Assembly (NCBI GenBank): GCA_903813345.2
Contig: CAIIXF020000012.1
Span: 26,486,684-26,550,683 of the forward strand
Length of the DNA: 64,000 bases
Direction of reading: 5' to 3'
Origin: Owenia fusiformis
Lineage: Eukaryota; Annelida; Polychaeta; Sabellida; Oweniidae
Position 1 is the stretch's first letter; every line of letters begins with the position of its first letter. The position numbers and the translations under genes are program-made. Below the pieces are notes generated by a model. That model had not been told where the DNA came from and made no database searches. It worked only from the letters and a program-made list of their open reading frames with translations. Positions 1-64,000 of the stretch are shown one piece after another.

Positions 1-596
1 ACATAATAAAAGTTATCGTGAAAATGAGACAGTCGTTCTCGAGAGAAAAGAGCATAAATGCGCATTTAGAGAGTTTTGGTCCGTTTAAAAATCTGTAAAA
101 AATTGGGGTACTTAAAAGCATCGGGAAGCATCATATATTTCAAATTAGACACGAGGAAGTCAATATTGAGCAAGTTATGGCTATTTTAAATTCAAATAAA
201 ACCGTTAACCCGTACCGGTCCAGCTTTTGACCCGTACCAGTCAATTTTCGTTAGCTGCGTATACCAAGGGTGTTTAAAGAATTACTAAAAGAAGTGTGTA
301 CCAGAAAAAGGTTTTCAACCCCTGTGTCTTCTTCTAAGGGCACATGCCAAGAAATCATTCACACATTTAGGCCCATTGTCAGGATTTGCCAAGGGGGTTC
401 ACTTTTTTTAAAATATCAGGGGGGGTCATTTTTCACGACTTTGGCCCAAAAATGGCCAAAATCACTTGAGAATTGCTCGAGTCCCTATACATACTCAAAA
501 TAACACAAGGCCAGTGGGATTAACCAAATATATTAAGTTTTGCACAAAGTTTGTATTTTTTTATTTTTCAACTCTTTTCCTCAGCATCCCCCCTCT
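1..596. other. AT-rich non-coding stretch with a fragment of repeat family A
   Basis: No convincing exon is visible. Positions about 378-480 hold a partial family A copy: the 'caggatttgcc' start, 'gggggttcac', and the 'ttggcccaaaaatggcc' core. Its far end is missing. The short reading frames here lack splice sites and protein-like composition. Confidence 0.5.
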
Positions 597-1854
597 CACG
601 ATGCCCATGTCAAGCAGCGTGCCTACTAGGCACGCAGTTTGAAACTCTGACAAACTGCGCGCATATTTCAAAATTTGAGACGGGGAGGACACGACTCCCA
701 AAAAGAGCCAAAATACGAAAAATACAAGGTTAGTCTCGTTCTAAAGATAGTACCATTCTGTGAAGATGAACTTAATTTACTCATAGTACTCAATGTTTTT
801 CCCGATGTAAACCTAGTTATCTCAATATAAGGGTCTTAAGTAACTTCTGTGTTCAAAATTTACAGTGTAAAGTTATATTTATGTCTTTTTATCGTCATTT
901 GCCTTTTATTCAGCCATTGTGTCTGTGTATGCTAGAATATATAGGATCACTCCATCTGATTATAACAGCAAAGTTTGTGTTCAAAACGATAATACGCCAT
1001 AAACGTGATTTAAACATTTTTCTTGTCAAACTGCGCGCCTATATTCACATGTATTTCCCAAACTGCGTGCCTAATATTTCAAAACTGCTTGCCTATCCAA
1101 GCTTGTTTTGTATTATTAGAAAACATAAGCGCCATACAAGGCACATTTGTGTCTAATAGTAGATCTCCAAAATTGAAACACTATGAGAGTCCATCCACCA
1201 AGATGGTGATCTGAAAATAAATGTTTTTTTCGTTCCCAACTTAATTGTCACTTCTATTATACATTTTGACTTTCAATATGAAAATCTCATAAAATCTGAC
1301 GATAAAGCAAAATTTCCAAAGCTACATCGAAAACACCTACACGTACCTCTGTAGAAATTCCAATGATAATATGTAGTTTTAATAGTGTATGCGCACAGAT
1401 TGTAATTTCTGGCTAAAATAGGCGCGCAGTTTGTGGTTTATTTCTTTTTAATCTCCTGATTATCTGTTTTATCTCGAAATATTTTGAATTAAACATGATA
1501 AATGTGTAAGGAATTAAATATAAAACGAGTCTAAAGTATTTGTCATTTATGTTTAAAGTGCTAGATCGATTTACGTATAAATTTCCATTAAATCAGTGAC
1601 GAAAATGCCATTAATCTGCTTATGTTTTAAAACTAAGATTCATTTGCACACAGTTTTTGCTAGTATTTGCAAGATTCGTATATTCGCCACAGAATGAACG
1701 CATTGAACAAGAAAACAATGCAGGATAAATGTCTTTAAATAACGTTTCATAATACAGACTCCAACTTAAACGATCCAATGTTCTTAGGCACGCAGTTTGT
1801 GTTCGAAACAAACTGCGCGCCTAAGTAGGCGCGCAGCTTGACATGGGCACCGTG
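597..1854. mobile_element. Transib-like non-autonomous DNA transposon (family L)
   Basis: Inverted ends are visible. The left begins CACGATGCCCATGTCAAGC; the right, reverse-complemented, begins CACGGTGCCCATGTCAAGC. Both are flanked by the 5-bp direct repeat CCTCT (592-596 and 1855-1859). Inside each end lie further copies of the word AAACTGCGCGCCTA in both orientations (about 650, 1027, 1060, 1420, 1790, 1810). Known of the family: Transib and ProtoRAG elements have termini starting CAC(A/T)(A/G)TG and GC-rich 5-bp target duplications. The assignment to that superfamily is inference; no transposase is encoded, so this would be a passenger element. Confidence 0.65.
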
Positions 1855-2029
1855 CCTCTACACTCACTAGAATACAGATGTTCATTTTCACAGATTTTAC
1901 TGTATCCACAAAATCCTATCTTTCCAATAGGATAAATCTGCATTTAAGTGTGGAAATATGGAAATAATCTTATCTCAATTTTGCCTAAACGTTTTAGCAC
2001 TCTTTGACTGAGATTAATAGTATTGTACC

Positions 2030-3690
2030 AAGGAACATTCTTTAGATAAAGTACTATAAAACTAGAAACAATATCTCTATAAAATATGGTAAAACAAGAA
2101 ACATTCTCTAGATAAGGTACTGTAAAACAAGGAACAGTCGCTCTTTAAAATACTGTAAAACAAAAAACATTCTCTAGATGAAGTACTGAAAACAAGAAAC
2201 AATCGCTCTATAAAATACTGTAAAACAAGAAACATTCTCCAGATAAGGTACTATAAAACAAAAAACAATCGCTTTATAAAATATGGTAAAACAAGAAACA
2301 TTATCTTGATAAGGTACTGTAAAACAAGAAACAGTCGCTCTTTAATAAAATACTGTAAAACAAGAAGCATTCTCTCGATAAGGTACTGTAAAACAAAAAA
2401 CAATTGCTTCATAAAATACTGTAAAACAAGAAACATTCTCCAGATAAGGTACTATAAAACAAAAAACAATCGCTCTATAAAATACTGTGAAACAAGAAAC
2501 ATTCTCTAGATAAGGTACTGTAAAACAAAAAACAATTGCTTCATAAAATATTGTAAAACAAGAAACATTCTCCAGATAAGGTACTATAAAACAAAAAACA
2601 ATCGCTCTATAAAATACTGTGAAACAAGAAACATTCTCCAGATAAGGTACTATAAAACAAAAAACAATCGCTCTATAAAATACTGTAAAACAAGAAACAT
2701 TCTCTAGATGAAGTACTGAAAACAAAAAAACAATTGCTTTATGAAATACTGTAAAACAAGCAACATTCTCCAGATAAGGTACTATAAAACAAAAAACAAC
2801 CGCTCTATAAAATACTGTAAAACAAGAAACATTATCTTGATAAGGTACAGTAAAACAAGAAACAATATCTCTATAAAATATGGTAAAACAAGAAACATTC
2901 CCTAGATAAGGTACTGTAAAACAAGAAACAATCGCTCTTTAAAATACTGTAAAACAAGAAACATTCTCTAGATGAAGTACTGAAAACAAAAAAACAATTG
3001 CTTTATAAAATACTGTAAAACAAGCAACATTCTCCAGATAAGGTACTATAAAACAAAAAACAACCGCTCTATAAAATACTGTAAAACAAGAAACATTATC
3101 TTGATAAGGTACTGTAAAACAAGAAACAATTCTCTGTAAAATGTGGTAAAACAAGAAACATTCTCTAGATAAGGCTCTGTAAAACAAGAAACAATCGCTC
3201 TATAAAATACTGTAAAACAAGAAACATTCTCTAGATGAAGTACTGAAAACAAAAAAACAATTGCTTTATAAAATACTGTAAAACAAGCAACATTCTCCAG
3301 ATAAGGTACTATAAAACAAAAAACAACCGCTCTATAAAATACTGTAAAACAAGAAACATTATCTTGATAAGGTACTGTAAAACAAGAAACAATAACTCTA
3401 TAAAATATGGTAAAACAAAAAACATTCTCTTTGATAAGGTACTGTAAAACAAGAAACAATAACTCTATAAAATATGGTAAAACAAAAAACATTCTCTTTG
3501 ATAAGGTACTGTAAAACAAGAAACAATAGCTCTATAAAATTCTGTCAAACAAGAAACAATCCCTAGATGAAGTACTGTAAAACAAGAAACAATCGCTCTA
3601 TAAAATACTGTAAAACAAGAAACATTCTCTAGATAAAATGATAGAAACATTATTGAGATAAAATTCCTTAAACTAGAAACAATCCAAATA
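2030..3690. repeat. 67-bp minisatellite/satellite array (about 25 units)
   Basis: Each unit of about 67 bp consists of two related halves of about 33 bp: 'acattctctagataaggtac' with 'tgtaaaacaa', then 'caatcgctctataaaatac' with 'tgtaaaacaa'. Variant halves (for example 'cattatcttgataagg') recur at intervals, so there is some higher-order order. Units decay at both edges. Several long reading frames on the minus strand are only the translated repeat. Confidence 0.93.
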
Positions 3691-3694
3691 TTCA

Positions 3695-4370
3695 TTCGTT
3701 TTTAGAAATTAAAAAATATTAAATGCTTCATTTAAATATTCAAGAATAAATCATGAAAATTATACCCTGCACGCAGTCTACCCTCTGCCAAGTATAGACT
3801 ATATGACAGTTTAGCAGCCCCACTCCATGGCCCAATGATTGGGGCGCTGCTGTGAAACCCTGGGTAATAAATCATTTCCTCAATCAGCAAAGTGGAAAGA
3901 ACATATGCTAAATACATGCTCATTAACTATGCAGGGATGTCAGGGGAAATGATCATATAGAAAGTCATCTGTATTTCGACGACGATCATTGATTGATCAG
4001 AGATGTAGCCCAACGAATGCAAAGAGCAGAAAAACGACAAGCAGTCAGATACTTTCATCACGGGTTGTTTGATTACCAGTTCTTTACTGCCGATATCTCA
4101 CAATAAAATCAGACAACTCATTATTAAAGACTTTGATGGTAATATACAATTATCCTTATGATAAAATTTGTTATTTATGATACAATCCAGAAATGCACTC
4201 GTAACTCTTAAGACCACACACTGTATAATTTTTTATTTTCATATGCATTTAATGTAATCTATCATAAAATAAAAAATATATAATATCATTTATTATGCTT
4301 ATATTGTTTTAGCATGTTTGATCATTGCTAGAGATGTTAGGTTTGATTTATTTTAACTGATTGTGCTGTT
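3695..4370. other. AT-rich stretch, nothing recognised
   Basis: Unique-looking AT-rich sequence between two tandem arrays. No exon, repeat family or structural RNA was seen. Confidence 0.4.
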
Positions 4371-4374
4371 TAAG

Positions 4375-4680
4375 CTCTCCAGATGTGCTTTTTTGGTTGT
4401 GCTTTTTGATTGTGCTTATTGATTGTGCTTTTTGGTTGTGCTTATTGATTGTGCTTTCAGGTTGTGCTTTTTGGTTGTGCTTATTGATTGTGCTTTCAGG
4501 TTGTGCTTTTTGGTTGTGCTTTAAGTATGTAGTAAAATGTAGTAAGTGAAATTCATATGTACTTTGCAGTTGTGCTTTTAGGTTGTGTTTTTCGGATGTG
4601 CTTTTTAGTTATACAATTGTGATTTACAATTGTGCTTTTCAGATGTTTATCAGTTGTGCTTTTTGGTTGTGCTTTTCATT
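4375..4680. repeat. TTGTGCTTTTTGG minisatellite
   Basis: Tandem units of about 15-16 bp alternate 'gattgtgctttttggttgtg' with 'cttattgattgtgctttcag'. They are regular from about 4390 to 4530 and degenerate to 4680. The leucine/cysteine-rich reading frame across it is repeat-derived. Confidence 0.85.
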
Positions 4681-5037
4681 TACAATGTTTCTACCTTATG
4701 TTTCCTTTCTTTTTGGGAAGTTTTCTCCTCTGGCCATTCTGCTTATATTTTGAAGTTGCTATCAACATTTTTGCTTTGAAATATACATGTTGATCAATTG
4801 ATTGGGTGAAGTTAACTCTGGGGGGAACTAGTAAATCAGTAGATTAATGTTTACACTTACTAAGTAGCTAATAGCTATCTAATGTTGTTATATCCCTAAG
4901 AGAATCAATTTTATCTTAGTGTGAAAACTTATTTCTCAGAGACAATTTTGGTCCCCTTCTTATTTAATTCATACAGAATTACATTAGATTGTTTCTATTT
5001 GGGTTTTACAGTAATTAGTTGAAGAATAAGATATTAT

Positions 5038-5331
5038 CCTCTTGGATCCCAGGCTTTATTTAAAATCAGTTGAAACCAGAGAATTTTTCACTTTTCCCAC
5101 CTTTTGACATTTTACTACATACTTATACAACCTTAGATGCTCAATTTAGTAACATTAGACGGCAGAGATCATTTCTACACATTTTGAATAAATTTTTGTA
5201 TAAATGGGATATTATATTGTTCAAATAGGAGCAATTTCAGTGAAAAAAATTGGCGGATTTTCTTGTCACTCTGGGTTTCAAGGTCATTTCTGAGGTGACG
5301 AGAAATCTCGTCCCTCTAGGTAGTCAAGAGG
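5038..5331. mobile_element. TTAA-flanked miniature element, piggyBac-type (family M)
   Basis: The element starts CCTCTTGGATCCCAGG and ends GTAGTCAAGAGG; the outer 8 bp are inverted copies. The right flank is TTAA and the left flank TTAT (one change from TTAA). A second copy at 22523-22808 aligns along its whole length. CC-starting ends with TTAA duplication are known of piggyBac-type elements. There is no coding capacity. Confidence 0.75.
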
Positions 5332-5599
5332 TTAATGATCAGTTGAGAAACTCCAAGTTCATGTTAGCCATAAAAAGTCAAATCTTTGTTTTTTGTCTAA
5401 AACTCCAACTTTAAATCTTTTTTCAAGAAAAAATAAGCAATATCTTAAAAATGAACATTATGGTAATAATAAACTCGAGAAAAAAAATAATATCAAGGTT
5501 ACATGCAGATAATGATACTGATATCAATACAAACATCGCAGATTTCTACAGAACAACAGAAATCTGATATATCAGTAATTGTAAAATGACCCATATACA

Positions 5600-6052
5600 C
5601 AGGCCTGTCAACTTGGGAACACCTAACATGAGTGACTTGGAAATGTTGAACACCTCCCCTCAAAATGTGGACACCTTGGTCCAAATGTGAACACCTTCAT
5701 CCAAATTTTGAACACCTTGGTGCAAAATTTAAACACCTCAAATTTTTCTCAAATTTTTCGGGGGGGGGGGGGGGGGTGGCTACGAAAAGTTTCAAACGGA
5801 ATGCGTGACATATACGTAATTCACGTGAAAAGTCCGAACGAAATGCGTACGTTTTTTTCCGGCGTTCGTATTTTTGCTGTGTAGACGATCTTTTTTAGAA
5901 ATTTTTCTACAGAAATATTTTTCCTTGACAATTACCAGGTAAAATGCGTATTTGCGTGACATTTTCTGTCACGCAAAAATAACTGGCGTGACTTCAAATT
6001 CTTCAGCAAATGCGTGACAAATACGCAAATTGCGGGGCAGTTGACAGGCCTG
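5600..6052 (+). mobile_element. Family B miniature element, copy 1
   Basis: Perfect 14-bp inverted ends: CAGGCCTGTCAACT at the left and AGTTGACAGGCCTG at the right. Direct flanks are ATATACA (5593-5599 and 6053-6059). Inside, the left part carries 'gaacacct' words, then a G-run at about 5760-5776, then a 'tgcgtgac' repeat-rich right half. Two minus-oriented full copies and one partial copy follow later. No protein is encoded. Confidence 0.9.
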
Positions 6053-6276
6053 ATATACAGGACTATAAACAACTTGTGCCGCCGCTTTCATTTCAATATT
6101 GGAATAAATTTGATAATAAATATACTTTCGCTTTCATTTTTATTGGTGCATATCAGAATAAATATATAAAATAGTAATGAAATAAACCATCTTTTTGATT
6201 ATTAATTGTTTATACATGATTTATAGGGCATCTTAAGTATATAATGTATATGAAATTCCACTTTTTAATGACCAAG

Positions 6277-6624
6277 CAGGCCTGTCAACTTGGGAACACC
6301 TTACATAAACTTGGAAATGTTGAACACCTCTCCTCAAAATGTGGATACCTTAGTGGGTAGGTACGAAACATTTCAAACGGAATGCGCCGTGATTCGCGTG
6401 AAAAGTCTGAACAGAATGCATACGGTTTTTTTCAGCGTTCGATTTTTGCTGTATCGCCAAACTTTTTTAGAAATTTTTCTCCAGAAATATTTTTGCTTGA
6501 CAATTACCAGGTAAAATGCGTATTTGCGTGACAATTTCTGTCACACAAAAAAAACTGGCGTGACTTCAAATTCTTCAGCAAATGCGTGACAAATACGCAA
6601 ATTGCGAGACAGTTGACAGGCCTG
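6277..6624 (+). mobile_element. Family B miniature element, copy 2
   Basis: CAGGCCTGTCAACT and AGTTGACAGGCCTG ends are intact. Flanks GACCAAG (6270-6276) and GATCAAG (6625-6631) match at 6 of 7 positions. It is shorter than copy 1 because part of the left half and the G-run are missing. Confidence 0.88.
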
Positions 6625-6787
6625 GATCAAGTGTCTCTATATTTTCTACCATGATCACCATCTAAATTGTAAAAAGTATAAATAAGTTCTTCAACAGTAA
6701 TCCATATATCATAATCATGTCTATCTGACATTCAGGTACTTATATTCTACGGATATTAGTGCAAGTTTAAGAAGGCATTGATTTTAC

Positions 6788-7100
6788 TATATTGACCTGA
6801 GCAATATGTGACGTCATAGTTGCGGGCCATAGTGGCGGGCCAATTATGCATTAACGCCCGGCAATTTTCCCAGGGAAATTAAATATCATTCAGTGCGTAA
6901 GATTTTCTTGCTATTGTAGCACTGGGCATTAGCACGTTGTTATAGCAAGACAGATACGACAGGGCAATTGGCCAAATTTTGCGGTAACGATAACAAAAAA
7001 TGCGGACGGGAAAGACAGCATGTCCTCTTTTTCGCCTGTAGGCAAGATTCACAGGTAAGCTTTCCTTTTCAACTAGTTCCATTCGGTGATGCATATGTGA
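6788..7100 (+). repeat. Family G dispersed repeat, copy 1
   Basis: The stretch 'ctatattgac' ... 'gagcaatat' ... 'cagtgcgtaagattttc' recurs inverted at 9035-9160. The part beyond 6912 has no second copy in the window. A 71-residue minus-strand frame lies inside it and has no supporting features. Confidence 0.6.
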
Positions 7101-7439
7101 ATGGTTATAAAGATTGAGTTAAATCTGTCGTGTGGTCTACAAGAAACAGAATATAAGCTGTAAACCTACCCAGCTGAGATTTCGAAGTTCATAATTTTTA
7201 GTCCTTTTTCGTATTTTCTCAGTATATGTGCCTCAGAGCCACTCAAAATACTAACTGCACGTAAACTGTGTATAAACAAGCCATAAAATGACAAATGCAG
7301 AACAGAAATGTGGTGAATATTGTAGATAATAAGGTTCCAATCGCAAGGTCGTTAGACAGATACGTATGTATTGCATGCTTTTTTATGGACAGCAACGCAT
7401 TGTATTAGTTTTACATTAGATGTTAGCGGATGGTTACCC

Positions 7440-8240
7440 CCCTATCACACCAAACTAGTTCTTACCCGTTCTTGCCAGTCCTACAAAAACGTCGTAAAAC
7501 GGGCTCAATCTGGTTGTGATCGGGAAATATGTCTGAAATAATTAGCTTCTTCGTTCTTAAACAGTCTTCAATACGTCCATCTCGTTCGCAGTTCGTTCAG
7601 GTCGCACCACGTCGGTGTGCAACGTCGTAGAACGCGTTCCTTAGTCTAGAAGGTCAACATGACCTGATAACAGAATGGTATGGTCGCCATCGAATTTTGA
7701 ATCGATTCAAAATTCTAAAATCACATTCCCGTCTGAGGACGATCATAAAGTTCGTAAATAGACCATAGAAAGTTGCAGCTACGTTCATTCCGTTCGCACA
7801 CAGTTTAAAACCAGTTTTGAAGAACGCAGTGGCAACTTGTTTGGTGTGATAGCTATATTTTTGCAAACTCGTTCATAAGCAGTGTTAAATACGTTCTTAA
7901 TCAGTTTAAATCCGTTTGCAATTAATTCTACCCCGTTCTCAACACGTCCTCAGACAGTTCAACTCGTTGTTAAAACGTCCCTAGTAAGATGGAAGTACGA
8001 CGGTTCCGTTCGTAGTACGTCCAGCTCGTCGTTAGTACGTTGTCACTCGTTCTAATTGTAGAACGTGACGACCACGAGAACATTTTGAGCATTGTCTAAG
8101 TTCTAGAGGACCTACCCGTTCGAGTACGTTCGATGAAGTTTGTAAATAGATCCCAAACAGTTCTTAGAAGGTCTAGTCCGTTCGTACACAGTTGAAGCCC
8201 GTTTTCGAGAACGTAGTGAGAACTAGTTTGGTGTGATAGT
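7440..8240. mobile_element. Foldback-type element with CTATCACACCAAACTAGTT ends
   Basis: The inverted ends are the 19-bp word CTATCACACCAAACTAGTT at about 7442 and its complement at about 8239, flanked by 'ggttac' on both sides (7433-7438 and about 8243-8248). The interior is a run of short related words built on 'cgttc', 'gttcgt' and 'acagtt'. A second internal copy of the right end lies at about 7790-7856, so the right arm has been duplicated once. No coding capacity. Confidence 0.7.
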
Positions 8241-8322
8241 AGGGTTACATGCAAGTTCCTGTCAAGTCAAGGTCCCTAGATGGATAGCTCTCTATGTGTG
8301 AACTGCCTATATTTGTTTTCAG

Positions 8323-8878
8323 GACTCGCAAGAGACGCTCTCACTCTTAAAAATGAATTACTTGAGTATTTCCCAAGTATTTCTCAATTTTAAAAATTAC
8401 TTAAAGTTAAATACTTAGTTTTACTTCATTTTACTTAGGTTTAACTTATATTGTCATTTTGAGTTTTTTAATTGCTTAATTATGTAAATGAGTATTACAA
8501 TTACTACAGTAAGTATTTCAATTTCTCTCCTTGCATTAGTAAATTCACCATAAATGAATTACTTAAAAATTACTTAAAAATTATTCAGTAGTTCAAGATT
8601 ATTTAAGTAATTTTTGACTTAAAATGAGTAGTACAATTTCTCAATATAAGGAAATCCAAGTAATAATTTTTAAGAGTGCTTGCTTGAGCCTCTATAGGGC
8701 AAGGAAAAAAATAGCAAAAGCCAATGAAAGTGAAACTGATTGTAATGAAGAGGCAAAGGAAGAAATTAGTAACAACGAACAGGCGACGGAAGAAAACAAC
8801 TCCAAATTAATTGATGATGTCATGACATATTACATTATTACAAAATATATTCAACTGTTTACGTCACCATCTTCATAA
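8323..8878 (+). pseudogene. Exon-like acidic segment split by a miniature element (uncertain)
   Basis: A splice-acceptor-like tract, 'tttgttttcag', ends at 8322. The next bases read T-R-K-R-R-S in the frame that resumes on the far side of a miniature element (about 8342-8678) as CLSLYRARKKIAKANESE, followed by an acidic, Asn/Glu-rich stretch and a stop at 8876-8878. A basic cluster followed by an acidic tail would fit a membrane protein's cytoplasmic end, but that is inference. The inserted element brings an immediate stop, so as it stands the exon is interrupted. It could also be chance; no neighbouring exon was found. Confidence 0.25.
8342..8678. mobile_element. CACTCTTAAAAAT miniature inverted-repeat element
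   Basis: The left end reads CACTCTTAAAAATGAATTAC. The right end, reverse-complemented, reads CACTCTTAAAAATTATTAC. The interior is 'acttaaaaatta' / 'aagtatttc' repeats in both orientations. No clear target duplication was found, so the ends are approximate. No coding capacity. Confidence 0.65.
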
Positions 8879-8993
8879 TAGTATAATAACGTCATTTCAA
8901 AGAGCAATATAGTGAAATATTGGACCAAGGGCCGCAAGCCCAAGGTCCAATATTTCACTATTTTGCCCGCAGAAATGACGTTATTACTATTAT
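8873..8993. repeat. Near-perfect hairpin, family G associated
   Basis: Arms of about 50 bp ('aataacgtcatttc' ... 'gtgaaatattggacc' and its complement) surround a 17-nt loop. A related single copy is at 10850-10936 next to the same GGTGGTAATAAT flank word. It reads as the terminal region of a foldback transposon. Confidence 0.7.
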
Positions 8994-9034
8994 TACCACC
9001 GTTAAGGCCTAGGGCTGAAATAGCAAATTTGAAA

Positions 9035-9160
9035 TAGAAAATCTTACGCACTGAACGATATCACTTTTCCCGGGAAACATAGCCGGATAATATCATTATT
9101 GCCCGACTAAAGTCATTGACGCCTGACACAATATTGCTCACGTCAATATAGCAATTTGAA
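9035..9160 (-). repeat. Family G dispersed repeat, copy 2
   Basis: Reverse complement of 6788-6912. 'gaaaatcttacgcactgaac', the 'cccgggaaa' core and 'gctcacgtcaatatagcaa' are shared in order, with moderate divergence. Confidence 0.65.
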
Positions 9161-9465
9161 TGCCTTCTCAACTAGTACTAAAACCCCTAGAACAGGCCCT
9201 GCAAGGTGGTAATAATACGATTTCATCTATTATAGCTTACAAAACTCAAATCCGGTTGAAAAACATTTCAATTTTGGATGACAAGCGATATGAAATGATT
9301 CGGTTTTACATATATGAACGAGGTTCGCGTAACTGTCTATCAATTTTTGGCGTATCCGCAAATTCAAAATACATTATTATGGCTTGAGTAGAACATATTA
9401 CGTCGTTTACAATGCTTAATTGGCTTTGTATGATCGTATGTAGGTTACATTTATATACACCAAGG

Positions 9466-10537
9466 TTGTTGGGCAATGTAGAGCCACATGCTATCTATTG
9501 CAAGACTTACGCCTGCCACAACCGTCACCATGTTAATCAGTGTTTTTTAAGTAGCGCAAGGATCCTGCCATGACCGTGGTAGTGTTATCGTGTAAGCCTG
9601 GTATAACCGTGACAGGCTGGTATAACCGTGACAATGCTGTATTCTATTGCAAGGCCTGTCATGACCCTGGAAGTGTTATCGTGGAAGCCTGGCGCGACCG
9701 TAGCCTTTATTGTGGTTTATAAGCGAATGTGAATATTAATGTATAGTAGTAATTTTGATTTTGACATGATTAAGGTAGTTAAACACCATTATCATAGTAT
9801 TAAACTGTTTAATTGTAATGAGGATCACTTAAAATTGTTAAGGATATTCCTGGCATTAATGTCATACATATTTACTAGTCATTGCAATACATTATAACGG
9901 TCATAGTAGAACTAAGCCTAAATCTCTATATTACCACCCTCATACCTGGCCTTGCAATACTATATTACATTGTCACGGTCATACCAGGCTTTGCGATCCC
10001 ATAATACATTGTCATGGTCATGCCAGGTTTTCAAATACACATTGTCATGGTCAATTATAGCAATCATAAATTTCTACATCACCACTCTCATACCCGAACT
10101 TGGAATACTATATCACATTGCCATGGCGGTCATACCAAGCCTTGCAATACTATATTACATTGCCATGGTCATGCAAGGCTTTGCAAAACACATTGTCACG
10201 GTTATAGCAGTCCTAATCGTAAATTTCTACATTACCACTCTGATACCTGAACTTGCAATACTATATTACATTGTCACGGTCATACCAGGCTTTGCAGTAC
10301 TATATTACATTGTTACGGTCATACCAAGCCTTGCAGAACTATATTACATTGTCACGGTCATGGCAGGCATTGCAATATAATACAGCATTGTCGCGGTTAT
10401 ACCAGGCTTTCACGATAACATTACCACGGTCATGGCAGGATCCTTGCGCTACTTAAAAAACACTGAATAACATGGTGACGGTTACGCCAGGCGTTAGTCT
10501 TGCAACAGATAGGGTCTCTGTAGAGCATGCCCTAACG
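9466..10537. mobile_element. Foldback element with a minisatellite core
   Basis: Long inverted arms: about 9466-9700 ('ttgcaagacttacgcc', 'agtgttttttaagtagcgca', 'aggatcctgccatgaccgtg') pair with about 10340-10537. The loop contains a minisatellite of about 38-40 bp units, 'cattgtcacggtcatacca' with 'ggctttgcaatactatat', from about 9905 to 10380. Plus-strand frames rich in Ile/Thr/Tyr are repeat translations. Confidence 0.8.
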
Positions 10538-10739
10538 AGGCAAAGAAATAATTACTAAATTTTATGAAGTTTTGAATTTCAAACTCGACAGTTTTTCGCT
10601 TATTTCATGTTATCCATGGGCGTCGATTTGCAAAGACTACGTTCAAAATAAACATTACTGAATGCATCACCGAATGCGACGCTTACATTAATCTTTCATG
10701 CTTTTATTGATACGCAGTAGTAGAAAATAATGCACCTAC

Positions 10740-10766
10740 CTTAGCTTTCTGTTTCATCGTGGCCAT
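10740..10766 (-). CDS. Possible first coding exon (9 codons), uncertain
   Basis: On the minus strand an ATG in good context (AAAATGG) opens the peptide M-A-T-M-K-Q-K-A-K and runs directly into a consensus donor, AAG|GTAGGT. Nothing downstream on that strand could be joined with confidence, so this rests on the start context and the donor only. It could be chance. Confidence 0.25.
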
Positions 10767-10849
10767 TTTATTGGATAAATCAGTGATCGTATTCGACTAA
10801 CCTCGTTTTCAGAGGTGGCGTATCCATCATGCTATAACACCGTGATTAG

Positions 10850-10936
10850 GGTGGTAATAATACTTATAATGTCATTTCTACCCTAGGTCCAATATTTCAC
10901 TATAAAGGCCTTCGAAATGACGTTATTGTACTATTC
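10850..10936. repeat. Second copy of the GTCCAATATTTCACTAT palindrome
   Basis: 'ggtccaatatttcactat' flanked by 'aatgtcatttc' and 'gaaatgacgttatt' repeats the hairpin at 8873-8993 with a shorter inner part. Confidence 0.6.
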
Positions 10937-11017
10937 TTCACTCACCCTCCAAAAACAAGTTTCTGCCTTTTTGATTGATATATTTATTTCTTTACAAAAG
11001 ATGTAATAATACCTTTA

Positions 11018-11350
11018 GTCGCCCTAGGGCTTTAAAGAAGGGCAGAAAAGAATAAAACAAATACAATATTATGATTAGGTCAAGGGGTTCACTCTGAACT
11101 TGAGGTTGGCCATGATGTAGAAACATTAAATGTTGATAGGTTTCTGGCTTTTAATAAGTGTTTACATTCAGAGGTATTTTAATTAGGGAATAGCTCAATT
11201 TTGAGGGAAGTTGCATCAATTTTATAAAATTCAAAATAAATCTTATTTTTTGGCTTGTTTATATGCCACAAACGCAACCCCCCCTGACTGAAAACCAAAA
11301 ATTCTTTGGCAATCACACCCCCTGACTGGAAAGCTGGCTGCACCCCTGGA
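11018..11350 (+). repeat. Family I repeat, degenerate copy
   Basis: Shares 'tagctcaattttgagggaag', 'ttgcat' and the paired C-runs ('aaccccccctgactga', 'caccccctgactgg') with the copy at 15345-15565. The left third is poorly preserved. Confidence 0.55.
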
Positions 11351-12780
11351 TTGAAATAAGCAAGGAATAATCAAAGATGCATGTAAACCACAAGCTAAAT
11401 GTACAGAATGCTAGAAAATAAGCAGTTCATTTTAAAATGACCGTGAAATTATATGAGTTCAATAAATTGATGTTCTTTTTATAAGTCGATTTATTGTTAT
11501 ATAAAAAACATCTTCTCCAAAGGGCCATTAACATGATATGGTTGGTTGCCCATCCAGGGTATTCAGACAACAATTCCCTTAAAAAGCATGGAAACCCATG
11601 CAGTCATCCCATGTGGGATCCATAGTCTTCCAAATGCTGCCATCTCATTCAATAGTGACCTTTTAAAGTCTATCCATTTTTAAATTGAAACAATTTCTCT
11701 GCTATAGTATGTCATTAATACAGAAATGAATCTTTGAAACTTGCCGAAAATCAACAGGCTGAACATGGTTAAATAATGTGTCAGTATTGTCATACTTCTC
11801 GTGGGGAGTGTTACTATTGTAAGTATGTCTAAAGACCTGAAATAAATAAAGACATGCATGATAAAGATAATCATTATTCAAGAGACTTGTAATCCCAAAG
11901 GTTTAAGGCAAAAACAAGAAACATAATCATTTTTCGTGACTGGTCAATCTGTCGAAAGTGTGAGATGTTCAAAGGAACCTCATCTAGATGGAGATTTTCT
12001 ATGGATGGCCACATTGTAAAATTAAGATTTTGCAAGTGTCTGGACAATTTGTCTCTATTGTGAAAGAATATAGCTAATTACTTCTGTCTAGTTAGAGCAT
12101 TTCTGACTAGAATAACTCTGGACAATTCGTCCAGAGTCTTTGAAACACTTGGCCACAACATATTTTTTTCTTTTTCAATATTGCCAATTAAACCAAAGGT
12201 GACATAAAAATATTTGGCTATATCACCCTATGTACACACTGTGCTTTACGAAAATAATCAGTGCGGATCTATTGCACGTATGTGTAGTGCGGATTTTTAA
12301 TGGTCATTTTCATCAAGGACGTTAATTGGTGCAATCTGAGCGTTTTCAAGGACTATTGATGGTTCTTTTTGAATAAAAATAGCATTATTTGAAGTTTCAC
12401 AGAAATCTCATCAAAAAGAAAATTATCTGGGCAGTTTCAGAATGAATGCACAACCCCCCCCCCCCCCCTTTCTGACAGCTAAGCACTGTCTGCATAGGAT
12501 GTTAAGTAATCGTTTAATTCAAGGAATGAAGTCTATTTTGGATTAACATGAAAATTGTAAATTAATCAAAGTTAAGTTTAAACTCATTTTCGGATAATAT
12601 TGGTATTAGAGGAATCAACAAACTTGCATTTTAGACCTTTTAGGGAACCTATTAATCGGATAATAACCATTCAAATAAATGATTGATGAAAATACTTGTC
12701 AAATAACTAAAAAATTACTTTCAGATAAGTACCATTACCATTAAGTAAAATGTCATGATGATCATATTTTAAGTTGAAAA
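11350..12780. other. AT-rich stretch, no gene seen
   Basis: No repeat array or supported exon. A C-run at about 12455-12470 ('cccccccc' before 'tttctgacagc') resembles the C-run ends of families A and I, but no matching partner sequence was found. Confidence 0.4.
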
Positions 12781-12783
12781 CTA

Positions 12784-12915
12784 AGTGAAAAAGAGTGGAA
12801 TCAGCAAGGAATAAAGTAAACAGGCATGAACCCAATACTCTGAATTGTAAAAAATGCAAGAAAATGAGCCAGGATCCTGTAGATTTCAGAGAGAAAACTG
12901 TGAAATGAGCATGAT
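12784..12915 (+). repeat. Family C dispersed repeat, copy 1
   Basis: Family C order on its plus strand: 'aaagagtggaatcagcaagg', 'aataaagtaaacaggcatg', 'actctaaattgtatagaaat', 'gcaagaaaatca', 'ttcattcaaattttagagag', 'aaattgagtg', 'aagcatgagcagacgg'. About 110-140 bp, non-coding, at least 20 copies in this window in both orientations. No target duplication or poly-A tail was recognised, so its class is unknown. This copy is diverged in its right half. Confidence 0.75.
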
Positions 12916-13814
12916 TCCAAATATTTTTCAGGCAGGGATGAAGGCTATTTGTAAATGTTAATTGCCCTACTGCATAATCAAGGACTCTCATGAATAAAAT
13001 TTTAGTTATTTTTTATAGAATTATTTTTTACAGTTCATACAATCAATACAAAATACTGAAGGACAATCAAATATATAAGCAAAATACAGATGTGGATTAC
13101 TTTATACTTTTAGTAATACAAAAATGCAAGTTATATCAAACATGCGTCTGATTAATTGAAGAGATTTAATAACATGATCATTGGAATTTTAAGCAAGGGT
13201 CATATTCTGTTAATTATAATCAAGTGATATCCTAGTATATGAAGTAAAAAATCTATCATTTCTGTCAAAATATTTGTATTCCCTGATATGAGACTTGTGT
13301 CAGTCAAATGACTTATAAATCAAACAATCTAATTAAATTATTCCCATTTATATTTAAGAAAAACCTGTTTGGCACTGTTTGGCACCAGGGATCATGTCGA
13401 AATACCGATTAATCATATAAAACAAAAGTACATTTAAATTTTGAGATGACCCCCTCCCCCTAAAAAAGTAAGTTATTTTAAATACATTTTTTTTTGTTGA
13501 AATTAACTTACGCCAAACTAACAAAGACAACCCCTGATAAACCTCTATAAATATCCATCCATATTTCATAATCTAATTTTATTTTAGGGGGGGGGGGTGT
13601 TCTAAGATGGAGATGTTACTGCAGATGCAGTAGAGTCAATATTGACATAAGAGTGCCATAATATTCTAATAAACCTCCTGTGATATTTATCTCTTTTTCT
13701 AACAATTTGCCAATATTTATTATAGAATTATTTCCTAAATTCCTCTATGATTTTTCATTAAAGTGCTGATCTTCGAACATTTCTGCACAATTTCATGTTT
13801 TTATTATAAGACAA

Positions 13815-14068
13815 TACAGTAAGACCTGTCTTAGTGAACACCTGTCTTAGTGAACACCTGTCTTAGTGAACACCTGTCTCTAGTGAACACCTCTCTAGTG
13901 AACACTTGTCTCTAGTGAACACCTGTCTCTAGTAGACACCCTTGCTCCACAAAACTCTGTCTATTTTGACTCCTGTATAAATTACCCTCTTTGTAGTGAA
14001 CACCCAACCAACACTGAACGTTTTTTTTCCGGGCAAAAAACTGTTCAATATACACAGGTTTTACTGTA
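13815..14068. mobile_element. Pogo/Tigger-like miniature element with internal 17-bp repeats
   Basis: TA target dinucleotides (13815-13816 and 14067-14068) flank inverted ends: CAGTAAGACCTG at the left and the complement of CAGTAAAACCTGTG at the right. The left half is a minisatellite of 'cttagtgaacacctgt' units. CAGT-type ends with TA duplication fit the Tc1/mariner-pogo group. No transposase. Confidence 0.75.
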
Positions 14069-14249
14069 CTTTATTTTGCTTGAATTTTCTATTTTTCACT
14101 CTTTATTTTGGATTAAAACATTTACCCATTGCTGATTTAAAGAATGTAGTCACGAACTGCATAAAGTGCCTGGCAGACACTTAACTTATATCAAGGGAAA
14201 TAAATGACATATCATCAGTGAATTTGAAGTACTTCAAAATAACCTTGAA

Positions 14250-14400
14250 AATATCCGTCTGTTCGTAATGATTGTTTTGTGCAATTTCTCTCCAAAATTT
14301 GACTAAAATGTCAAATTTTCTTGCATTTCTATATAATTTAGAGTCTACACTTTATGTGTTTCATTTCATATCTGGCCAATTCCTAGTTTTTTGCTCAATT
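14250..14400 (-). repeat. Family C copy 2
   Basis: 'atatccgtctgttcg', 'caatttctctccaaaatttg', 'ttcttgcatttctatataat', 'ttagagt' mark it. It lacks the usual central 'aactgtctgatt' wording. Confidence 0.65.
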
Positions 14401-14584
14401 TCATGAAATTTCAAAATATTGTATTCAAAGCTAATTATTCCAAGGGAAATAAATGACACCTCATCATAAAAACCACTTCACTTTTCATAGGGATTTAACT
14501 ACTTTATATTATCTTACCAAGAAAGAAAAGTTCACAGTAGTCACTTTTTAAAATGAAAATTTAAGTACTAAATCATAAAAATCA

Positions 14585-14705
14585 CAAAGAATAAAGTAAA
14601 CAGGCATGTAGTTAACACTCTAAATTGTATAGAAATGCAAGAAAATCAGAATGTTTATTCAAATTTTTGAGAGAAATTGAGTGGAATCGACATGGCAGAC
14701 GGACA
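14585..14705 (+). repeat. Family C copy 3
   Basis: One of the best-preserved copies: 'aataaagtaaacaggcatg', 'tagttaacactctaaattgt', 'gcaagaaaatcag', 'agagaaattgagtggaat', ending 'ggcagacgg'. Confidence 0.85.
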
Positions 14706-15344
14706 TAATCTATTGGGAATTCATTCATACTCGTTAGATAAAATTAATTGCCTCTGCACCAAAACTCCCAAACATTACAATTATTATGAATTACTAAAAA
14801 AATGTTATAAATGTCATGGGAGCGAGACTCGAAACACGCTGGGCATCATTTGAAAGAGAATTAACATGAAAAAATGTCATCGTTTGGTCTTGTTAAGTAA
14901 CTGAAGATGATCTTAAAGTGTGACAAGTTGTAACACTTTGCCAGCTGTTGACTCTGAATCGTCAAAAAGATGCGTTTTCTTCAAGTGATGCGTTTTCTGT
15001 CCTTTCCAATGTCTGACTAATTTCTGAATAGCTTTCTATAATATATTATCAAGATTATGTCCCATTTATATAGTTTCCTGAAACAATGAATTTCAGCGAA
15101 AGTCATAACTCATTAAGGAAGGCCTAGTCAGGTCATTTTTGAATCTTGCAGTACACCTAATGGTAATCACTTTATGCTCTTAACAATTGACTTTGATATA
15201 TAGGGTGCCAATAGGGCAATGAACTGATTGCTAATAGCCTGGCAAATTGTGGCAATTAGGTTTTCAACCTTATAAGGTTCATTAATTAGTGTAGAACCTT
15301 GAAGGTGCTTCTTTTCAAATCTACAGTAAATACAAACAGCATAG

Positions 15345-15565
15345 AATGGGTGCGATCACACCTCTCCCCCCCCCCATAACCAAAAGAAATATAACCATTA
15401 GATAGAAGAGCTTGAAAATACTTTTTATTTGAAGCATTTAGCTCAATTTTGAAGGAAGTTGCATATATTTTTGTAAAATTCAAATCAAATCTTGAAAAAA
15501 ACAATTTTTTGCCTTGCTTATGCCACAATCACACCCCCCCCCCCCCCCCACCCTGACTGAAAACA
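15345..15565 (+). repeat. Family I repeat with C-runs at both ends
   Basis: Order: 'gggtgcgatcacacctc', a C-run, 'cataaccaaaagaaatat', 'tttttatttgaagc', 'tagctcaattttgaaggaag', 'aaaattcaaatc', 'gccacaatcacac', a longer C-run at about 15533-15550. Copies or parts also occur at 11018, 52172, 54107 and 57535. Confidence 0.75.
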
Positions 15566-15579
15566 TGGCCTAAATGTAA

Positions 15580-15665
15580 TAGCTCCATCATATAGAAATG
15601 TAAAAGATCAGACAATTCATTCAATTTTTAGACAAAAAAACATGTGAAATGAAGAAGGAACAGAT
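15580..15665 (+). repeat. Family C partial copy
   Basis: Only the central and right parts remain: 'atagaaatgtaaaagatcag', 'attcattcaatttttagac', 'gtgaaatgaagaaggaacag'. Confidence 0.5.
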
Positions 15666-16124
15666 AAAACAACAATTCAATATACTTGTATGAATAATCA
15701 TCAGTAACAAACATAAACATGACATTAATCGATAACATTTTTACATTTTAATTACATTCAAAACAAATATTGGTATGAATTACTGTAAAATCAATTTCAA
15801 TAAACAATAGATTTGTACACTGAATGATATTACAATATTTTTGTTTTAACATACATGGACTGGGAACTTGGACTTTGGGTGGGGGGAGGGTGTTATTCTT
15901 TCTCACAATAATTTTGGAAGGTGTAATCTTTTTCCTCAATTGCCAAATGCATCAGATATTATAAGCTAAGTAGAATTTGCTCTCCAGGCACCAGATTCAC
16001 AGTTCAGTGGACATGATTGTAAAATCAGTTTGAATTCTCTACCATGATCATTCTATACTCAGTTCAATCTGCATACAATTAAGTATAGTTCACTGAATAA
16101 AAGTCTCTTGATAGCAAAATAATG

Positions 16125-16265
16125 AGGCATTAACATACAAAATGTCACCACCTGCCATTTGTTGCAGATGCCAACCACCAACCATTGATCTCCAAATGCC
16201 AAATGCAGAACACCATCCACAAAAAATTGGGATATGTCTACACTTTTGGAGATGACATCCCTACA
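16125..16265 (+). repeat. Family D dispersed repeat, copy 1
   Basis: Family D order: 'aaggcattaacatgcaaaat', 'gtcaccacctgcc', 'atttgttacagac', a variable block of 'gaacaccaaacacc'-like words, 'catccacaaaaaa', 'ttggagactataacaatatg', 'tcaccacttgtggtggtgac'. The outer GTCACCACC and GGTGGTGAC words are inverted copies. This copy keeps the first half and diverges after 'ccacaaaaaattggg'. Confidence 0.75.
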
Positions 16266-16609
16266 GCCTATTCAGATTAAAGAAAATGTCACAATTCGAA
16301 AGGCTTATGGTGAAAAAAGATGATTTCCCAAAACAAAGCAACAATGCCTCCTATTAAATGGTGAGAGCATTGGTAGGTAGAGTCATAATTGATTTCTTTA
16401 GTCCCAACATTGTAAAAGACAGATGAAAGATAAGGCAATTCCGTAAGCTCATCATGTGAACTAATGAATGAGGCAATAGCATTAACACTGTGAAAGATTC
16501 AATACTATACAAATATTGAAAATAAGACAGCCAAAGTTTTCAAGGTTGGCATGGCAATCAGTCAGTTACCAAATTAGCAACCAGTTATTCTTAGTTCATT
16601 GCAAAGAGT

Positions 16610-16715
16610 AACATTTTAGCCATTAACATGCAAAATGTCACCACCTGCCATTTGTTACAGACATTGACCGCCGAACACCAAAGGCAAAATACTGTCCACA
16701 AAAAATTACCAATCT
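16610..16715 (+). repeat. Family D copy 2 (right half lost)
   Basis: 'cattaacatgcaaaatgtc' to 'actgtccacaaaaaatt' is present; the closing GTGGTGAC half is absent. Confidence 0.7.
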
Positions 16716-16929
16716 TAAAAAGTGATTGAGTTTCAATCAGTGCTACCCAGAACTTTCTTCACAAGGATAATTTACAGTGGAAAGAAATATTTAAATATTT
16801 TTTACAGCTGAAACAACAATATTGTAATCAAGATAAGTTTTTATTGATAAATCAATTGATTAAGTTAAATGTGTAGACAACCTATTCACATAACATCTCA
16901 CACCTTGACACGACGACTCCTTTAAAACA

Positions 16930-17070
16930 TCCGTCTGCTCATGCTTATTTCACTCAATTTCTCTCTAAAATTTGAATAAACTGCCTGATTTTCTTGCATT
17001 TCTATATAATTTAGAGTACTGACTACATGTCTGTTGACTTTATTTCTTGCTAATTACACTCTTTTCAAGT
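16930..17070 (-). repeat. Family C copy 4
   Basis: Well preserved in reverse: 'catccgtctgctcatgc', 'tcactcaatttctctc', 'aactgcctgattttcttgca', 'tagagtactgactacatg', 'ttgctaattacactctttt'. Confidence 0.85.
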
Positions 17071-17261
17071 TAATTTTATGTTTTAAAATGATAACGATAA
17101 ATTGTTTTAACAAGGTATCAAGAGACATGTTTAACATGGTATTATAGTCACAATTGATTTTTTAATTAACTTGTTCATGTTTTGAAGTGATTAAATGTTT
17201 GATCGTGATACAAATCACGATTTTCATGACATGGTTTTAAAATCGAAAATAAACTAGAAAG

Positions 17262-17400
17262 GAGGATAATTTCTGAGAAATAAACTTATCAGGCAAAAAG
17301 TCTCAACTCTAAATCATATAGCGGGCTATAGAAATTCAAGAATAAAAATAACCTGATTCAAATTTGAAAAATAAATAAATAAATGACTTTTAAATATTTT
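17262..17400 (+). repeat. Family C degenerate copy
   Basis: Diverged; 'ctcaactctaaatcatatag', 'gaaattcaagaat' and 'cctgattcaaatttg' follow the family order. Confidence 0.45.
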
Positions 17401-17559
17401 AGTTTGGACATAATTGACCTGTATAAATAAAGTGAGTGCTTAATTATTTCATTATAGCCAGTTTAACTCAATATAATGATAAAAGATGAAAGTCAAACAA
17501 CAAGAGAATATAGCATGCTTCAGCCCTTTAACACTTACATTTAACACCTTTATTACATC

Positions 17560-17690
17560 CCCTGTTTGACATTTTGTCTACTTGAGCTAATTTTGCAACA
17601 TTTCTCTCTTAAAAAATGCCCCAAATTTTTCTGCATATTTTTACATTTTAGAATACTGACTTTGCATCTGTATATTTCATTTTTATACCA
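17560..17690 (-). repeat. Family C degenerate copy
   Basis: 'catttctctctta', 'tacattttagaatactgac' and 'gcatctgtatatttc' match the reversed family order; the rest is diverged. Confidence 0.5.
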
Positions 17691-17921
17691 TTTCAGCAAT
17701 TTTATTTGTATTTTTGTTTTAAAAACACAACAACAATGAAATTTTCAGGCATCCATTAAATCAACTAGGCAGTTAATTATTTTGTACATCCAAATATGAA
17801 ATATTTCTTCATTTCCTCCTAATCTCTCAGTGGCCTTGGACAATGCAGTAACCATTAACTTATGGCCAGTAACTTAAGCCCACAATTATTTTATAATGCA
17901 GGAGTGTTACTGCAATCAACA

Positions 17922-18618
17922 AGGCATTAACATGCAAAAAGTCACCACTTGCCATTTGTTACAGACACCAAAAAACAAATACGGAGCACCAAACGGGGTC
18001 AACCCAGTTGTCCGAAACCCAGTTCTCCGAAACACAATTGTCCGAAACCCAGTTGTCCGAAACCCAATTGTCCGAAACCCAGTTGTCCGAAACCCAGTTC
18101 TCCGAAAATTAGGGGATCTTATCAAAAAATACAATTTCTTATTTCGAATCTTGTCGCAACCTTTGCGAATCACGACAGCATAACATTTGAATCACGTTGA
18201 TATCATTGCAAAATTAGGCTAAATATGCTAAGTCAAGACGTAAATTAGCCCACGAAAGTTCTGTTTCAAAATGTTTCATTTTATTTTGCCTATATAAAGA
18301 GATTGAAGAAGATAAGATAAACTGTAAAATAAATCTCCCGTTCCTGCCATTCTGGTAACGCCATGCAATGGATGCAATTCAAAGTGAGAGAGAGATCTAT
18401 GAATATCAGAATGCGTCCATGGCATTAATTTGGCCAAATACATGGCATGAAACTGACGTAAGCTACGCCCCCCCTTTCTCTGGTAAATTATGACTTTATT
18501 TTTCGTAGTAATGGGTTTCGGACAACTGGGTTTCGGGGAATTGGGTTTCGGACAACTGGGTTTCGGAGAACTGGGGTGTACCCGCACCAAACACCATACA
18601 CAACAAGTTGGAGACTGT
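17922..18618 (+). repeat. Family D copy 3, split by an inserted element
   Basis: The first half ('caaggcattaacatgcaaaa' to 'gagcaccaaac', ending 17994) and the continuation ('gcaccaaacaccatacaca', 'acaagttggagactg', 18584-18618) are separated by the 589-bp element at 17995-18583. The repeated GCACCAAAC on both sides shows that D was already in place when the insertion came. Confidence 0.85.
17995..18583. mobile_element. Miniature element with 9-bp target duplication and CCGAAACCCAGTT sub-repeats
   Basis: Flanked by perfect 9-bp direct repeats GCACCAAAC (17986-17994 and 18584-18592). The ends begin GGGGTCAACCCAGTTGTCC and, reverse-complemented, GGGTACACCCCAGTTCTCC. About eight 15-bp units of CCGAAACCCAGTT(G/C)T follow the left end and about four inverted units precede the right end. 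The middle is unique. 9-bp duplications are typical of Mutator-like (MULE) elements, so that assignment is inference. No transposase. Confidence 0.85.
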
Positions 18619-18619
18619 C

Positions 18620-18783
18620 CACGGGTTTCATTAGCAGCAGGTAACAGGCGATTTTCACCAGTTGTTTTCACAAAATCACCTGTTGTTTTTCAACTTTTCC
18701 ATGTTAAATTTATGATTTCCATGCATTTCGCCTGTTGTTTTTTATTTTTTCAGCCTGTTGTGAGAAATTCTAATGAAACCTCT
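18620..18783 (-). mobile_element. Family K miniature element, copy 1
   Basis: Reverse-oriented relative to 44516-44698: 'gggtttcattagcagcagg', 'aacaggcgattttcac', 'ttccatgttaaatttatgat', 'gtgagaaattctaatgaaac' in order. Its ends have drifted and no target duplication remains. It begins one base after the recognisable end of the split D copy. Confidence 0.75.
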
Positions 18784-18933
18784 GCTCTTATGATGGTGAA
18801 ATAATAGGCGAGGAAATCCTCCTTGGCTAATATTTTGCATGATTTAAATCAATCAGCCTCGACTATTTCTGAATCCTACAATCTTTTTCATTAAACCCCG
18901 ATAAAAATATAAATCATCTTTAATTGCAGTATA

Positions 18934-19189
18934 CAGGCCTGTCAACTTGGGAACACCTAACATGAGTGACTTGGAAATGTTGAACACCTCTCCTCAAAAT
19001 GTGGACACCTTGGTCCAAATCTGAACACCTTGATCCAAATTTTGAACACCTTGGTTTAAATTTTATTACATCTTGCCAAATTTTGAACACCTCAAATTTT
19101 TTGTGTCACGCAAAAATAACTGGCGTGACTTCAAATTCTTCAGCAAATGCGTGACAAATACGCAAATTGCGGGACAGTTGACAGGCCTG
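18934..19189 (+). mobile_element. Family B miniature element, copy 3 (internally shortened)
   Basis: Intact CAGGCCTGTCAACT ends with the perfect 6-bp flank AGTATA (18928-18933 and 19190-19195). At 256 bp it lacks the G-run and most of the middle, but keeps the 'gaacacct' block and the 'gcgtgac' block. Confidence 0.9.
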
Positions 19190-19373
19190 AGTATAGTACT
19201 AATAGCCATGATTAACTCATTTTCACGGCAACTTTTAAAATTCCGAAGCCTCACAAATCATCCCAATGCATCATGGGTAATATGCTTTAACGAGATCGGG
19301 GTGATTTAATCTCCATTTGTAGTTGTTGATGTGATACAGGTATTACCTTAGATAAAGTAACTATATTGTTATA

Positions 19374-19482
19374 GTCTCCAACTTTTTTGTAGATGGTGTT
19401 CGGCATTCGCTGTTTGGCAGTCGATGTTTGATGTCTGTAACAAATGGCAGGTGGTGACACTTGCATGTTAATGCCTTGTTAC
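19374..19482 (-). repeat. Family D copy 4
   Basis: Reversed order: 'gtctccaacttttttgtag', 'atggtgttcggcattcgc', 'gtctgtaacaaatggcaggt', 'ggtgacacttgcatg', 'ttaatgccttgtt'. The GTGGTGAC closing part is missing. Confidence 0.8.
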
Positions 19483-19812
19483 TAGTTAAAATTGTGATAT
19501 CTTTCCTAGCTGTAAACTAGTATTTTACCTTGAATGTTTTCGCTCAATTGGTTGCTTTATTCAAACAAAGTGAGGCCATTTTTATAATAGGATAACCTTT
19601 ATATCCAGAAGGATATCCAGCGGATTAGATGTATTGTATTAAATATATGGAATTAATAACTGCTGAATAAAAAATAAAAAAACAGCAACCTGGGACCAAT
19701 CATAAGTAAATAAGTTAACAAACTCCAACTTCAACACACTTTGTAATAATGGAATGCAAAACCAATGTCTAAGATCCGCTCTCGATCTTTATCAATCAAA
19801 GGTATAACATAT

Positions 19813-19990
19813 CAGGCTGGTAGCCAGGATTTGCCAAGGGGGGTTCACTTTTGACAATTTTGGTCCAAAAATGGCCAAAATCACTTTAAAAGTGCTAAGA
19901 ATGGTGAAAAACTGCATGATTTTGAAAGAAATTTGGCCAGGGGGATGTTCGCTCAAACCCATCGACCCCCGGCCCCTCTGGCAATTGCCT
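19813..19990 (+). mobile_element. Family A miniature element, copy 2
   Basis: Family A order: CAGGCCCGTAGCCAGG end, 'atttgccaaggggggttcac', 'ttttggcccaaaaatggcc', 'aaaatcacttgaaaagtgct', 'gaatggtgaaaaactgcatg', 'attttgaaagaattttt', C- or G-rich run with 'ttcgggcgaacccc', and a CCTGGCTACGGGCCTG end. Here the left end is CAGGCTGGTAGCCAGG and the right end is degraded. Flanks ACATAT and ACGTAT match at 5 of 6. Confidence 0.75.
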
Positions 19991-20164
19991 ACGTATGAAA
20001 CTGGTTTGACAGTGTTCTTCTCCACATCATTCAGAAATCATTAGCTCAATGCAAAACCACAAGACGGTTGTACTGAATTAACAAACAGCAAAGTTACTGC
20101 TGAAACCTTTTAATGGTTATTTTATCTTATATGTTTGTCGCATCACATTTCAAATAAATAATAA

Positions 20165-20300
20165 TGAAAAAACAAGAAATTAACAAGGAAAAAAGTGAAT
20201 AGGCATATTTAACTAATTCACAGCTAAATAGAAATCTAATAACAATTTTTCAAATCTTAGAGAGAAATTGTGTAGAATATGCATGAGCAGATGCATAATT
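20165..20300 (+). repeat. Family C copy
   Basis: 'attaacaaggaaaaaagtg', 'aataggcat', 'aaatagaaatctaataac', 'cttagagagaaattgtgtag', 'aatatgcatgagcagatg'. Confidence 0.65.
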
Positions 20301-20557
20301 TCACCTTTGGGTAAGTATATTATTAACACATCACAAGGTACTTAGCTAGTGCATTAAATTCCTCACGGAGAAATCAGCTTTTTGCTACTTTGGTTATCGA
20401 ACATTTGTGTTCAATGGAATATACATGTATGTATTGTGGGTTGTCCCAAAAGTTTCATACTTCTAGAGTTTTCCAATAAACTCTGACATTTTTTTCTTTT
20501 GCCATCTTAATATTTCACATAAATGATTGTCATTAATTGGATTTGATTAGCAAGAAT

Positions 20558-20715
20558 AGACAAGGCATTAACATGCAAAATCTTACCACCTGTTATTTGT
20601 TACAGATACCAAACACCGAACACCAACCACAAAGTTTTGAATGCTGAACACCTACCACCAAACACCATCTACAAAAATGTGGTGACTACAACAGCATGTC
20701 ACCACTTGTGGTTAT
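20558..20715 (+). repeat. Family D copy 5, near full length
   Basis: Starts 'acaaggcattaacatgcaaa', keeps the 'atttgttacagatacc' word and an expanded 'aacacc' block, and closes 'catgtcaccacttgtggtta'. Confidence 0.8.
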
Positions 20716-20943
20716 GACAAAAACTCGAGCAAAAAAACAAGAACAAAATTTTAAAACTTTTTGGAAGACCCTTTCACCAACCAATTATGTCTAGAATGGT
20801 GTAAAAATCTATGAGACAGTACTACCTTATGTCAAGAAATGAAGAGAGCCTATCTACTTAGTCTGAGAGATGAGTCAGAGGATGGCACCTTTGGGAGACT
20901 AATGACACTAGATTTGAACAACATTAACATCTAAGATTACATA

Positions 20944-21015
20944 GATGAGAATATGTCCGTCTGCATGCTCAATATCGCTTATTCCAGTAATTTCTCTATA
21001 ATCCGATATTTCTTT
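20944..21015 (-). repeat. Family C partial copy, cut before a K element
   Basis: 'atgtccgtctgcatgctc' and 'ccagtaatttctctataatc' are present. Family order stops shortly before the K copy at 21028. Confidence 0.55.
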
Positions 21016-21027
21016 ATTTAGCCCGAT

Positions 21028-21160
21028 CAGGGGTTTCACAAGAATTTCGCACAACAGGCTAAATAATTTGAAACAACAGGCAAAATTAATGGAAATCATA
21101 AATTTAACATGGAAAAGTGTCTAAAAAACAACAGGCGATTTTGTGAAAACTACTGTTGAT
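21028..21160 (+). mobile_element. Family K miniature element, copy 2 (right end missing)
   Basis: Begins CAGGGGTTTCACAAGAATTT and follows the full copy through 'ggaaatcataaatttaaca' and 'acaacaggcgattttgtgaa'; the closing GAAACCCCTG is absent. Confidence 0.75.
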
Positions 21161-21946
21161 ATTCCAGTGTTCGCCCCAAAAAAAAATTTCAACTGGGTGC
21201 AAGATTTCAAGTCTGAAAAACTCAGCACTTGCTACGCTCACAATATCTCAGTGTAGGTGCTTACTTCACTCATTTTTCAAATCAGAAGTTGAAGTGCAGA
21301 TTCCAACTGGGTGCCAACTGGGGGGCCTTTGGTTTCAAGTAGGGGGAGCCCCCTGTAAAAGTGACATGGGGAGATCACTGTATTCAGTATTGAAATAAAC
21401 AGGTACCTCTTATAATCACAGAAAAAACTATGTCAAAATTAAACCTGAGTGAGTGTTTTAGGATGACAGAAATGGTCCCTATGTTAAATATGTTTTTATC
21501 ATTCATTTACTATTTGTCATGACTTCAAAAAAGGTATCAAATATTCCACTATACCGTGCAAAAAGATTATTTTTTAATGCGGCACATGTGTTAATTTAGT
21601 TTAATTTCAGTAGTCAGTTATTGTACCATTGGTTTCTATAGGAACTCAAATTCTGCATCTATAGGTATACTATTGGTAGCATAATTGAAACACCCCTGTT
21701 TATGAGAATTTAAAACAGACAAATACCAAAAGTATGCCTTATGAGTATACCAAAAGTGTGCTTCAGAAAGTACCAAAATTGTGCCTGTCAATAGGCTTGG
21801 TCAAGACTTGTTTTTTCAATCTCTACTCATTTACTATAAATCAATTAGATGACATTAAAACTTCATTTAAACTCAGACCACAGCATTTAAAATATGGCTT
21901 TAAAATGCCGAAAACCAACTGCCAAACACCACCTGCTGAACAGCAA
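21160..21946. other. No gene or known repeat seen
   Basis: Holds a short 'caactgggtgcaa' / 'caactgggtgccaactgggg' motif pair near 21188 and 21304, and otherwise unremarkable sequence up to a family B element. Confidence 0.35.
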
Positions 21947-22447
21947 CAGGCCTGTCAACTGTCCCGCAATTTGCGTATTTGTCACGCATTTGCTGAGGAA
22001 TTTGAAGTCACGCCAGTTTTTTTTGCGTGACAGAAAATGTCACGCAAAATACGCATTTTACCTGGTAATTATCAAGCAAAAATATTTCTGTAGAAATTTT
22101 TTCGAAATATGTTTACGATACGGTAAAAATACGAACGCCGGAAAAAACCGAACGCAATTTTTTCGGATTTGTCACGCGAATCCCGTATGTGTCACGCATG
22201 TTCATTGGAAATTTTTCGTACCTACCCCCCCCCCCCCCCCCCCCCCCCCGTTGACGATATCGCGAGCGTAGCGAGCGCGAAAAATTTGAGGTGTTCAAAG
22301 TTTGGCAAAGGTGCTCAAACTTTGGCCAAAGGTGTTTAAAAGTTGGCCAAAGGTGTTCAAAATTTGGACAAAAGTGTTCAGATTTGGACTTAGGTGTCCA
22401 ACATTTTGAAGTCACTCATATTAGGTGGTCCCAAGTTGACAGCCCTG
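21947..22447 (-). mobile_element. Family B miniature element, copy 4, with a 25-base C-run
   Basis: Left end CAGGCCTGTCAACTGTCCCG; right end AGTTGACAGCCCTG (one change). Perfect 6-bp flank CAGCAA (21941-21946 and 22448-22453). The longest copy at 501 bp. It carries 25 uninterrupted C at 22225-22249, the position of the G-run in copy 1, followed by 'gagcgtagcgagcgcg'. Confidence 0.9.
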
Positions 22448-22522
22448 CAGCAACTGCCGAACACTGTCCACAAAAAAAAGTTGTTGGTGGTGACAAAATA
22501 AAGTACTATATAGTTTATTTAA

Positions 22523-22808
22523 CCTCTTGAATCCCAGGCTCTAAAATCGGTTGAAACCAGAGAATTTTTCATTTTTGCCACAAATTTTACTCCATACATA
22601 TACAGCTTTAGATGCTCATCTTAGTAAAATCAGATGGCTGTGAGATCATTTCTATTAATTTTAAAACAAATTTTGTGTAAATTAGATTAAAATTGTTCAA
22701 ATAAGAGCAATTTTAGTGAAAAATTTGTGACAGATTTTCTCGTCACTCTGGGTTTTCAGGTCATTTCTGAGGTGACGAGATATCTCGTCACTCTGGGTAG
22801 TCAAGAGG
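22523..22808. mobile_element. TTAA-flanked family M element, copy 2
   Basis: Perfect TTAA on both sides (22519-22522 and 22809-22812). Ends CCTCTTGAATCCCAGG and GTAGTCAAGAGG, with the outer 9 bp inverted. It aligns along its length with 5038-5331, sharing 'ggttgaaaccagagaatttt', 'ttagatgctca' and 'gaggtgacgaga'. Confidence 0.85.
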
Positions 22809-23059
22809 TTAAACAACTTTCCACACCTACCAAAACTAGCAATTACATTTGTAAGTCTTGCTGCTGAAAGAGAAACATTTGCAGACATAATAATCTCAAA
22901 TATTATGAATGGTGCTTTAGTTGTAGATAACCCAAAGACCATTTAAAACCTAAATTAATGAGATATGGCATTCCAAAACTGCCTCTGAGGGGTAATATTT
23001 ATTGGTAAGCCAGAGGAAGAATCACAAAGGGGTAATTTTTAAAAATGAAAAATCGCTAA

Positions 23060-23198
23060 CAAACGACTGGAATCGTCGAGGAATAAAATAAATAGACATG
23101 TAGTTAACACTCTAAATTATACAAAAATGCAAGAAAATCAGATACTTTATTCAAATATAAGAGAGAAATTGAGTGGAATAACCATGAGCAGACGGCAC
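23060..23198 (+). repeat. Family C copy
   Basis: Well kept: 'gaggaataaaataaatagac', 'tagttaacactctaaattat', 'gcaagaaaatcaga', 'gagagaaattgagtggaat', 'aaccatgagcagacgg'. Confidence 0.82.
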
Positions 23199-23354
23199 TT
23201 TATATCCACTGAGTGCTGACATTTGGGTTGATATTAATATACAGGTTTTTGATCCGATTTCACTAAAACAAGGAATGCTTTATTGGGAGTCCTAATGTTG
23301 CATCAAAGGGTTATAATTCCACATGTTTTTACTGATTGGTAGAGTTAGGCTTAC

Positions 23355-23690
23355 ATAAAGGACCTTGTTCAAAGTACATGATTGAATGCTTCATTTAAAG
23401 GACATTGTTTGAACTACGAACTGAAACCTTCATTTGTTTAGAGAATATGATTGACTCCTTCTTTTAAAGAACATTGAAGAACATGATTGAACCCTTTATT
23501 TAAAGAACAGTTTGAAGTATATGATTGAACCCTTTATTTGAAGAACAGTTTGAAGTATATGATCGAACCCTTTATTTAAGGAACAGTTTGAAGTATATGA
23601 TTGAACCCTTTATTTGAAGAACAATTTGAAGTATATGATTATATCCTTCATTTAAAGGACATTGTTTGAAATATATGATAGTGTTCTTGC
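23355..23690. repeat. 38-bp minisatellite
   Basis: About eight units of 'gaacagtttgaagtatatg' plus 'attgaaccctttatttgaa', tightest at 23507-23620 and looser on both sides. Confidence 0.82.
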
Positions 23691-23699
23691 TATATTGTG

Positions 23700-24370
23700 A
23701 AATAACTTTTTTTGGCACCGTCATACATGCCAACGCAACCATCAATCTAAGAACGATAGCAATGATAGCACTTTTCAAATGGTCAATAGTGACAATCAAA
23801 ACATTTTGCACATATAGGCTCGATGTCAAATAGCACTCAGCTCGGAATGCCAATTACAGTTTAAATCGAAAATCCTAATTGCTATGAACATTCGTTGTAT
23901 TTAGCGTATCCATGGTAACTGATCCCGGCGATGAAGAAACTGCAATTTTGTGAGATAAAGCTCGTTTAAATTGTTCAATAACAAAAGGATTTGGGATCAT
24001 TCCATGGTCAAAAGATTAACTTTAATTGGTTGCTTAGAGCAAGAATTTTTCCAATTTGTATTCCAAATGCCTTTAATCCACTTTCGGGGATCATTTCAAT
24101 CATGCCATTTGATAGGTACTGTAAAACACGGATACGATTTTCATATCAGAATTAAAAGAGAAAAATGTGAAATAAACCCAGGAAGACGGAGAAATATTGA
24201 CACGGATTAGACACAGAGGAAAAGCCGTGACTTATGAGACAATTTAAGCATAGAGAACTATGATTGCATTGCAAACATATGTTTTCTGTGATCACATTAG
24301 CAGTTTTATTACAAGATTAATCCAAAAAGGTGAAACTGAGCATAAATAAACATACGGCTCATGGTTAAGA
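23700..24370. other. No supported gene
   Basis: Two frames of 79-93 residues cross here (minus to 23853, plus 23971-24210). They lack splice sites, conserved motifs or any biased composition, and I do not call them genes. Confidence 0.35.
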
Positions 24371-24374
24371 TATC

Positions 24375-24525
24375 CATCTGCTTAAATTGTGCATACTTTT
24401 ATATATAGTCATAGATTTTATTTTTATGGTATTTTCTCTCAATAATTTGTCAATTTTGTGTCAGATTAGGTTTTCTTATATTTCTATATAATTCGAAGTT
24501 CTGACTACATGCCTACTTTATTCCA
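24375..24525 (-). repeat. Family C copy, expanded in the middle
   Basis: 'atatccatctgctta', 'ctctcaataatttgtc', 'ttcttatatttctatataat', 'tctgactacatgcctac' and 'tttattcc' follow the reversed family order. Confidence 0.6.
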
Positions 24526-25057
24526 ACCAATCTTTATGTTTTCATCATTTTGAATCTTAATTCAAACATTTCTATCAATAAATATTATTCAATCTATATT
24601 AGTTTTCCCCTGGGAGAAAGGGCTAACTTAGTGATTCATTGACCTATCCAGAATACATAGTCAATAAAAAACAAAATTAAACTCTACCTATAAAATTAAT
24701 AAAAATTGACATATTTCAGATCAAAATAAGTAAGAACAGTAGAACACTAAAACTATGCCTGGCATTAACAGGCCGTACAACTGTCCCGCAATTTGCGTAT
24801 TTGTCACGCATTTGCAAGAAAATTTGAAGTCACGCCAGTATTCACGCAAATACGCATTTTACCTGATTATTGTCCAGCAAAAATATACCTGTAAAAAAAT
24901 TTTCAAAAATGATCGGCAATACACCCCAAAACCAAACGACGAAAAAAACTAACGCATTTCGTTCGGATTTTTCACGCAGATACCGTATATGCCCCCGTTG
25001 ACAGATAGCGAGCGTAGCGAGGGCGAAAAATTTGAGGTGTCCAAACTTTGATTATAT

Positions 25058-26018
25058 CATGGGCTTTCAATTAGAAGGGTATGCAACTCTGTGTAATAAG
25101 CATGAGACCTTCAAAATGAGCAATGCCATGCTTCCATTTTATGGAAATATTTCATAAAGTATTAGATATTAATATATATGTTTTAGTATTATTTTGAATA
25201 GAAATCAATTTTCAATATGATTAAGGTCAGGGTGCATGATGGGAATTTTTTTTTGCATTCCTCAATTGAGTCACATGTTATTTTTCAAACAAGAATCACT
25301 CCTTCCCCATATTGTCTATATCTTCCAGTTTTGCACAAAGAGTGCTCTTATGTGCCTAGAAAAGCCTTGTGAGAAGGTTTGTTTTGTAAAATGTATAAAA
25401 AATAAGAAAATTCAGTGAAAAAAATTCCTGAAAATTTTCTGATTTTTTCACTGAATTTTCTTGTTTTTTATACACTTAATCAAAACATTCTTCTCACAAG
25501 TCTTTTCCAGGCACATACGTGCACTCTTTGTGCAAAACTGGAAGATATAGACAATGAAGGGAAGGAGTGATTCTTGTTTGAAAAATAACATGTGACTCAA
25601 TTGAGGAATGCAGAAAATTTCCCATCATGCACCCTGACCTTAAAGCATAAAATATATTCAATCTCATGTAAAAGTAAACAAAAAAGACCAGAAAGAATAA
25701 GAGGTATCAAGATGTTCTCTTCAAGTATTGCATTGTGGGTAATTATTCAAGAACACATTCCAATAAAAACAAAATTTGTGGGAGAATGTTCACTTTCATT
25801 ATTGTCATAATTATGATGAATTTCATTTTTTATTAGATTATCAACATGTATGGAGATAATCATGTTTTTATTTATGAGTTAATTTCTTTAAATCATCCAT
25901 AAAAAGTTCAAAATAAGATTTTCTTGGAATGTGTAGATTCTCCAATTTTGAAAACCCAAAGGCAATGTTTATTTATGAAATATTGGGAGTTGCCTACCCT
26001 TCTAGTTGAAAGCCCATG
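25058..26018. mobile_element. CATGGGCTTTCAA-ended element inside B copy 5
   Basis: Perfect 7-bp flank ATTATAT (25051-25057 and 26019-26025). Inverted ends of about 33 bp begin CATGGGCTTTCAA(T/C)TAGAAG. It contains the hairpin element at 25225-25639. Fragments with the same end word occur at about 46118-46135 and 48666-48775. No coding capacity. Confidence 0.85.
25225..25639. mobile_element. 415-bp TTAA-flanked foldback element
   Basis: TTAA on both sides (25221-25224 and 25640-25643). The whole length is two inverted arms of about 200 bp meeting near 25430: GGTCAGGGTGCATGATGGG at the left and its complement at the right, with small differences along the arms. The frames on each strand are mirror translations of the arms. 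Confidence 0.85.
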
Positions 26019-26166
26019 ATTATATTCAATAAACTTTAAACCAAGGTGCTCAAAATGTGGCCAAGGTGTTCAGATTTGGACCAAGGTGTCCAAAATTTGA
26101 ACAAAGGTGTTCAACATTTGCAAGTCACTCATGTTAGGTGTTCCCAAGTTGACAGGCCTGCATTAA

Positions 26167-26435
26167 GGTTCAGCTGGAAAGTAACATTTTGGTAAAAAAT
26201 TGCTATACCTGCACATGTTATTTTCTGGTACAAAATAAAGTATGAAGACATGTGTCAATTGCCTTGCTTTTTTCAGGAAAGTATCATTACACTGTCTACT
26301 TTTACGACAGTGTAATGATACTTTCCTGAAAAAAGCAAGGCAATTGACACATGTCTTCATACTTTATTTTGTACCAGAAAATAACATGTGCTGGTATAGC
26401 AATTTTTTACCAAAATGGTACTTTCCAGCTGTACC
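26167..26435. mobile_element. 269-bp TTAA-flanked hairpin, arms about 130 bp, 9-nt loop
   Basis: TTAA flanks at 26163-26166 and 26436-26439. Arms begin GGTTCAGCTGGAAAG and, reversed, GGTACAGCTGGAAAG, and meet at the loop TACTTTTAC (26297-26305). Only a few mismatches separate the arms. Two 65-residue frames, one per strand, are near-identical because of the palindrome and are not genes. Confidence 0.88.
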
Positions 26436-26944
26436 TTAACATGCAAAATGTCACCACCTACCATTTGTTACAGACAATGAACAACAACCCCTGTTACAGG
26501 TATTGAACACCATGACCACTGGACACCCTACATCAATGTCCAAACACCATGTACAATAAGTTGGAGCCTATAACAATATGTTACCACTTCTGGGTGTGAC
26601 ATAAAAGTCACCTCTAATAGTCAGAGAGATGTATGATTATATATAACTGATGAGACTCAGGGTACTCTAAATCAAACACCCAACTGCATTACCCTTTACA
26701 AAAAGCTTAAATTCATCTGCCCTCTAAAAACGAGAGATAAATCTCGCCAATATTCAATTAGTGCATCAAGTCAACAGAATCAAGACGTCAACGCAACCTT
26801 GATGTATGCACAATCCAATGACTTGGAAAACCGAGTCTTTAGTGAAAAGTGATGTGTCAAAGAAAAGATTAACTTGTAAAAACACATTAGCAATGCCATC
26901 TTCTCTCATTACAATGGTGATTTGTGATACAAGACGTGCTTGAA

Positions 26945-27055
26945 ATGTCCGTCTGCTAACGCTAATTTTCACGATTTCGCTCTTAAATTTGATTGAAATA
27001 TCACATTTTTCGGGATTTTTGTGAAATTCGAAGTATTGGCAAAATCACTATTTGT
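26945..27055 (-). repeat. Family C copy, diverged
   Basis: 'aatgtccgtctgctaacgc', 'acgatttcgctcttaaat', 'gtgaaattcgaagtattggc'. Confidence 0.55.
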
Positions 27056-27565
27056 TCATCCCATGTTTTAACCTCTCTTTTCCATTCTTGTTTGCATTTA
27101 TAAAATATGACATCTCTGACATTTCAAATACGGATATATCCTTCTTATATGCACATCAAAGGGGTTCTATTGAATATTCGAATAAAGAGATTTGCAAATT
27201 GCTAAAGGTGCTGTGTAAAGTTTGTGAATACAGAAATGTTCAATGGATTTAAAGGTCCTGTATATAGAAATTAATTAATAGAAAAAATTCAGTTTGTAAA
27301 CACCCTGTAATTTGTTTCCAGGTCTAAATATAACATTATTACTAACTATTGAATTAAATTGTTTGATTAATTTATTAATTAATAGATTATTTGACTTCAT
27401 AGGCAGATCAAATTATACAATATGACAGAAGAACCTGTTTATATGTTTGACTATCATCGCTTGACTACACCCTGTGATGCCACAATTAAATAACTATAGC
27501 TTAACCATGTGAGCTAATAAAGCATAAAGAGATTATCTTATATTTATGAGGTTCAGGATATTAGA
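27055..27565. other. AT-rich, nothing recognised
   Basis: No repeat family or exon signal was seen. A 66-residue plus frame (27052-27252) has no support. Confidence 0.35.
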
Positions 27566-27567
27566 AT

Positions 27568-27915
27568 TATCTAGTCTAGCTACAAGCCCTTGTGAGCACT
27601 CTCCCCCCCCCCCCCACCTACTATATACCTCCCCCACAGCAGGCATGTAGCCAGGGAGGTTTGCAGGGTTCGGGCGAACCCCCCCCCCCCCCCCCCCCTT
27701 GGCCAAAAATACATGCAGTTTTTCACCATTTTGAGCACTTCTCAAGTGATTTTAGCCATGTTTGGGCCAAAATTGTCAAATGTGAACCCCCCCCTGGAAA
27801 TTTTTGAAAACTGAACCCCCCCCCTTGGCAAATCCTGGCTACGGGCCTGCACCCTGATGTTTTGATGGAGTAGATAGATAAGAGGGGGAGTTCAGAGTCT
27901 TAAAGCTAGGCTAGA
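27568..27915 (+). repeat. Family J repeat interrupted by family A
   Basis: Left part 'tctagctacaagcccttgtg' with a C-run and 'tatatacctccccca', then a family A element (27641-27849), then 'tgatggagtagatagataag' with 'agggggagttca'. The same two halves are contiguous at 41095-41215, so A inserted into J. Confidence 0.7.
27641..27849 (-). mobile_element. Family A miniature element, copy 3
   Basis: Ends CAGGCATGTAGCCAGG and CCTGGCTACGGGCCTG. Inside: 'ttcgggcgaacccc' with a C-run, 'atgcagtttttcaccatttt', 'ctcaagtgattttagcc', and 'ttggcaaatcctgg'. The flanks are not convincingly duplicated. Confidence 0.85.
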
Positions 27916-27919
27916 ATCA

Positions 27920-28890
27920 TCCTAAAGCAAATGTATCATATGTTACTTATCCAGCTTTGTCTAAACTATACAGTATATCCTGTCTATTGTTTTAAAATAC
28001 AACATTTTACAACTACTTCACCTTAACTTCTGCTTCGGAAACCTCTAATTTGGCTAATAAGGAAATGAGCACATTTGAATGAATAGAATGAGTTTTGCCA
28101 TTCTTGAAGTTCTGCAACGGACAGTTATGGTAATGAAGATTGAGCAAGTAGCTGTTTCCGATTCCCAATTGTGTCAATTCGGAGTAGATCAATTAACAGA
28201 TGGCATACTTTTCACCTTTATCTCAAGAAAGAACAAAATGTTGATTTTAACTATATGAAGAAAAAGCTCCTAACATCTCTGAAACATAAACTGATGAATT
28301 ACTAAAGTAAAACAGACTGAATTTTTGCAAAACCTGGGATCAGCTGCTCGATCCATCACATTAAAAACAAATCTCACAATTTAAATCAGCAGATCGTAAA
28401 TTGTTACAATAAAGCTGTAAAATGACCTATTCTCGGCAAGAAAGAAGTTTTGTTAAAATATTTTACTTGTTTTATGATTTAGAGTGGTCTAATCACGGAA
28501 TTCAAGAAAAGATATTGACTAGGAAAATGGCTATAGTGTAAAAGTTGTGCTATCTTACAAAATATACACCTCGTGTTAAAAGATGCGGGAAGTCGTCGTA
28601 CCCGCAACCATGCATTCTCTGGTCTCTATCAGCATCATAGTAGTTTTTTATGTGAAACCAACCATTACAATTCTTGCTCTGTAGATAGGTAATTATTGTC
28701 ATAAAAGATCATTTGAGAGGGTATTAAAGCCTATAAAATCTCATTTATATTATTGTGGGGGAAATGTACAAAGGAAATTGCTGAGGAGTTATTTATTAAA
28801 ACCGAATGTAGAAATCATGATGAACTTATCATACTCTCTCCAATTTGATTTAAAAAGACAGTTTCATCTATACTCTTTTGAGCTGAGAGA
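27920..28890. other. No gene or known repeat seen
   Basis: AT-rich unique-looking sequence without splice-flanked frames, arrays or copies of the families described here. Confidence 0.35.
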
Positions 28891-28894
28891 CAAA

Positions 28895-29053
28895 GGAGAG
28901 GGGGTCAATTTAAAAAAAAACAGGTAGGTTCAAAATTGACAATTTTGGCCTTGAAATCACTTGAAAAGTGCTCAAAATGGTAAACAAAACTGCTTGATAT
29001 TGAAAGAATTTTTGCAAGGAGGGGTTCTCAATAACTCTCCTTGGCTATAAGCC
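28895..29053 (+). mobile_element. Family A, copy 4 (diverged)
   Basis: 'gacaattttggcct', 'gaaatcacttgaaaagtgct', 'caaaatggtaaa', 'gaaagaatttttgcaagg', ending 'ccttggctataagcctg'. Confidence 0.7.
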
Positions 29054-29294
29054 TGAGAGTTTATCGTTAAATCTAGCCTTACTTTAAAAAGTATGGTTGA
29101 TCAAAACCCAGCTACCTTATCAAAATACAGTAGCAATCAAAAAGTTGTGTATATAATATTGTAAGAAAGTTATTTATACATTTAAACACTTACAAAAAAT
29201 GTGAGTTTTCATAATCTATACACAGTTGTGGATTTAAATAATCAATACACATTCTGGAACTTGTAATCACCTTACTTATAATTCCAGATATTTT

Positions 29295-29503
29295 CAGGCC
29301 CGTAACCAGGGGGGGTTCAATGGGTTCGAGCAAACCCCCCCCCCTCCCTTGCCAAAAATTCTTTCAAAATCATGCAGTTTTCATCATTCTGAGCATATTT
29401 CAAGTGATTTTGGACATTTTTGGACTAAAATTGTCAAAAGTGAACCCCCCTGGATATTTTCAAAAAGTGAACCCCCTTGGCAAATCCTGGCTATATGGGC
29501 CTG
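29295..29503 (-). mobile_element. Family A, copy 5
   Basis: Ends CAGGCCCGTAACCAGG and CCTGGCTATATGGGCCTG. C-run near 29335-29343, 'atgcagttttcatcattctg', 'aagtgattttggacattttt', 'cccttggcaaatcc'. Confidence 0.85.
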
Positions 29504-29524
29504 TTTCACTCAGTGTTACGCATG

Positions 29525-29666
29525 AGAACATACACCGAAAGAACATACACCGAAAGAACATACACCAAAATAACATACACCGAAAGAACATACACCGAAA
29601 GAACATATACCGAAAGAGCATACACCGAAAGAACATACACCGAAAGAGCATACACCGAAAGAACAC
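29525..29666. repeat. 15-bp minisatellite (GAACATACACCGAAA), about nine units
   Basis: Nearly perfect units of GAACATACACCGAAA with single changes (ATACC, AGCA). It follows within about 22 bp of the family A end. The Tyr-Thr-Glu-Arg frame is repeat translation. Confidence 0.93.
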
Positions 29667-29699
29667 CTAGATCAGAGATAATCATTATTTATTTACTAA

Positions 29700-30490
29700 A
29701 AGTCAAAGTTGATAAATGATGAGTCCGTGATGGAGATATTTATTATAGATTACCTATCATTCAAACATCATTATCTTCCGGTCATCACACATAAATCACA
29801 GTTCTTAAACAAAAACACAGTTTTCTTATCTGTATGTCTATAGATTTTCTGTCATTTTACTATAATTGTGGATTAGCCTGATTTATGTAATAATCAAGCT
29901 TATATCCTCAATTCAGTTTAAATATAAGGCGTACTGAATGACATACCAGAACACATAAATGTAATTAAGTGTTTTTTGTAGTGAGAATGTAGTTTTAAAT
30001 TCGACCTGTCAGGTCAGTCATAAGCCACTCATTGGTCATCAAATCAATGATGAACCAGTATGGATTATGTTTCTAAAGTATGGGGTATGGGCTAGGCCTG
30101 CATCTACTTGGATTTTAATTGATGAGCTACAACCGATCTGTCAGCGCTCAAAATTATTCTCAAGCTTACTTACAACCTTTCAGTTCGGTTCTTGGCCCAA
30201 TTTACAAAAATAATGTTACATGATGGTTATAATGTAATCGATTCTGTAAGATTATATAATATTATATAATAGTAATAAAGATTATTATCAATATAATTTG
30301 CCAACAAGCATGAGTTGTTTTATCAACTAGTTATATACTTTTGCCTAACCCTGAGTGCCAAGGAAACCAGAACGATCCAGCTACATAAAAGACTACATAA
30401 AAAATAAATTCCTTTGATAATAGTACATCAAGAGATGGTAAATATTTGCAATATTAAATTCATCCTTTATGTATAACCTTCTAAAAATGT
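29700..30490. other. AT-rich, nothing recognised
   Basis: No array, family copy or supported exon. Confidence 0.35.
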
Positions 30491-30494
30491 TAGA

Positions 30495-30905
30495 AATATA
30501 GTATCATTTTAAGATCCTAGAAATATGTAAATATTCAATAAGTGCCCCTTGAAGATCATAGAAATTTATAATGTTAAAGTGTCCCTTTAAAGATTATAAG
30601 ATCATAGAAATATGTCAATGTTAAAGCGCCCCTTTAAAATCATAGAAATGTGTTAATGTCATAATGCCTTTTTACATAAGATCAGAAATATGTCAATGTT
30701 AAAGTGCCCCTTTAAGAACAAAGAAATGTGTTCATGTCATAATGCCTCTTTAAGATAATATCTAAAATGTGTTTATGATTAAGTGCAACAAAAGATCAGA
30801 AATGTGTTAATGTTAAAACATCCCTTTAAAACCTGCAGTAATGTCAGTTCCTTTCAACATTATAAAAATGCTTTATGTAATAATGCCACATTAGGATCAG
30901 ATACT
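30495..30905. repeat. Degenerate minisatellite of about 38 bp
   Basis: About nine or ten units of 'agatcatagaaatatgtcaa' plus 'tgttaaagtgcccctttaa', with length variation between units and decay toward both ends. Confidence 0.8.
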
Positions 30906-31029
30906 CAGAAAATTGCAGCTAATCTTCTTTTCTTAATAGCCTATATATTAGTAAGCATAATATCATGTTGAAGATATTCTCTAGCTCTGTGTAATACATC
31001 TGTTATGATATAAAATTGAGAAAATATTT

Positions 31030-31515
31030 ATCTAATGGTTGTTTTATGCGATCACTGCTCTCAATATTCTAAATAAATGGTTTCACTATTTTGCGTTTCT
31101 ACACAATTTAGAGAATGACTTCATGCATTTTTACTGAATATTCCTCCCTAATTTCACTCTTTAACTTATTTTGCATTTCTACACAATTTAAAGTACTGAT
31201 TTCGTGCCTTTTTACTATATATTCCTTGCTAATTTCCCTCTTTAACTTATTTTGCACTTCTACACAATTTAAAGTACTGATTTCATGCCTTTTTACTAAA
31301 TATTCCTCGCTAATTTCACTCTTTAACTTATTTTGCATTTCTACATAATTTAAAGTACTGATTTCATGCCTTTTTACTAAATATTCCTTGCTAATTTCAC
31401 TCTTTAACTTATTTTGCATTTCTACACAATTTAAAGTACTGATTTCATGCCTTTTTACTAAATATTCCTCGCTAATTTCACTCTTTAACTTATTTTGCAT
31501 TTCAAAACATGAACT
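31030..31515 (-). repeat. Family C copy locally amplified into an 81-bp array
   Basis: Five units start at 31099, 31179, 31260, 31341 and 31422 ('ctacacaatttaaagtactg', 'atttcatgcctttttac', 'taaatattcctcgctaattt', 'cactctttaacttatttt'). The unit is the left part of family C in reverse orientation, followed by the family's 'gcatttcaaaacatga' flank. Because 81 is a multiple of three a 157-residue minus-strand frame stays open; I regard it as a by-product. Confidence 0.88.
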
Positions 31516-31589
31516 TTGAGTAAAAATAATAAGCGATTCACTCACCTCCAAATTCACAGCTCTAATGATCAATAAATCCAATTTCCATC

Positions 31590-32180
31590 AAATTTTTTCC
31601 TGTTTTAATTTTTCTCCAATGTTTGTTTTGAATCCGTTTATGAAAAGCCTGTTGAATCCCTTTTCATATATTGACATTAAAATTAATTACAATAATTACA
31701 ATAACCACAATTATCCGATTGTAATTATAACATTTGTGCGTGTTTCCTCTAACGAAATACGAAGTACTATTAAATCCATTGGCTCTCAATATCCTGTTAT
31801 ACGCAGAACTATCACATTCTTTTTCATCTCCATCTCGATTATCTTTCAACATACGCGCGGTGTAATTCTATAAGTTCAGTCCTGCAGTGTATGTAAAAAC
31901 TAATGTACTAATTCCATTGGAAAATATTACTATCAAATTCATAATATGCCTACGTGTTTTAATTAGTAGGTTTCAATCTGAGAATAGCGTGAAAAGGCTA
32001 GTACTGGCATCAGCTTTCAAGTTTTCAAATCAATGTTCTTTTCACGTTGGAAGACTTATCTGTATCTCAATGAAATAGTTCGCTAGTGAAATAAAAGATT
32101 TCTAAACATCATTTTTCTAGGTTTAAACCTACCTTAATTAACTGACTTTGTCTCTTGATTAATTGACTTATCTCTCTTTG
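31590..32180. other. No supported gene
   Basis: Short frames on both strands without motifs or splice sites. No repeat family was seen. Confidence 0.3.
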
Positions 32181-32189
32181 CTAATGAAC

Positions 32190-32745
32190 TGAGTGAACAC
32201 CTTTATCTGGTGAACACCTTTGTCTGGAGAACAATTCTCTCTATAATGAATGCCTCTTTCCAGTGAACACCTTTCTATTATGAATAACTCTCTCTAATGA
32301 ACACATCCCTCTAATAAACACTTCTATCTAGTAAACATCTCTCTCTAGAAAATTATAAATTATCTCTTGTTGTCTAGTCAATACCATTTGTCTCATGAAC
32401 ACTCCTCTATAGTAAGCAAACACATTTCTTTCATGAACACATTTCTTTCATGAACACATTTCTTTGATGAACACCTCTCTTTAGTGAACACCTGTCTATA
32501 TTGAAGACCTGGCCAGTGAACACCTCCTGTCTCTAGTGAACAATAATCTCAAGTTCACAACTGACTCCTTCAAACACTCTTCAAATCTCTTTCCAGTAAA
32601 AGTTTTCCTTGTGTGAATACTATTTTGTTAATGCATGCTCTCTCCTTGCGAGTGTCTCTCTAGTGAACACCTTTCTTCAGGAAACACCTATTTCTCTGTC
32701 GTAAAAGCATCTAGCGAACACCTCCTCTCAGTGGTCAACTGACAT
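32190..32745. repeat. Degenerate GAACACCT minisatellite
   Basis: Loose tandem run of 'ctagtgaacacctttctct'-like units of about 18-24 bp; the heptamer GAACACC or close variants recurs over 15 times. Confidence 0.75.
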
Positions 32746-32874
32746 CTCTATTAACGAGATCAGTTTGATTTAATTACATTGAACAGTTTTATTTGTCTGG
32801 TCTTTCCTCATTCATGCTTATCATATTAGTTGGCAAAAGAACTCATGCTCATAGCAGATGGCCTTTTTAAGTTA

Positions 32875-32955
32875 AGCTTCAGATTTTTGTATTTCTACAA
32901 CATTTAGAGTATCAACTGTATGTGCCTTTTTGTGTGATTCCTTGCAGATTCCTTT
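32875..32955 (-). repeat. Family C partial copy
   Basis: 'gtatttctacaacatttaga', 'gtatcaactgtatgtgcc' and 'gattccttgcagattcc' match the left half of the family reversed. Confidence 0.5.
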
Positions 32956-33217
32956 CTGTTATCCGATGCATTGTGAATCATTACCATGGCAACAATTTAT
33001 TGACAGCTCATAATCAGATAGAGTGATCTATTTCGGAATTCCCATTTTGGTTTGATTTAAGGGCATAATTAAATCAAGTCCAAAATTGTATTGAAAACAT
33101 TCAAGTATCATCAATTTCAGCCGACCTGAAATTGAATTATGGTTGTGTATCTGATAGTCAACTCACTCTGGAATGAATTGCTTTTATGGTCAAGTTTTAC
33201 ATCATTGATTAGTCTGT

Positions 33218-33355
33218 GATAGAGTGGAATAAGAAAGGAATAAAGTAGAAAAGAATGGAGTTGATGCACTAAATTTTGGAGAAATGCACAGAAATCTCAT
33301 GGTTTATTCAAATTTTACAGAGAAATAGAGAGGACTAAGCATGAGCGGACAACAT
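33218..33355 (+). repeat. Family C copy
   Basis: 'agagtggaataagaaagg', 'aataaagtagaaaagaatgg', 'tttattcaaattttacagag', 'aagcatgagcggac'. Confidence 0.75.
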
Positions 33356-33424
33356 TTTGGAAATAGACAGATCATCCATACATTTTAGGGAGATATGCAG
33401 TGAACTTTAGACATGACTGGGCTA

Positions 33425-33560
33425 AAACAACCTAGCAATTTTAAATAAACATGCAAATAGTCAAACAAACACAAAAGCAAAAAGACAAAAAGGCAAACAG
33501 ACGAAAAGCAATTAAGCAAATAGACAGACAAACAAAAAAGCAACCAAACAGACAAACCAT
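33425..33560. repeat. Low-complexity CAAACAGACAAA tract
   Basis: Loose A/C-rich repeat of 'aaacagacaaa'-like words with no fixed period. Confidence 0.65.
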
Positions 33561-34184
33561 GAGTGAAAACACTATAACAGTTCGTCATGTTAAATTCTTG
33601 TTTATTCCACTTTTTCACTAATTTTTTTAAATAGTGATGCCCCTCTTCATTGATGAGAGTAGTTACGCCATTGGATTTTCAAACCTCTTTATTCTGATAT
33701 CAATAAGATAACAGTTTCAAAACAAGTATATCCCTTTCTTGAAATTCTTTTCATATCTTGTATTTTCACAATATATTTTTCATTTTACATAAGCATATCT
33801 CGTCATACTGTATCTATATAAAATTGTGTTGTCAACAAGTCTTGTTAGTTGATTTTAAACTGATTTCCCTTGGCATTAATTAAACTAAGTTCGAATATAA
33901 CTTACGCTTACAAGTTTTATTCTTAGGAACCTCAGAGCCAAAGTAAAGGTAAAATCAATTAAGCCTGGGTCCTATTCTAATGATGCACCATCAAAAATCC
34001 ATCGCACGTTTTCTATTTATTTTATCCTAAAGCGGGAAATCTTGCGTCAATCGGAAAATCAGAAATATCTCAGAGCATGAAAAATTACGCTTATTAACAC
34101 TAGAGCCTTCAGAATCAATATTATTTCAATATCCTACAGGCCCTTAAAAATATTGCAACAGTCATGTTTTGAAATGTAAAATTA

Positions 34185-34320
34185 AGTAGAAAAGGGGGAA
34201 ACCAGCAAGGAATAAAGTAAACAGACATGTAGCGAACACTCTAAATTGTATAAAAATGCAAGAAAATCAGGCAGTTCAATCAAATTTTAGAGACAAAAAC
34301 TAAGAAATATACATGATCAA
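34185..34320 (+). repeat. Family C copy, well preserved
   Basis: 'aaaccagcaaggaataaagt', 'aaacagacatgtagcgaac', 'actctaaattgtataaaaat', 'gcaagaaaatcaggcagttc', 'aattttagagac'. Confidence 0.85.
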
Positions 34321-34479
34321 CTTGATAAAATTTCCCAAGTGTACTTTCTCCAGGTAAGTTGATGTTAAACGTCTGAAGTGAATTCAAGATTCTTATTAAC
34401 ATATAAATTGTTTACTTTTAACAGCAACAGGGGAACTTTAAGGAATGAAAACAATCCTGTTTGATGTATGGATTTCTGC

Positions 34480-34665
34480 AGTAAACACCTCTCTTGAGAA
34501 AACACCTCTCAATGTGGAACACCTCTCTTAAGAGAACACCTCTCAAGGTGGAACATCTCTCTTGAGAGAACACCTCTGAAGGTGGAACATCTCTCTTGAG
34601 AGAACACCTCTCAAGGTTGAACAGCTCTCTTAAGAGAACACCTCTCTTAAGGAATACCTCACTCA
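34480..34665. repeat. 34-bp minisatellite
   Basis: About five units of 'ctctcttgagagaacacctc' plus 'tcaaggtggaacat'. It sits about 100 bp before the 40-bp array and shares its GAACACCT word. Confidence 0.85.
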
Positions 34666-34754
34666 AATAAACATGAACACCCTTTTTCATGAACACTTCT
34701 AAAAATGAACACCTTCCTTAAGTGAGCAACTCTCTAAAGTGAAGATTTCTCATA

Positions 34755-35430
34755 AGTATTCACCTCTTTCAGGTTAACATACATAAGTGAACACCTTAAT
34801 TACCTCTTTCAGGTTAACACACTTAAGTGAACACCTCAATCACCTCTTTCAGGTTAACACACTTAAGTGAACACCTCAATCACCTCATTCAGGTTAACAC
34901 ACTTAAGTGAACACCTCAATCACCTCTTTCAGGTTAACACACTTAAGTGAACACCTTAATTACCTCTTTCAGGTCAACACACTCAAGTGAACACCTCGAT
35001 TACCTCTTTCAGGTTAACACACTTAAGTGAACACTTTAATCACCTCTTTCAGGTTAACACACATAAGCGAACACCTTAATTACCTCTTTCAGGTTAACAC
35101 ACTCAAGTGAACACCTCGATTACCTCTTTCAGGTCAACACACATAAGTGAACACCTCAATTACCTCTTTCAGGTTAACACACTTAAGTGAACACTTTAAT
35201 CACCTCTTTCAGGTTAACACACATAAGCGAACACCTTAATTACCTCTTTCAGGTTAACACACTCAAGTGAACACCTCGATTACCTCTTTCAGGTTAACAC
35301 ACATAAGTGAACACCTTAATTACCTCTTTCAGGCTAACACACATAAGCGAATACCTTAATTACCTCTTTCAGGTCAACACACTCAAGTGAACACCTTAAT
35401 TACCTTTCAGTCTAAAATACTAAGTGAACA
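34755..35430. repeat. 40-bp minisatellite, about 16 units
   Basis: Unit 'ttacctctttcaggttaac' plus 'acacttaagtgaacacctcaa', highly regular. Variant positions (cttaag / ataagc / ctcaag) recur in the same order in the blocks near 34980-35110 and 35160-35290, so groups of units were duplicated together. Confidence 0.93.
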
Positions 35431-35865
35431 CCTTGATATGTTATTTTTAATTCTCTTCAAAGTGAATGACTATAGTACATGGTGCAGGCAAAGATAAAAA
35501 AATGAATTGACATAAAATCCTTTGAGTTCCAGATATTTACAGTAGTTACTCATAAGCATTGCTTTTTTGTCAGAAGAATCAGGTCTTGGAAAATATTACA
35601 TGTACTTCCGAAAATTTCTTTTAAGTGAAGCAATAAAACTGAACACTGACAAAGTCAAATGAATTGGCATAAAATCCTTTCAGTTCTGGTTATTTACAGT
35701 TACTCATAGAACATCTAGCACACTTGGGGTGAAATTCTCTATTCATTTTCTTCAATTAAAGCGTCTTTTAGTTCAACTCATGAGTAAATAGAAGTACAAG
35801 CAAAGATAAATAATTGATTTGCCACCTGGGAAAATCATACAAATAATTCCACTTTATAAAGCCAA
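35430..35865. other. Short internal duplication, otherwise nothing
   Basis: 'ttgacataaaatcctttgag' near 35507 and 'ttggcataaaatcctttcag' near 35662, each followed by 'ttcyrg.tatttacagt' and 'actcata', are two copies of a stretch of about 155 bp. No gene was seen. Confidence 0.5.
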
Positions 35866-35869
35866 ATAA

Positions 35870-36010
35870 AATGAAAAAGTGTGAAATTAGCAAGATATAA
35901 AATAAACATGCATGTAGTGAACTCCCTAAATGATATAAAAATGCAAGAAATTTAGACACTTCATTCAAATTTAGAGAGGAATTATGAGAAAATAGCATGA
36001 ACAGATAATT
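35870..36010 (+). repeat. Family C copy
   Basis: 'aagtgtgaaattagcaag', 'ataaacatgcatgtagtgaa', 'atgcaagaaatttagacac', 'ttcattcaaatttagagag', 'agcatgaacagat'. The minus-strand 95-residue frame is its reverse. Confidence 0.8.
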
Positions 36011-36289
36011 AATTTGAGAATAGGTCATATTTACTACTTTGACATGTTCATTCAAACACAGAACAATTGTACTTATTATGCCATTAAGTACAATAATATC
36101 AGTTTAACAACAATATCTACATTTCTGCTGTTGATTTTGTGCTTTCTATATTACCATATTAGCAAATTGAAAGTTTATTTGAATCAACTTTGATTCATGA
36201 AAAATAAATCTTGGTTTGAATAGAAATCACAGGGAAATCAAGGAAAAATACCTAGAAACAATAAGAAAACACAAAATTCAATTCACAAA

Positions 36290-36490
36290 GCATTACTTTG
36301 ATATAAACCTCAGTTATTATATTTAGGCATCCCTTTTACCATCTTAAACAGAAACAGTGCAAAGCCTATTTATCCATAGACATAAAACACCTACAAACAA
36401 TATAAAGACACAAGAAACCAATTCACAAAGAAAACTACTTTGATATAAACCTCATCTATTTAGGCATCCCTGTTTAATATCTTCAACAGA
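36290..36490. repeat. Two-unit direct repeat of about 130 bp
   Basis: 'cacaaagcattactttgata', 'taaacctcagttat', 'atttaggcatccctttta' and 'aacagaaacagtgcaaagcc' recur near 36425-36500 with small changes. Confidence 0.55.
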
Positions 36491-36609
36491 AATAGTGCAA
36501 AAGCCGGGAGTCTTAGGATCTCCCTTGGAAGTCATAATGATGACTTATCACGCTTCTTCATCTCATATGTGAATTATATTAGTCACACCTTAAACATCAA
36601 GCATAACTT

Positions 36610-36755
36610 AGACATTAACATGACAAAATGTCACCACCTAGTTGCTCACAATATTGTGACAGACGACGATCGCCAACCGCTGATCGCCAACCGCCAACCG
36701 ACATCACAAAAAAGAGACCATTACAATATGTCACCGTTTTTTGGTGGTGACATAC
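36610..36755 (+). repeat. Family D copy 7
   Basis: 'acattaacatgacaaaatgt', 'caccacctagttgctcac', a 'gatcgccaaccgcc' variable block and closing 'atatgtcaccgttttttggt' 'ggtgac'. Confidence 0.75.
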
Positions 36756-36929
36756 AAACAGATAAAGGATCCGCAAGATTTCAGTAATTTTTCTCAAAAT
36801 AAGGTGTAAAAAAGGTAAGAAAATGTCCCTTTGGTCTTAATATCCAGATTTTCTTTGGTTTTCTTAATTTCTAACTGAAGATGAATTCTCAACTGCTGTT
36901 ATTAGTCTTCACTTATCCACAGTTCCAAA

Positions 36930-37030
36930 GTTACAATGAGGTGCAAAGAAAACACAATGAGGTGAAAATTACACAATGAGGTGAACAAAAATAACACAAT
37001 GAGGTGCGACGACAGACACTGAGGTGCAGT
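36930..37030. repeat. Short ACAATGAGGTG minisatellite
   Basis: Five copies of 'acaatgaggtgaaaa'-like units with variable spacing of about 18-28 bp. Confidence 0.7.
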
Positions 37031-37579
37031 TTGAGATATCAATTTTGAAATGCTCAACCACAGGTCAAGCATTGAAAACAATTTCATCCAAAATGTTAGA
37101 GATCACAGCATATGAAGTAATCTCCCCAGCATTGAAACATTGCACCCGATTGAGGTTTTAAAAATAGCCTTGCACCCACCTGAGAATCCATTTGCACCAA
37201 TTTAAAGGCAGAAAAATATTTGATATATTTTGACCATATTTGGTCATAATTGTGAGAACAAGAATTTTGCATCAGACCACTTGTGGCCAAAATCTATATA
37301 AGAATTCTAATATTGTAATAGCAATTTGCTATAATACTCAACAGACCAACATTTCTGCTTTCCAGAAATGGCAACTCCAGGAAAATATTAAAGTAATTAC
37401 CTTGAGCTGTGATTATGTCCAAAGTGATTCTTGTAATTCCACCATGAGCTGCTACTTCCCCTTGTTACACGCTGTAATAATATTAAGGACTATACAATGT
37501 GACATTTAACTAGTGTTTAGTTGTATGTTTAACCATAGGGCGTTCATGCGGGGTCACATTTTGATTTGCGAATTAAATG

Positions 37580-37715
37580 CTCAAAGAGTGGAATAAGCGT
37601 AGAATAAAGTAAACAAGCATGTAGTTAAGACTTTACATAGTATGGAAATGTTAGAAAATCAGGAAGTTCATTCAAATTTTAGAGAGAAATCGGGTGAAAT
37701 AAGCATGGACAGATG
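37580..37715 (+). repeat. Family C copy
   Basis: 'aaagagtggaataagcgtag', 'aataaagtaaacaagcatgt', 'ttagaaaatcaggaagttc', 'attcaaattttagagagaaa', 'taagcatggacagatg'. Confidence 0.83.
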
Positions 37716-37719
37716 AGTT

Positions 37720-38545
37720 TTTTAAAAATAGGTATTTACCAAACTGTTTAGCATGGCTCAAATTTCCACATTGTAATCAGTCTCTTTTACAAGTTATATT
37801 TGTTATTTGCTATTTATGATTTGCAATATTTGCTTCTTTTCAAAGAACTTTACTTGAAATAGAATTCTCAAATTCCGTTACTGTAGTCTTTTTCAGCTAG
37901 AACCAGGGAAAATTTGATGGAAATTCAGGAGCACATTTGTGATTTTCCAACCAATATGTCAGTTACTATCTAAAATACAATATCTCAAAGGTTGTCAAAA
38001 ATGTTGTCAAAAAATAAGATATTGAAGAATTCACATATTTTTGCAAATTACCAACAGCTGCTGTTTATCAAATTTATCAAAAATGTTACAAAATTGCTTA
38101 TATTTTATTCATTTTAAGTTCTACCATTTCCAAAATTTTCTTAATGTTTCAGTTTTAGACAAAAAGGCCTTCATTTTCCAAAATTAATTTTATCTTTATG
38201 ACCTTTAAATGTTACTTTTATGATATAATTTCTTAATGAGAGATTGAACACCCCCCTAAGTTGATCAAGAAAATCTGACACCTTATGATACGCATGGTCA
38301 TCATCTGTACAGCTAATAATAAATTGCAAAAAATGAAATTGTTGCTTTTTTCTTTTCTCTTATAACAATAACGTTAATAAAGTTAATGCCTTTTTACTAA
38401 GCATCCCACATTTGCGGCAATAAAACAGATCACAACGCCTTCCTATATTTGCATAATGGTTAACCGAAGTTAATCATTACTTCCTGTTTCGGAAATCTTT
38501 TTCTGCTTTATGCTATTTCTTGCCAAGTCTCGAATATTAAATGAC
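37720..38545. other. AT-rich, nothing recognised
   Basis: No array, family copy or splice-supported exon. Confidence 0.35.
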
Positions 38546-38548
38546 CTG

Positions 38549-38707
38549 CAGTAAAACCTTTATATACAAACACCTCTCAACAGAAACACCTTTTCCTCAG
38601 TCAGTTTTCTTATCTTCTATTGATTCAAACATTAAGAAAACTGACTGAGGAAAAGGTGTTCCTGTTGAGAGGTGTTTGAATTAGAGAGGTGTTTGTATAT
38701 AAAGGTT
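38549..38707. mobile_element. Foldback element with CAGTAAAACCTTTATA end
   Basis: Arms of about 64-75 bp: CAGTAAAACCTTTATATAC ... 'aaggtgtt' family words ... 'cagtcagttttctta', a loop of about 20 nt, and the complement. The right arm has an extra 'gaattagagaggtgttt'. The CAGTAAAACC start resembles the pogo-like element at 13817, but TA flanks are not preserved. Confidence 0.75.
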
Positions 38708-38756
38708 AACAATTTTATTCAATGACTCTTGAAATGAAATGTCATGTTTTAAATAT

Positions 38757-39461
38757 ATTTTCAGTCTACACTGACATCACAGGCATATTGGTTCATTTTT
38801 ACAATTTTCAGTCTACACTGACATCACAGGCATATCGGTTCATTTTTACAATTTTCAGTCTACACTGACATCACAGGCATATCGGTTCATTTTTACAATT
38901 TTCAGTCTACACTGACATCACAGGCATATCAGTTCACTTTTACAATTTTCAGTCTACACTGACATCACGGGCATTTCGGTTCATTTTTACAATTTTCAGT
39001 CTACACTGACATCACAGGCATATGGGTTCATTTTTACAATTTTCAGTCTACACTGACATCACAGGCATATCGGTTCATTTTTACAATTTTCAGTCTACAC
39101 TGACATCACAGGCATATCGATTCATTTTTACAATTTTCAGTCTACACTGACATCACAGGCATATCAGTTCACTTTTACAATTTTCAGTCTACACTGACAT
39201 CACAGGCATATCAGTTCATTTTTACAATTTTCAGTCTACACTGACATCACAGGCATATCGGTTCATTTTTACAATTTTCAGTCTACAGTGACATCACAGG
39301 CATATCCGTTCATTTTTACAATTTTCAGTCTACACTGACATCACAGGCATATCGGTTTATTTTTACAATTTTCAGTCTACACTGACATCACAGGCATATC
39401 GGTTTATTTTTACAATTTTCAGTCTATACTGACATCACAGGCATATCGGTTCATCTTTACA
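38757..39461. repeat. 47-bp array, exactly 15 units
   Basis: Unit 'ttcagtctacactgacatca' plus 'caggcatatcggttcatttt' plus 'tacaatt'. The period holds at 47 with no indels and only scattered single-base changes, so this is the most homogeneous array in the window. Confidence 0.96.
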
Positions 39462-39715
39462 TAGAGATGGGCTCACCTATGAATTCTGGGGTATATTTCC
39501 TCCTCTTACTGTTATCTTACCTGTTGCACAAGAGGTACTATTTCCCATATAAAACAGACACCAATGGAGGCCTGGCTTTCCATGTATGCAATACATAATG
39601 TAATGGCTTAATGGGATGGACATCCCTCCTGTGCTTCCTCTTAAACTTCATCTTAATGAACTGGTCTGGAACACAAATATACTTTATTAGGACACATAGT
39701 AATTAATAGTTCAAC

Positions 39716-39850
39716 AAGGCATCAACACAAAAATGCCACCAACTACCATTTGTTACAAATGCCAAACATCAACTGTCAAATGCCAAACACTATCCAAAAA
39801 AATTTGAGACTATGACAATATGTCAGCACTTCTGGTGGTAACATAAAAAT
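39716..39850 (+). repeat. Family D copy 8
   Basis: 'aaggcatcaacacaaaaatg', 'ccaccaactaccatttg', 'ttgagactatgacaatatgt', 'cagcacttctggtggtaac'. Confidence 0.78.
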
Positions 39851-40390
39851 TGAAAGATTAATTTTGGTGGCCATGTGTCTGTCAAACACATTTTTTTCTT
39901 TAAGATGTTCGTTTTATTTCTTGATAATCCTACACTATTGCACTTTATGTTACATTCCAAAAATGAAAATCAAGATTTCTTTTTCCCTGTAATATAATCA
40001 ATATCTGGGAACAAAGAACAAAGTAGTAATAATCTGTTATGATTCCCAAGCAATAAACCCCCATAAAACATATGAAGATGCTTGCTACTCTACCCATTTT
40101 CTATCTAAAAAAAATCCTTCGAAATTTTAATCAACAGAATTCTCCATTAGGTATATTTTTGAGATATACTGTACGTCGAGTAAATAACAGAATTTTTCCG
40201 AAATGATCCGAATCTAATAATCATGCAATATACCAATCGGTTTTTGCAAAAATTAATTTTGTATATATACAAGTATATACAACATAGGTTTCCACAATAC
40301 ATTCATCCTTTATATGTCTTTATTTTTTTATATAATCATTGTATAATATTGTAATTGTCTAATTCTAGACGCAAATAAACAATACATACA
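39850..40390. other. AT-rich, nothing recognised
   Basis: No gene or family copy was seen. Confidence 0.35.
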
Positions 40391-40395
40391 TATAA

Positions 40396-40548
40396 TTAAA
40401 CCTGACTTAGTGAACACCTCTCTCTAGTGAACACCCCTTCTAAGCACATATAACACTGACATTTGTATACAACCATCTCTGTACAGTGAACACCTACTTA
40501 CAGTGAACACATTTTTGTGGTGTTCACTATACACAGGTTTGACTGTAC
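40396..40548. mobile_element. Pogo-like miniature element, degraded left end
   Basis: Left 'ttaaacctgacttagtgaac'; right 'gttcactatacacaggtttg' 'actgta'. 'gtgaacacct' units fill the left half, as in 13815-14068. Confidence 0.6.
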
Positions 40549-40737
40549 AATTAGTGGCAAGTTCATGTGATTTTCACTAGTTGTTATGACAACCATTACC
40601 TGTCCGTTTGAGTAACTTAGCAACTGTTTGGATGTTAAAATTACAACTTTAAATAATTTCACCTCTTGGTTCCAAACATTTTGCATGTTTTCAGGATTTC
40701 TAATGAATTTAAAAATACAGTAAAACTTATAAATTAG

Positions 40738-40945
40738 AATACTGTGAGTAGAACACCTCTGTGAGTAGAACAACTCTGTGAGTAGAACAACTCTGTAAGT
40801 AGAACAACTCTGTGAGTAAAACACCTCTGTAAGTAAAACACCTCTGTAAGTAAAACACCTCTGTAAGTAAAACATCTCTGTAAGTAAAACACCTCTGTAA
40901 GTAAAACACCTCTGTAAGTAAAACACCTCTGTAAGTAAAACACCT
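40738..40945. repeat. 17-bp minisatellite, about 12 units
   Basis: Unit ACACCTCTGTAAGTAAA. The left third carries GTGAGTAGAAC variants. It is preceded by 'tacagtaaaac' at 40715, so it may be the expanded inside of another pogo-like element. All three minus-strand frames are overlapping readings of the repeat. Confidence 0.92.
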
Positions 40946-41094
40946 TGCAGAGTCAATCACCATTGACTTAGCGTTAATGGGACTCTATAAGTCGCAACTC
41001 TTATAGCTTGGACTTTCTAGAGGTATCAAACATGTTCTACTTTCTTAGGTTCTATGTGTATATTGATGCATCAATTTTTCTCCAGATTTCAATG

Positions 41095-41215
41095 AGACAA
41101 CTATTCTAGCTACAAGCCCTTGTTAGCCCCTCCCCCCTCCTCTTATTATACACCTCCCCATATTTGATTTGTTAGTGAAGTAGATAGGGGAGGGGGGTTC
41201 ATAGGCTTGAGGCAA
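41095..41215 (+). repeat. Family J repeat, uninterrupted copy
   Basis: 'ttctagctacaagcccttgt', C-rich 'agcccctccccc', 'attatacacctcccc', 'gtgaagtagatagggg', 'ggttcataggcttgaggc'. A partial copy of the right half is at about 60670-60715. Confidence 0.65.
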
Positions 41216-41247
41216 TACTATGATATACCATACAATACTAATGCATG

Positions 41248-41270
41248 TTTTTTTGGCCCACCCTGTATAT
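41248..41270 (-). repeat. Mariner-like terminus (one end only)
   Basis: Reverse-complemented it reads TATACAGGGTGGGCCAAAAA, the kind of end seen in mariner-group elements. No matching second end was found nearby. Confidence 0.4.
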
Positions 41271-41591
41271 TTGGTTTGGTAAATACCATAAGTAAGTTAT
41301 GTATGGAGGTGATGTGAAAAATATCTGAACTGTTAATTTTATTGTACATACTTGTAATGTTTAAATAGAGAAATAAAAAAATAAATAAAATAAAAAATAA
41401 GTAAGTTACCATAAATGTATCTAATTGCAGTTTGTTCACCTTGTTTTGACAGATCTTTCTTTTACAAGGCTACAGTTAAAAATAATCATTTGGTCAAAAT
41501 AATTTTACACCATCATTAATCTGATATATGAATCCAAAGTAATTACTTGCAAATGAAGTATCATGGCTTCATGATTTAATTCACAAAATAG

Positions 41592-41735
41592 AATGGAAAA
41601 GAGTGAAATCAGGGAGAAATAAATAAATAGGCATGTAGATAATACTCTAAATTGTACTGAAATTCTGTAAAATCAGGCAGTTCATTCAAATTTTAGAGAG
41701 AAATCAAGCAAAATAAGCAGAAATAAATGAATGTC
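41592..41735 (+). repeat. Family C copy, left member of an inverted pair
   Basis: 'gaatggaaaagagtgaaatc', 'aaataggcatgtagataata', 'ctctaaattgtactgaaatt', 'caggcagttcattcaaattt'. With 41990-42135 it forms an inverted pair whose homology extends into the outer flanks ('aatggaaaag' and a diverged 'catgttttaaaatg' word). Confidence 0.85.
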
Positions 41736-41989
41736 GTGTGAAATTTGATACAAATAGGAATTATGCAGAAAGCAAAATTAGTGATCACTTCAGAGAAAAT
41801 GTTGCAAAAAGATAACTTTGTTTCTGTTGTTGTTGGCTGTCAAAATTGAAATATTACGCTGCTGATTTCCACATGACCTAATATGGCCTTACTTAATTGA
41901 CAGGATCATATGCTCGTTAATTCCCGAGCGTTGCTAAATAAGATCAAAAAGTTATGGGAAGATACCGAACCTTGTTGCTTCTGTCGACT

Positions 41990-42135
41990 TATATCTTAAT
42001 TCACCAATATCTCTCTAAATTTGAATGAACTGTCTGATTTTCTTGAATTTCTGTACAATTTAGAGTGTTTACTACATGTCTGTATACTTTATTTCTTGCT
42101 AACTACTCACTTTTCCATTTTATTTTGCATTTTAA
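41990..42135 (-). repeat. Family C copy, right member of the inverted pair
   Basis: 'ccaatatctctctaaatttg', 'aatgaactgtctgattttct', 'tgtacaatttagagtgttta', 'tttatttcttgctaac', 'cacttttccattttattttg'. Confidence 0.85.
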
Positions 42136-42139
42136 AACA

Positions 42140-42820
42140 TGACGAAATTGCAATTTTATTCTTCAGTCTAAAATCTCCTCTGATGGTGATTTTTCACATC
42201 TGTCAATCACAAGCTGATCCTGATGAGCCAAACTCTAATTTTTCATTGACTTATAATTATAAGTGTATGCTGTATTTAAAAGAAGGGATCTAGGTCAATG
42301 TTCCTCTATTTAAAGGGGGTACGTGACACGAATGGTTATATTCCATAACCTCTATTTTCATATATTGAAGATAGAATTGGGTAAAATTGGGTAGAATGCG
42401 TAATAGAAAATTGAAAAAAAACATTGTATATGATTGACATGTTTTCAAATTCGAATTAGGCTATATAAATAATCAAAGTGATCCGAATAATGGTAGTATT
42501 TTACACAAATGGTTGTTTTTTATCAATTTCTTCTAACACTGTTTTGAGGCTACCTGTGAAAAACACCGATCGGTCAATGATCAGCGAGGTCGGTCTTTTT
42601 CATAAACCCAAAAATATGGTACAATTAAATCAAATTATCAAATATACCGTGTATATATTAAACATGTAAATGTTCACCAGAACATCAAAGGAAACAATAT
42701 GTTATTTTTTTATTCGTTAACAATACAAGACTATATCACTTTAATCTGGATTAATTTGTTTTTATTCATATCAAGAATAAAAGTAACATCAAAGAGTTTG
42801 TTGGATATCACATGTCTATA
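42140..42820. other. No supported gene
   Basis: A 63-residue plus frame (42478-42669) has no splice or motif support. No repeat family was seen. Confidence 0.3.
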
Positions 42821-42821
42821 A

Positions 42822-42970
42822 TTATCCGTCTGCTCATGCTAATTTCACTCAATTTCTCTCTAAAATTTGAATGAACTGTCTGATTTTCTGGCATTTCTGT
42901 ACAATTTAGAGTGTTAACTACATGCCTGTTGACTTTATTTCTTGCTATTTCCTCTGTTTTTCATTATTTT
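42822..42970 (-). repeat. Family C copy, best-preserved reverse copy
   Basis: 'attatccgtctgctcatgct', 'aatttcactcaatttctctc', 'aatgaactgtctgattttct', 'acaatttagagtgttaac', 'tacatgcctgttgactttat'. Confidence 0.88.
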
Positions 42971-43374
42971 TCATTTCAACAACATGGTCCATGCTATTGA
43001 GCATACCATTGTTATATGAATACGACTGAATTCCCTGTACAAAAAAGTTCACTAAGGTCATATATGAAAATATAAAATAAAGCACAGAAGCATCAGAACA
43101 GCATAGTTTGCAAAACATTATGAGAAAAAAATACAAAATCTAACAAAAGATTTCATTAAAATTAATGGAATCAGACACTTGTATCAAATATTCTAGAGAA
43201 ACAGTCAAAATAGCAAGATCAAATAAGACTTGGACATAAATCATCAATATCAGATTCGATTCCTCATTGGGATTTGCCTTTGAAATAAAAGTAATAAAAG
43301 GAAAAAGGAACAATAGTTTTCCTAGTAATTGATACCCTTTGCCATAGTGACCAACTGTCTGATACTCTTCATAC

Positions 43375-43510
43375 AAGGCATTAACATGCAAAATATCTGG
43401 ACCTGCCACTTGTTACAGATGCTGAATCCCAGACACTGACCACCAAACACCAAATGGTAAACGTCAAAAAAAAGTTGGAGACTATAACAATATTGGTGGT
43501 GATATAACTC
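43375..43510 (+). repeat. Family D copy 9
   Basis: 'caaggcattaacatgcaaaa', 'cctgccacttgttacagatg', 'gttggagactataacaatat', 'tggtggtgatata'. A further fragment lies at 43830-43880 ('gactttaacaaaagtcacca'). Confidence 0.8.
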
Positions 43511-43969
43511 TTTACATTTTGAATAAAACAGTAAACTCACTGAGCCAATCAGATCTACTCATCCCTTAGACATCTACATTCAATTCAAATAAGTGAATGT
43601 AGCATATATTATCATTGCTTTAAAGTGATATCTGATAGACTGAGCTTTACATAGTAAAATCATCATCTTAGTCAGAGTGTATTAAGGATACCAAAAGCCA
43701 AAAAACTCAGGGTAATTAATATTTTCGATTTTAGACATTTATTGTTGATCTATTGTGATTAGATCGCTTTGATAAATACAGTGAAAGCTGAATATCCGAA
43801 CACCTATCAATGTGAACATCATTTCCCAGACACCACCAACAAACAATTTGGCGACTTTAACAAAAGTCACCACTTGTGACAACCTTCTATTTACATATTT
43901 CAATCGTTACATTTAAATGTGTAAATGGTCTAATCAAACATTTCATTTGCTATCAATCTATACATGCCA

Positions 43970-44329
43970 CCCAGATAGCACGTCTTTGTTGGCCCAACGT
44001 CGGCAATTTAACGTCGGTACCTTGACGTTGGGCCAACCAGTTTTGACCGCCAATGCGCCAACATCCCTCTTAACATTGTCGGACCAACTGTTGACCAACG
44101 TCGGGCCAACCAGTCTTCTTACTATTAGTGGGCCAACTATGGGCCAACGTAGCTTGAAATCGTGTTGGGCCAACAATGGACCAACGTTGGGCCAATGAAC
44201 ATAGCGATGGTGGACCAATGTTGGACCGATGGACATAGCGACGGTGGGCCAACCACGACAGCCAACGTTGGGCCAACAGATATGTAGTTGTTGGGCCAAC
44301 GTTGGCCCATCAGAGTTGTGCTATCTGGG
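43970..44329. mobile_element. CCCAGATAGCAC-ended miniature element filled with GTTGGGCCAAC words
   Basis: Inverted ends CCCAGATAGCAC and GTGCTATCTGGG. The interior is about ten near-palindromic GTTGGCCCAAC / GTTGGGCCAAC words. No clear target duplication. Several overlapping frames on the minus strand, rich in Pro/Gln/Trp, are repeat translations. Confidence 0.82.
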
Positions 44330-44515
44330 CAGTGTTTAACACCCAAATTGATAAAAACCTTTAAATGAATCTTTGGGTCTACCCCACATGCATTCAGATT
44401 AAACAAGTTTTGCAATGTATTCCATGTTTTAAAGGGTTACAACTTATCCTTACGTCTACAAAAGGTTCGATCAGCAAGACTTTCATTGAAGTTTATGTCA
44501 TTTATCTACAGTTAA

Positions 44516-44698
44516 CAGGGGTTTCACTAAAATTTCTCACAGCAGGCCAAATAAATATGAGCTAAAAAACAATGGGCAAAATTATTGGAAATCATAAATT
44601 TAACACGGAAAAGTTGAAAAGTCCCTAAAAAACAACAGGCGATTTTGTGAAAACAACAAGTGAAAATCGCCTGTTGTCTGCTGCTTATGAAACCCCTG
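44516..44698 (+). mobile_element. Family K miniature element, full copy
   Basis: Ends CAGGGGTTTCACTAAAATTT and TTATGAAACCCCTG. Perfect 6-bp flank AGTTAA (44510-44515 and 44699-44704). The interior carries inverted 'acaacaggcgatttt' and 'aaaatcgcctgttgt'. 183 bp, non-coding. Confidence 0.9.
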
Positions 44699-44913
44699 AG
44701 TTAATGTATTTTTTAGCTTGATTAATTCTGACAAGAAAGTGGTCAAACATTATTGCTTTAATGAACACGCTGTCAACACACTTAATAGGCAGTAACAACA
44801 TCACATCTTACGGATTACCTTGTCACAATTACTAAAGTGTAACAATTGTTACAATATTAAACATCAAAGTGGAACACCAGTCACAAAAACAACAATAACT
44901 AGAATTTGAATCA

Positions 44914-45117
44914 GCCTTGAGCCAGGTTTTGCCAAGAGGGTCCCTTTTTAAAAAAATCTAGGGGGGTTCACATTAGGCAACTTTGGCCCAAAATGGCCAA
45001 AATCACTTGATAAGTGCTTAGAATGGTGAAAACTGTATTATTTTTAAAGAATTTTTGGCCAAGGGTTCACTCGAACCTCCGACCCCCCCCCCCCCCCCAT
45101 CTCTCCCTAGCAATGGG
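44914..45117 (+). mobile_element. Family A, copy 6
   Basis: 'cagccttgagccaggttttg', 'ggcaactttggcccaaaatg', 'aaaatcacttgataagtgct', 'gaatttttggccaaggg', then a C-run at about 45086-45098 and 'caatgggcct'. Both ends are diverged. Confidence 0.78.
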
Positions 45118-45419
45118 CCTTGGGATGACATAAAAATGTAACCTTGGGCATATCTTACTCCATTTTCATGGAAAAAACATAAATAAATCAAAAATGCCTT
45201 TATTAGTTAAAGGTCTTTGTTAAGCAAAGCAACAGTACACAGCTTGGCTTGTCACCTATAAACATGTCTGTATTTGCAAACCTTTTATATGCTTCATTAG
45301 ATAGAATGTATTAACACAATTTTAAACAATATTTGCTTGCATTGACTTAAACAACTCAATTTCCAGGGCAATGCCAGGGCAATTGCCATGACAAAATTGA
45401 CATTAGAGTGAAACAAACT

Positions 45420-45680
45420 TTCTGCATGCTAATTTCTTTCCATTTCTCTTTAAAATCTGAAAGAACTGCTTGCATTTAATTAGAAGTTAGTCTGTTGACT
45501 ACCTGTCTGATTATTTTATTCCTCGCTAATTTCACTGCATTACCCCTTTCATATTGCATTTGTTTGACTTCGCTTCTTAAAAGAGAGCTTCGTCATCACT
45601 CTTTCAGTTTACAAAATCTCTGAACTCACCGAGCCACTCAGAGTTCGTCGTCCAAATAAGGAGTACCAGGCGCAGGGTAC
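45420..45680 (-). repeat. Family C copy with an extended flank
   Basis: Core 'ctgcatgctaatttc' to 'attcctcgctaatttcactg'. Beyond it, 'actctttcagtttacaaaat' and 'ctctgaactcac' recur in reverse near 50045-50080, and 'actcacygagcca.tcag' near 43535, so the repeat unit is probably longer than the 140-bp core. Confidence 0.65.
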
Positions 45681-45942
45681 CACTACATGTATTTTGCAAT
45701 TTAAACACTGCAACCATTACCCAAGCCTTAACAGATAGATATTATACCCAACATTTATTGGAATATCTTTTTTATTATTTGCTAGCAAATAAAGATCAAA
45801 AAAGTATATTTATCAAAAACAGTAATTGCGCATATCAAAGCATTAATGATGTAATTCTAGACATATTAATAACATCAAACGCAATCTGATGACAATACAT
45901 CAAAAACAAGGATTAGAGTCATTAATGGTAGTTTATACACTG

Positions 45943-46100
45943 CAGACCCATAGCCAGGGGGGAATTCGAGGAGTTACAGCAAATAATTATTTGAAACTCA
46001 TGCAGTTTTTCACCATTCTGAGCAAATTTCAAGTGACCCCTGGAGTTTTTTTAAAAAGTGACCCCCACCCCCTCCTTGGCAAATACTGGCGACTATATGT
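45943..46100 (-). mobile_element. Family A, copy 7 (right end degraded)
   Basis: 'cagacccatagccagggggg', 'catgcagtttttcaccattc', 'tttcaagtgacccctgg', 'ctccttggcaaatactggcg'. A fragment of the CATGGGCTTTCAA-ended family follows at about 46118-46135. Confidence 0.7.
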
Positions 46101-46254
46101 ACTGGTTATTGATTGGTTGAAAGCCCATGTTCAAACCACTACCCTGATACTTAGAAGCCAGTAGTAATAATTAACTACAATCTGCAGTGATCACCCGTGT
46201 TATTCTCAAGAGTGCAAAATCTTTGTTTTGCCTGCATGTATTTAAGTTCTCATA

Positions 46255-47610
46255 TTAGCGTGTAATTTTGAATTTTCAAAAGGGTGGCATGAAATTTACT
46301 AGTTACCAAAAAGGGTAGCATGTAATTTTCTAATTTTCAAAAAGGTGGCTTCTAATTTTCTAATTTTCAAAAAGGGTGGCACGTAATTTTCTAATTTTCA
46401 AAAGGGTGGCTTCTAATTTTTCAAAAGGTTAAAGTGTAATTTTCTAATTAACAAAAGGGTAGCATGTAATTTTCTAAATTTCAAAAGGGTGGCTTCTAAT
46501 TTCCAAAAGGGTGGCATGTAATTTTCTAATTTTCCAAAGGGTATAATTAATTTTCTAATTTTCAAAGGGGTGGCTTTTAATTTTCAAAAGGGTGGCATGT
46601 AATTTTCTAATTTTCAAAAAGGTGGCTTCTAATTTTCAAAAGGGTAGCATGTATTTCTACTCAAAAGGGTGGCATGTTATTTTCTAATTTTCAAAAGGGT
46701 GGCATGTTATTTTCTAATTTTCAAAAGGGTGGATTGTAATTTTCTAATTTTCAAAAGGGTGGCATGTTATTTTCTAATTTTCAAAAGGGTGGCTTCTAAT
46801 TTTCAAAAGGGTGGCATGTAATTTTCTGATTTTCAAAGGGTGTCTTCTAACTAATTTTCTCATTTTCAAATGGGTAGCATTTTCTAATTCAAAAGAGTGC
46901 CATGTAATTTTCTAATTTTCAAAAGGGTGGCATGTAGTTTTCTAATTTTCAAAAAGGTGGCATGTAATTTTCTAATTTTCAAAAGGGTGGCTTCTAATTT
47001 TCTAATTTTCAAAAGGGTAGCATTTTCTAATTCAAAAGGGTGCCATGTTATTTTCTAATTTTTAAAAGGGTGGCATGTAATTTTTTCTAATTTTCAAAAG
47101 GGTGGCATGTAGTTTTCTAATTTTCAAAAGGGTGGCATGTAATTTTCTAATTTTCAAAAGGGTGGCATGTAATTTTCTAATTTCCAAAAGGGTGGCATGT
47201 AGTTTTCTAATTTTCAAAAAGGTTGCATGTAATTTTCTAATTTTCAAAAGGGTGGCTTCTAATTTTCTAATTTTCAAAAGGGTAGCATTTTCTAATTCAA
47301 AAGGGTGCCATGTTATTTTCTAATTTTTAAAAGGGTGGCATGTAATTTTTTCTAATTTTCAAAAGGGTGGCATGTAGTTTTCTAATTTGCAAAAGGGTGG
47401 CATGTAATTTTCTAATTTTCAAAAGGGTGGCTTCTAATTTTCTAATTTTCAAAAGGGTAGCATTTTCTAATTCAAAAGGGTGCCATGTTATTTTCTAATT
47501 TTTAAAAGGGTGGCATGTAATTTTTTCTAATTTTCAAAAGGGTGGCATGTAGTTTTCTAATTTTCAAAAGGGTGGCATGTAATTTTATATTTTTCAACAG
47601 GGTGCAGCAC
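46255..47610. repeat. 30-bp satellite array with higher-order units
   Basis: Monomer 'aattttctaattttcaaaag' plus 'ggtggcatgt'. A truncated variant, 'agcattttctaattcaaaag', recurs at about 47019, 47284 and 47459, i.e. 265 and 175 bp apart, a difference of three monomers, showing block duplication. Units are less regular before 46700. Frames across it are repeat translations. Confidence 0.93.
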
Positions 47611-47711
47611 CCAGTTGTTTTAATGACAAACAAACACACATTATTGATCCTAACATGATCTTAATGATCAGAAATCTGAAGGCCTTTCATTAAAATTTGA
47701 ATATGTCTTAA

Positions 47712-47973
47712 AGGCCCCATGCAAAGTCTATAAATATGTTAATTTCTCAATTATTGAAATATCTCTCACCATTTATCACTGACATTTTTTAAACAAACAT
47801 GCGAGGATGACTGCTATGCATTGCAAATAAATTCCCAATTTTGAGGCAAAAAGCCTTTAAAAACACTTTTTGAAAAAATTGAAGCTACTTATAATTGTTA
47901 AATACTTATGAAGCATAAAACTCTGTATGACAGCAATTCTGAAACTATATTTGATAAATTCTACATGGGGCCT
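47712..47973. mobile_element. TTAA-flanked miniature element with AGGCCCCATG ends
   Basis: TTAA on both sides (47708-47711 and 47974-47977). Inverted ends AGGCCCCATG and CATGGGGCCT. 262 bp, AT-rich interior, non-coding. The ends differ from family M and from the two hairpins, so this is another TTAA-targeting family. Confidence 0.75.
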
Positions 47974-47977
47974 TTAA

Positions 47978-48660
47978 ATGGAACTTCAGTTTGGAGGCAT
48001 AAAATCTTTTAACAGCAATTCTCTAATCTGATTGGGTGATGCAAAATCAAAGGTTTATCTCTAACTAATTCAAATAATGGAGACGAAGCTCTCTTTTTAA
48101 TAACTGAAAAGAGTATCCAATCACATAAGTTATCATCAAATCATAGAATTTTTTGCTTCGCTAAGTTTTGTTGTCTAGATGTTAGCTCGATCAGAATCCC
48201 TCAAAAAAAAAATTCCGCAAGTTATATTTTAAAATACAAGACAGAAAAAGAAAAGAGCAAGAAATAATGAAATATATAAACTCAATGATAAAAATGGTTA
48301 ACATATTTAGATATTTTAAAACAAGAGGATGAAATTGTTCAAGGATATCCAAAATGTTTTGAAAGGTCGTTGTAAAATAATTCTTCATTCAAAACAGATG
48401 AATGATTCTGCCAACCTTATCAGCATGATGAATTCATTTTTTTGCTAGATATATCGAAATTGATGAAGTTCTGGGAATTTGAATGATCACTCGGAAAAAT
48501 ATCTTTCAATAGAACAACTTGCCTGGAAAACTACCCGAAAATGTTTTGATATGTCATATCAACATTTAGAAAGGGTCTGACTTCGTTGCATCTCTATGAT
48601 ATACTTTTCTGTTTCCTAAAATGTTGGTAATATCCTGTCTTTCTCCACTCTTTGTTAAGT
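47978..48660. other. No gene or family copy seen
   Basis: AT-rich; the minus frame at 48191-48388 has no support. Confidence 0.3.
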
Positions 48661-48665
48661 CTTTC

Positions 48666-48775
48666 CATGGGCTTTCAACAGTCTCTTGAAAGCCCATGGT
48701 TTTTCTAACACTTTTTCTTTAGTCTTTCTGATATGACTTTATCATAGGTATTTCAACTAGAAGGTAGCCCTATCA
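48666..48775. repeat. Fragment of the CATGGGCTTTCAA-ended element
   Basis: A compact palindrome, CATGGGCTTTCAACAG / CTTGAAAGCCCATG, followed at 48752 by 'ttcaactagaaggtagccc'. These words form the ends of the element at 25058-26018, here rearranged. Confidence 0.6.
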
Positions 48776-48789
48776 TAAATCTATCATTA

Positions 48790-49510
48790 CTATACGTGGT
48801 ATCTAATCCCAGTGGTTAATTTGCTGAATGGTCAAATTTTATCAATTTTAATTTTCCTAATAGCAAGATACTGAACTTCCCATTGGATAATACTATGAAG
48901 ATAACGCTTCCGACATTTAATTTTCCGAACCTGGCAAAAATTAGGCAATAAAAAGCAAATTAGATGATGAAGAAAATATTACCCCTCATGCAGTATCACC
49001 CTACAAATCAGATACTCTATGATGAGTTTTTTCTATGTCTATCGCAGGAATGTCACCATCATCTGCCATCTTCTTATGTGTACAATAGAGGTTATTGGCT
49101 GGGAGGGACTGAATATGGGTTTTATAACATGGGACAATATGATATTTCCTGAGAAGGTGAATTCGAATACAACTTCAATATGGGGGAACCATGAGATCAT
49201 TAACGCAAACTTCGTAGAGTAAGGAATACCTGTTAAATCAATTGTTGTAACCATCAATATGGAAGTTACAGTAACAGACTGTAAATACATAGGTACTGAT
49301 TAGACTCTAAGGACAAATGGAAGTAACATTTTAGTTCTGCTTCAAGCAATAAACAAGTATTTGTTTTCTTGAATTATTTATAAGCAAATTGGTGTCATTT
49401 TTCAAGACAAAACATACTAGAACATTGACACTTGATTCAATTTCCACTTTCAATTGTAAGAATGAGTAATTATTAAAGAGTATTTATGATACAATTACAC
49501 TATAATTTCC
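48790..49510. other. No supported gene
   Basis: Three overlapping frames of 62-83 residues between 48964 and 49290 lie on opposite strands. None has a splice-flanked structure or recognisable motif. A lone pogo-like terminus, 'tacagtaagacctgcataag', is at about 49513-49533. Confidence 0.35.
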
Positions 49511-49559
49511 AGTACAGTAAGACCTGCATAAGAAGAACACCTTTGGTACCTCTAAAAGG

Positions 49560-49680
49560 AGTGAAAAAACATGCAGTTTTCACCATTCTGAACACTTTTC
49601 AAGTGAATTTGGACCAAATGTGAACCCCCTGATATTTTCTGAAAAGTGACCCCCTTGGCAAAAGCTTGCTTCAAGCCTGA
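49560..49680 (-). mobile_element. Family A, copy 8 (left end missing)
   Basis: 'catgcagttttcaccattct', 'cttttcaagtgaatttggac', 'gtgaaccccctgatattttc', 'ttggcaaaagcttgcttcaa' 'gcctg'. Confidence 0.7.
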
Positions 49681-49713
49681 TGTATATGTTTTCAAAGTGG
49701 GTAATTCAATATG

Positions 49714-49965
49714 CAGGCCTGTCAATTGTCCCGCAATTTGCGTATTTGTCACGCATTTGCTGAAGAATTAGAAGTCACGCCAGTTATTTTTGCGCAAATA
49801 CGCATTTTACCTGGTAATTGTCAAGCAAAAATATTTCTGTAGAAATTTTTTTAAAATAGATCGTCTACACAGCAAAAATACGAACGCGGGAAAAAAACGT
49901 ACGCATATCGTTCGGACTTTTCACGCGAATTTCGTATATGTCACGCATTCCGTACCTCCCTACCT
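49714..49965 (-). mobile_element. Family B, copy 6 (right half missing)
   Basis: Begins CAGGCCTGTCAATTGTCCCG, follows copy 4 through 'gcgtatttgtcacgcatttg' and 'tcacgcattccgtacc', and stops where the C-run would start. No second end or duplication was found. Confidence 0.8.
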
Positions 49966-49969
49966 ATCT

Positions 49970-50370
49970 TTTTAAACAAAAGGTAATTTTGGAGAAAATC
50001 AACTCGGAAAATCGTACATAACTTGCAGCAATGAAACCAAAAGTGAGTTCAGAGATTTATTTTAAACTGAAAGAGTGAAGACCAAGCTAGCAAAGTCGAA
50101 AAATGCAAAAGGTACAAGCATTCACACAAATTGCAGCTTCTAGTAAGCTATGGTGACAAATGAAAGCGCAATTTTAGAGAAAATTACTTCCAAATCCTTG
50201 GCTAATCTATCAATTTACGGCATTCTCTCCGGACCATTGAATCTCAGCTTTCTAATCTCTGAAATCAGGAGAAAGATCAGCGAAGCTTTGTATACGCAAT
50301 TCGCCAATGTCAATACTGTCAAAACCACAAAGTAAAAATTATTTTGATTATGTTTTGAAATAAAGATTTG
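49970..50370. other. No supported gene; possible repeat flank
   Basis: 'gttcagagatttattttaaa' with 'ctgaaagagtgaagac' near 50052 matches the extended flank of the family C copy at 45420-45680. Confidence 0.4.
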
Positions 50371-50374
50371 GGTT

Positions 50375-50515
50375 TGAAATAGTAGATTCAGCGAGGAATG
50401 ATGGAAATAAGAATGTAGCTAAGACTCTAAATTATATGGAAAACTAAGAAATAGAGACAGTTTATTCAAATTTTGTTGAGGAATCATATGGAATAATGTC
50501 AGTAGATAGATATTT
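50375..50515 (+). repeat. Family C copy, diverged
   Basis: 'gattcagcgaggaatgatgg', 'gaatgtagctaagactctaa', 'cagtttattcaaattttgtt', 'aatgtcagtagatag'. Confidence 0.65.
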
Positions 50516-50774
50516 CGTCACGGAGGCCTTCCAAAAGATTTATGGATTAGTGCTTTACCCATGAGACCACAGTAAAGGTTGTCATGGCTTTTTGTGGTGT
50601 TTTATATGTCTTTGCTTTAACTGCATGCTTTATGTCATATAATGTGATGCCTTTTGTGATTTTCTATTTGTATTTCTTTTTGATTTATAATTAGAATTTG
50701 AAATATCTATAACATAATGTCTACTTTATAAATTTCTTGCTGACTTTCCCCTTTCCACTTTAACTGACAAAGCA

Positions 50775-50972
50775 TGGCCAGCTCTTGTCAAAGGGGGTTC
50801 CGGGGAGGGGGGGGGGGTTCCCTCTTCAAACAATTCCAGGCACTACAATTCCAGGAAAGGTTCATTTGACAACTTTGGCCCGAAATCTTGGAAAGTGCTT
50901 TAAATGATGAAAAACTGCATGATTTTGAAAATAAATTTTGCCCCCCCCCCCCCCCTGGCTACAGGCAGACAG
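50775..50972 (+). mobile_element. Family A, copy 9, with long G- and C-runs
   Basis: 'ggccagctcttgtcaaaggg', G-run at about 50808-50817, 'gacaactttggcccgaaatc', 'gatgaaaaactgcatgattt', C-run at about 50941-50955, 'tggctacaggc'. A family C fragment in reverse ('gtttactttattccttgtta') follows at about 50993. Confidence 0.75.
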
Positions 50973-51039
50973 GCCTGACAGCCCACATAATTGTTTACTT
51001 TATTCCTTGTTAGTTCCACTCTACAAATCTGTTTTTCTA

Positions 51040-51720
51040 TTCCAGTACATAACCATTATGACATTTATCATAATTAATGACCTATTCCCCTTAGCGGCAC
51101 ACATAATCAATTTTGTACATATCGCAAAATTAATATGTTGTATTTTTCACCTCTAGAATAGCAATACCTTTTGGGTAAACATACTCACATATAGGAATCA
51201 TCATTAGAATTCCTGACAACAATGAATGAAAACAACATGCAAAATTATCAAGAATCATATAATTATTTACATGAAAACAGTTGCCAAGTTCCCCATACCC
51301 ATAGGAGATTTTGAAAAAACATCAAAAATTTGTAATAAGTATACAGTTAGTCATAAATACTGAGTATAAGTCAAGAAATAAGACAATAAAATTCATTTTG
51401 CAAAAATTCCATTTTCCTGTTCTATATTAAATACTTATGTTCCAGATCTCATTATAATTTTTATTAAGATAAGCTGGGTCCTTAATGTTCATTTGATGTG
51501 AGGGAATAGTTCTGCTTTTTCAGAGATTTGGGAATTCCAGTAAAAGAATTGTACATTTTTCCCGGGACATTTTTAAGAGAGGACTTATACTGCATCACAA
51601 AGTAAAGTTGTACCAGGGTGCCATCTATATTGCATGAGCATCAATAAACACTCCAGCTAATATGTAATCAACAGATTATTGGGTAGCAATTATTGCCTCC
51701 TTGCTAGTACCGAGTTTACA
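51040..51720. other. AT-rich, nothing recognised
   Basis: No family copy or exon was seen. Confidence 0.3.
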
Positions 51721-51730
51721 CACATTGATG

Positions 51731-51927
51731 CAGGCCCGAAACCAGGGGTGTTTGGGGGGTTCGGGCAAACCCCTCCTGGCCAAAATTTATTTCAAAACCA
51801 TGCAGTTTTTCACCATTCTGACTATTTTTTGAGTGATTTTTGGCCAAATTTGCCTAAGTGAACCCCCTAGAATTTTTGGGAAAAGTGAACCCCCCCCCCC
51901 CCTTGGAAAATTCTGGCTACGGGCCTG
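51731..51927 (-). mobile_element. Family A, copy 10, with perfect 6-bp duplication
   Basis: Ends CAGGCCCGAAACCAGG and CTGGCTACGGGCCTG. Flanks TTGATG (51725-51730) and TTGATG (51928-51933) are identical. This is the copy that fixes the family's boundaries. Confidence 0.92.
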
Positions 51928-52171
51928 TTGATGTGATCATATAATTGAAGTAAATAAAGTCTTTACATTCTTCCTAATGAAAAGAAACTGTAAAAGGGAT
52001 GGGTTTGTAGATAAAACCGGGTACCGGGTAGTAAATCCTCCATGCTGGGTTCAAACTTGGTACCTGGTCGAAAAACCAGGCACACAAAAAACGAAAAATA
52101 GGAATATATAACATAATTAGATCATTAGAAAACGTGAAAGATTTGTCTTGAATTTACAAAATTATATGTAA

Positions 52172-52303
52172 TTTCCTTCAAAATTGAGCTAGAAGCTTCA
52201 AATAAAAAGCATTTTAAGGCTCTTTTCTTCCTCGATCATCATGTCATATTTTCATTGGTTATGGGGAGGGGTGCGATCACCCCCTCCTGGCTACGCCTAT
52301 GAC
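52172..52303 (-). repeat. Family I repeat
   Basis: Reverse of the order at 54107 and 15345: 'ccttcaaaattgagctagaa', 'gcttcaaataaaaagcattt', 'taaggctcttttcttcctc', 'cattggttatgggga', 'gggtgcgatcaccccctcct', 'ggctacgcc'. Confidence 0.75.
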
Positions 52304-52756
52304 ATTGTAAGACGTAACAATTTACACTTCGGTGGACGTTTCGTCCAAAATTGGAATAACTTAAATTATGATTAATAATCAAAATCTTACACGTTGCTGG
52401 GTTTTTAACAACGCCGTCCTCCCATTATGAGGACGTAAATAAATAGTCATGGACGCAGAAAAAAATTGTTGGTGCGTTCTTGGGACGCATTACTCACTAT
52501 AGGTTGCAAACAAATGTTATTTTATATGAAAAACGTCCTTAATTGGCGAAAACATATCAGAAATAAAATTGTCGAATGAAAAAAATAGAAAGTAAATTAT
52601 TTTAGGTCAAACGGCATTTTCTCCAAGTTTAACCCAATAAATCAAGCTTATACAACTTAAACTTAAAAAATATAGTATAACTTACCTTAATAATACTTAT
52701 TTTGCTGAAACAATATGATAAAACCGGTACATTTTGGTCAAAATGTGGCCGGCTTT

Positions 52757-53066
52757 GCAAGGAGGATTGGCTCCCAGAGTGCAACATCGATATTCTGTCC
52801 CATATATGGAAATGTCGTGATTCAAAATTTGAATTCAAACAGCCGCCATTTTGTTCACTTCAACATTTGAATGGTGAATTTCGGTCTTATTCCTAACCGA
52901 AAAATTCCAAAACTCATAAGAAATGATCGAGATATTGGTTCGAATCTTTTGGACTGTTTATTTTGAACTTATAGTCGGTAATAATTTCCGACAATAACGA
53001 CATTTCGACGTTTTCATTGTTGGAAAATATCGATTGTCGATCCTGGGAGCCAATCCTCCTTGCGGC
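52757..53066. repeat. Inverted repeat GCAAGGAGGATTGGCTCCCA with long spacer
   Basis: The 21-bp word is at about 52757-52777 and its exact complement at about 53046-53066. Outside, 'cggctttgc' occurs on the left and 'ggctttgc' on the right, there in direct orientation. 'atcgatatt' and 'aatatcgat' extend the inverted match inwards. The spacer of about 270 bp has no clear gene. Confidence 0.6.
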
Positions 53067-53074
53067 TTTGCAAA

Positions 53075-53545
53075 AAGATTTCAATGTGAGAAGTGATATA
53101 AACACTGCCATCTTTTGGATTTTATAGTTAGTTTTTTTCTTTTAGAAATCAGTCTACACACGTGCCATCTATATTCAGATATACAGCTGTGATTACATTG
53201 AATTGCATTGACTGGGGTTTAGAATTTGACATGGGATTAAATATGATGATTATTTAGGATATACAAAATGTGAGAATATTAAAATTGAAATTTAGAAATG
53301 CATCAAGGCAAGCTGTTGAAAGACTTCCTGGAAATGCTTAGATTGCTCAATTTTGAAGGTATAAATATAGAAAATTTCTGTGGGGAGGCTCAGGCCCCTC
53401 TTTCATGTCTTTAGAGTTCGCATCGCTTGCATGAATTGGGTCAATTGGGTCTATATAATTAATGTTTTTGCAAATAATTTTTAATTTTAGGATAGAATCT
53501 GAGTATTATTAATTGAATCATAAAGTCACAAGGTAAAGGGTATTA
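53075..53545. other. No gene or family copy seen
   Basis: AT-rich sequence upstream of the zinc-finger-like segment. Confidence 0.3.
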
Positions 53546-53547
53546 TC

Positions 53548-53796
53548 ATGCCACGCCCTCCTAAAGTTAAGAGGTACCTCCCAGAATGGGAAAACACATA
53601 CCCCTGGCTGCAGTATGTTGCAGGCCAAGGAATGCAGTGCAGTTTATGCATCAGGGCTGGAAAGAGGAACATTTTCACAAGCCGAAATGGGTGCAAAGAC
53701 TTTCAAATGGCCTTGGATGTGACATTCTGTAACGCCTTGTGTATAAACGTTACTTATTCATCATTTACACTTGTACAATCTGACCCCAGGGTCTAA
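53548..53796 (+). CDS. N-terminal zinc-finger segment of a hAT-derived protein (partial)
   Basis: Starting from ATG, the first 53 residues read like the N-terminus of hAT-associated zinc-finger (BED/TTF-like, ZNF862-like) proteins. There is a basic start (PRPPKVKRYL), a W....YPWL aromatic motif at residues 14-22, a CSLC metal-binding pair at 31-34, GKRNIF at 38-43, and GCKDF at about 48-52. The second metal-binding half (normally H..H or H..C further on) is not there: from residue about 54 the sequence loses resemblance and stops at 82. Either a splice donor follows near 53708 that I cannot place, or this is a detached fragment. The family assignment comes from memory of the motif, not a search. 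No further domain, such as a hAT dimerisation region, was seen downstream. Confidence 0.45.
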   Translation: MPRPPKVKRYLPEWENTYPWLQYVAGQGMQCSLCIRAGKRNIFTSRNGCKDFQMALDVTFCNALCINVTYSSFTLVQSDPRV

Positions 53797-53799
53797 ATA

Positions 53800-54100
53800 C
53801 ATGCAATAAAAACATGATAAAGCAACATAAAGAATACATGTTTAGTGTTTCTCATTTTTCAATTGGGACCCACTTTTTTTGGGAGGGACCCCAAATTTTT
53901 ATAACACTGGGTCCCCGGGACTCACTTTTCATAGTCCCTATTGAAAACGCTGACGTTGCATCATCTAAATTAACACAATGTCACCTCTCTGCAAAAGTAA
54001 CGATAGCTATTTACAGATTTAAATCATAATCAATACAATTCACAGACCAACATACGAACTATTGAAAATAGAGTAAGATTGATTTGTCATGTTTTTCAAA
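53800..54100. other. Short repeat words only
   Basis: 'gggacccac', 'gggaccccaaa' and 'gggtccccgggactcac' around 53865-53935 resemble the 'gggacccacatc' words of the duplication at 63120-63820. Nothing coding. Confidence 0.35.
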
Positions 54101-54106
54101 TCGTCT

Positions 54107-54215
54107 TAAGCGTAGCCAGGGGGTTTGATGGTGCAATCGCACCCCCCATAATCAATGAAAATATGACCATGGGTGATAGAGGAAGAAAAGAGCCTTAAAT
54201 ACAATATCATGAATA
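54107..54215 (+). repeat. Family I repeat, left half
   Basis: 'gcgtagccagggggtttgat', 'ggtgcaatcgcaccccccat', 'aatcaatgaaaatatgacca', 'aagaaaagagccttaaa'. It starts with GCGTAGCCAGG, the complement of the end of copy 52172-52303. Confidence 0.72.
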
Positions 54216-54284
54216 AAGGGAGATGTCATGTAATTATTGTATCTGGTTAAATTGTGTATATTGTGCTGAGCAATACTGTATGCT

Positions 54285-54880
54285 TGTAAGGTTTATACCA
54301 AGGGGTATAAAACAATCATACAATCTTGTCTAGTTTATAAATGACATACATGTTTGTAAAGGCCAATTACTCTGATATTCTGATAAAACCATTTCGCCCC
54401 ACTGCATTGTTTGCTCCGCCACATTGATCATACTTATTTTTTATTATTTAAAAAAAATTAAAGAAAGGTGTACCTGTTTGAAGTAAGAAATATTTCAATA
54501 TGTACTGAGATTATCCATGATAATAATTAACTTTCCTTCGTCAAAAATCTTTGAGAGTCCATTTTCTGAAGATAACAAAAATGCAAAACAATTTTTTTTA
54601 TCAATTTTGTTAAGGCAAGGGGTTTAAAATAATCATTCAAACAATATTGTTTAGTTTATAAATGCCATACATATTTTAAATGGCCATTTGCTACATTTTT
54701 AATATTCTGATAAAATCATTTTGCTCCCTAACATTGACTGCTCCCTAACATTGACAAGAGTTTTTTTTTATTATTTTTTAAAAAATTGAATAAAAGACGG
54801 CGTATCTGTTTGAAGTAAGAAATATTTTAATCGGTATTTAGACTATCTTGGATAATAATTAGAAGCCTTCGTTAAATTAC
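54285..54880. repeat. Tandem duplication, two diverged units of about 270 bp
   Basis: Unit 1 (about 54285-54545) and unit 2 (about 54605-54880) share 'caaggggt.taaaa', 'tagtttataaatg.catac', 'atattctgataaaa.cattt', 'ctgtttgaagtaagaaatat' and 'gataataatta'. The word GCTCCCTAACATTGAC appears twice near 54722-54752 and once more at about 55084. Confidence 0.75.
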
Positions 54881-54884
54881 CTTA

Positions 54885-56260
54885 AAAAGTTATAATGGAA
54901 AAACAATCATTTTGAGTGTAGGGCGTTCGCGCCTTTTTTAGTAACTTCGTATTAGATTATAAAAGACTTCCGCCGAATTTCGTACAGAAGCGTGATTGAC
55001 ATTGTCATTGCATGTGCTAGTACATTTTCTCTGCGAATGAGCAGTTTTTCAGTAAAAAAATATTTTGTGTGAAAATATTGAAATTTATTGTAAAAACGAC
55101 CTGCTCCCTAACATTGACCAAATCAGGCGATGACATCCCGTGTATATACCACGCTTATTATAACTGTGATTATCAAATGATCTCTTAGACATGGATGATA
55201 TTTGACCGTTATTTTTCATGCAAACGTTTGCAGTCTACGAACGCTATGAATGAAAACTATTGACAACGATACGAGAATATATTTTTCTAAATCGTACGTG
55301 CTCTTACTCAACGTTTAAAATCACAATATGATGAATTGGTAATTTTTACTATTGGTTTTCATTTATTTTCATTTATCGTATTGTTATATCATTTTACAAA
55401 AACTACATTAAATGTTAACATTTTCTATCTGCTGAGGGGGTGTTTTCACTATTTGGGATCAGTTTCAAACATGAAATACGGGTACATTTAGATTCCTGAT
55501 AAATAGGCCTTTAGTAACAAAGATTAGAATCTTAACGTTTATTTTATACAACACCTATAATAGGAGCAGCAAGTATTTTAAAGAAAGTATTAAGTAAGAC
55601 AGATTTTAAATGAAACAATAAAAATAAGAACCGGTGGATATTTCATTTTTTCAAACCCATTTCGATTATTTGCCTCGTCTCCTTTTTGACTCGATTTTGC
55701 CATTCTAACCTACTCTTTGCCGTCACAATTTAGTGACATAATCGTATCTGACCATCCCCGATTTACAGTATCCAGGGGAATCGGGATGCTGTCCAATATG
55801 TAATTTTCACAAAATTTGCACCAATAATCTTACCACATTATTGTGGCGCAATTGAAATATATTGTCATCGGCTTCACTATATATTGCATAAAACATTGAT
55901 GTTTAATTTTAGGTTAAATGGATTTGAATTATAGAGGTTGCCATCTGGTTCTGCAGTTCATGCAAAGGTCATTCATTATATATGTCTAGTTCATTAATTA
56001 ATTGTAAAATTATGTAACTTCTATTGTAGTTTATTGTTCAAGTTTAGTTAGGTACAATAAACTATTTGACCAACTACAAGTAGTTATTGCGTCAATTTTC
56101 GCATAATTGGGAATTTTAAACAGTTCATATTATGTCAATATGAAAACATGCCATTTTGCTCAATTTTATATCAAAATGGCCAGTCACCAGCAGAAAACCT
56201 CAAAAATAGCTTTGGCCTGAGTTAACTATAATGCACAATGATTCTAAGAAATATTTAACT
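54885..56260. other. No supported gene
   Basis: AT-rich, unique-looking. No splice-flanked frames or family copies were recognised. Confidence 0.3.
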
Positions 56261-56594
56261 AATAGTGTAATAAACTTAAAATTTTATTTACAATATATAC
56301 AATGATTATACAATATTTACAATCAATCATAATAATTCATAACATCAGCTCCTTTACTTGTTCATGAGCTTTTTCTTCGAATTTGATCATGACCTAAAAA
56401 TGAATGGAAGGCGCCAATGTTGAAGTCATTTCAGACTTTCTCCATGTATATATATCGATCCCCATATCTTCACCAATGTTGCCTTGTTTGCCGGATTGAG
56501 TTTGTCCAGAACTGTAGGGCATCACTTGTGTGGTAGTCATCCAACTTGTGTGGATATTGCCGCTGCTTTGTGTATTTATGAACAGTTCTGATCC

Positions 56595-56680
56595 TTAAAA
56601 TGGAGTTACTGGTGCAATAGTGTCAGTACCAGAGCTTTTATCGTCATCTCCTCTATCATTGCAGCATGTGCCAAGATAGT
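56595..56680 (-). CDS. Possible terminal coding exon with 3' untranslated region
   Basis: On the minus strand a 'gcctattctag' acceptor at 56681-56691 is followed by a frame reading D-Y-L-G-T-C-C-N-D-R-G-D-D-D-K, then SSGTDTIAPVTPF and TAA (56595-56597). About 310 bp further on an AATAAA signal (56283-56288) follows, giving a plausible untranslated region. The acceptor's pyrimidine tract is poor and no upstream exon was found, since the next sequence upstream is the repeat at 56715-57440. It may be a real 3' end or chance. Confidence 0.28.
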
Positions 56681-56714
56681 CTAGAATAGGCATGTATAAA
56701 ATAAAATGACATCT

Positions 56715-57440
56715 TACATTTTGACGAGCACCTTAACCATGGTTATCAAATGAAAGGTAAAGGGTTTCTTTATTGATACTGAGATTTGCCAAGATGAAAA
56801 AGGTGTCGAAGTGACTTTTTGGGTAAAAAATGTGTTTTTTGCAAAAAATCTTTTTAAATTGATAAAAAATATTTTTGAAAACTTATTATATAAAATATTG
56901 TCTAGTTGACTCTCAAAAGTCGAAATATACCATGTTTAATCAACTTGGGGGGGATTTTGGGACATTAATAGTTTTTTCTTTGGGATTTGCATGCAATATC
57001 ATCTAAAACGAGTGTGTTCAAAATATGATGACAACGTTAACACATTTTGACGAGCAGCTTAACCATGGTTAATAATTGAAGAGTAAAGGGTCCCTTTGTT
57101 GATACTGAGATTTGCCAAGATGAAGTAGGTGTCGAAGTAAGTTTTTGGGTAAAAAATGAGTTTTTGCAAAAATAAGTTTATGTTAAAAAAAAACATTTTT
57201 AGAAAAATTATTATATGAAATACAGTCTTGTTGACGAAATATACCATGTTTAATCAAGGGTTCCTTTATTGATACTGAGATTTACCAAGATGAAATAGGT
57301 GTCAAAATGTGTTTCGGGTGAAATGCGTTTTTACAAGAGAAATTCAAAAATTGAAATATCTTTTTTGAAATTAAATTTTAACAAATATAGTCCGATTGAT
57401 TATAACAAGTGAGAACAACTATTTGTTATCAATTTTGAGA
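56715..57440. repeat. Three-unit tandem repeat of diverged units (about 180-320 bp)
   Basis: Units begin near 56727, 57046 and 57257. All share 'tttattgatactgagattt', 'ccaagatgaa.taggtgtc', 'gggta.aaaatg.gttttt' and 'aaa.ttattatat'. The first two also share 'gacgagca' with 'ttaaccatggtta' and the closing 'ataccatgtttaatcaa'. The middle frame on the minus strand is repeat translation. Confidence 0.78.
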
Positions 57441-57534
57441 GATTTTCGAAGCTGTTTAAGGTATTGTCTTGTGGTTTGTATCTTGCGAATTCAAACGCAC
57501 TTGAATTAACGTTACTGCAAGGAGTTAAGGGGGT

Positions 57535-57710
57535 TGCGGTTGGTGCGATCTCAACCCCACCCAAAAAATACAACCAATAAAAGAGATGAGAGTTTTAGAA
57601 TGCTTTTTGAAGTTTCTAGCTCAATTTTGAAGGAGTTGCACCAATTTTTAAAATAATACGATCGCAGCCTCCCCCCTCAGCTGGTAGAAAGCGGGCTATG
57701 GCCCTGCTAT
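57535..57710 (+). repeat. Family I repeat, longest copy
   Basis: 'ttggtgcgatctcaacccc', 'aatacaaccaataaaag', 'tagaatgctttttgaagttt', 'ctagctcaattttgaaggag', 'gatcgcagcctccccc', 'gggctatggccctgc'. Confidence 0.72.
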
Positions 57711-57714
57711 GTAT

Positions 57715-59215
57715 ACCCTTTGTTTTATGTATATTCCAGTTCAAACGTTAGTTAATGAAAACACCATATAATTATCTGTGATGTAGTGGATATCTACAAT
57801 GAATATTTTAATGTATCCTCTATTACAAGCTGAAGATACGTGGTCAATGAAATTTGTAAAAATTGATCATAAATAGGAAATCCTTTGATACAAAATCTTC
57901 TTTAAAATACTTCTCTCAATCAAATTATCACTAGCACTGAAAGCATCACCATTAACAATCTTAATTGTTGATTCAAATAGTATTTAATATTAACAATTAG
58001 CAAAGATTTGAACTGCATCAATCTGTTATCATATTTGCACCTAGCAGTACATTTGATCCTAGACACTGGGCTCATTGGCACTGACCAATAAGCGTTGCAT
58101 TCCATTGTGCAGTGTATGTCTGGTATGAATGTAGAACTCATCATTAATACAAGTACATTTGACATATATTTTAATGTGATTTTTACCTTCATCTTCTATT
58201 TCATAATTATTCTCATTTATTTATTAACTGTAATTTCATTGGTACCATCAATTTTAAATATCAAGCATGTTACGAAAACTCTTTGTTACAGTCATGGCAC
58301 ACAAGTCAAGATCAAGACCAAGTATCCTCTTAGCTTGGTACATCAAAATATCCTTTCTTAATTGCACTGTTCAGTCCTTCAGATAAAGACGGTCTAAGGG
58401 CTCCTAAGTGAGCGCTCTTTGATCTTGTCTCAACATACACTTGCTGACACACTTTGTTTATTCGCAACAATTTATTACCCCAGTTTTAGGTTGTTGGATT
58501 GAAATTTGATTCCATCACAGGGAAAGTTCATATGCTGACTGGAAGAAATACATGTGTGTATATGTACTCTCAGTCCATTTCAACATATTAATCAAAATTA
58601 GATTAAATGCAAATTGGAGTTAATAATTATGAGAAACAAGAAGTAGTAAGTGGATCCCACAATTACTGTATGTGTGGTTATCACAGTTTTTCGTCAAAAA
58701 GAGTAGCTTTCACAGCTTTATCATTTAAAATGAATTGAACCCTGTTTTGTCAGTCAAAATATTACTTGGGATGTACCAAATGTTTATCTGACACAATATT
58801 ACTTGCTATATTTCTTCAAGAACTTATGCTATTTTTATGTAACATTGTACAACAAAGTCACAACATTGCTAAGATATGTTTCAATTAATCTTATATTGAA
58901 CAGAATTGTAAAATCCTAAGTGTGTTAATTAACTAATATAATTTCATGTTGTCTAAATGGTACATCCCATGTTGAACTAACTAACTTTAACCTTCCACAA
59001 AGGGTTTGAATAATATCATATTGAATTTAGGTTTAATTATGGAGAGTCTTAATATGCAAGTTATAACCATGAAAAAGGGGTATCACAAGTTTTTTACAGT
59101 TTCTTAGACATAATTCAATAAGCGCAGGTAAATCATCAAACTTCAAAAGGTTTTTTGGCTCATACAGTGAGCTTATGGGATCTACTAAGCATCTGTATGT
59201 TGGTCAGTCCATCTA
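57715..59215. other. No supported gene in about 1.5 kb
   Basis: AT-rich, no arrays and no copies of the families described. The frames at 57920-58192 (-) and 58095-58361 (+) overlap on opposite strands and have no splice or motif support. Confidence 0.35.
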
Positions 59216-59224
59216 TCCATTGGT

Positions 59225-59226
59225 CC

Positions 59227-59324
<98 letters not shown>
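59225..59324. repeat. (TCTG)n microsatellite, about 25 perfect units
   Basis: Uninterrupted tetranucleotide run ending 'ctgtcaatattgg'. The Cys-Leu-Ser-Val frames through it are artefacts. Confidence 0.98.
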
Positions 59325-59325
<1 letters not shown>

Positions 59326-59444
59326 AATATTGGCCGCACGAATTAAAATTGCTATCTGATTAAGTGATATCCAAATTCATGTCATCACCATTTCAATATC
59401 TATCACACAAAGACACAAAACGGAACTGGAGGAAAACTCTATTT

Positions 59445-60137
59445 AGGTGCGGAAACTCACTTTTATCAATTAGCGATTTTGATAATTATCAACTATCGAT
59501 AATTTTTATCAATAAGCGATAAATTTGATAATTATCAATTATCGATAAATTTGATAATTTTGAAACAGGGCACACATGATATTAGCATAAGCTGATAATA
59601 TCAGATAAATTTGATAATTATCAAAATTATCGCTAGCGATAAATTTGATAATTATCAAAATTATCTGCTATTATCAGCTAATGCTAATTTCTCTTGGGCC
59701 CATTTCTTGGTAAAATGTGACCCAGACCAAAATTTTTTATCACTATTAGCGATAATTGAGAATTATCAAATTTATCGCTATAAGCGATAAATTTGATAAT
59801 TATCAAAATTATCTGTTTTTATCAGCTAATGCTAATTTCACTTGGGCCCATTTCACGGAAACATGTGACCCAGACCAAAATTTTTTTTATCGCTATTACC
59901 GATAATTGATAATTATCAAATTTATTGCTATTACCGATACAATAGCGATACATATGGTAATTATCACTATTAGCAATAACATTCAAATAACATGGGCTAC
60001 AGGCAAAATGATTTTTCAGATTTAGACAAAATTATCAGAATTAGCAAAACTTTTATCAATTTTTGTTAAAAACTCCCATTGAAATAACATGGGGGCTGGA
60101 GAAATTAGCAAATAAAAGTGACTTTCCGCACCAACCT
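59445..60137. mobile_element. hAT-like non-autonomous element packed with GATAATTATC palindromes
   Basis: Inverted ends GGTGCGGAAACTCACTTTTA at the left and its near-complement (GGTGCGGAAAGTCACTTTTA) at the right. Flanks CTCTATTT (59437-59444) and CTCTATTG (60138-60145) match at 7 of 8, fitting an 8-bp duplication. Between 59460 and 59970 the palindromic words GATAATTATC, TTATCGATAA and AGCGATAAATTTGATAAT recur in both orientations. A block 'gctaatttc.cttgggccca' with 'tgtgacccagacc' appears twice. hAT assignment is inferred from duplication length. Confidence 0.75.
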
Positions 60138-60139
60138 CT

Positions 60140-61200
60140 CTATTGGTAAGTAACATGTTTAAATTATAAATACACATTAATGCACGAGAATTTAAAATCA
60201 TTTCAAAAAATTACACATTCTGTAAAGAGAATTGTATCCAAGCAACTATGAATATAGATTAACCAATTTATGGTAAGACAATCATAAGGATAGGCAGAGT
60301 AAGTATATGTTCAGAAAGAAAGAAAGATTGAACTAACAACCTTTAAATCTTGAAATCCTGTAGTCTAAAGTTCTTGCAGATTAAAAGCCAGTATATAGTT
60401 ACTAGTAAGTGTAATACACATACCGGTATACACTGGCCAAATTAGAGGCAAGCAGTCAGCAGTGAGCTAGCAGAGATACATGTATCTAGTTTCATTACAG
60501 CAGAGTTTCAAACTGTCCATAATTCACAAGTAAAGGCTTGGTGACAGATTGTAACTAAATATCTAAACATAGCTAGATAAAGTTAATGGGTTTTTCAGAG
60601 GAGAGTTCGGGTTTATCTGACTGACTGTGTTGTGTGTCTAGCTCAGGCAATGTGTGAGAAGATGTTTACTCAAGTAGAGAGGGGGGGGGTCACAGAGGCT
60701 TGAAGCAAGACTACCTTATTTAACACATAATACAACGTGACTTGATTATGGGTTACTTACAGCAAAGTAAAATAACCATTCCGTATATCAAATAAGCATG
60801 TACTTCTGTGTGATAATTATAACAGACTTATAAATACAGTATGAGAGAATCTGAGGAGCAGACAATGCTGCAATGCTGTAGTGTGATTCTGATTATTGGG
60901 TTTACTAGTTCAGTAAAATTAATCAAACCAGATTGAGTAATGTAATCTATGGATTTTTCAAAACACTGGCACATGTCCAGCATGAAACAATTGACACATT
61001 GACCATATAGCTGTTTTGGCATTTAAGTGGTGATCAACACTGGTTGTATTGATTGAACTAGTTAAGAAATGAGGAATGCTATACTAATTAATCGTCTAAT
61101 TAGTGCCTTTCGACACCTCGTTCACTTTGGCAAATCTCACAAATCGTTTGTAAGATATAAAGGATTATTTTGATACAGGTCTCTATGGTGCTCGCAAAAA
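60140..61200. other. Intergenic stretch downstream of the minus-strand gene
   Basis: No gene was seen. A partial family J end ('agagagggggggggtcacag', 'aggcttgaagcaagactacc') lies at about 60676-60714. The gene's 3' untranslated region must begin at 61218 and run leftwards; I could not fix its polyadenylation site. Confidence 0.4.
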
Positions 61201-61218
61201 TGTAAGAACTCTCTCTTT

Positions 61219-62608
61219 CTAGAGGCTTTTATTTTGAAAATATTCTAGACTAAGATCAGCAATTTTTAAGGTGCTTTCAACCAAACCCCTCAGCCTTGCT
61301 ATTTCTTCTTTTAACTCATCTGAAATGAAACAAAGACAGTTCTTCAGACATAATCCTCGATGCTTGTCCCTTCTCACCAGCCGTGTGTTCGGAGGAGGGA
61401 TTATCAACAACATTATAATAACATCAAAAATCCTATTGTCTAATCAGTGAGGTTTAGTGAAAAGAATTGTATGGGTATAAGTCGTAACGTGAAGTTGCAT
61501 ACTACTCAAAATACAAACAAAGTATTAACATTCAAAATGTCACCACCTGCCATTTGTTACCGACCCCCGCCGAACACCATCCACTAAACTTCGAACACAA
61601 ACTACAGAACGCCGTCCAAAAAAAGTTTGAGACTATAACAATATGTCACCACTTGTGGTGGTAACATGAACCTCAGTGTTCCATACGATAAGGCTAATCC
61701 CGGGAGACTGATCGAGACAATATTGTGTTCTAGTCCAGGGGTTCTAGTAATGGGCAACGCCCATAGGCCTTTATCCATGGCAAAAACTTACCTATTTCAT
61801 TCTGAGCTCGGTCAGACATCTGGCGTTCCACCTCCAACTCTGTTTCTATGTGATCCTTTTCTTCCCTCAAAGTATCTGGAAAAATAATTTTATTTACTTA
61901 TTTTCTTTGACCTCAGTTTTGCGTGGTCCATCAAATGGAAATGCACATTCTTAAAGTGTATCTCAGGGGTAACTCTGAAAATTGATATTTCAAAAGAATG
62001 GGTAAAGGTAGATCGAAAAAGTTTTAAATGCTTAGATATGATATCATCGTAGTTACTGAAACTCGAAGAAACGAAATCAAACTGATGGAATGAATAGAAT
62101 GGCATACCTCTTTCAGCAACTGCCTCAGATAACCTGTTGGCCACGACGAATGAAAACTCATTCTCATCTGAAAAAATAATTATTTTTCATTTATCTTATA
62201 TTACATATACCAGTTACTGATAATATAATATATAATTCGCACGTTAACTTCCAATCTCTGCTTAATGCGGAGTTAGAAAATAACCAAGCAATTAGGGAAA
62301 GAAATCATCAAATCCAATTTATTGAAGCATCATGAGATCCAACCTTGACATCATGAGATCCAACCATGACATTTTGAGATCAACCATGACATCATGAGAT
62401 CAGCCATGACATCTTATTTCTTCTCATCCCTGAGATGCATGTTTTAGGTGAAACAGAAATATGCTGAGTATCAAAATGATATTGACTGCTTACTTTCGTA
62501 ATGCTCAGGAATAGATAAGTCAGTTCCAATCTCCATGATATTTGTGCGTTTCTTTGAGAAAATCATTCTCAATCGTCTCCATGCTTTTTGTACTTTCTTT
62601 ATTGCCAT
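61219..62608 (-). CDS. Four-exon gene for a 119-residue basic/coiled-coil protein, family unknown
   Basis: Coding exons, in transcription order: 62608-62494 (115 nt), 62167-62108 (60 nt), 61875-61792 (84 nt), 61319-61219 (101 nt, ends TAG). Donors are GTAAGC, GTATGC and GTAAGT; acceptors are ttttttcag, tttttccag and tttcatttcag. All three introns (326, 232 and 472 bp) are phase 1 and the joined frame is open for 119 residues. The ATG has A at -3 and G at +4, with an in-frame stop five codons upstream. Residues 4-21 are basic and amphipathic (KKVQKAWRRLRMIFSKKR). A linker follows (MEIGTDLSIPEHYE), then NEFSFVVANRLSEAVAER, then from about residue 60 to 106 a charged heptad-like helix (REEKDHIETELEVER, DELKEEIARLRGLVESTL), ending LEYFQNKSL. 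No signal peptide or membrane span is seen. A cytoplasmic or nuclear oligomerising role is inference. I do not recognise the family. A family D repeat sits in intron 3. Confidence 0.75.
61525..61675 (+). repeat. Family D copy 10, inside intron 3 of the 119-residue gene
   Basis: 'gtattaacattcaaaatgtc', 'accacctgccatttgttacc', a 'gaacaccatcc' block, 'gtttgagactataacaatat', 'gtcaccacttgtggtggtaa'. Complete and antisense to the gene; it leaves both splice sites of the intron untouched. Confidence 0.85.
62326..62412. repeat. Short CATGAGATCCAACCATGA minisatellite in intron 1
   Basis: Four to five units of about 20 bp, 'catcatgagatccaaccatga', with one shortened unit. It lies within the first intron of the minus-strand gene. 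Confidence 0.75.
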
Positions 62609-62619
62609 CTTTATCTGAT

Positions 62620-63115
62620 TTTATTTATTTCAAGTGAGAAATTAAAACCACAACTGCTATCTCATCAAATTCCTAACTTTGGATACAATGTTATTGTTAT
62701 CTTTATATCCATGACGATTTCAACGATTCTGATTGGTCATGAGAATAATGCACACTATGACATCATTGAACATTTTTTAGTATAGATGTGTTTTGATGTG
62801 ACGTAATGGTATCAACAACTTTTGAACAGTGACGTCATTTCAAAATCACACTAGCAACCAGTTGACGTTGTGTTAACAATCAGAATATACATCGAACAGT
62901 GGACCTTATAATTCACGGTACCCTGCATTTTATCCTTTCTATTTACGAAAGTCTGACCCTGGTTTTTAATAACAGAGAAAGTGTTACAAAGAAACTAATA
63001 AAATATCTATAGTGATTCTAAGGCGCCATGATACGTTTATAGGGAGACGTAAATTCCAAATTCACGTTCAAATGATTGTTTGATTATTTTATCATATATT
63101 TTAACCAAATAAAAG
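62620..63115. other. Upstream region of the minus-strand gene
   Basis: No further exon could be joined. A weak acceptor-like 'aaaatcag' lies 6 bases before the ATG, so a spliced 5' untranslated exon is possible. No TATA or other promoter motif could be called with confidence. Confidence 0.35.
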
Positions 63116-63119
63116 GGGC

Positions 63120-63820
63120 GTGGCTAGGATCCATGTTAATAGGCGAGGGACCCATATCTAGAGTTTTTTTTCTTTAAAATGGGACCTACATCTAGGGATT
63201 TTTCGGCGAAAGGTGACCCAAGGTGACCCACCCACACAGCGGCACGTCCCCATATAGCCATAGCTTCCATCAAAGTAACTACAAATTAATGTAGTTGTGC
63301 AACAGTGAAGTTCGTTGACAGGCCTGTATAAACAGACACTAAGTGTGACTAAAATTGCAAGCGTAATTCCCTACTAAATAATTCAACCAAGTGTGGACAT
63401 TTGCATAATATTTAATTTAAAAATGTTAATTGGAACTAAACAATAGGAAAATTAATTTTTAAACCAAAACCACCAAGAAAATTAAAGTTTCTAGTTTCTA
63501 GGGATTTTTTTCATCAAAATGGGAACCATTTTTGCTTCAAAATGGGACCCACATCTTGGGATTTTCGGCGAAAAGTGACCCACTTTAGAGGCACTTCCCC
63601 ACGGGTTCCGTCAAGGTAACTAGTTGTGGAACAGTGAAGTTGATAGGCCTGCATAAACAGACAATAAGTGTGACCAAAATTGCAAACGTAATTACCTCCT
63701 AAATAATTCAACCAAGTGTGGACATTTGCATAATATTTAATTTAAAAAATGTTAATCGGAAATTAAACAATAGGAAATGAATTTTTAAACCAAAACCACC
63801 AAGAAAATAAAAGTTCCGTC
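63120..63820. repeat. Tandem duplication, two units of about 330 bp
   Basis: Unit 1 (about 63150-63485) and unit 2 (about 63500-63815) share 'aatgggacc.acatct.ggga', 'ttttcggcgaaa.gtgaccca', 'gcctg.ataaacagaca', 'aattcaaccaagtgtggaca', 'tttgcataatatttaattta' and 'ttaaaccaaaaccaccaaga' in the same order, with few differences. 'gacaggcctg' at 63318 is part of the unit and not a family B end. Confidence 0.88.
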
Positions 63821-63934
63821 TATCACTGATAATTGTTGGAGAATACAGCATATGGTAGAAATATTATTATTTTGTCTCATGATAAATCAGAGTCCCTCTC
63901 AAGATAAAAAGGTGCGCTGATAAATTCTGAGTTT

Positions 63935-64000
63935 ATGGGTTTAGGGGAGACTGGGGCAAAACGGGACACTGTTTCTACACGATTAATTAAATAGCTTTAC
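63935..64000. other. Possible start of a dispersed element at the window edge
   Basis: 'ggggagactggggcaaaacg' 'ggaca' resembles a word often seen at the edge of dispersed invertebrate repeats. The rest lies outside the window, so it cannot be judged. Confidence 0.25.

Follow-up and report, generated by a model that had tools for sequence, protein, structure and literature searches.

The closest described counterparts of the protein considered here are coiled coils. The leucine zipper of JIP3 (PDB 4pxj) has a heptad-like charged pattern like that of the window protein (E 0.061), and the strongest match of any family member is that of a remote relative, the C6 protein, to the Apg6 coil (Pfam PF17675; E 7e-5, 23.7 bits, cut-off 45); both, however, are sub-threshold and cover the coil alone. 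In bZIP transcription factors, as in the window protein, a basic segment is followed by heptads, but in the window protein this segment lies ~30 residues away from the coil. Sequence and Pfam scans found no basic region directly before a leucine zipper in the window protein, and Pfam bZIP_1 was seen only in the C6 coil (E 0.1). Judged against the full IQ calmodulin-binding motif, IQxxxRGxxxR, the segment VQKAWRRLRMI is by inspection without the G and the last R, and no match of the window protein to Pfam IQ or, for a CRIB/PBD domain, to Pfam PBD was listed at E <=10. Searches of Pfam, NCBIfam and PDB with the window protein, of Pfam with six family proteins and of PDB with a five-member profile gave sub-threshold matches only, mostly to coiled coils. 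Scans of viral and prokaryote contigs yielded no relative, which is unsurprising if the gene is of animal origin, and in the literature searched neither peptide strings nor a matching microprotein turned up. The family would therefore count as unrecognised in Pfam, NCBIfam and PDB, where it matches nothing above threshold, in keeping with an earlier note on this DNA that could place the protein in no family. The window, that is the whole stretch of 64,000 nt analysed, is C12:26486684-26550683 of a 498-Mb genome from Owenia fusiformis. The Owenia fusiformis assembly is given as 505.8 Mb in 12 chromosome-scale scaffolds with 26,966 annotated protein-coding genes (PMC9977687), so the window gene may already be annotated. 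As a whole, the locus is best explained as a minus-strand four-exon gene of a small dispersed family, the exon 4 of which appears to have been cut recently by a transposon (probability about 0.85).

The window gene comprises exons of 115, 60, 84 and 101 nt, together 360 nt, that encode 119 codons and a TAG. Its introns measure 326, 232 and 472 nt, and all three are GT..AG and phase 1. At the start ATG, position -3 is A and position +4 is G; 15 nt 5' of the ATG, at 62623, an in-frame TAA begins. The parts of the gene are as follows.

62494..62608, minus strand: exon 1, 115 nt (38 codons + 1 nt), encoding the basic amphipathic helix MAIKKVQKAWRRLRMIFSKKR and the motif GTDLSIPEHYE
62108..62167, minus strand: exon 2, 60 nt, phase 1-1; equal length in C3, C8a, C8b, C11 and C6, 48 nt in C10
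61792..61875, minus strand: exon 3, 84 nt, phase 1-1, coiled coil; equal length in C3, C8a, C8b, C11, C6 and C10
61517..61670, minus strand: dispersed repeat in intron 3, holding 38 of 41 genome match rows
61219..61319, minus strand: exon 4 as read, 101 nt
61253..61319, minus strand: host-derived part of exon 4, coiled coil up to residue 109; homology to exon 4 of C3, C8a and C8b
61219..61252, minus strand: transposon-derived end of the frame, SLEYFQNKSL + TAG; AATAAA starts at 61233

The repeat in intron 3 also occurs at several other places in the window and at 38 other genomic places.

To score the model we used a small exon-chaining gene-finder with an amino-acid composition score and generic splice matrices. 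This exact model scored highest in the window (38.8) under both intron limits tried. Top scores in 30 dinucleotide shuffles were <=23.6 with introns of <=600 nt and <=28.1 with introns of <=1500 nt, and the reversed, non-complemented window gave <=14.4 and <=20.2, respectively. An initial setting with a longer acceptor pyrimidine tract did not recover the model whole, and the tract was shortened only after that miss; the ranking is therefore support, not proof. Stronger and independent backing comes from paralogues with matching internal exon lengths and phases, and on these sequence comparisons the four-exon model is confirmed as a real animal gene. Two claims of the earlier note are thus borne out: the four exons with canonical splice sites, three phase-1 introns and a 119-codon frame, and the improbability of a chance assembly. 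A check it had proposed, a search for relatives with the same intron phases, turned up paralogues within the genome itself.

Relatives were sought by protein searches of this genome alone. Exons 1, 2 and 3 were found in the correct order at C3, at two loci on C8 (C8a and C8b) and at C11, and a remote member was found at C6.

C3:6671209, minus strand: paralogue, 140 residues, four exons
C8:32625845, plus strand: paralogue, four exons, no stops
C8:36165535, minus strand: paralogue, four exons, no stops
C11:15991996-15992590: pseudogene, closest in sequence to the window gene
C6:24381724: remote member, exons of 118/60/84 nt, phase 1; 163 residues including a fourth exon

The C3, C8a and C8b genes have exons of 115/60/84/164-170 nt, phase-1 introns throughout and no stops, and their proteins of 140, 142 and 141 residues are 61-66% identical to the window protein (exon 1 alone: 72.5%, 70% and 62.5%). 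They share with the window gene the 115/60/84-nt exons, the three phase-1 introns and common promoter modules, but their exon 4 is uninterrupted and gives them 140-142 residues and an acidic tail. The window gene itself has the family's ~115-nt exon 1 with basic helix and GTDLSIP, the 60- and 84-nt phase-1 exons and the CRE/CCAAT/CGTCATGG promoter, with fewer full CREs than C3, C8a or C8b. An acidic C-terminal tail is absent from its exon 4 as read, where transposon sequence stands in its place; conservation across the family proteins is lowest in this tail. In the C11 copy, exons 1-3 and the exon 4 acceptor are still present, but exon 1 contains a TAA, the beginning of exon 4 is missing and nothing matches the promoter, so we regard this copy as a pseudogene. 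The C6 gene resembles the window gene in its 118/60/84-nt phase-1 exons, in MGAKKRMQKVWARIRNFF...VGTDLAIEE and in upstream CRE/CCAAT/CGTCATGG sites; it differs in another tail and in an identity of 36% over the aligned part, and its E in the whole-genome protein search was only 1.23. C10 (exons 115/48/84; E 0.11) and C2 (133/147/1323; E 1.46) have the N-terminal helix pattern alone in common with the family. Since the long gene-finder chains at C6, C10 and C2 enter repeats and retrotransposon sequence, only their first exons were used. Altogether, the searches show a small dispersed family made up of the window gene on C12, C3, two C8 copies, the C11 pseudogene and the remote C6 gene, with C10 and C2 as tentative members. 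At C2:6220836 there is a larger gene model, with an N-terminus (MGFKKLRSAWKRLKIFFTKKK) and a CRE-bearing promoter that resemble the family and a 1.3-kb third exon of repeated acidic EFHINLDFLDEDDDD units.

Upstream of the ATG, the window gene aligns with C3 (71% over 272 columns), C8a (71% over 213) and C8b (65% over 272) with E of 9e-28 to 3e-37, so that ~270 bp of promoter are kept in four copies. For C11, no significant promoter match to the window gene was found within 320 bp upstream. The CRE, CCAAT, forkhead and X-box labels used for these sites are putative.

62705..62878, minus strand: conserved promoter, aligned with the upstream regions of C3, C8a and C8b
62878-62867, minus strand: promoter element TGTTAACACAAC
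62859-62851, minus strand: promoter element GGTTGCTAG
62837-62830, minus strand: full CRE TGACGTCA
62806-62798 and 62765-62755, minus strand: two CRE-like sites
62737-62729, minus strand: CCAAT box ACCAATCAG
62716-62705, minus strand: CGTCATGGATAT core

Without mismatch, the distal TGTTWACACAAC..GTTGCT module occurs at exactly four genome loci, and these are C12, C3, C8a and C8b; allowing two mismatches adds five further places genome-wide, and a reversed control gave 11 places at <=2 mismatches. The pattern CCAATCA-N11-16-CGTCATGG was found at 7 genome places, 4 of them in the family (C12, C3, C8a and C6), with none for the reversed control; C8b, which carries CGTCAAGG, was missed by one base. 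At the three remaining places, two on C1 and one on C4, the 2 kb examined contain no full CRE and tblastn of the four exons gave weak hits only (best E 0.028), so these matches are regarded as coincidental or unrelated. Within 600 bp upstream, full CREs number 1 in the window gene, 2 in C3, 4 in C8a, 2 in C8b, 1 in C6 and 2 in C2, and none in C11 and C10; two of three CRE positions in the window promoter are without the full TGACGTCA that C8a has. Since these promoter elements are common to the paralogues, the exon at 62608 is likely to be the true first exon and the gene to be regulated. Forkhead-like (TGTTTAC) and X-box-like (GTTGCT) sites adjoin the CREs, which provides a lead, and only a lead, towards a ciliary or sperm role. 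Upstream of the promoter, 63166-63489 and 63529-63815 form a direct duplication that is 79% identical.

Homology of exon 4 to C3, C8a and C8b stops at 61255, 61256 and 61252, respectively, and picks up again at 56674. The interval between has the features of a DNA transposon, with inverted terminal repeats, a short target duplication and further copies with matching ends.

56677..61252, minus strand: transposon insertion, 4576 nt, ends TAGTCTAGAA...TTCTAGACTA, 3-bp target duplication TCT
58372..60627, no strand assigned: nested insertion in the transposon, an extra 2256 nt missing from the C8 element
56595..56676, minus strand: stranded original end of exon 4, GTCCNDRGDDDKSSGTDTIAPVTPF + TAA

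The inverted ends align, with gaps, over ~130-140 nt. A complete copy of 2316 nt lies at C8:34293120-34295520; it has the same ends as the window element and AAG flanks on both sides, a 3-bp target duplication as is TCT in the window. It is the closest among the matches listed: in an alignment of 2321 columns, 2 substitutions and 2 gaps of one base each set it apart from the window element (~0.1% divergence). In a genome search with the 5' arm, 20 of the 44 other rows listed start exactly where the element does, and 31 start no more than a few bases from that point; as the arm searches scored 40 of 256 and 40 of 130 candidates, element copy numbers are lower bounds. No transposase of its own was found in the insert, where the longest stop-free stretch is 96 codons, and the frame at 57923-58195 has no Pfam match up to E 1. 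By comparison with the C8 element, the extra 2256-nt segment is a later, nested insertion; its part at 60627-60300 matches other genomic places. The nested borders show a 4-base overlap, suggestive of a 4-bp target duplication, and the segment holds a (GTCT)n array at 59223-59325 along with other tandem repeats. Elsewhere in the window there are long tandem arrays with units of tens of bases (2029-3639, 31087-31503, 34762-35434, 38757-39461 and 46261-47604), and at 53524-53793 on the plus strand a frame like a C17orf113-type zinc finger (Pfam E 1.6e-5; its 25.1 bits fall short of the curated cut-off, 29.5).

When the insert is removed in silico the flanks join in frame, giving a tail, GTCCNDRGDDDKSSGTDTIAPVTPF, that is like those of the paralogues and a protein of 134 residues. 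The stranded tail itself is homologous to C8a over 56674-56637 and to C3 over 56633-56554. The insertion thus swapped the last 25 residues for ten transposon-encoded residues (110-119), a stop and an AATAAA. Because the final 30 nt of coding sequence and the stop codon belong to the transposon, the window gene no longer has its ancestral form, although its reading frame is complete. What the earlier note had called a complete gene therefore stands as an open frame with a stop, while the claim fails for its end; and of the two identities it had offered, that of a microprotein falls away, as the protein is no stand-alone one, and that of a short form of a larger gene comes nearer the truth, the protein being a truncated member of a family of 140-163 residues.

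Codon comparisons show less replacement than synonymous change across exons 1-3. For exons 1-3, NG86 dN/dS is 0.11-0.21 in all six pairs among C12, C3, C8a and C8b. Exon 4, compared over the 22 codons that the copies share, yields looser ratios, ~0.14-0.38 in five of the six pairs and near 1 for C3-C8b (0.226/0.236). Between the window gene and C11, exons 1-3 differ at 35 positions, 6 of which fall on the window branch and 18 on the C11 branch, with 11 unassignable; the synonymous:replacement counts are 5:1, 5:13 and 3:8, respectively. The contrast of 5:1 and 5:13 is borderline (two-sided Fisher p = 0.050), and the window branch alone departs from neutral expectation with p 0.003 under simple 2:1 transition weighting. 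For this pair NG86 gives dN 0.106 and dS 0.335, and YN00 gives dN 0.130 and dS 0.197, a much weaker contrast than with NG86. Given its ~0.1% divergence from the C8 element, the insertion in exon 4 is evidently recent relative to the window-C11 split (NG86 dS ~0.33). The selection signal is therefore largely older than the insertion and would have acted mainly on the longer, pre-insertion protein; as such it is no demonstration that the truncated form works.

Both ends of the protein have the character that the earlier note gave them, a basic amphipathic N-terminus and a heptad-patterned C-terminus. The N-terminus is cationic; when its residues are shuffled, 161 of 10,000 permutations attain the moment of residues 2-19, and single-sequence prediction of exon 1 alone gave a helix at residues 2-31 (mean pLDDT 77.9) with hydrophobic residues at 3, 6, 10, 13 and 17. 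One heptad register fits residues 50-100, and 8 of 5000 shuffles did as well; the fit has 26/5000 for residues 45-100 and is weaker for 45-112 (280/5000). Net charge is ~+8.5 on residues 1-25 vs -10 on 40-119. Tentatively, and with the odds somewhat against us, we propose that the family proteins are small cytosolic adaptors that would pair as dimers through the C-terminal coiled coil, while the N-terminal cationic helix would dock on an acidic membrane or calmodulin; alternatively, the basic helix may fold back on the acidic coil as an intramolecular clasp. The truncated copy appears to keep helix and coil and to have lost only the variable acidic tail, so that a short but functional protein might still be made from its transcript; we consider the chances of this about even.

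The window copy may be a dead or dying allele, with its acidic tail destroyed and its frame still intact merely for lack of time. Over 2.3 kb the transposon and its C8 copy differ by only 2 substitutions and 2 gaps of one base, which makes the insertion too young for stops to have accumulated, and C3, C8a and C8b have the tail and could cover for the window copy. Against this, frame, splice sites, promoter and coiled coil are all intact, the part lost is the one that varies most within the family, and the transposon provides a stop and an AATAAA; we place this alternative a little short of even odds. Another reading, a complete lineage-specific microprotein of 119 residues with its present C-terminus as the selected one, has in its favour an open frame, a favourable start context and a promoter of its own, but it is very improbable given that residues 110-119 are encoded by a transposon of which a near-identical copy exists at another locus, and that the C3, C8a and C8b tails are longer and different.

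A splicing rescue, in which exon 3 would be joined to an acceptor at 56680 (ACTATCTTGG), within the transposon's 3' end, to give ...NEIDYLGTCCNDRGDDDKSSGTDTIAPVTPF with the exon 4 coil skipped, is quite unlikely. The phase of this acceptor fits both exon 3 and the stranded tail, but a third of sites would be in frame by chance, its score is modest (~10% of the 3361 minus-strand AGs are as good), and a 5.1-kb intron would be needed vs 0.2-0.5 kb for the three introns of the window gene. That open stretches came together by chance, with no gene at all, is suggested by the error-prone nature of single-sequence splice prediction and by the gene-finder setting that first missed the model; it has to contend with the score against shuffles and the reversed window, with three other stop-free loci that share internal exon lengths and phases, and with a conserved promoter. 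We regard its probability as negligible, and in practice paralogue exon layout and promoter conservation appear to refute it. The preferred reading remains a family gene cut in exon 4 by a transposon. Going further, the locus could represent a family, so far unnamed and restricted to one lineage, of coiled-coil adaptors driven by CREs, one copy of which has very recently taken a new, working C-terminus, a stop and a poly(A) signal from a transposon. We think this unlikely; if true, the replacement of a gene end would be seen here in its first stage.

Reading raw sequence by eye thus recovered a small gene that is real but owes part of its apparent completeness to a transposon. The analysis adds an unrecognised gene family of three close copies that are intact, the truncated one in the window, a pseudogene and a remote member, and with it a built-in natural experiment, one family member without the acidic tail. 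Should the truncated copy be expressed, it would be a very young example of a mobile element that provides the ends of both a protein and its transcript; failing that, it is ordinary young gene loss within a redundant family. In comparison with known systems, small multi-copy coiled-coil genes are a known kind, and the truncation of a redundant copy by a transposon is a known process.
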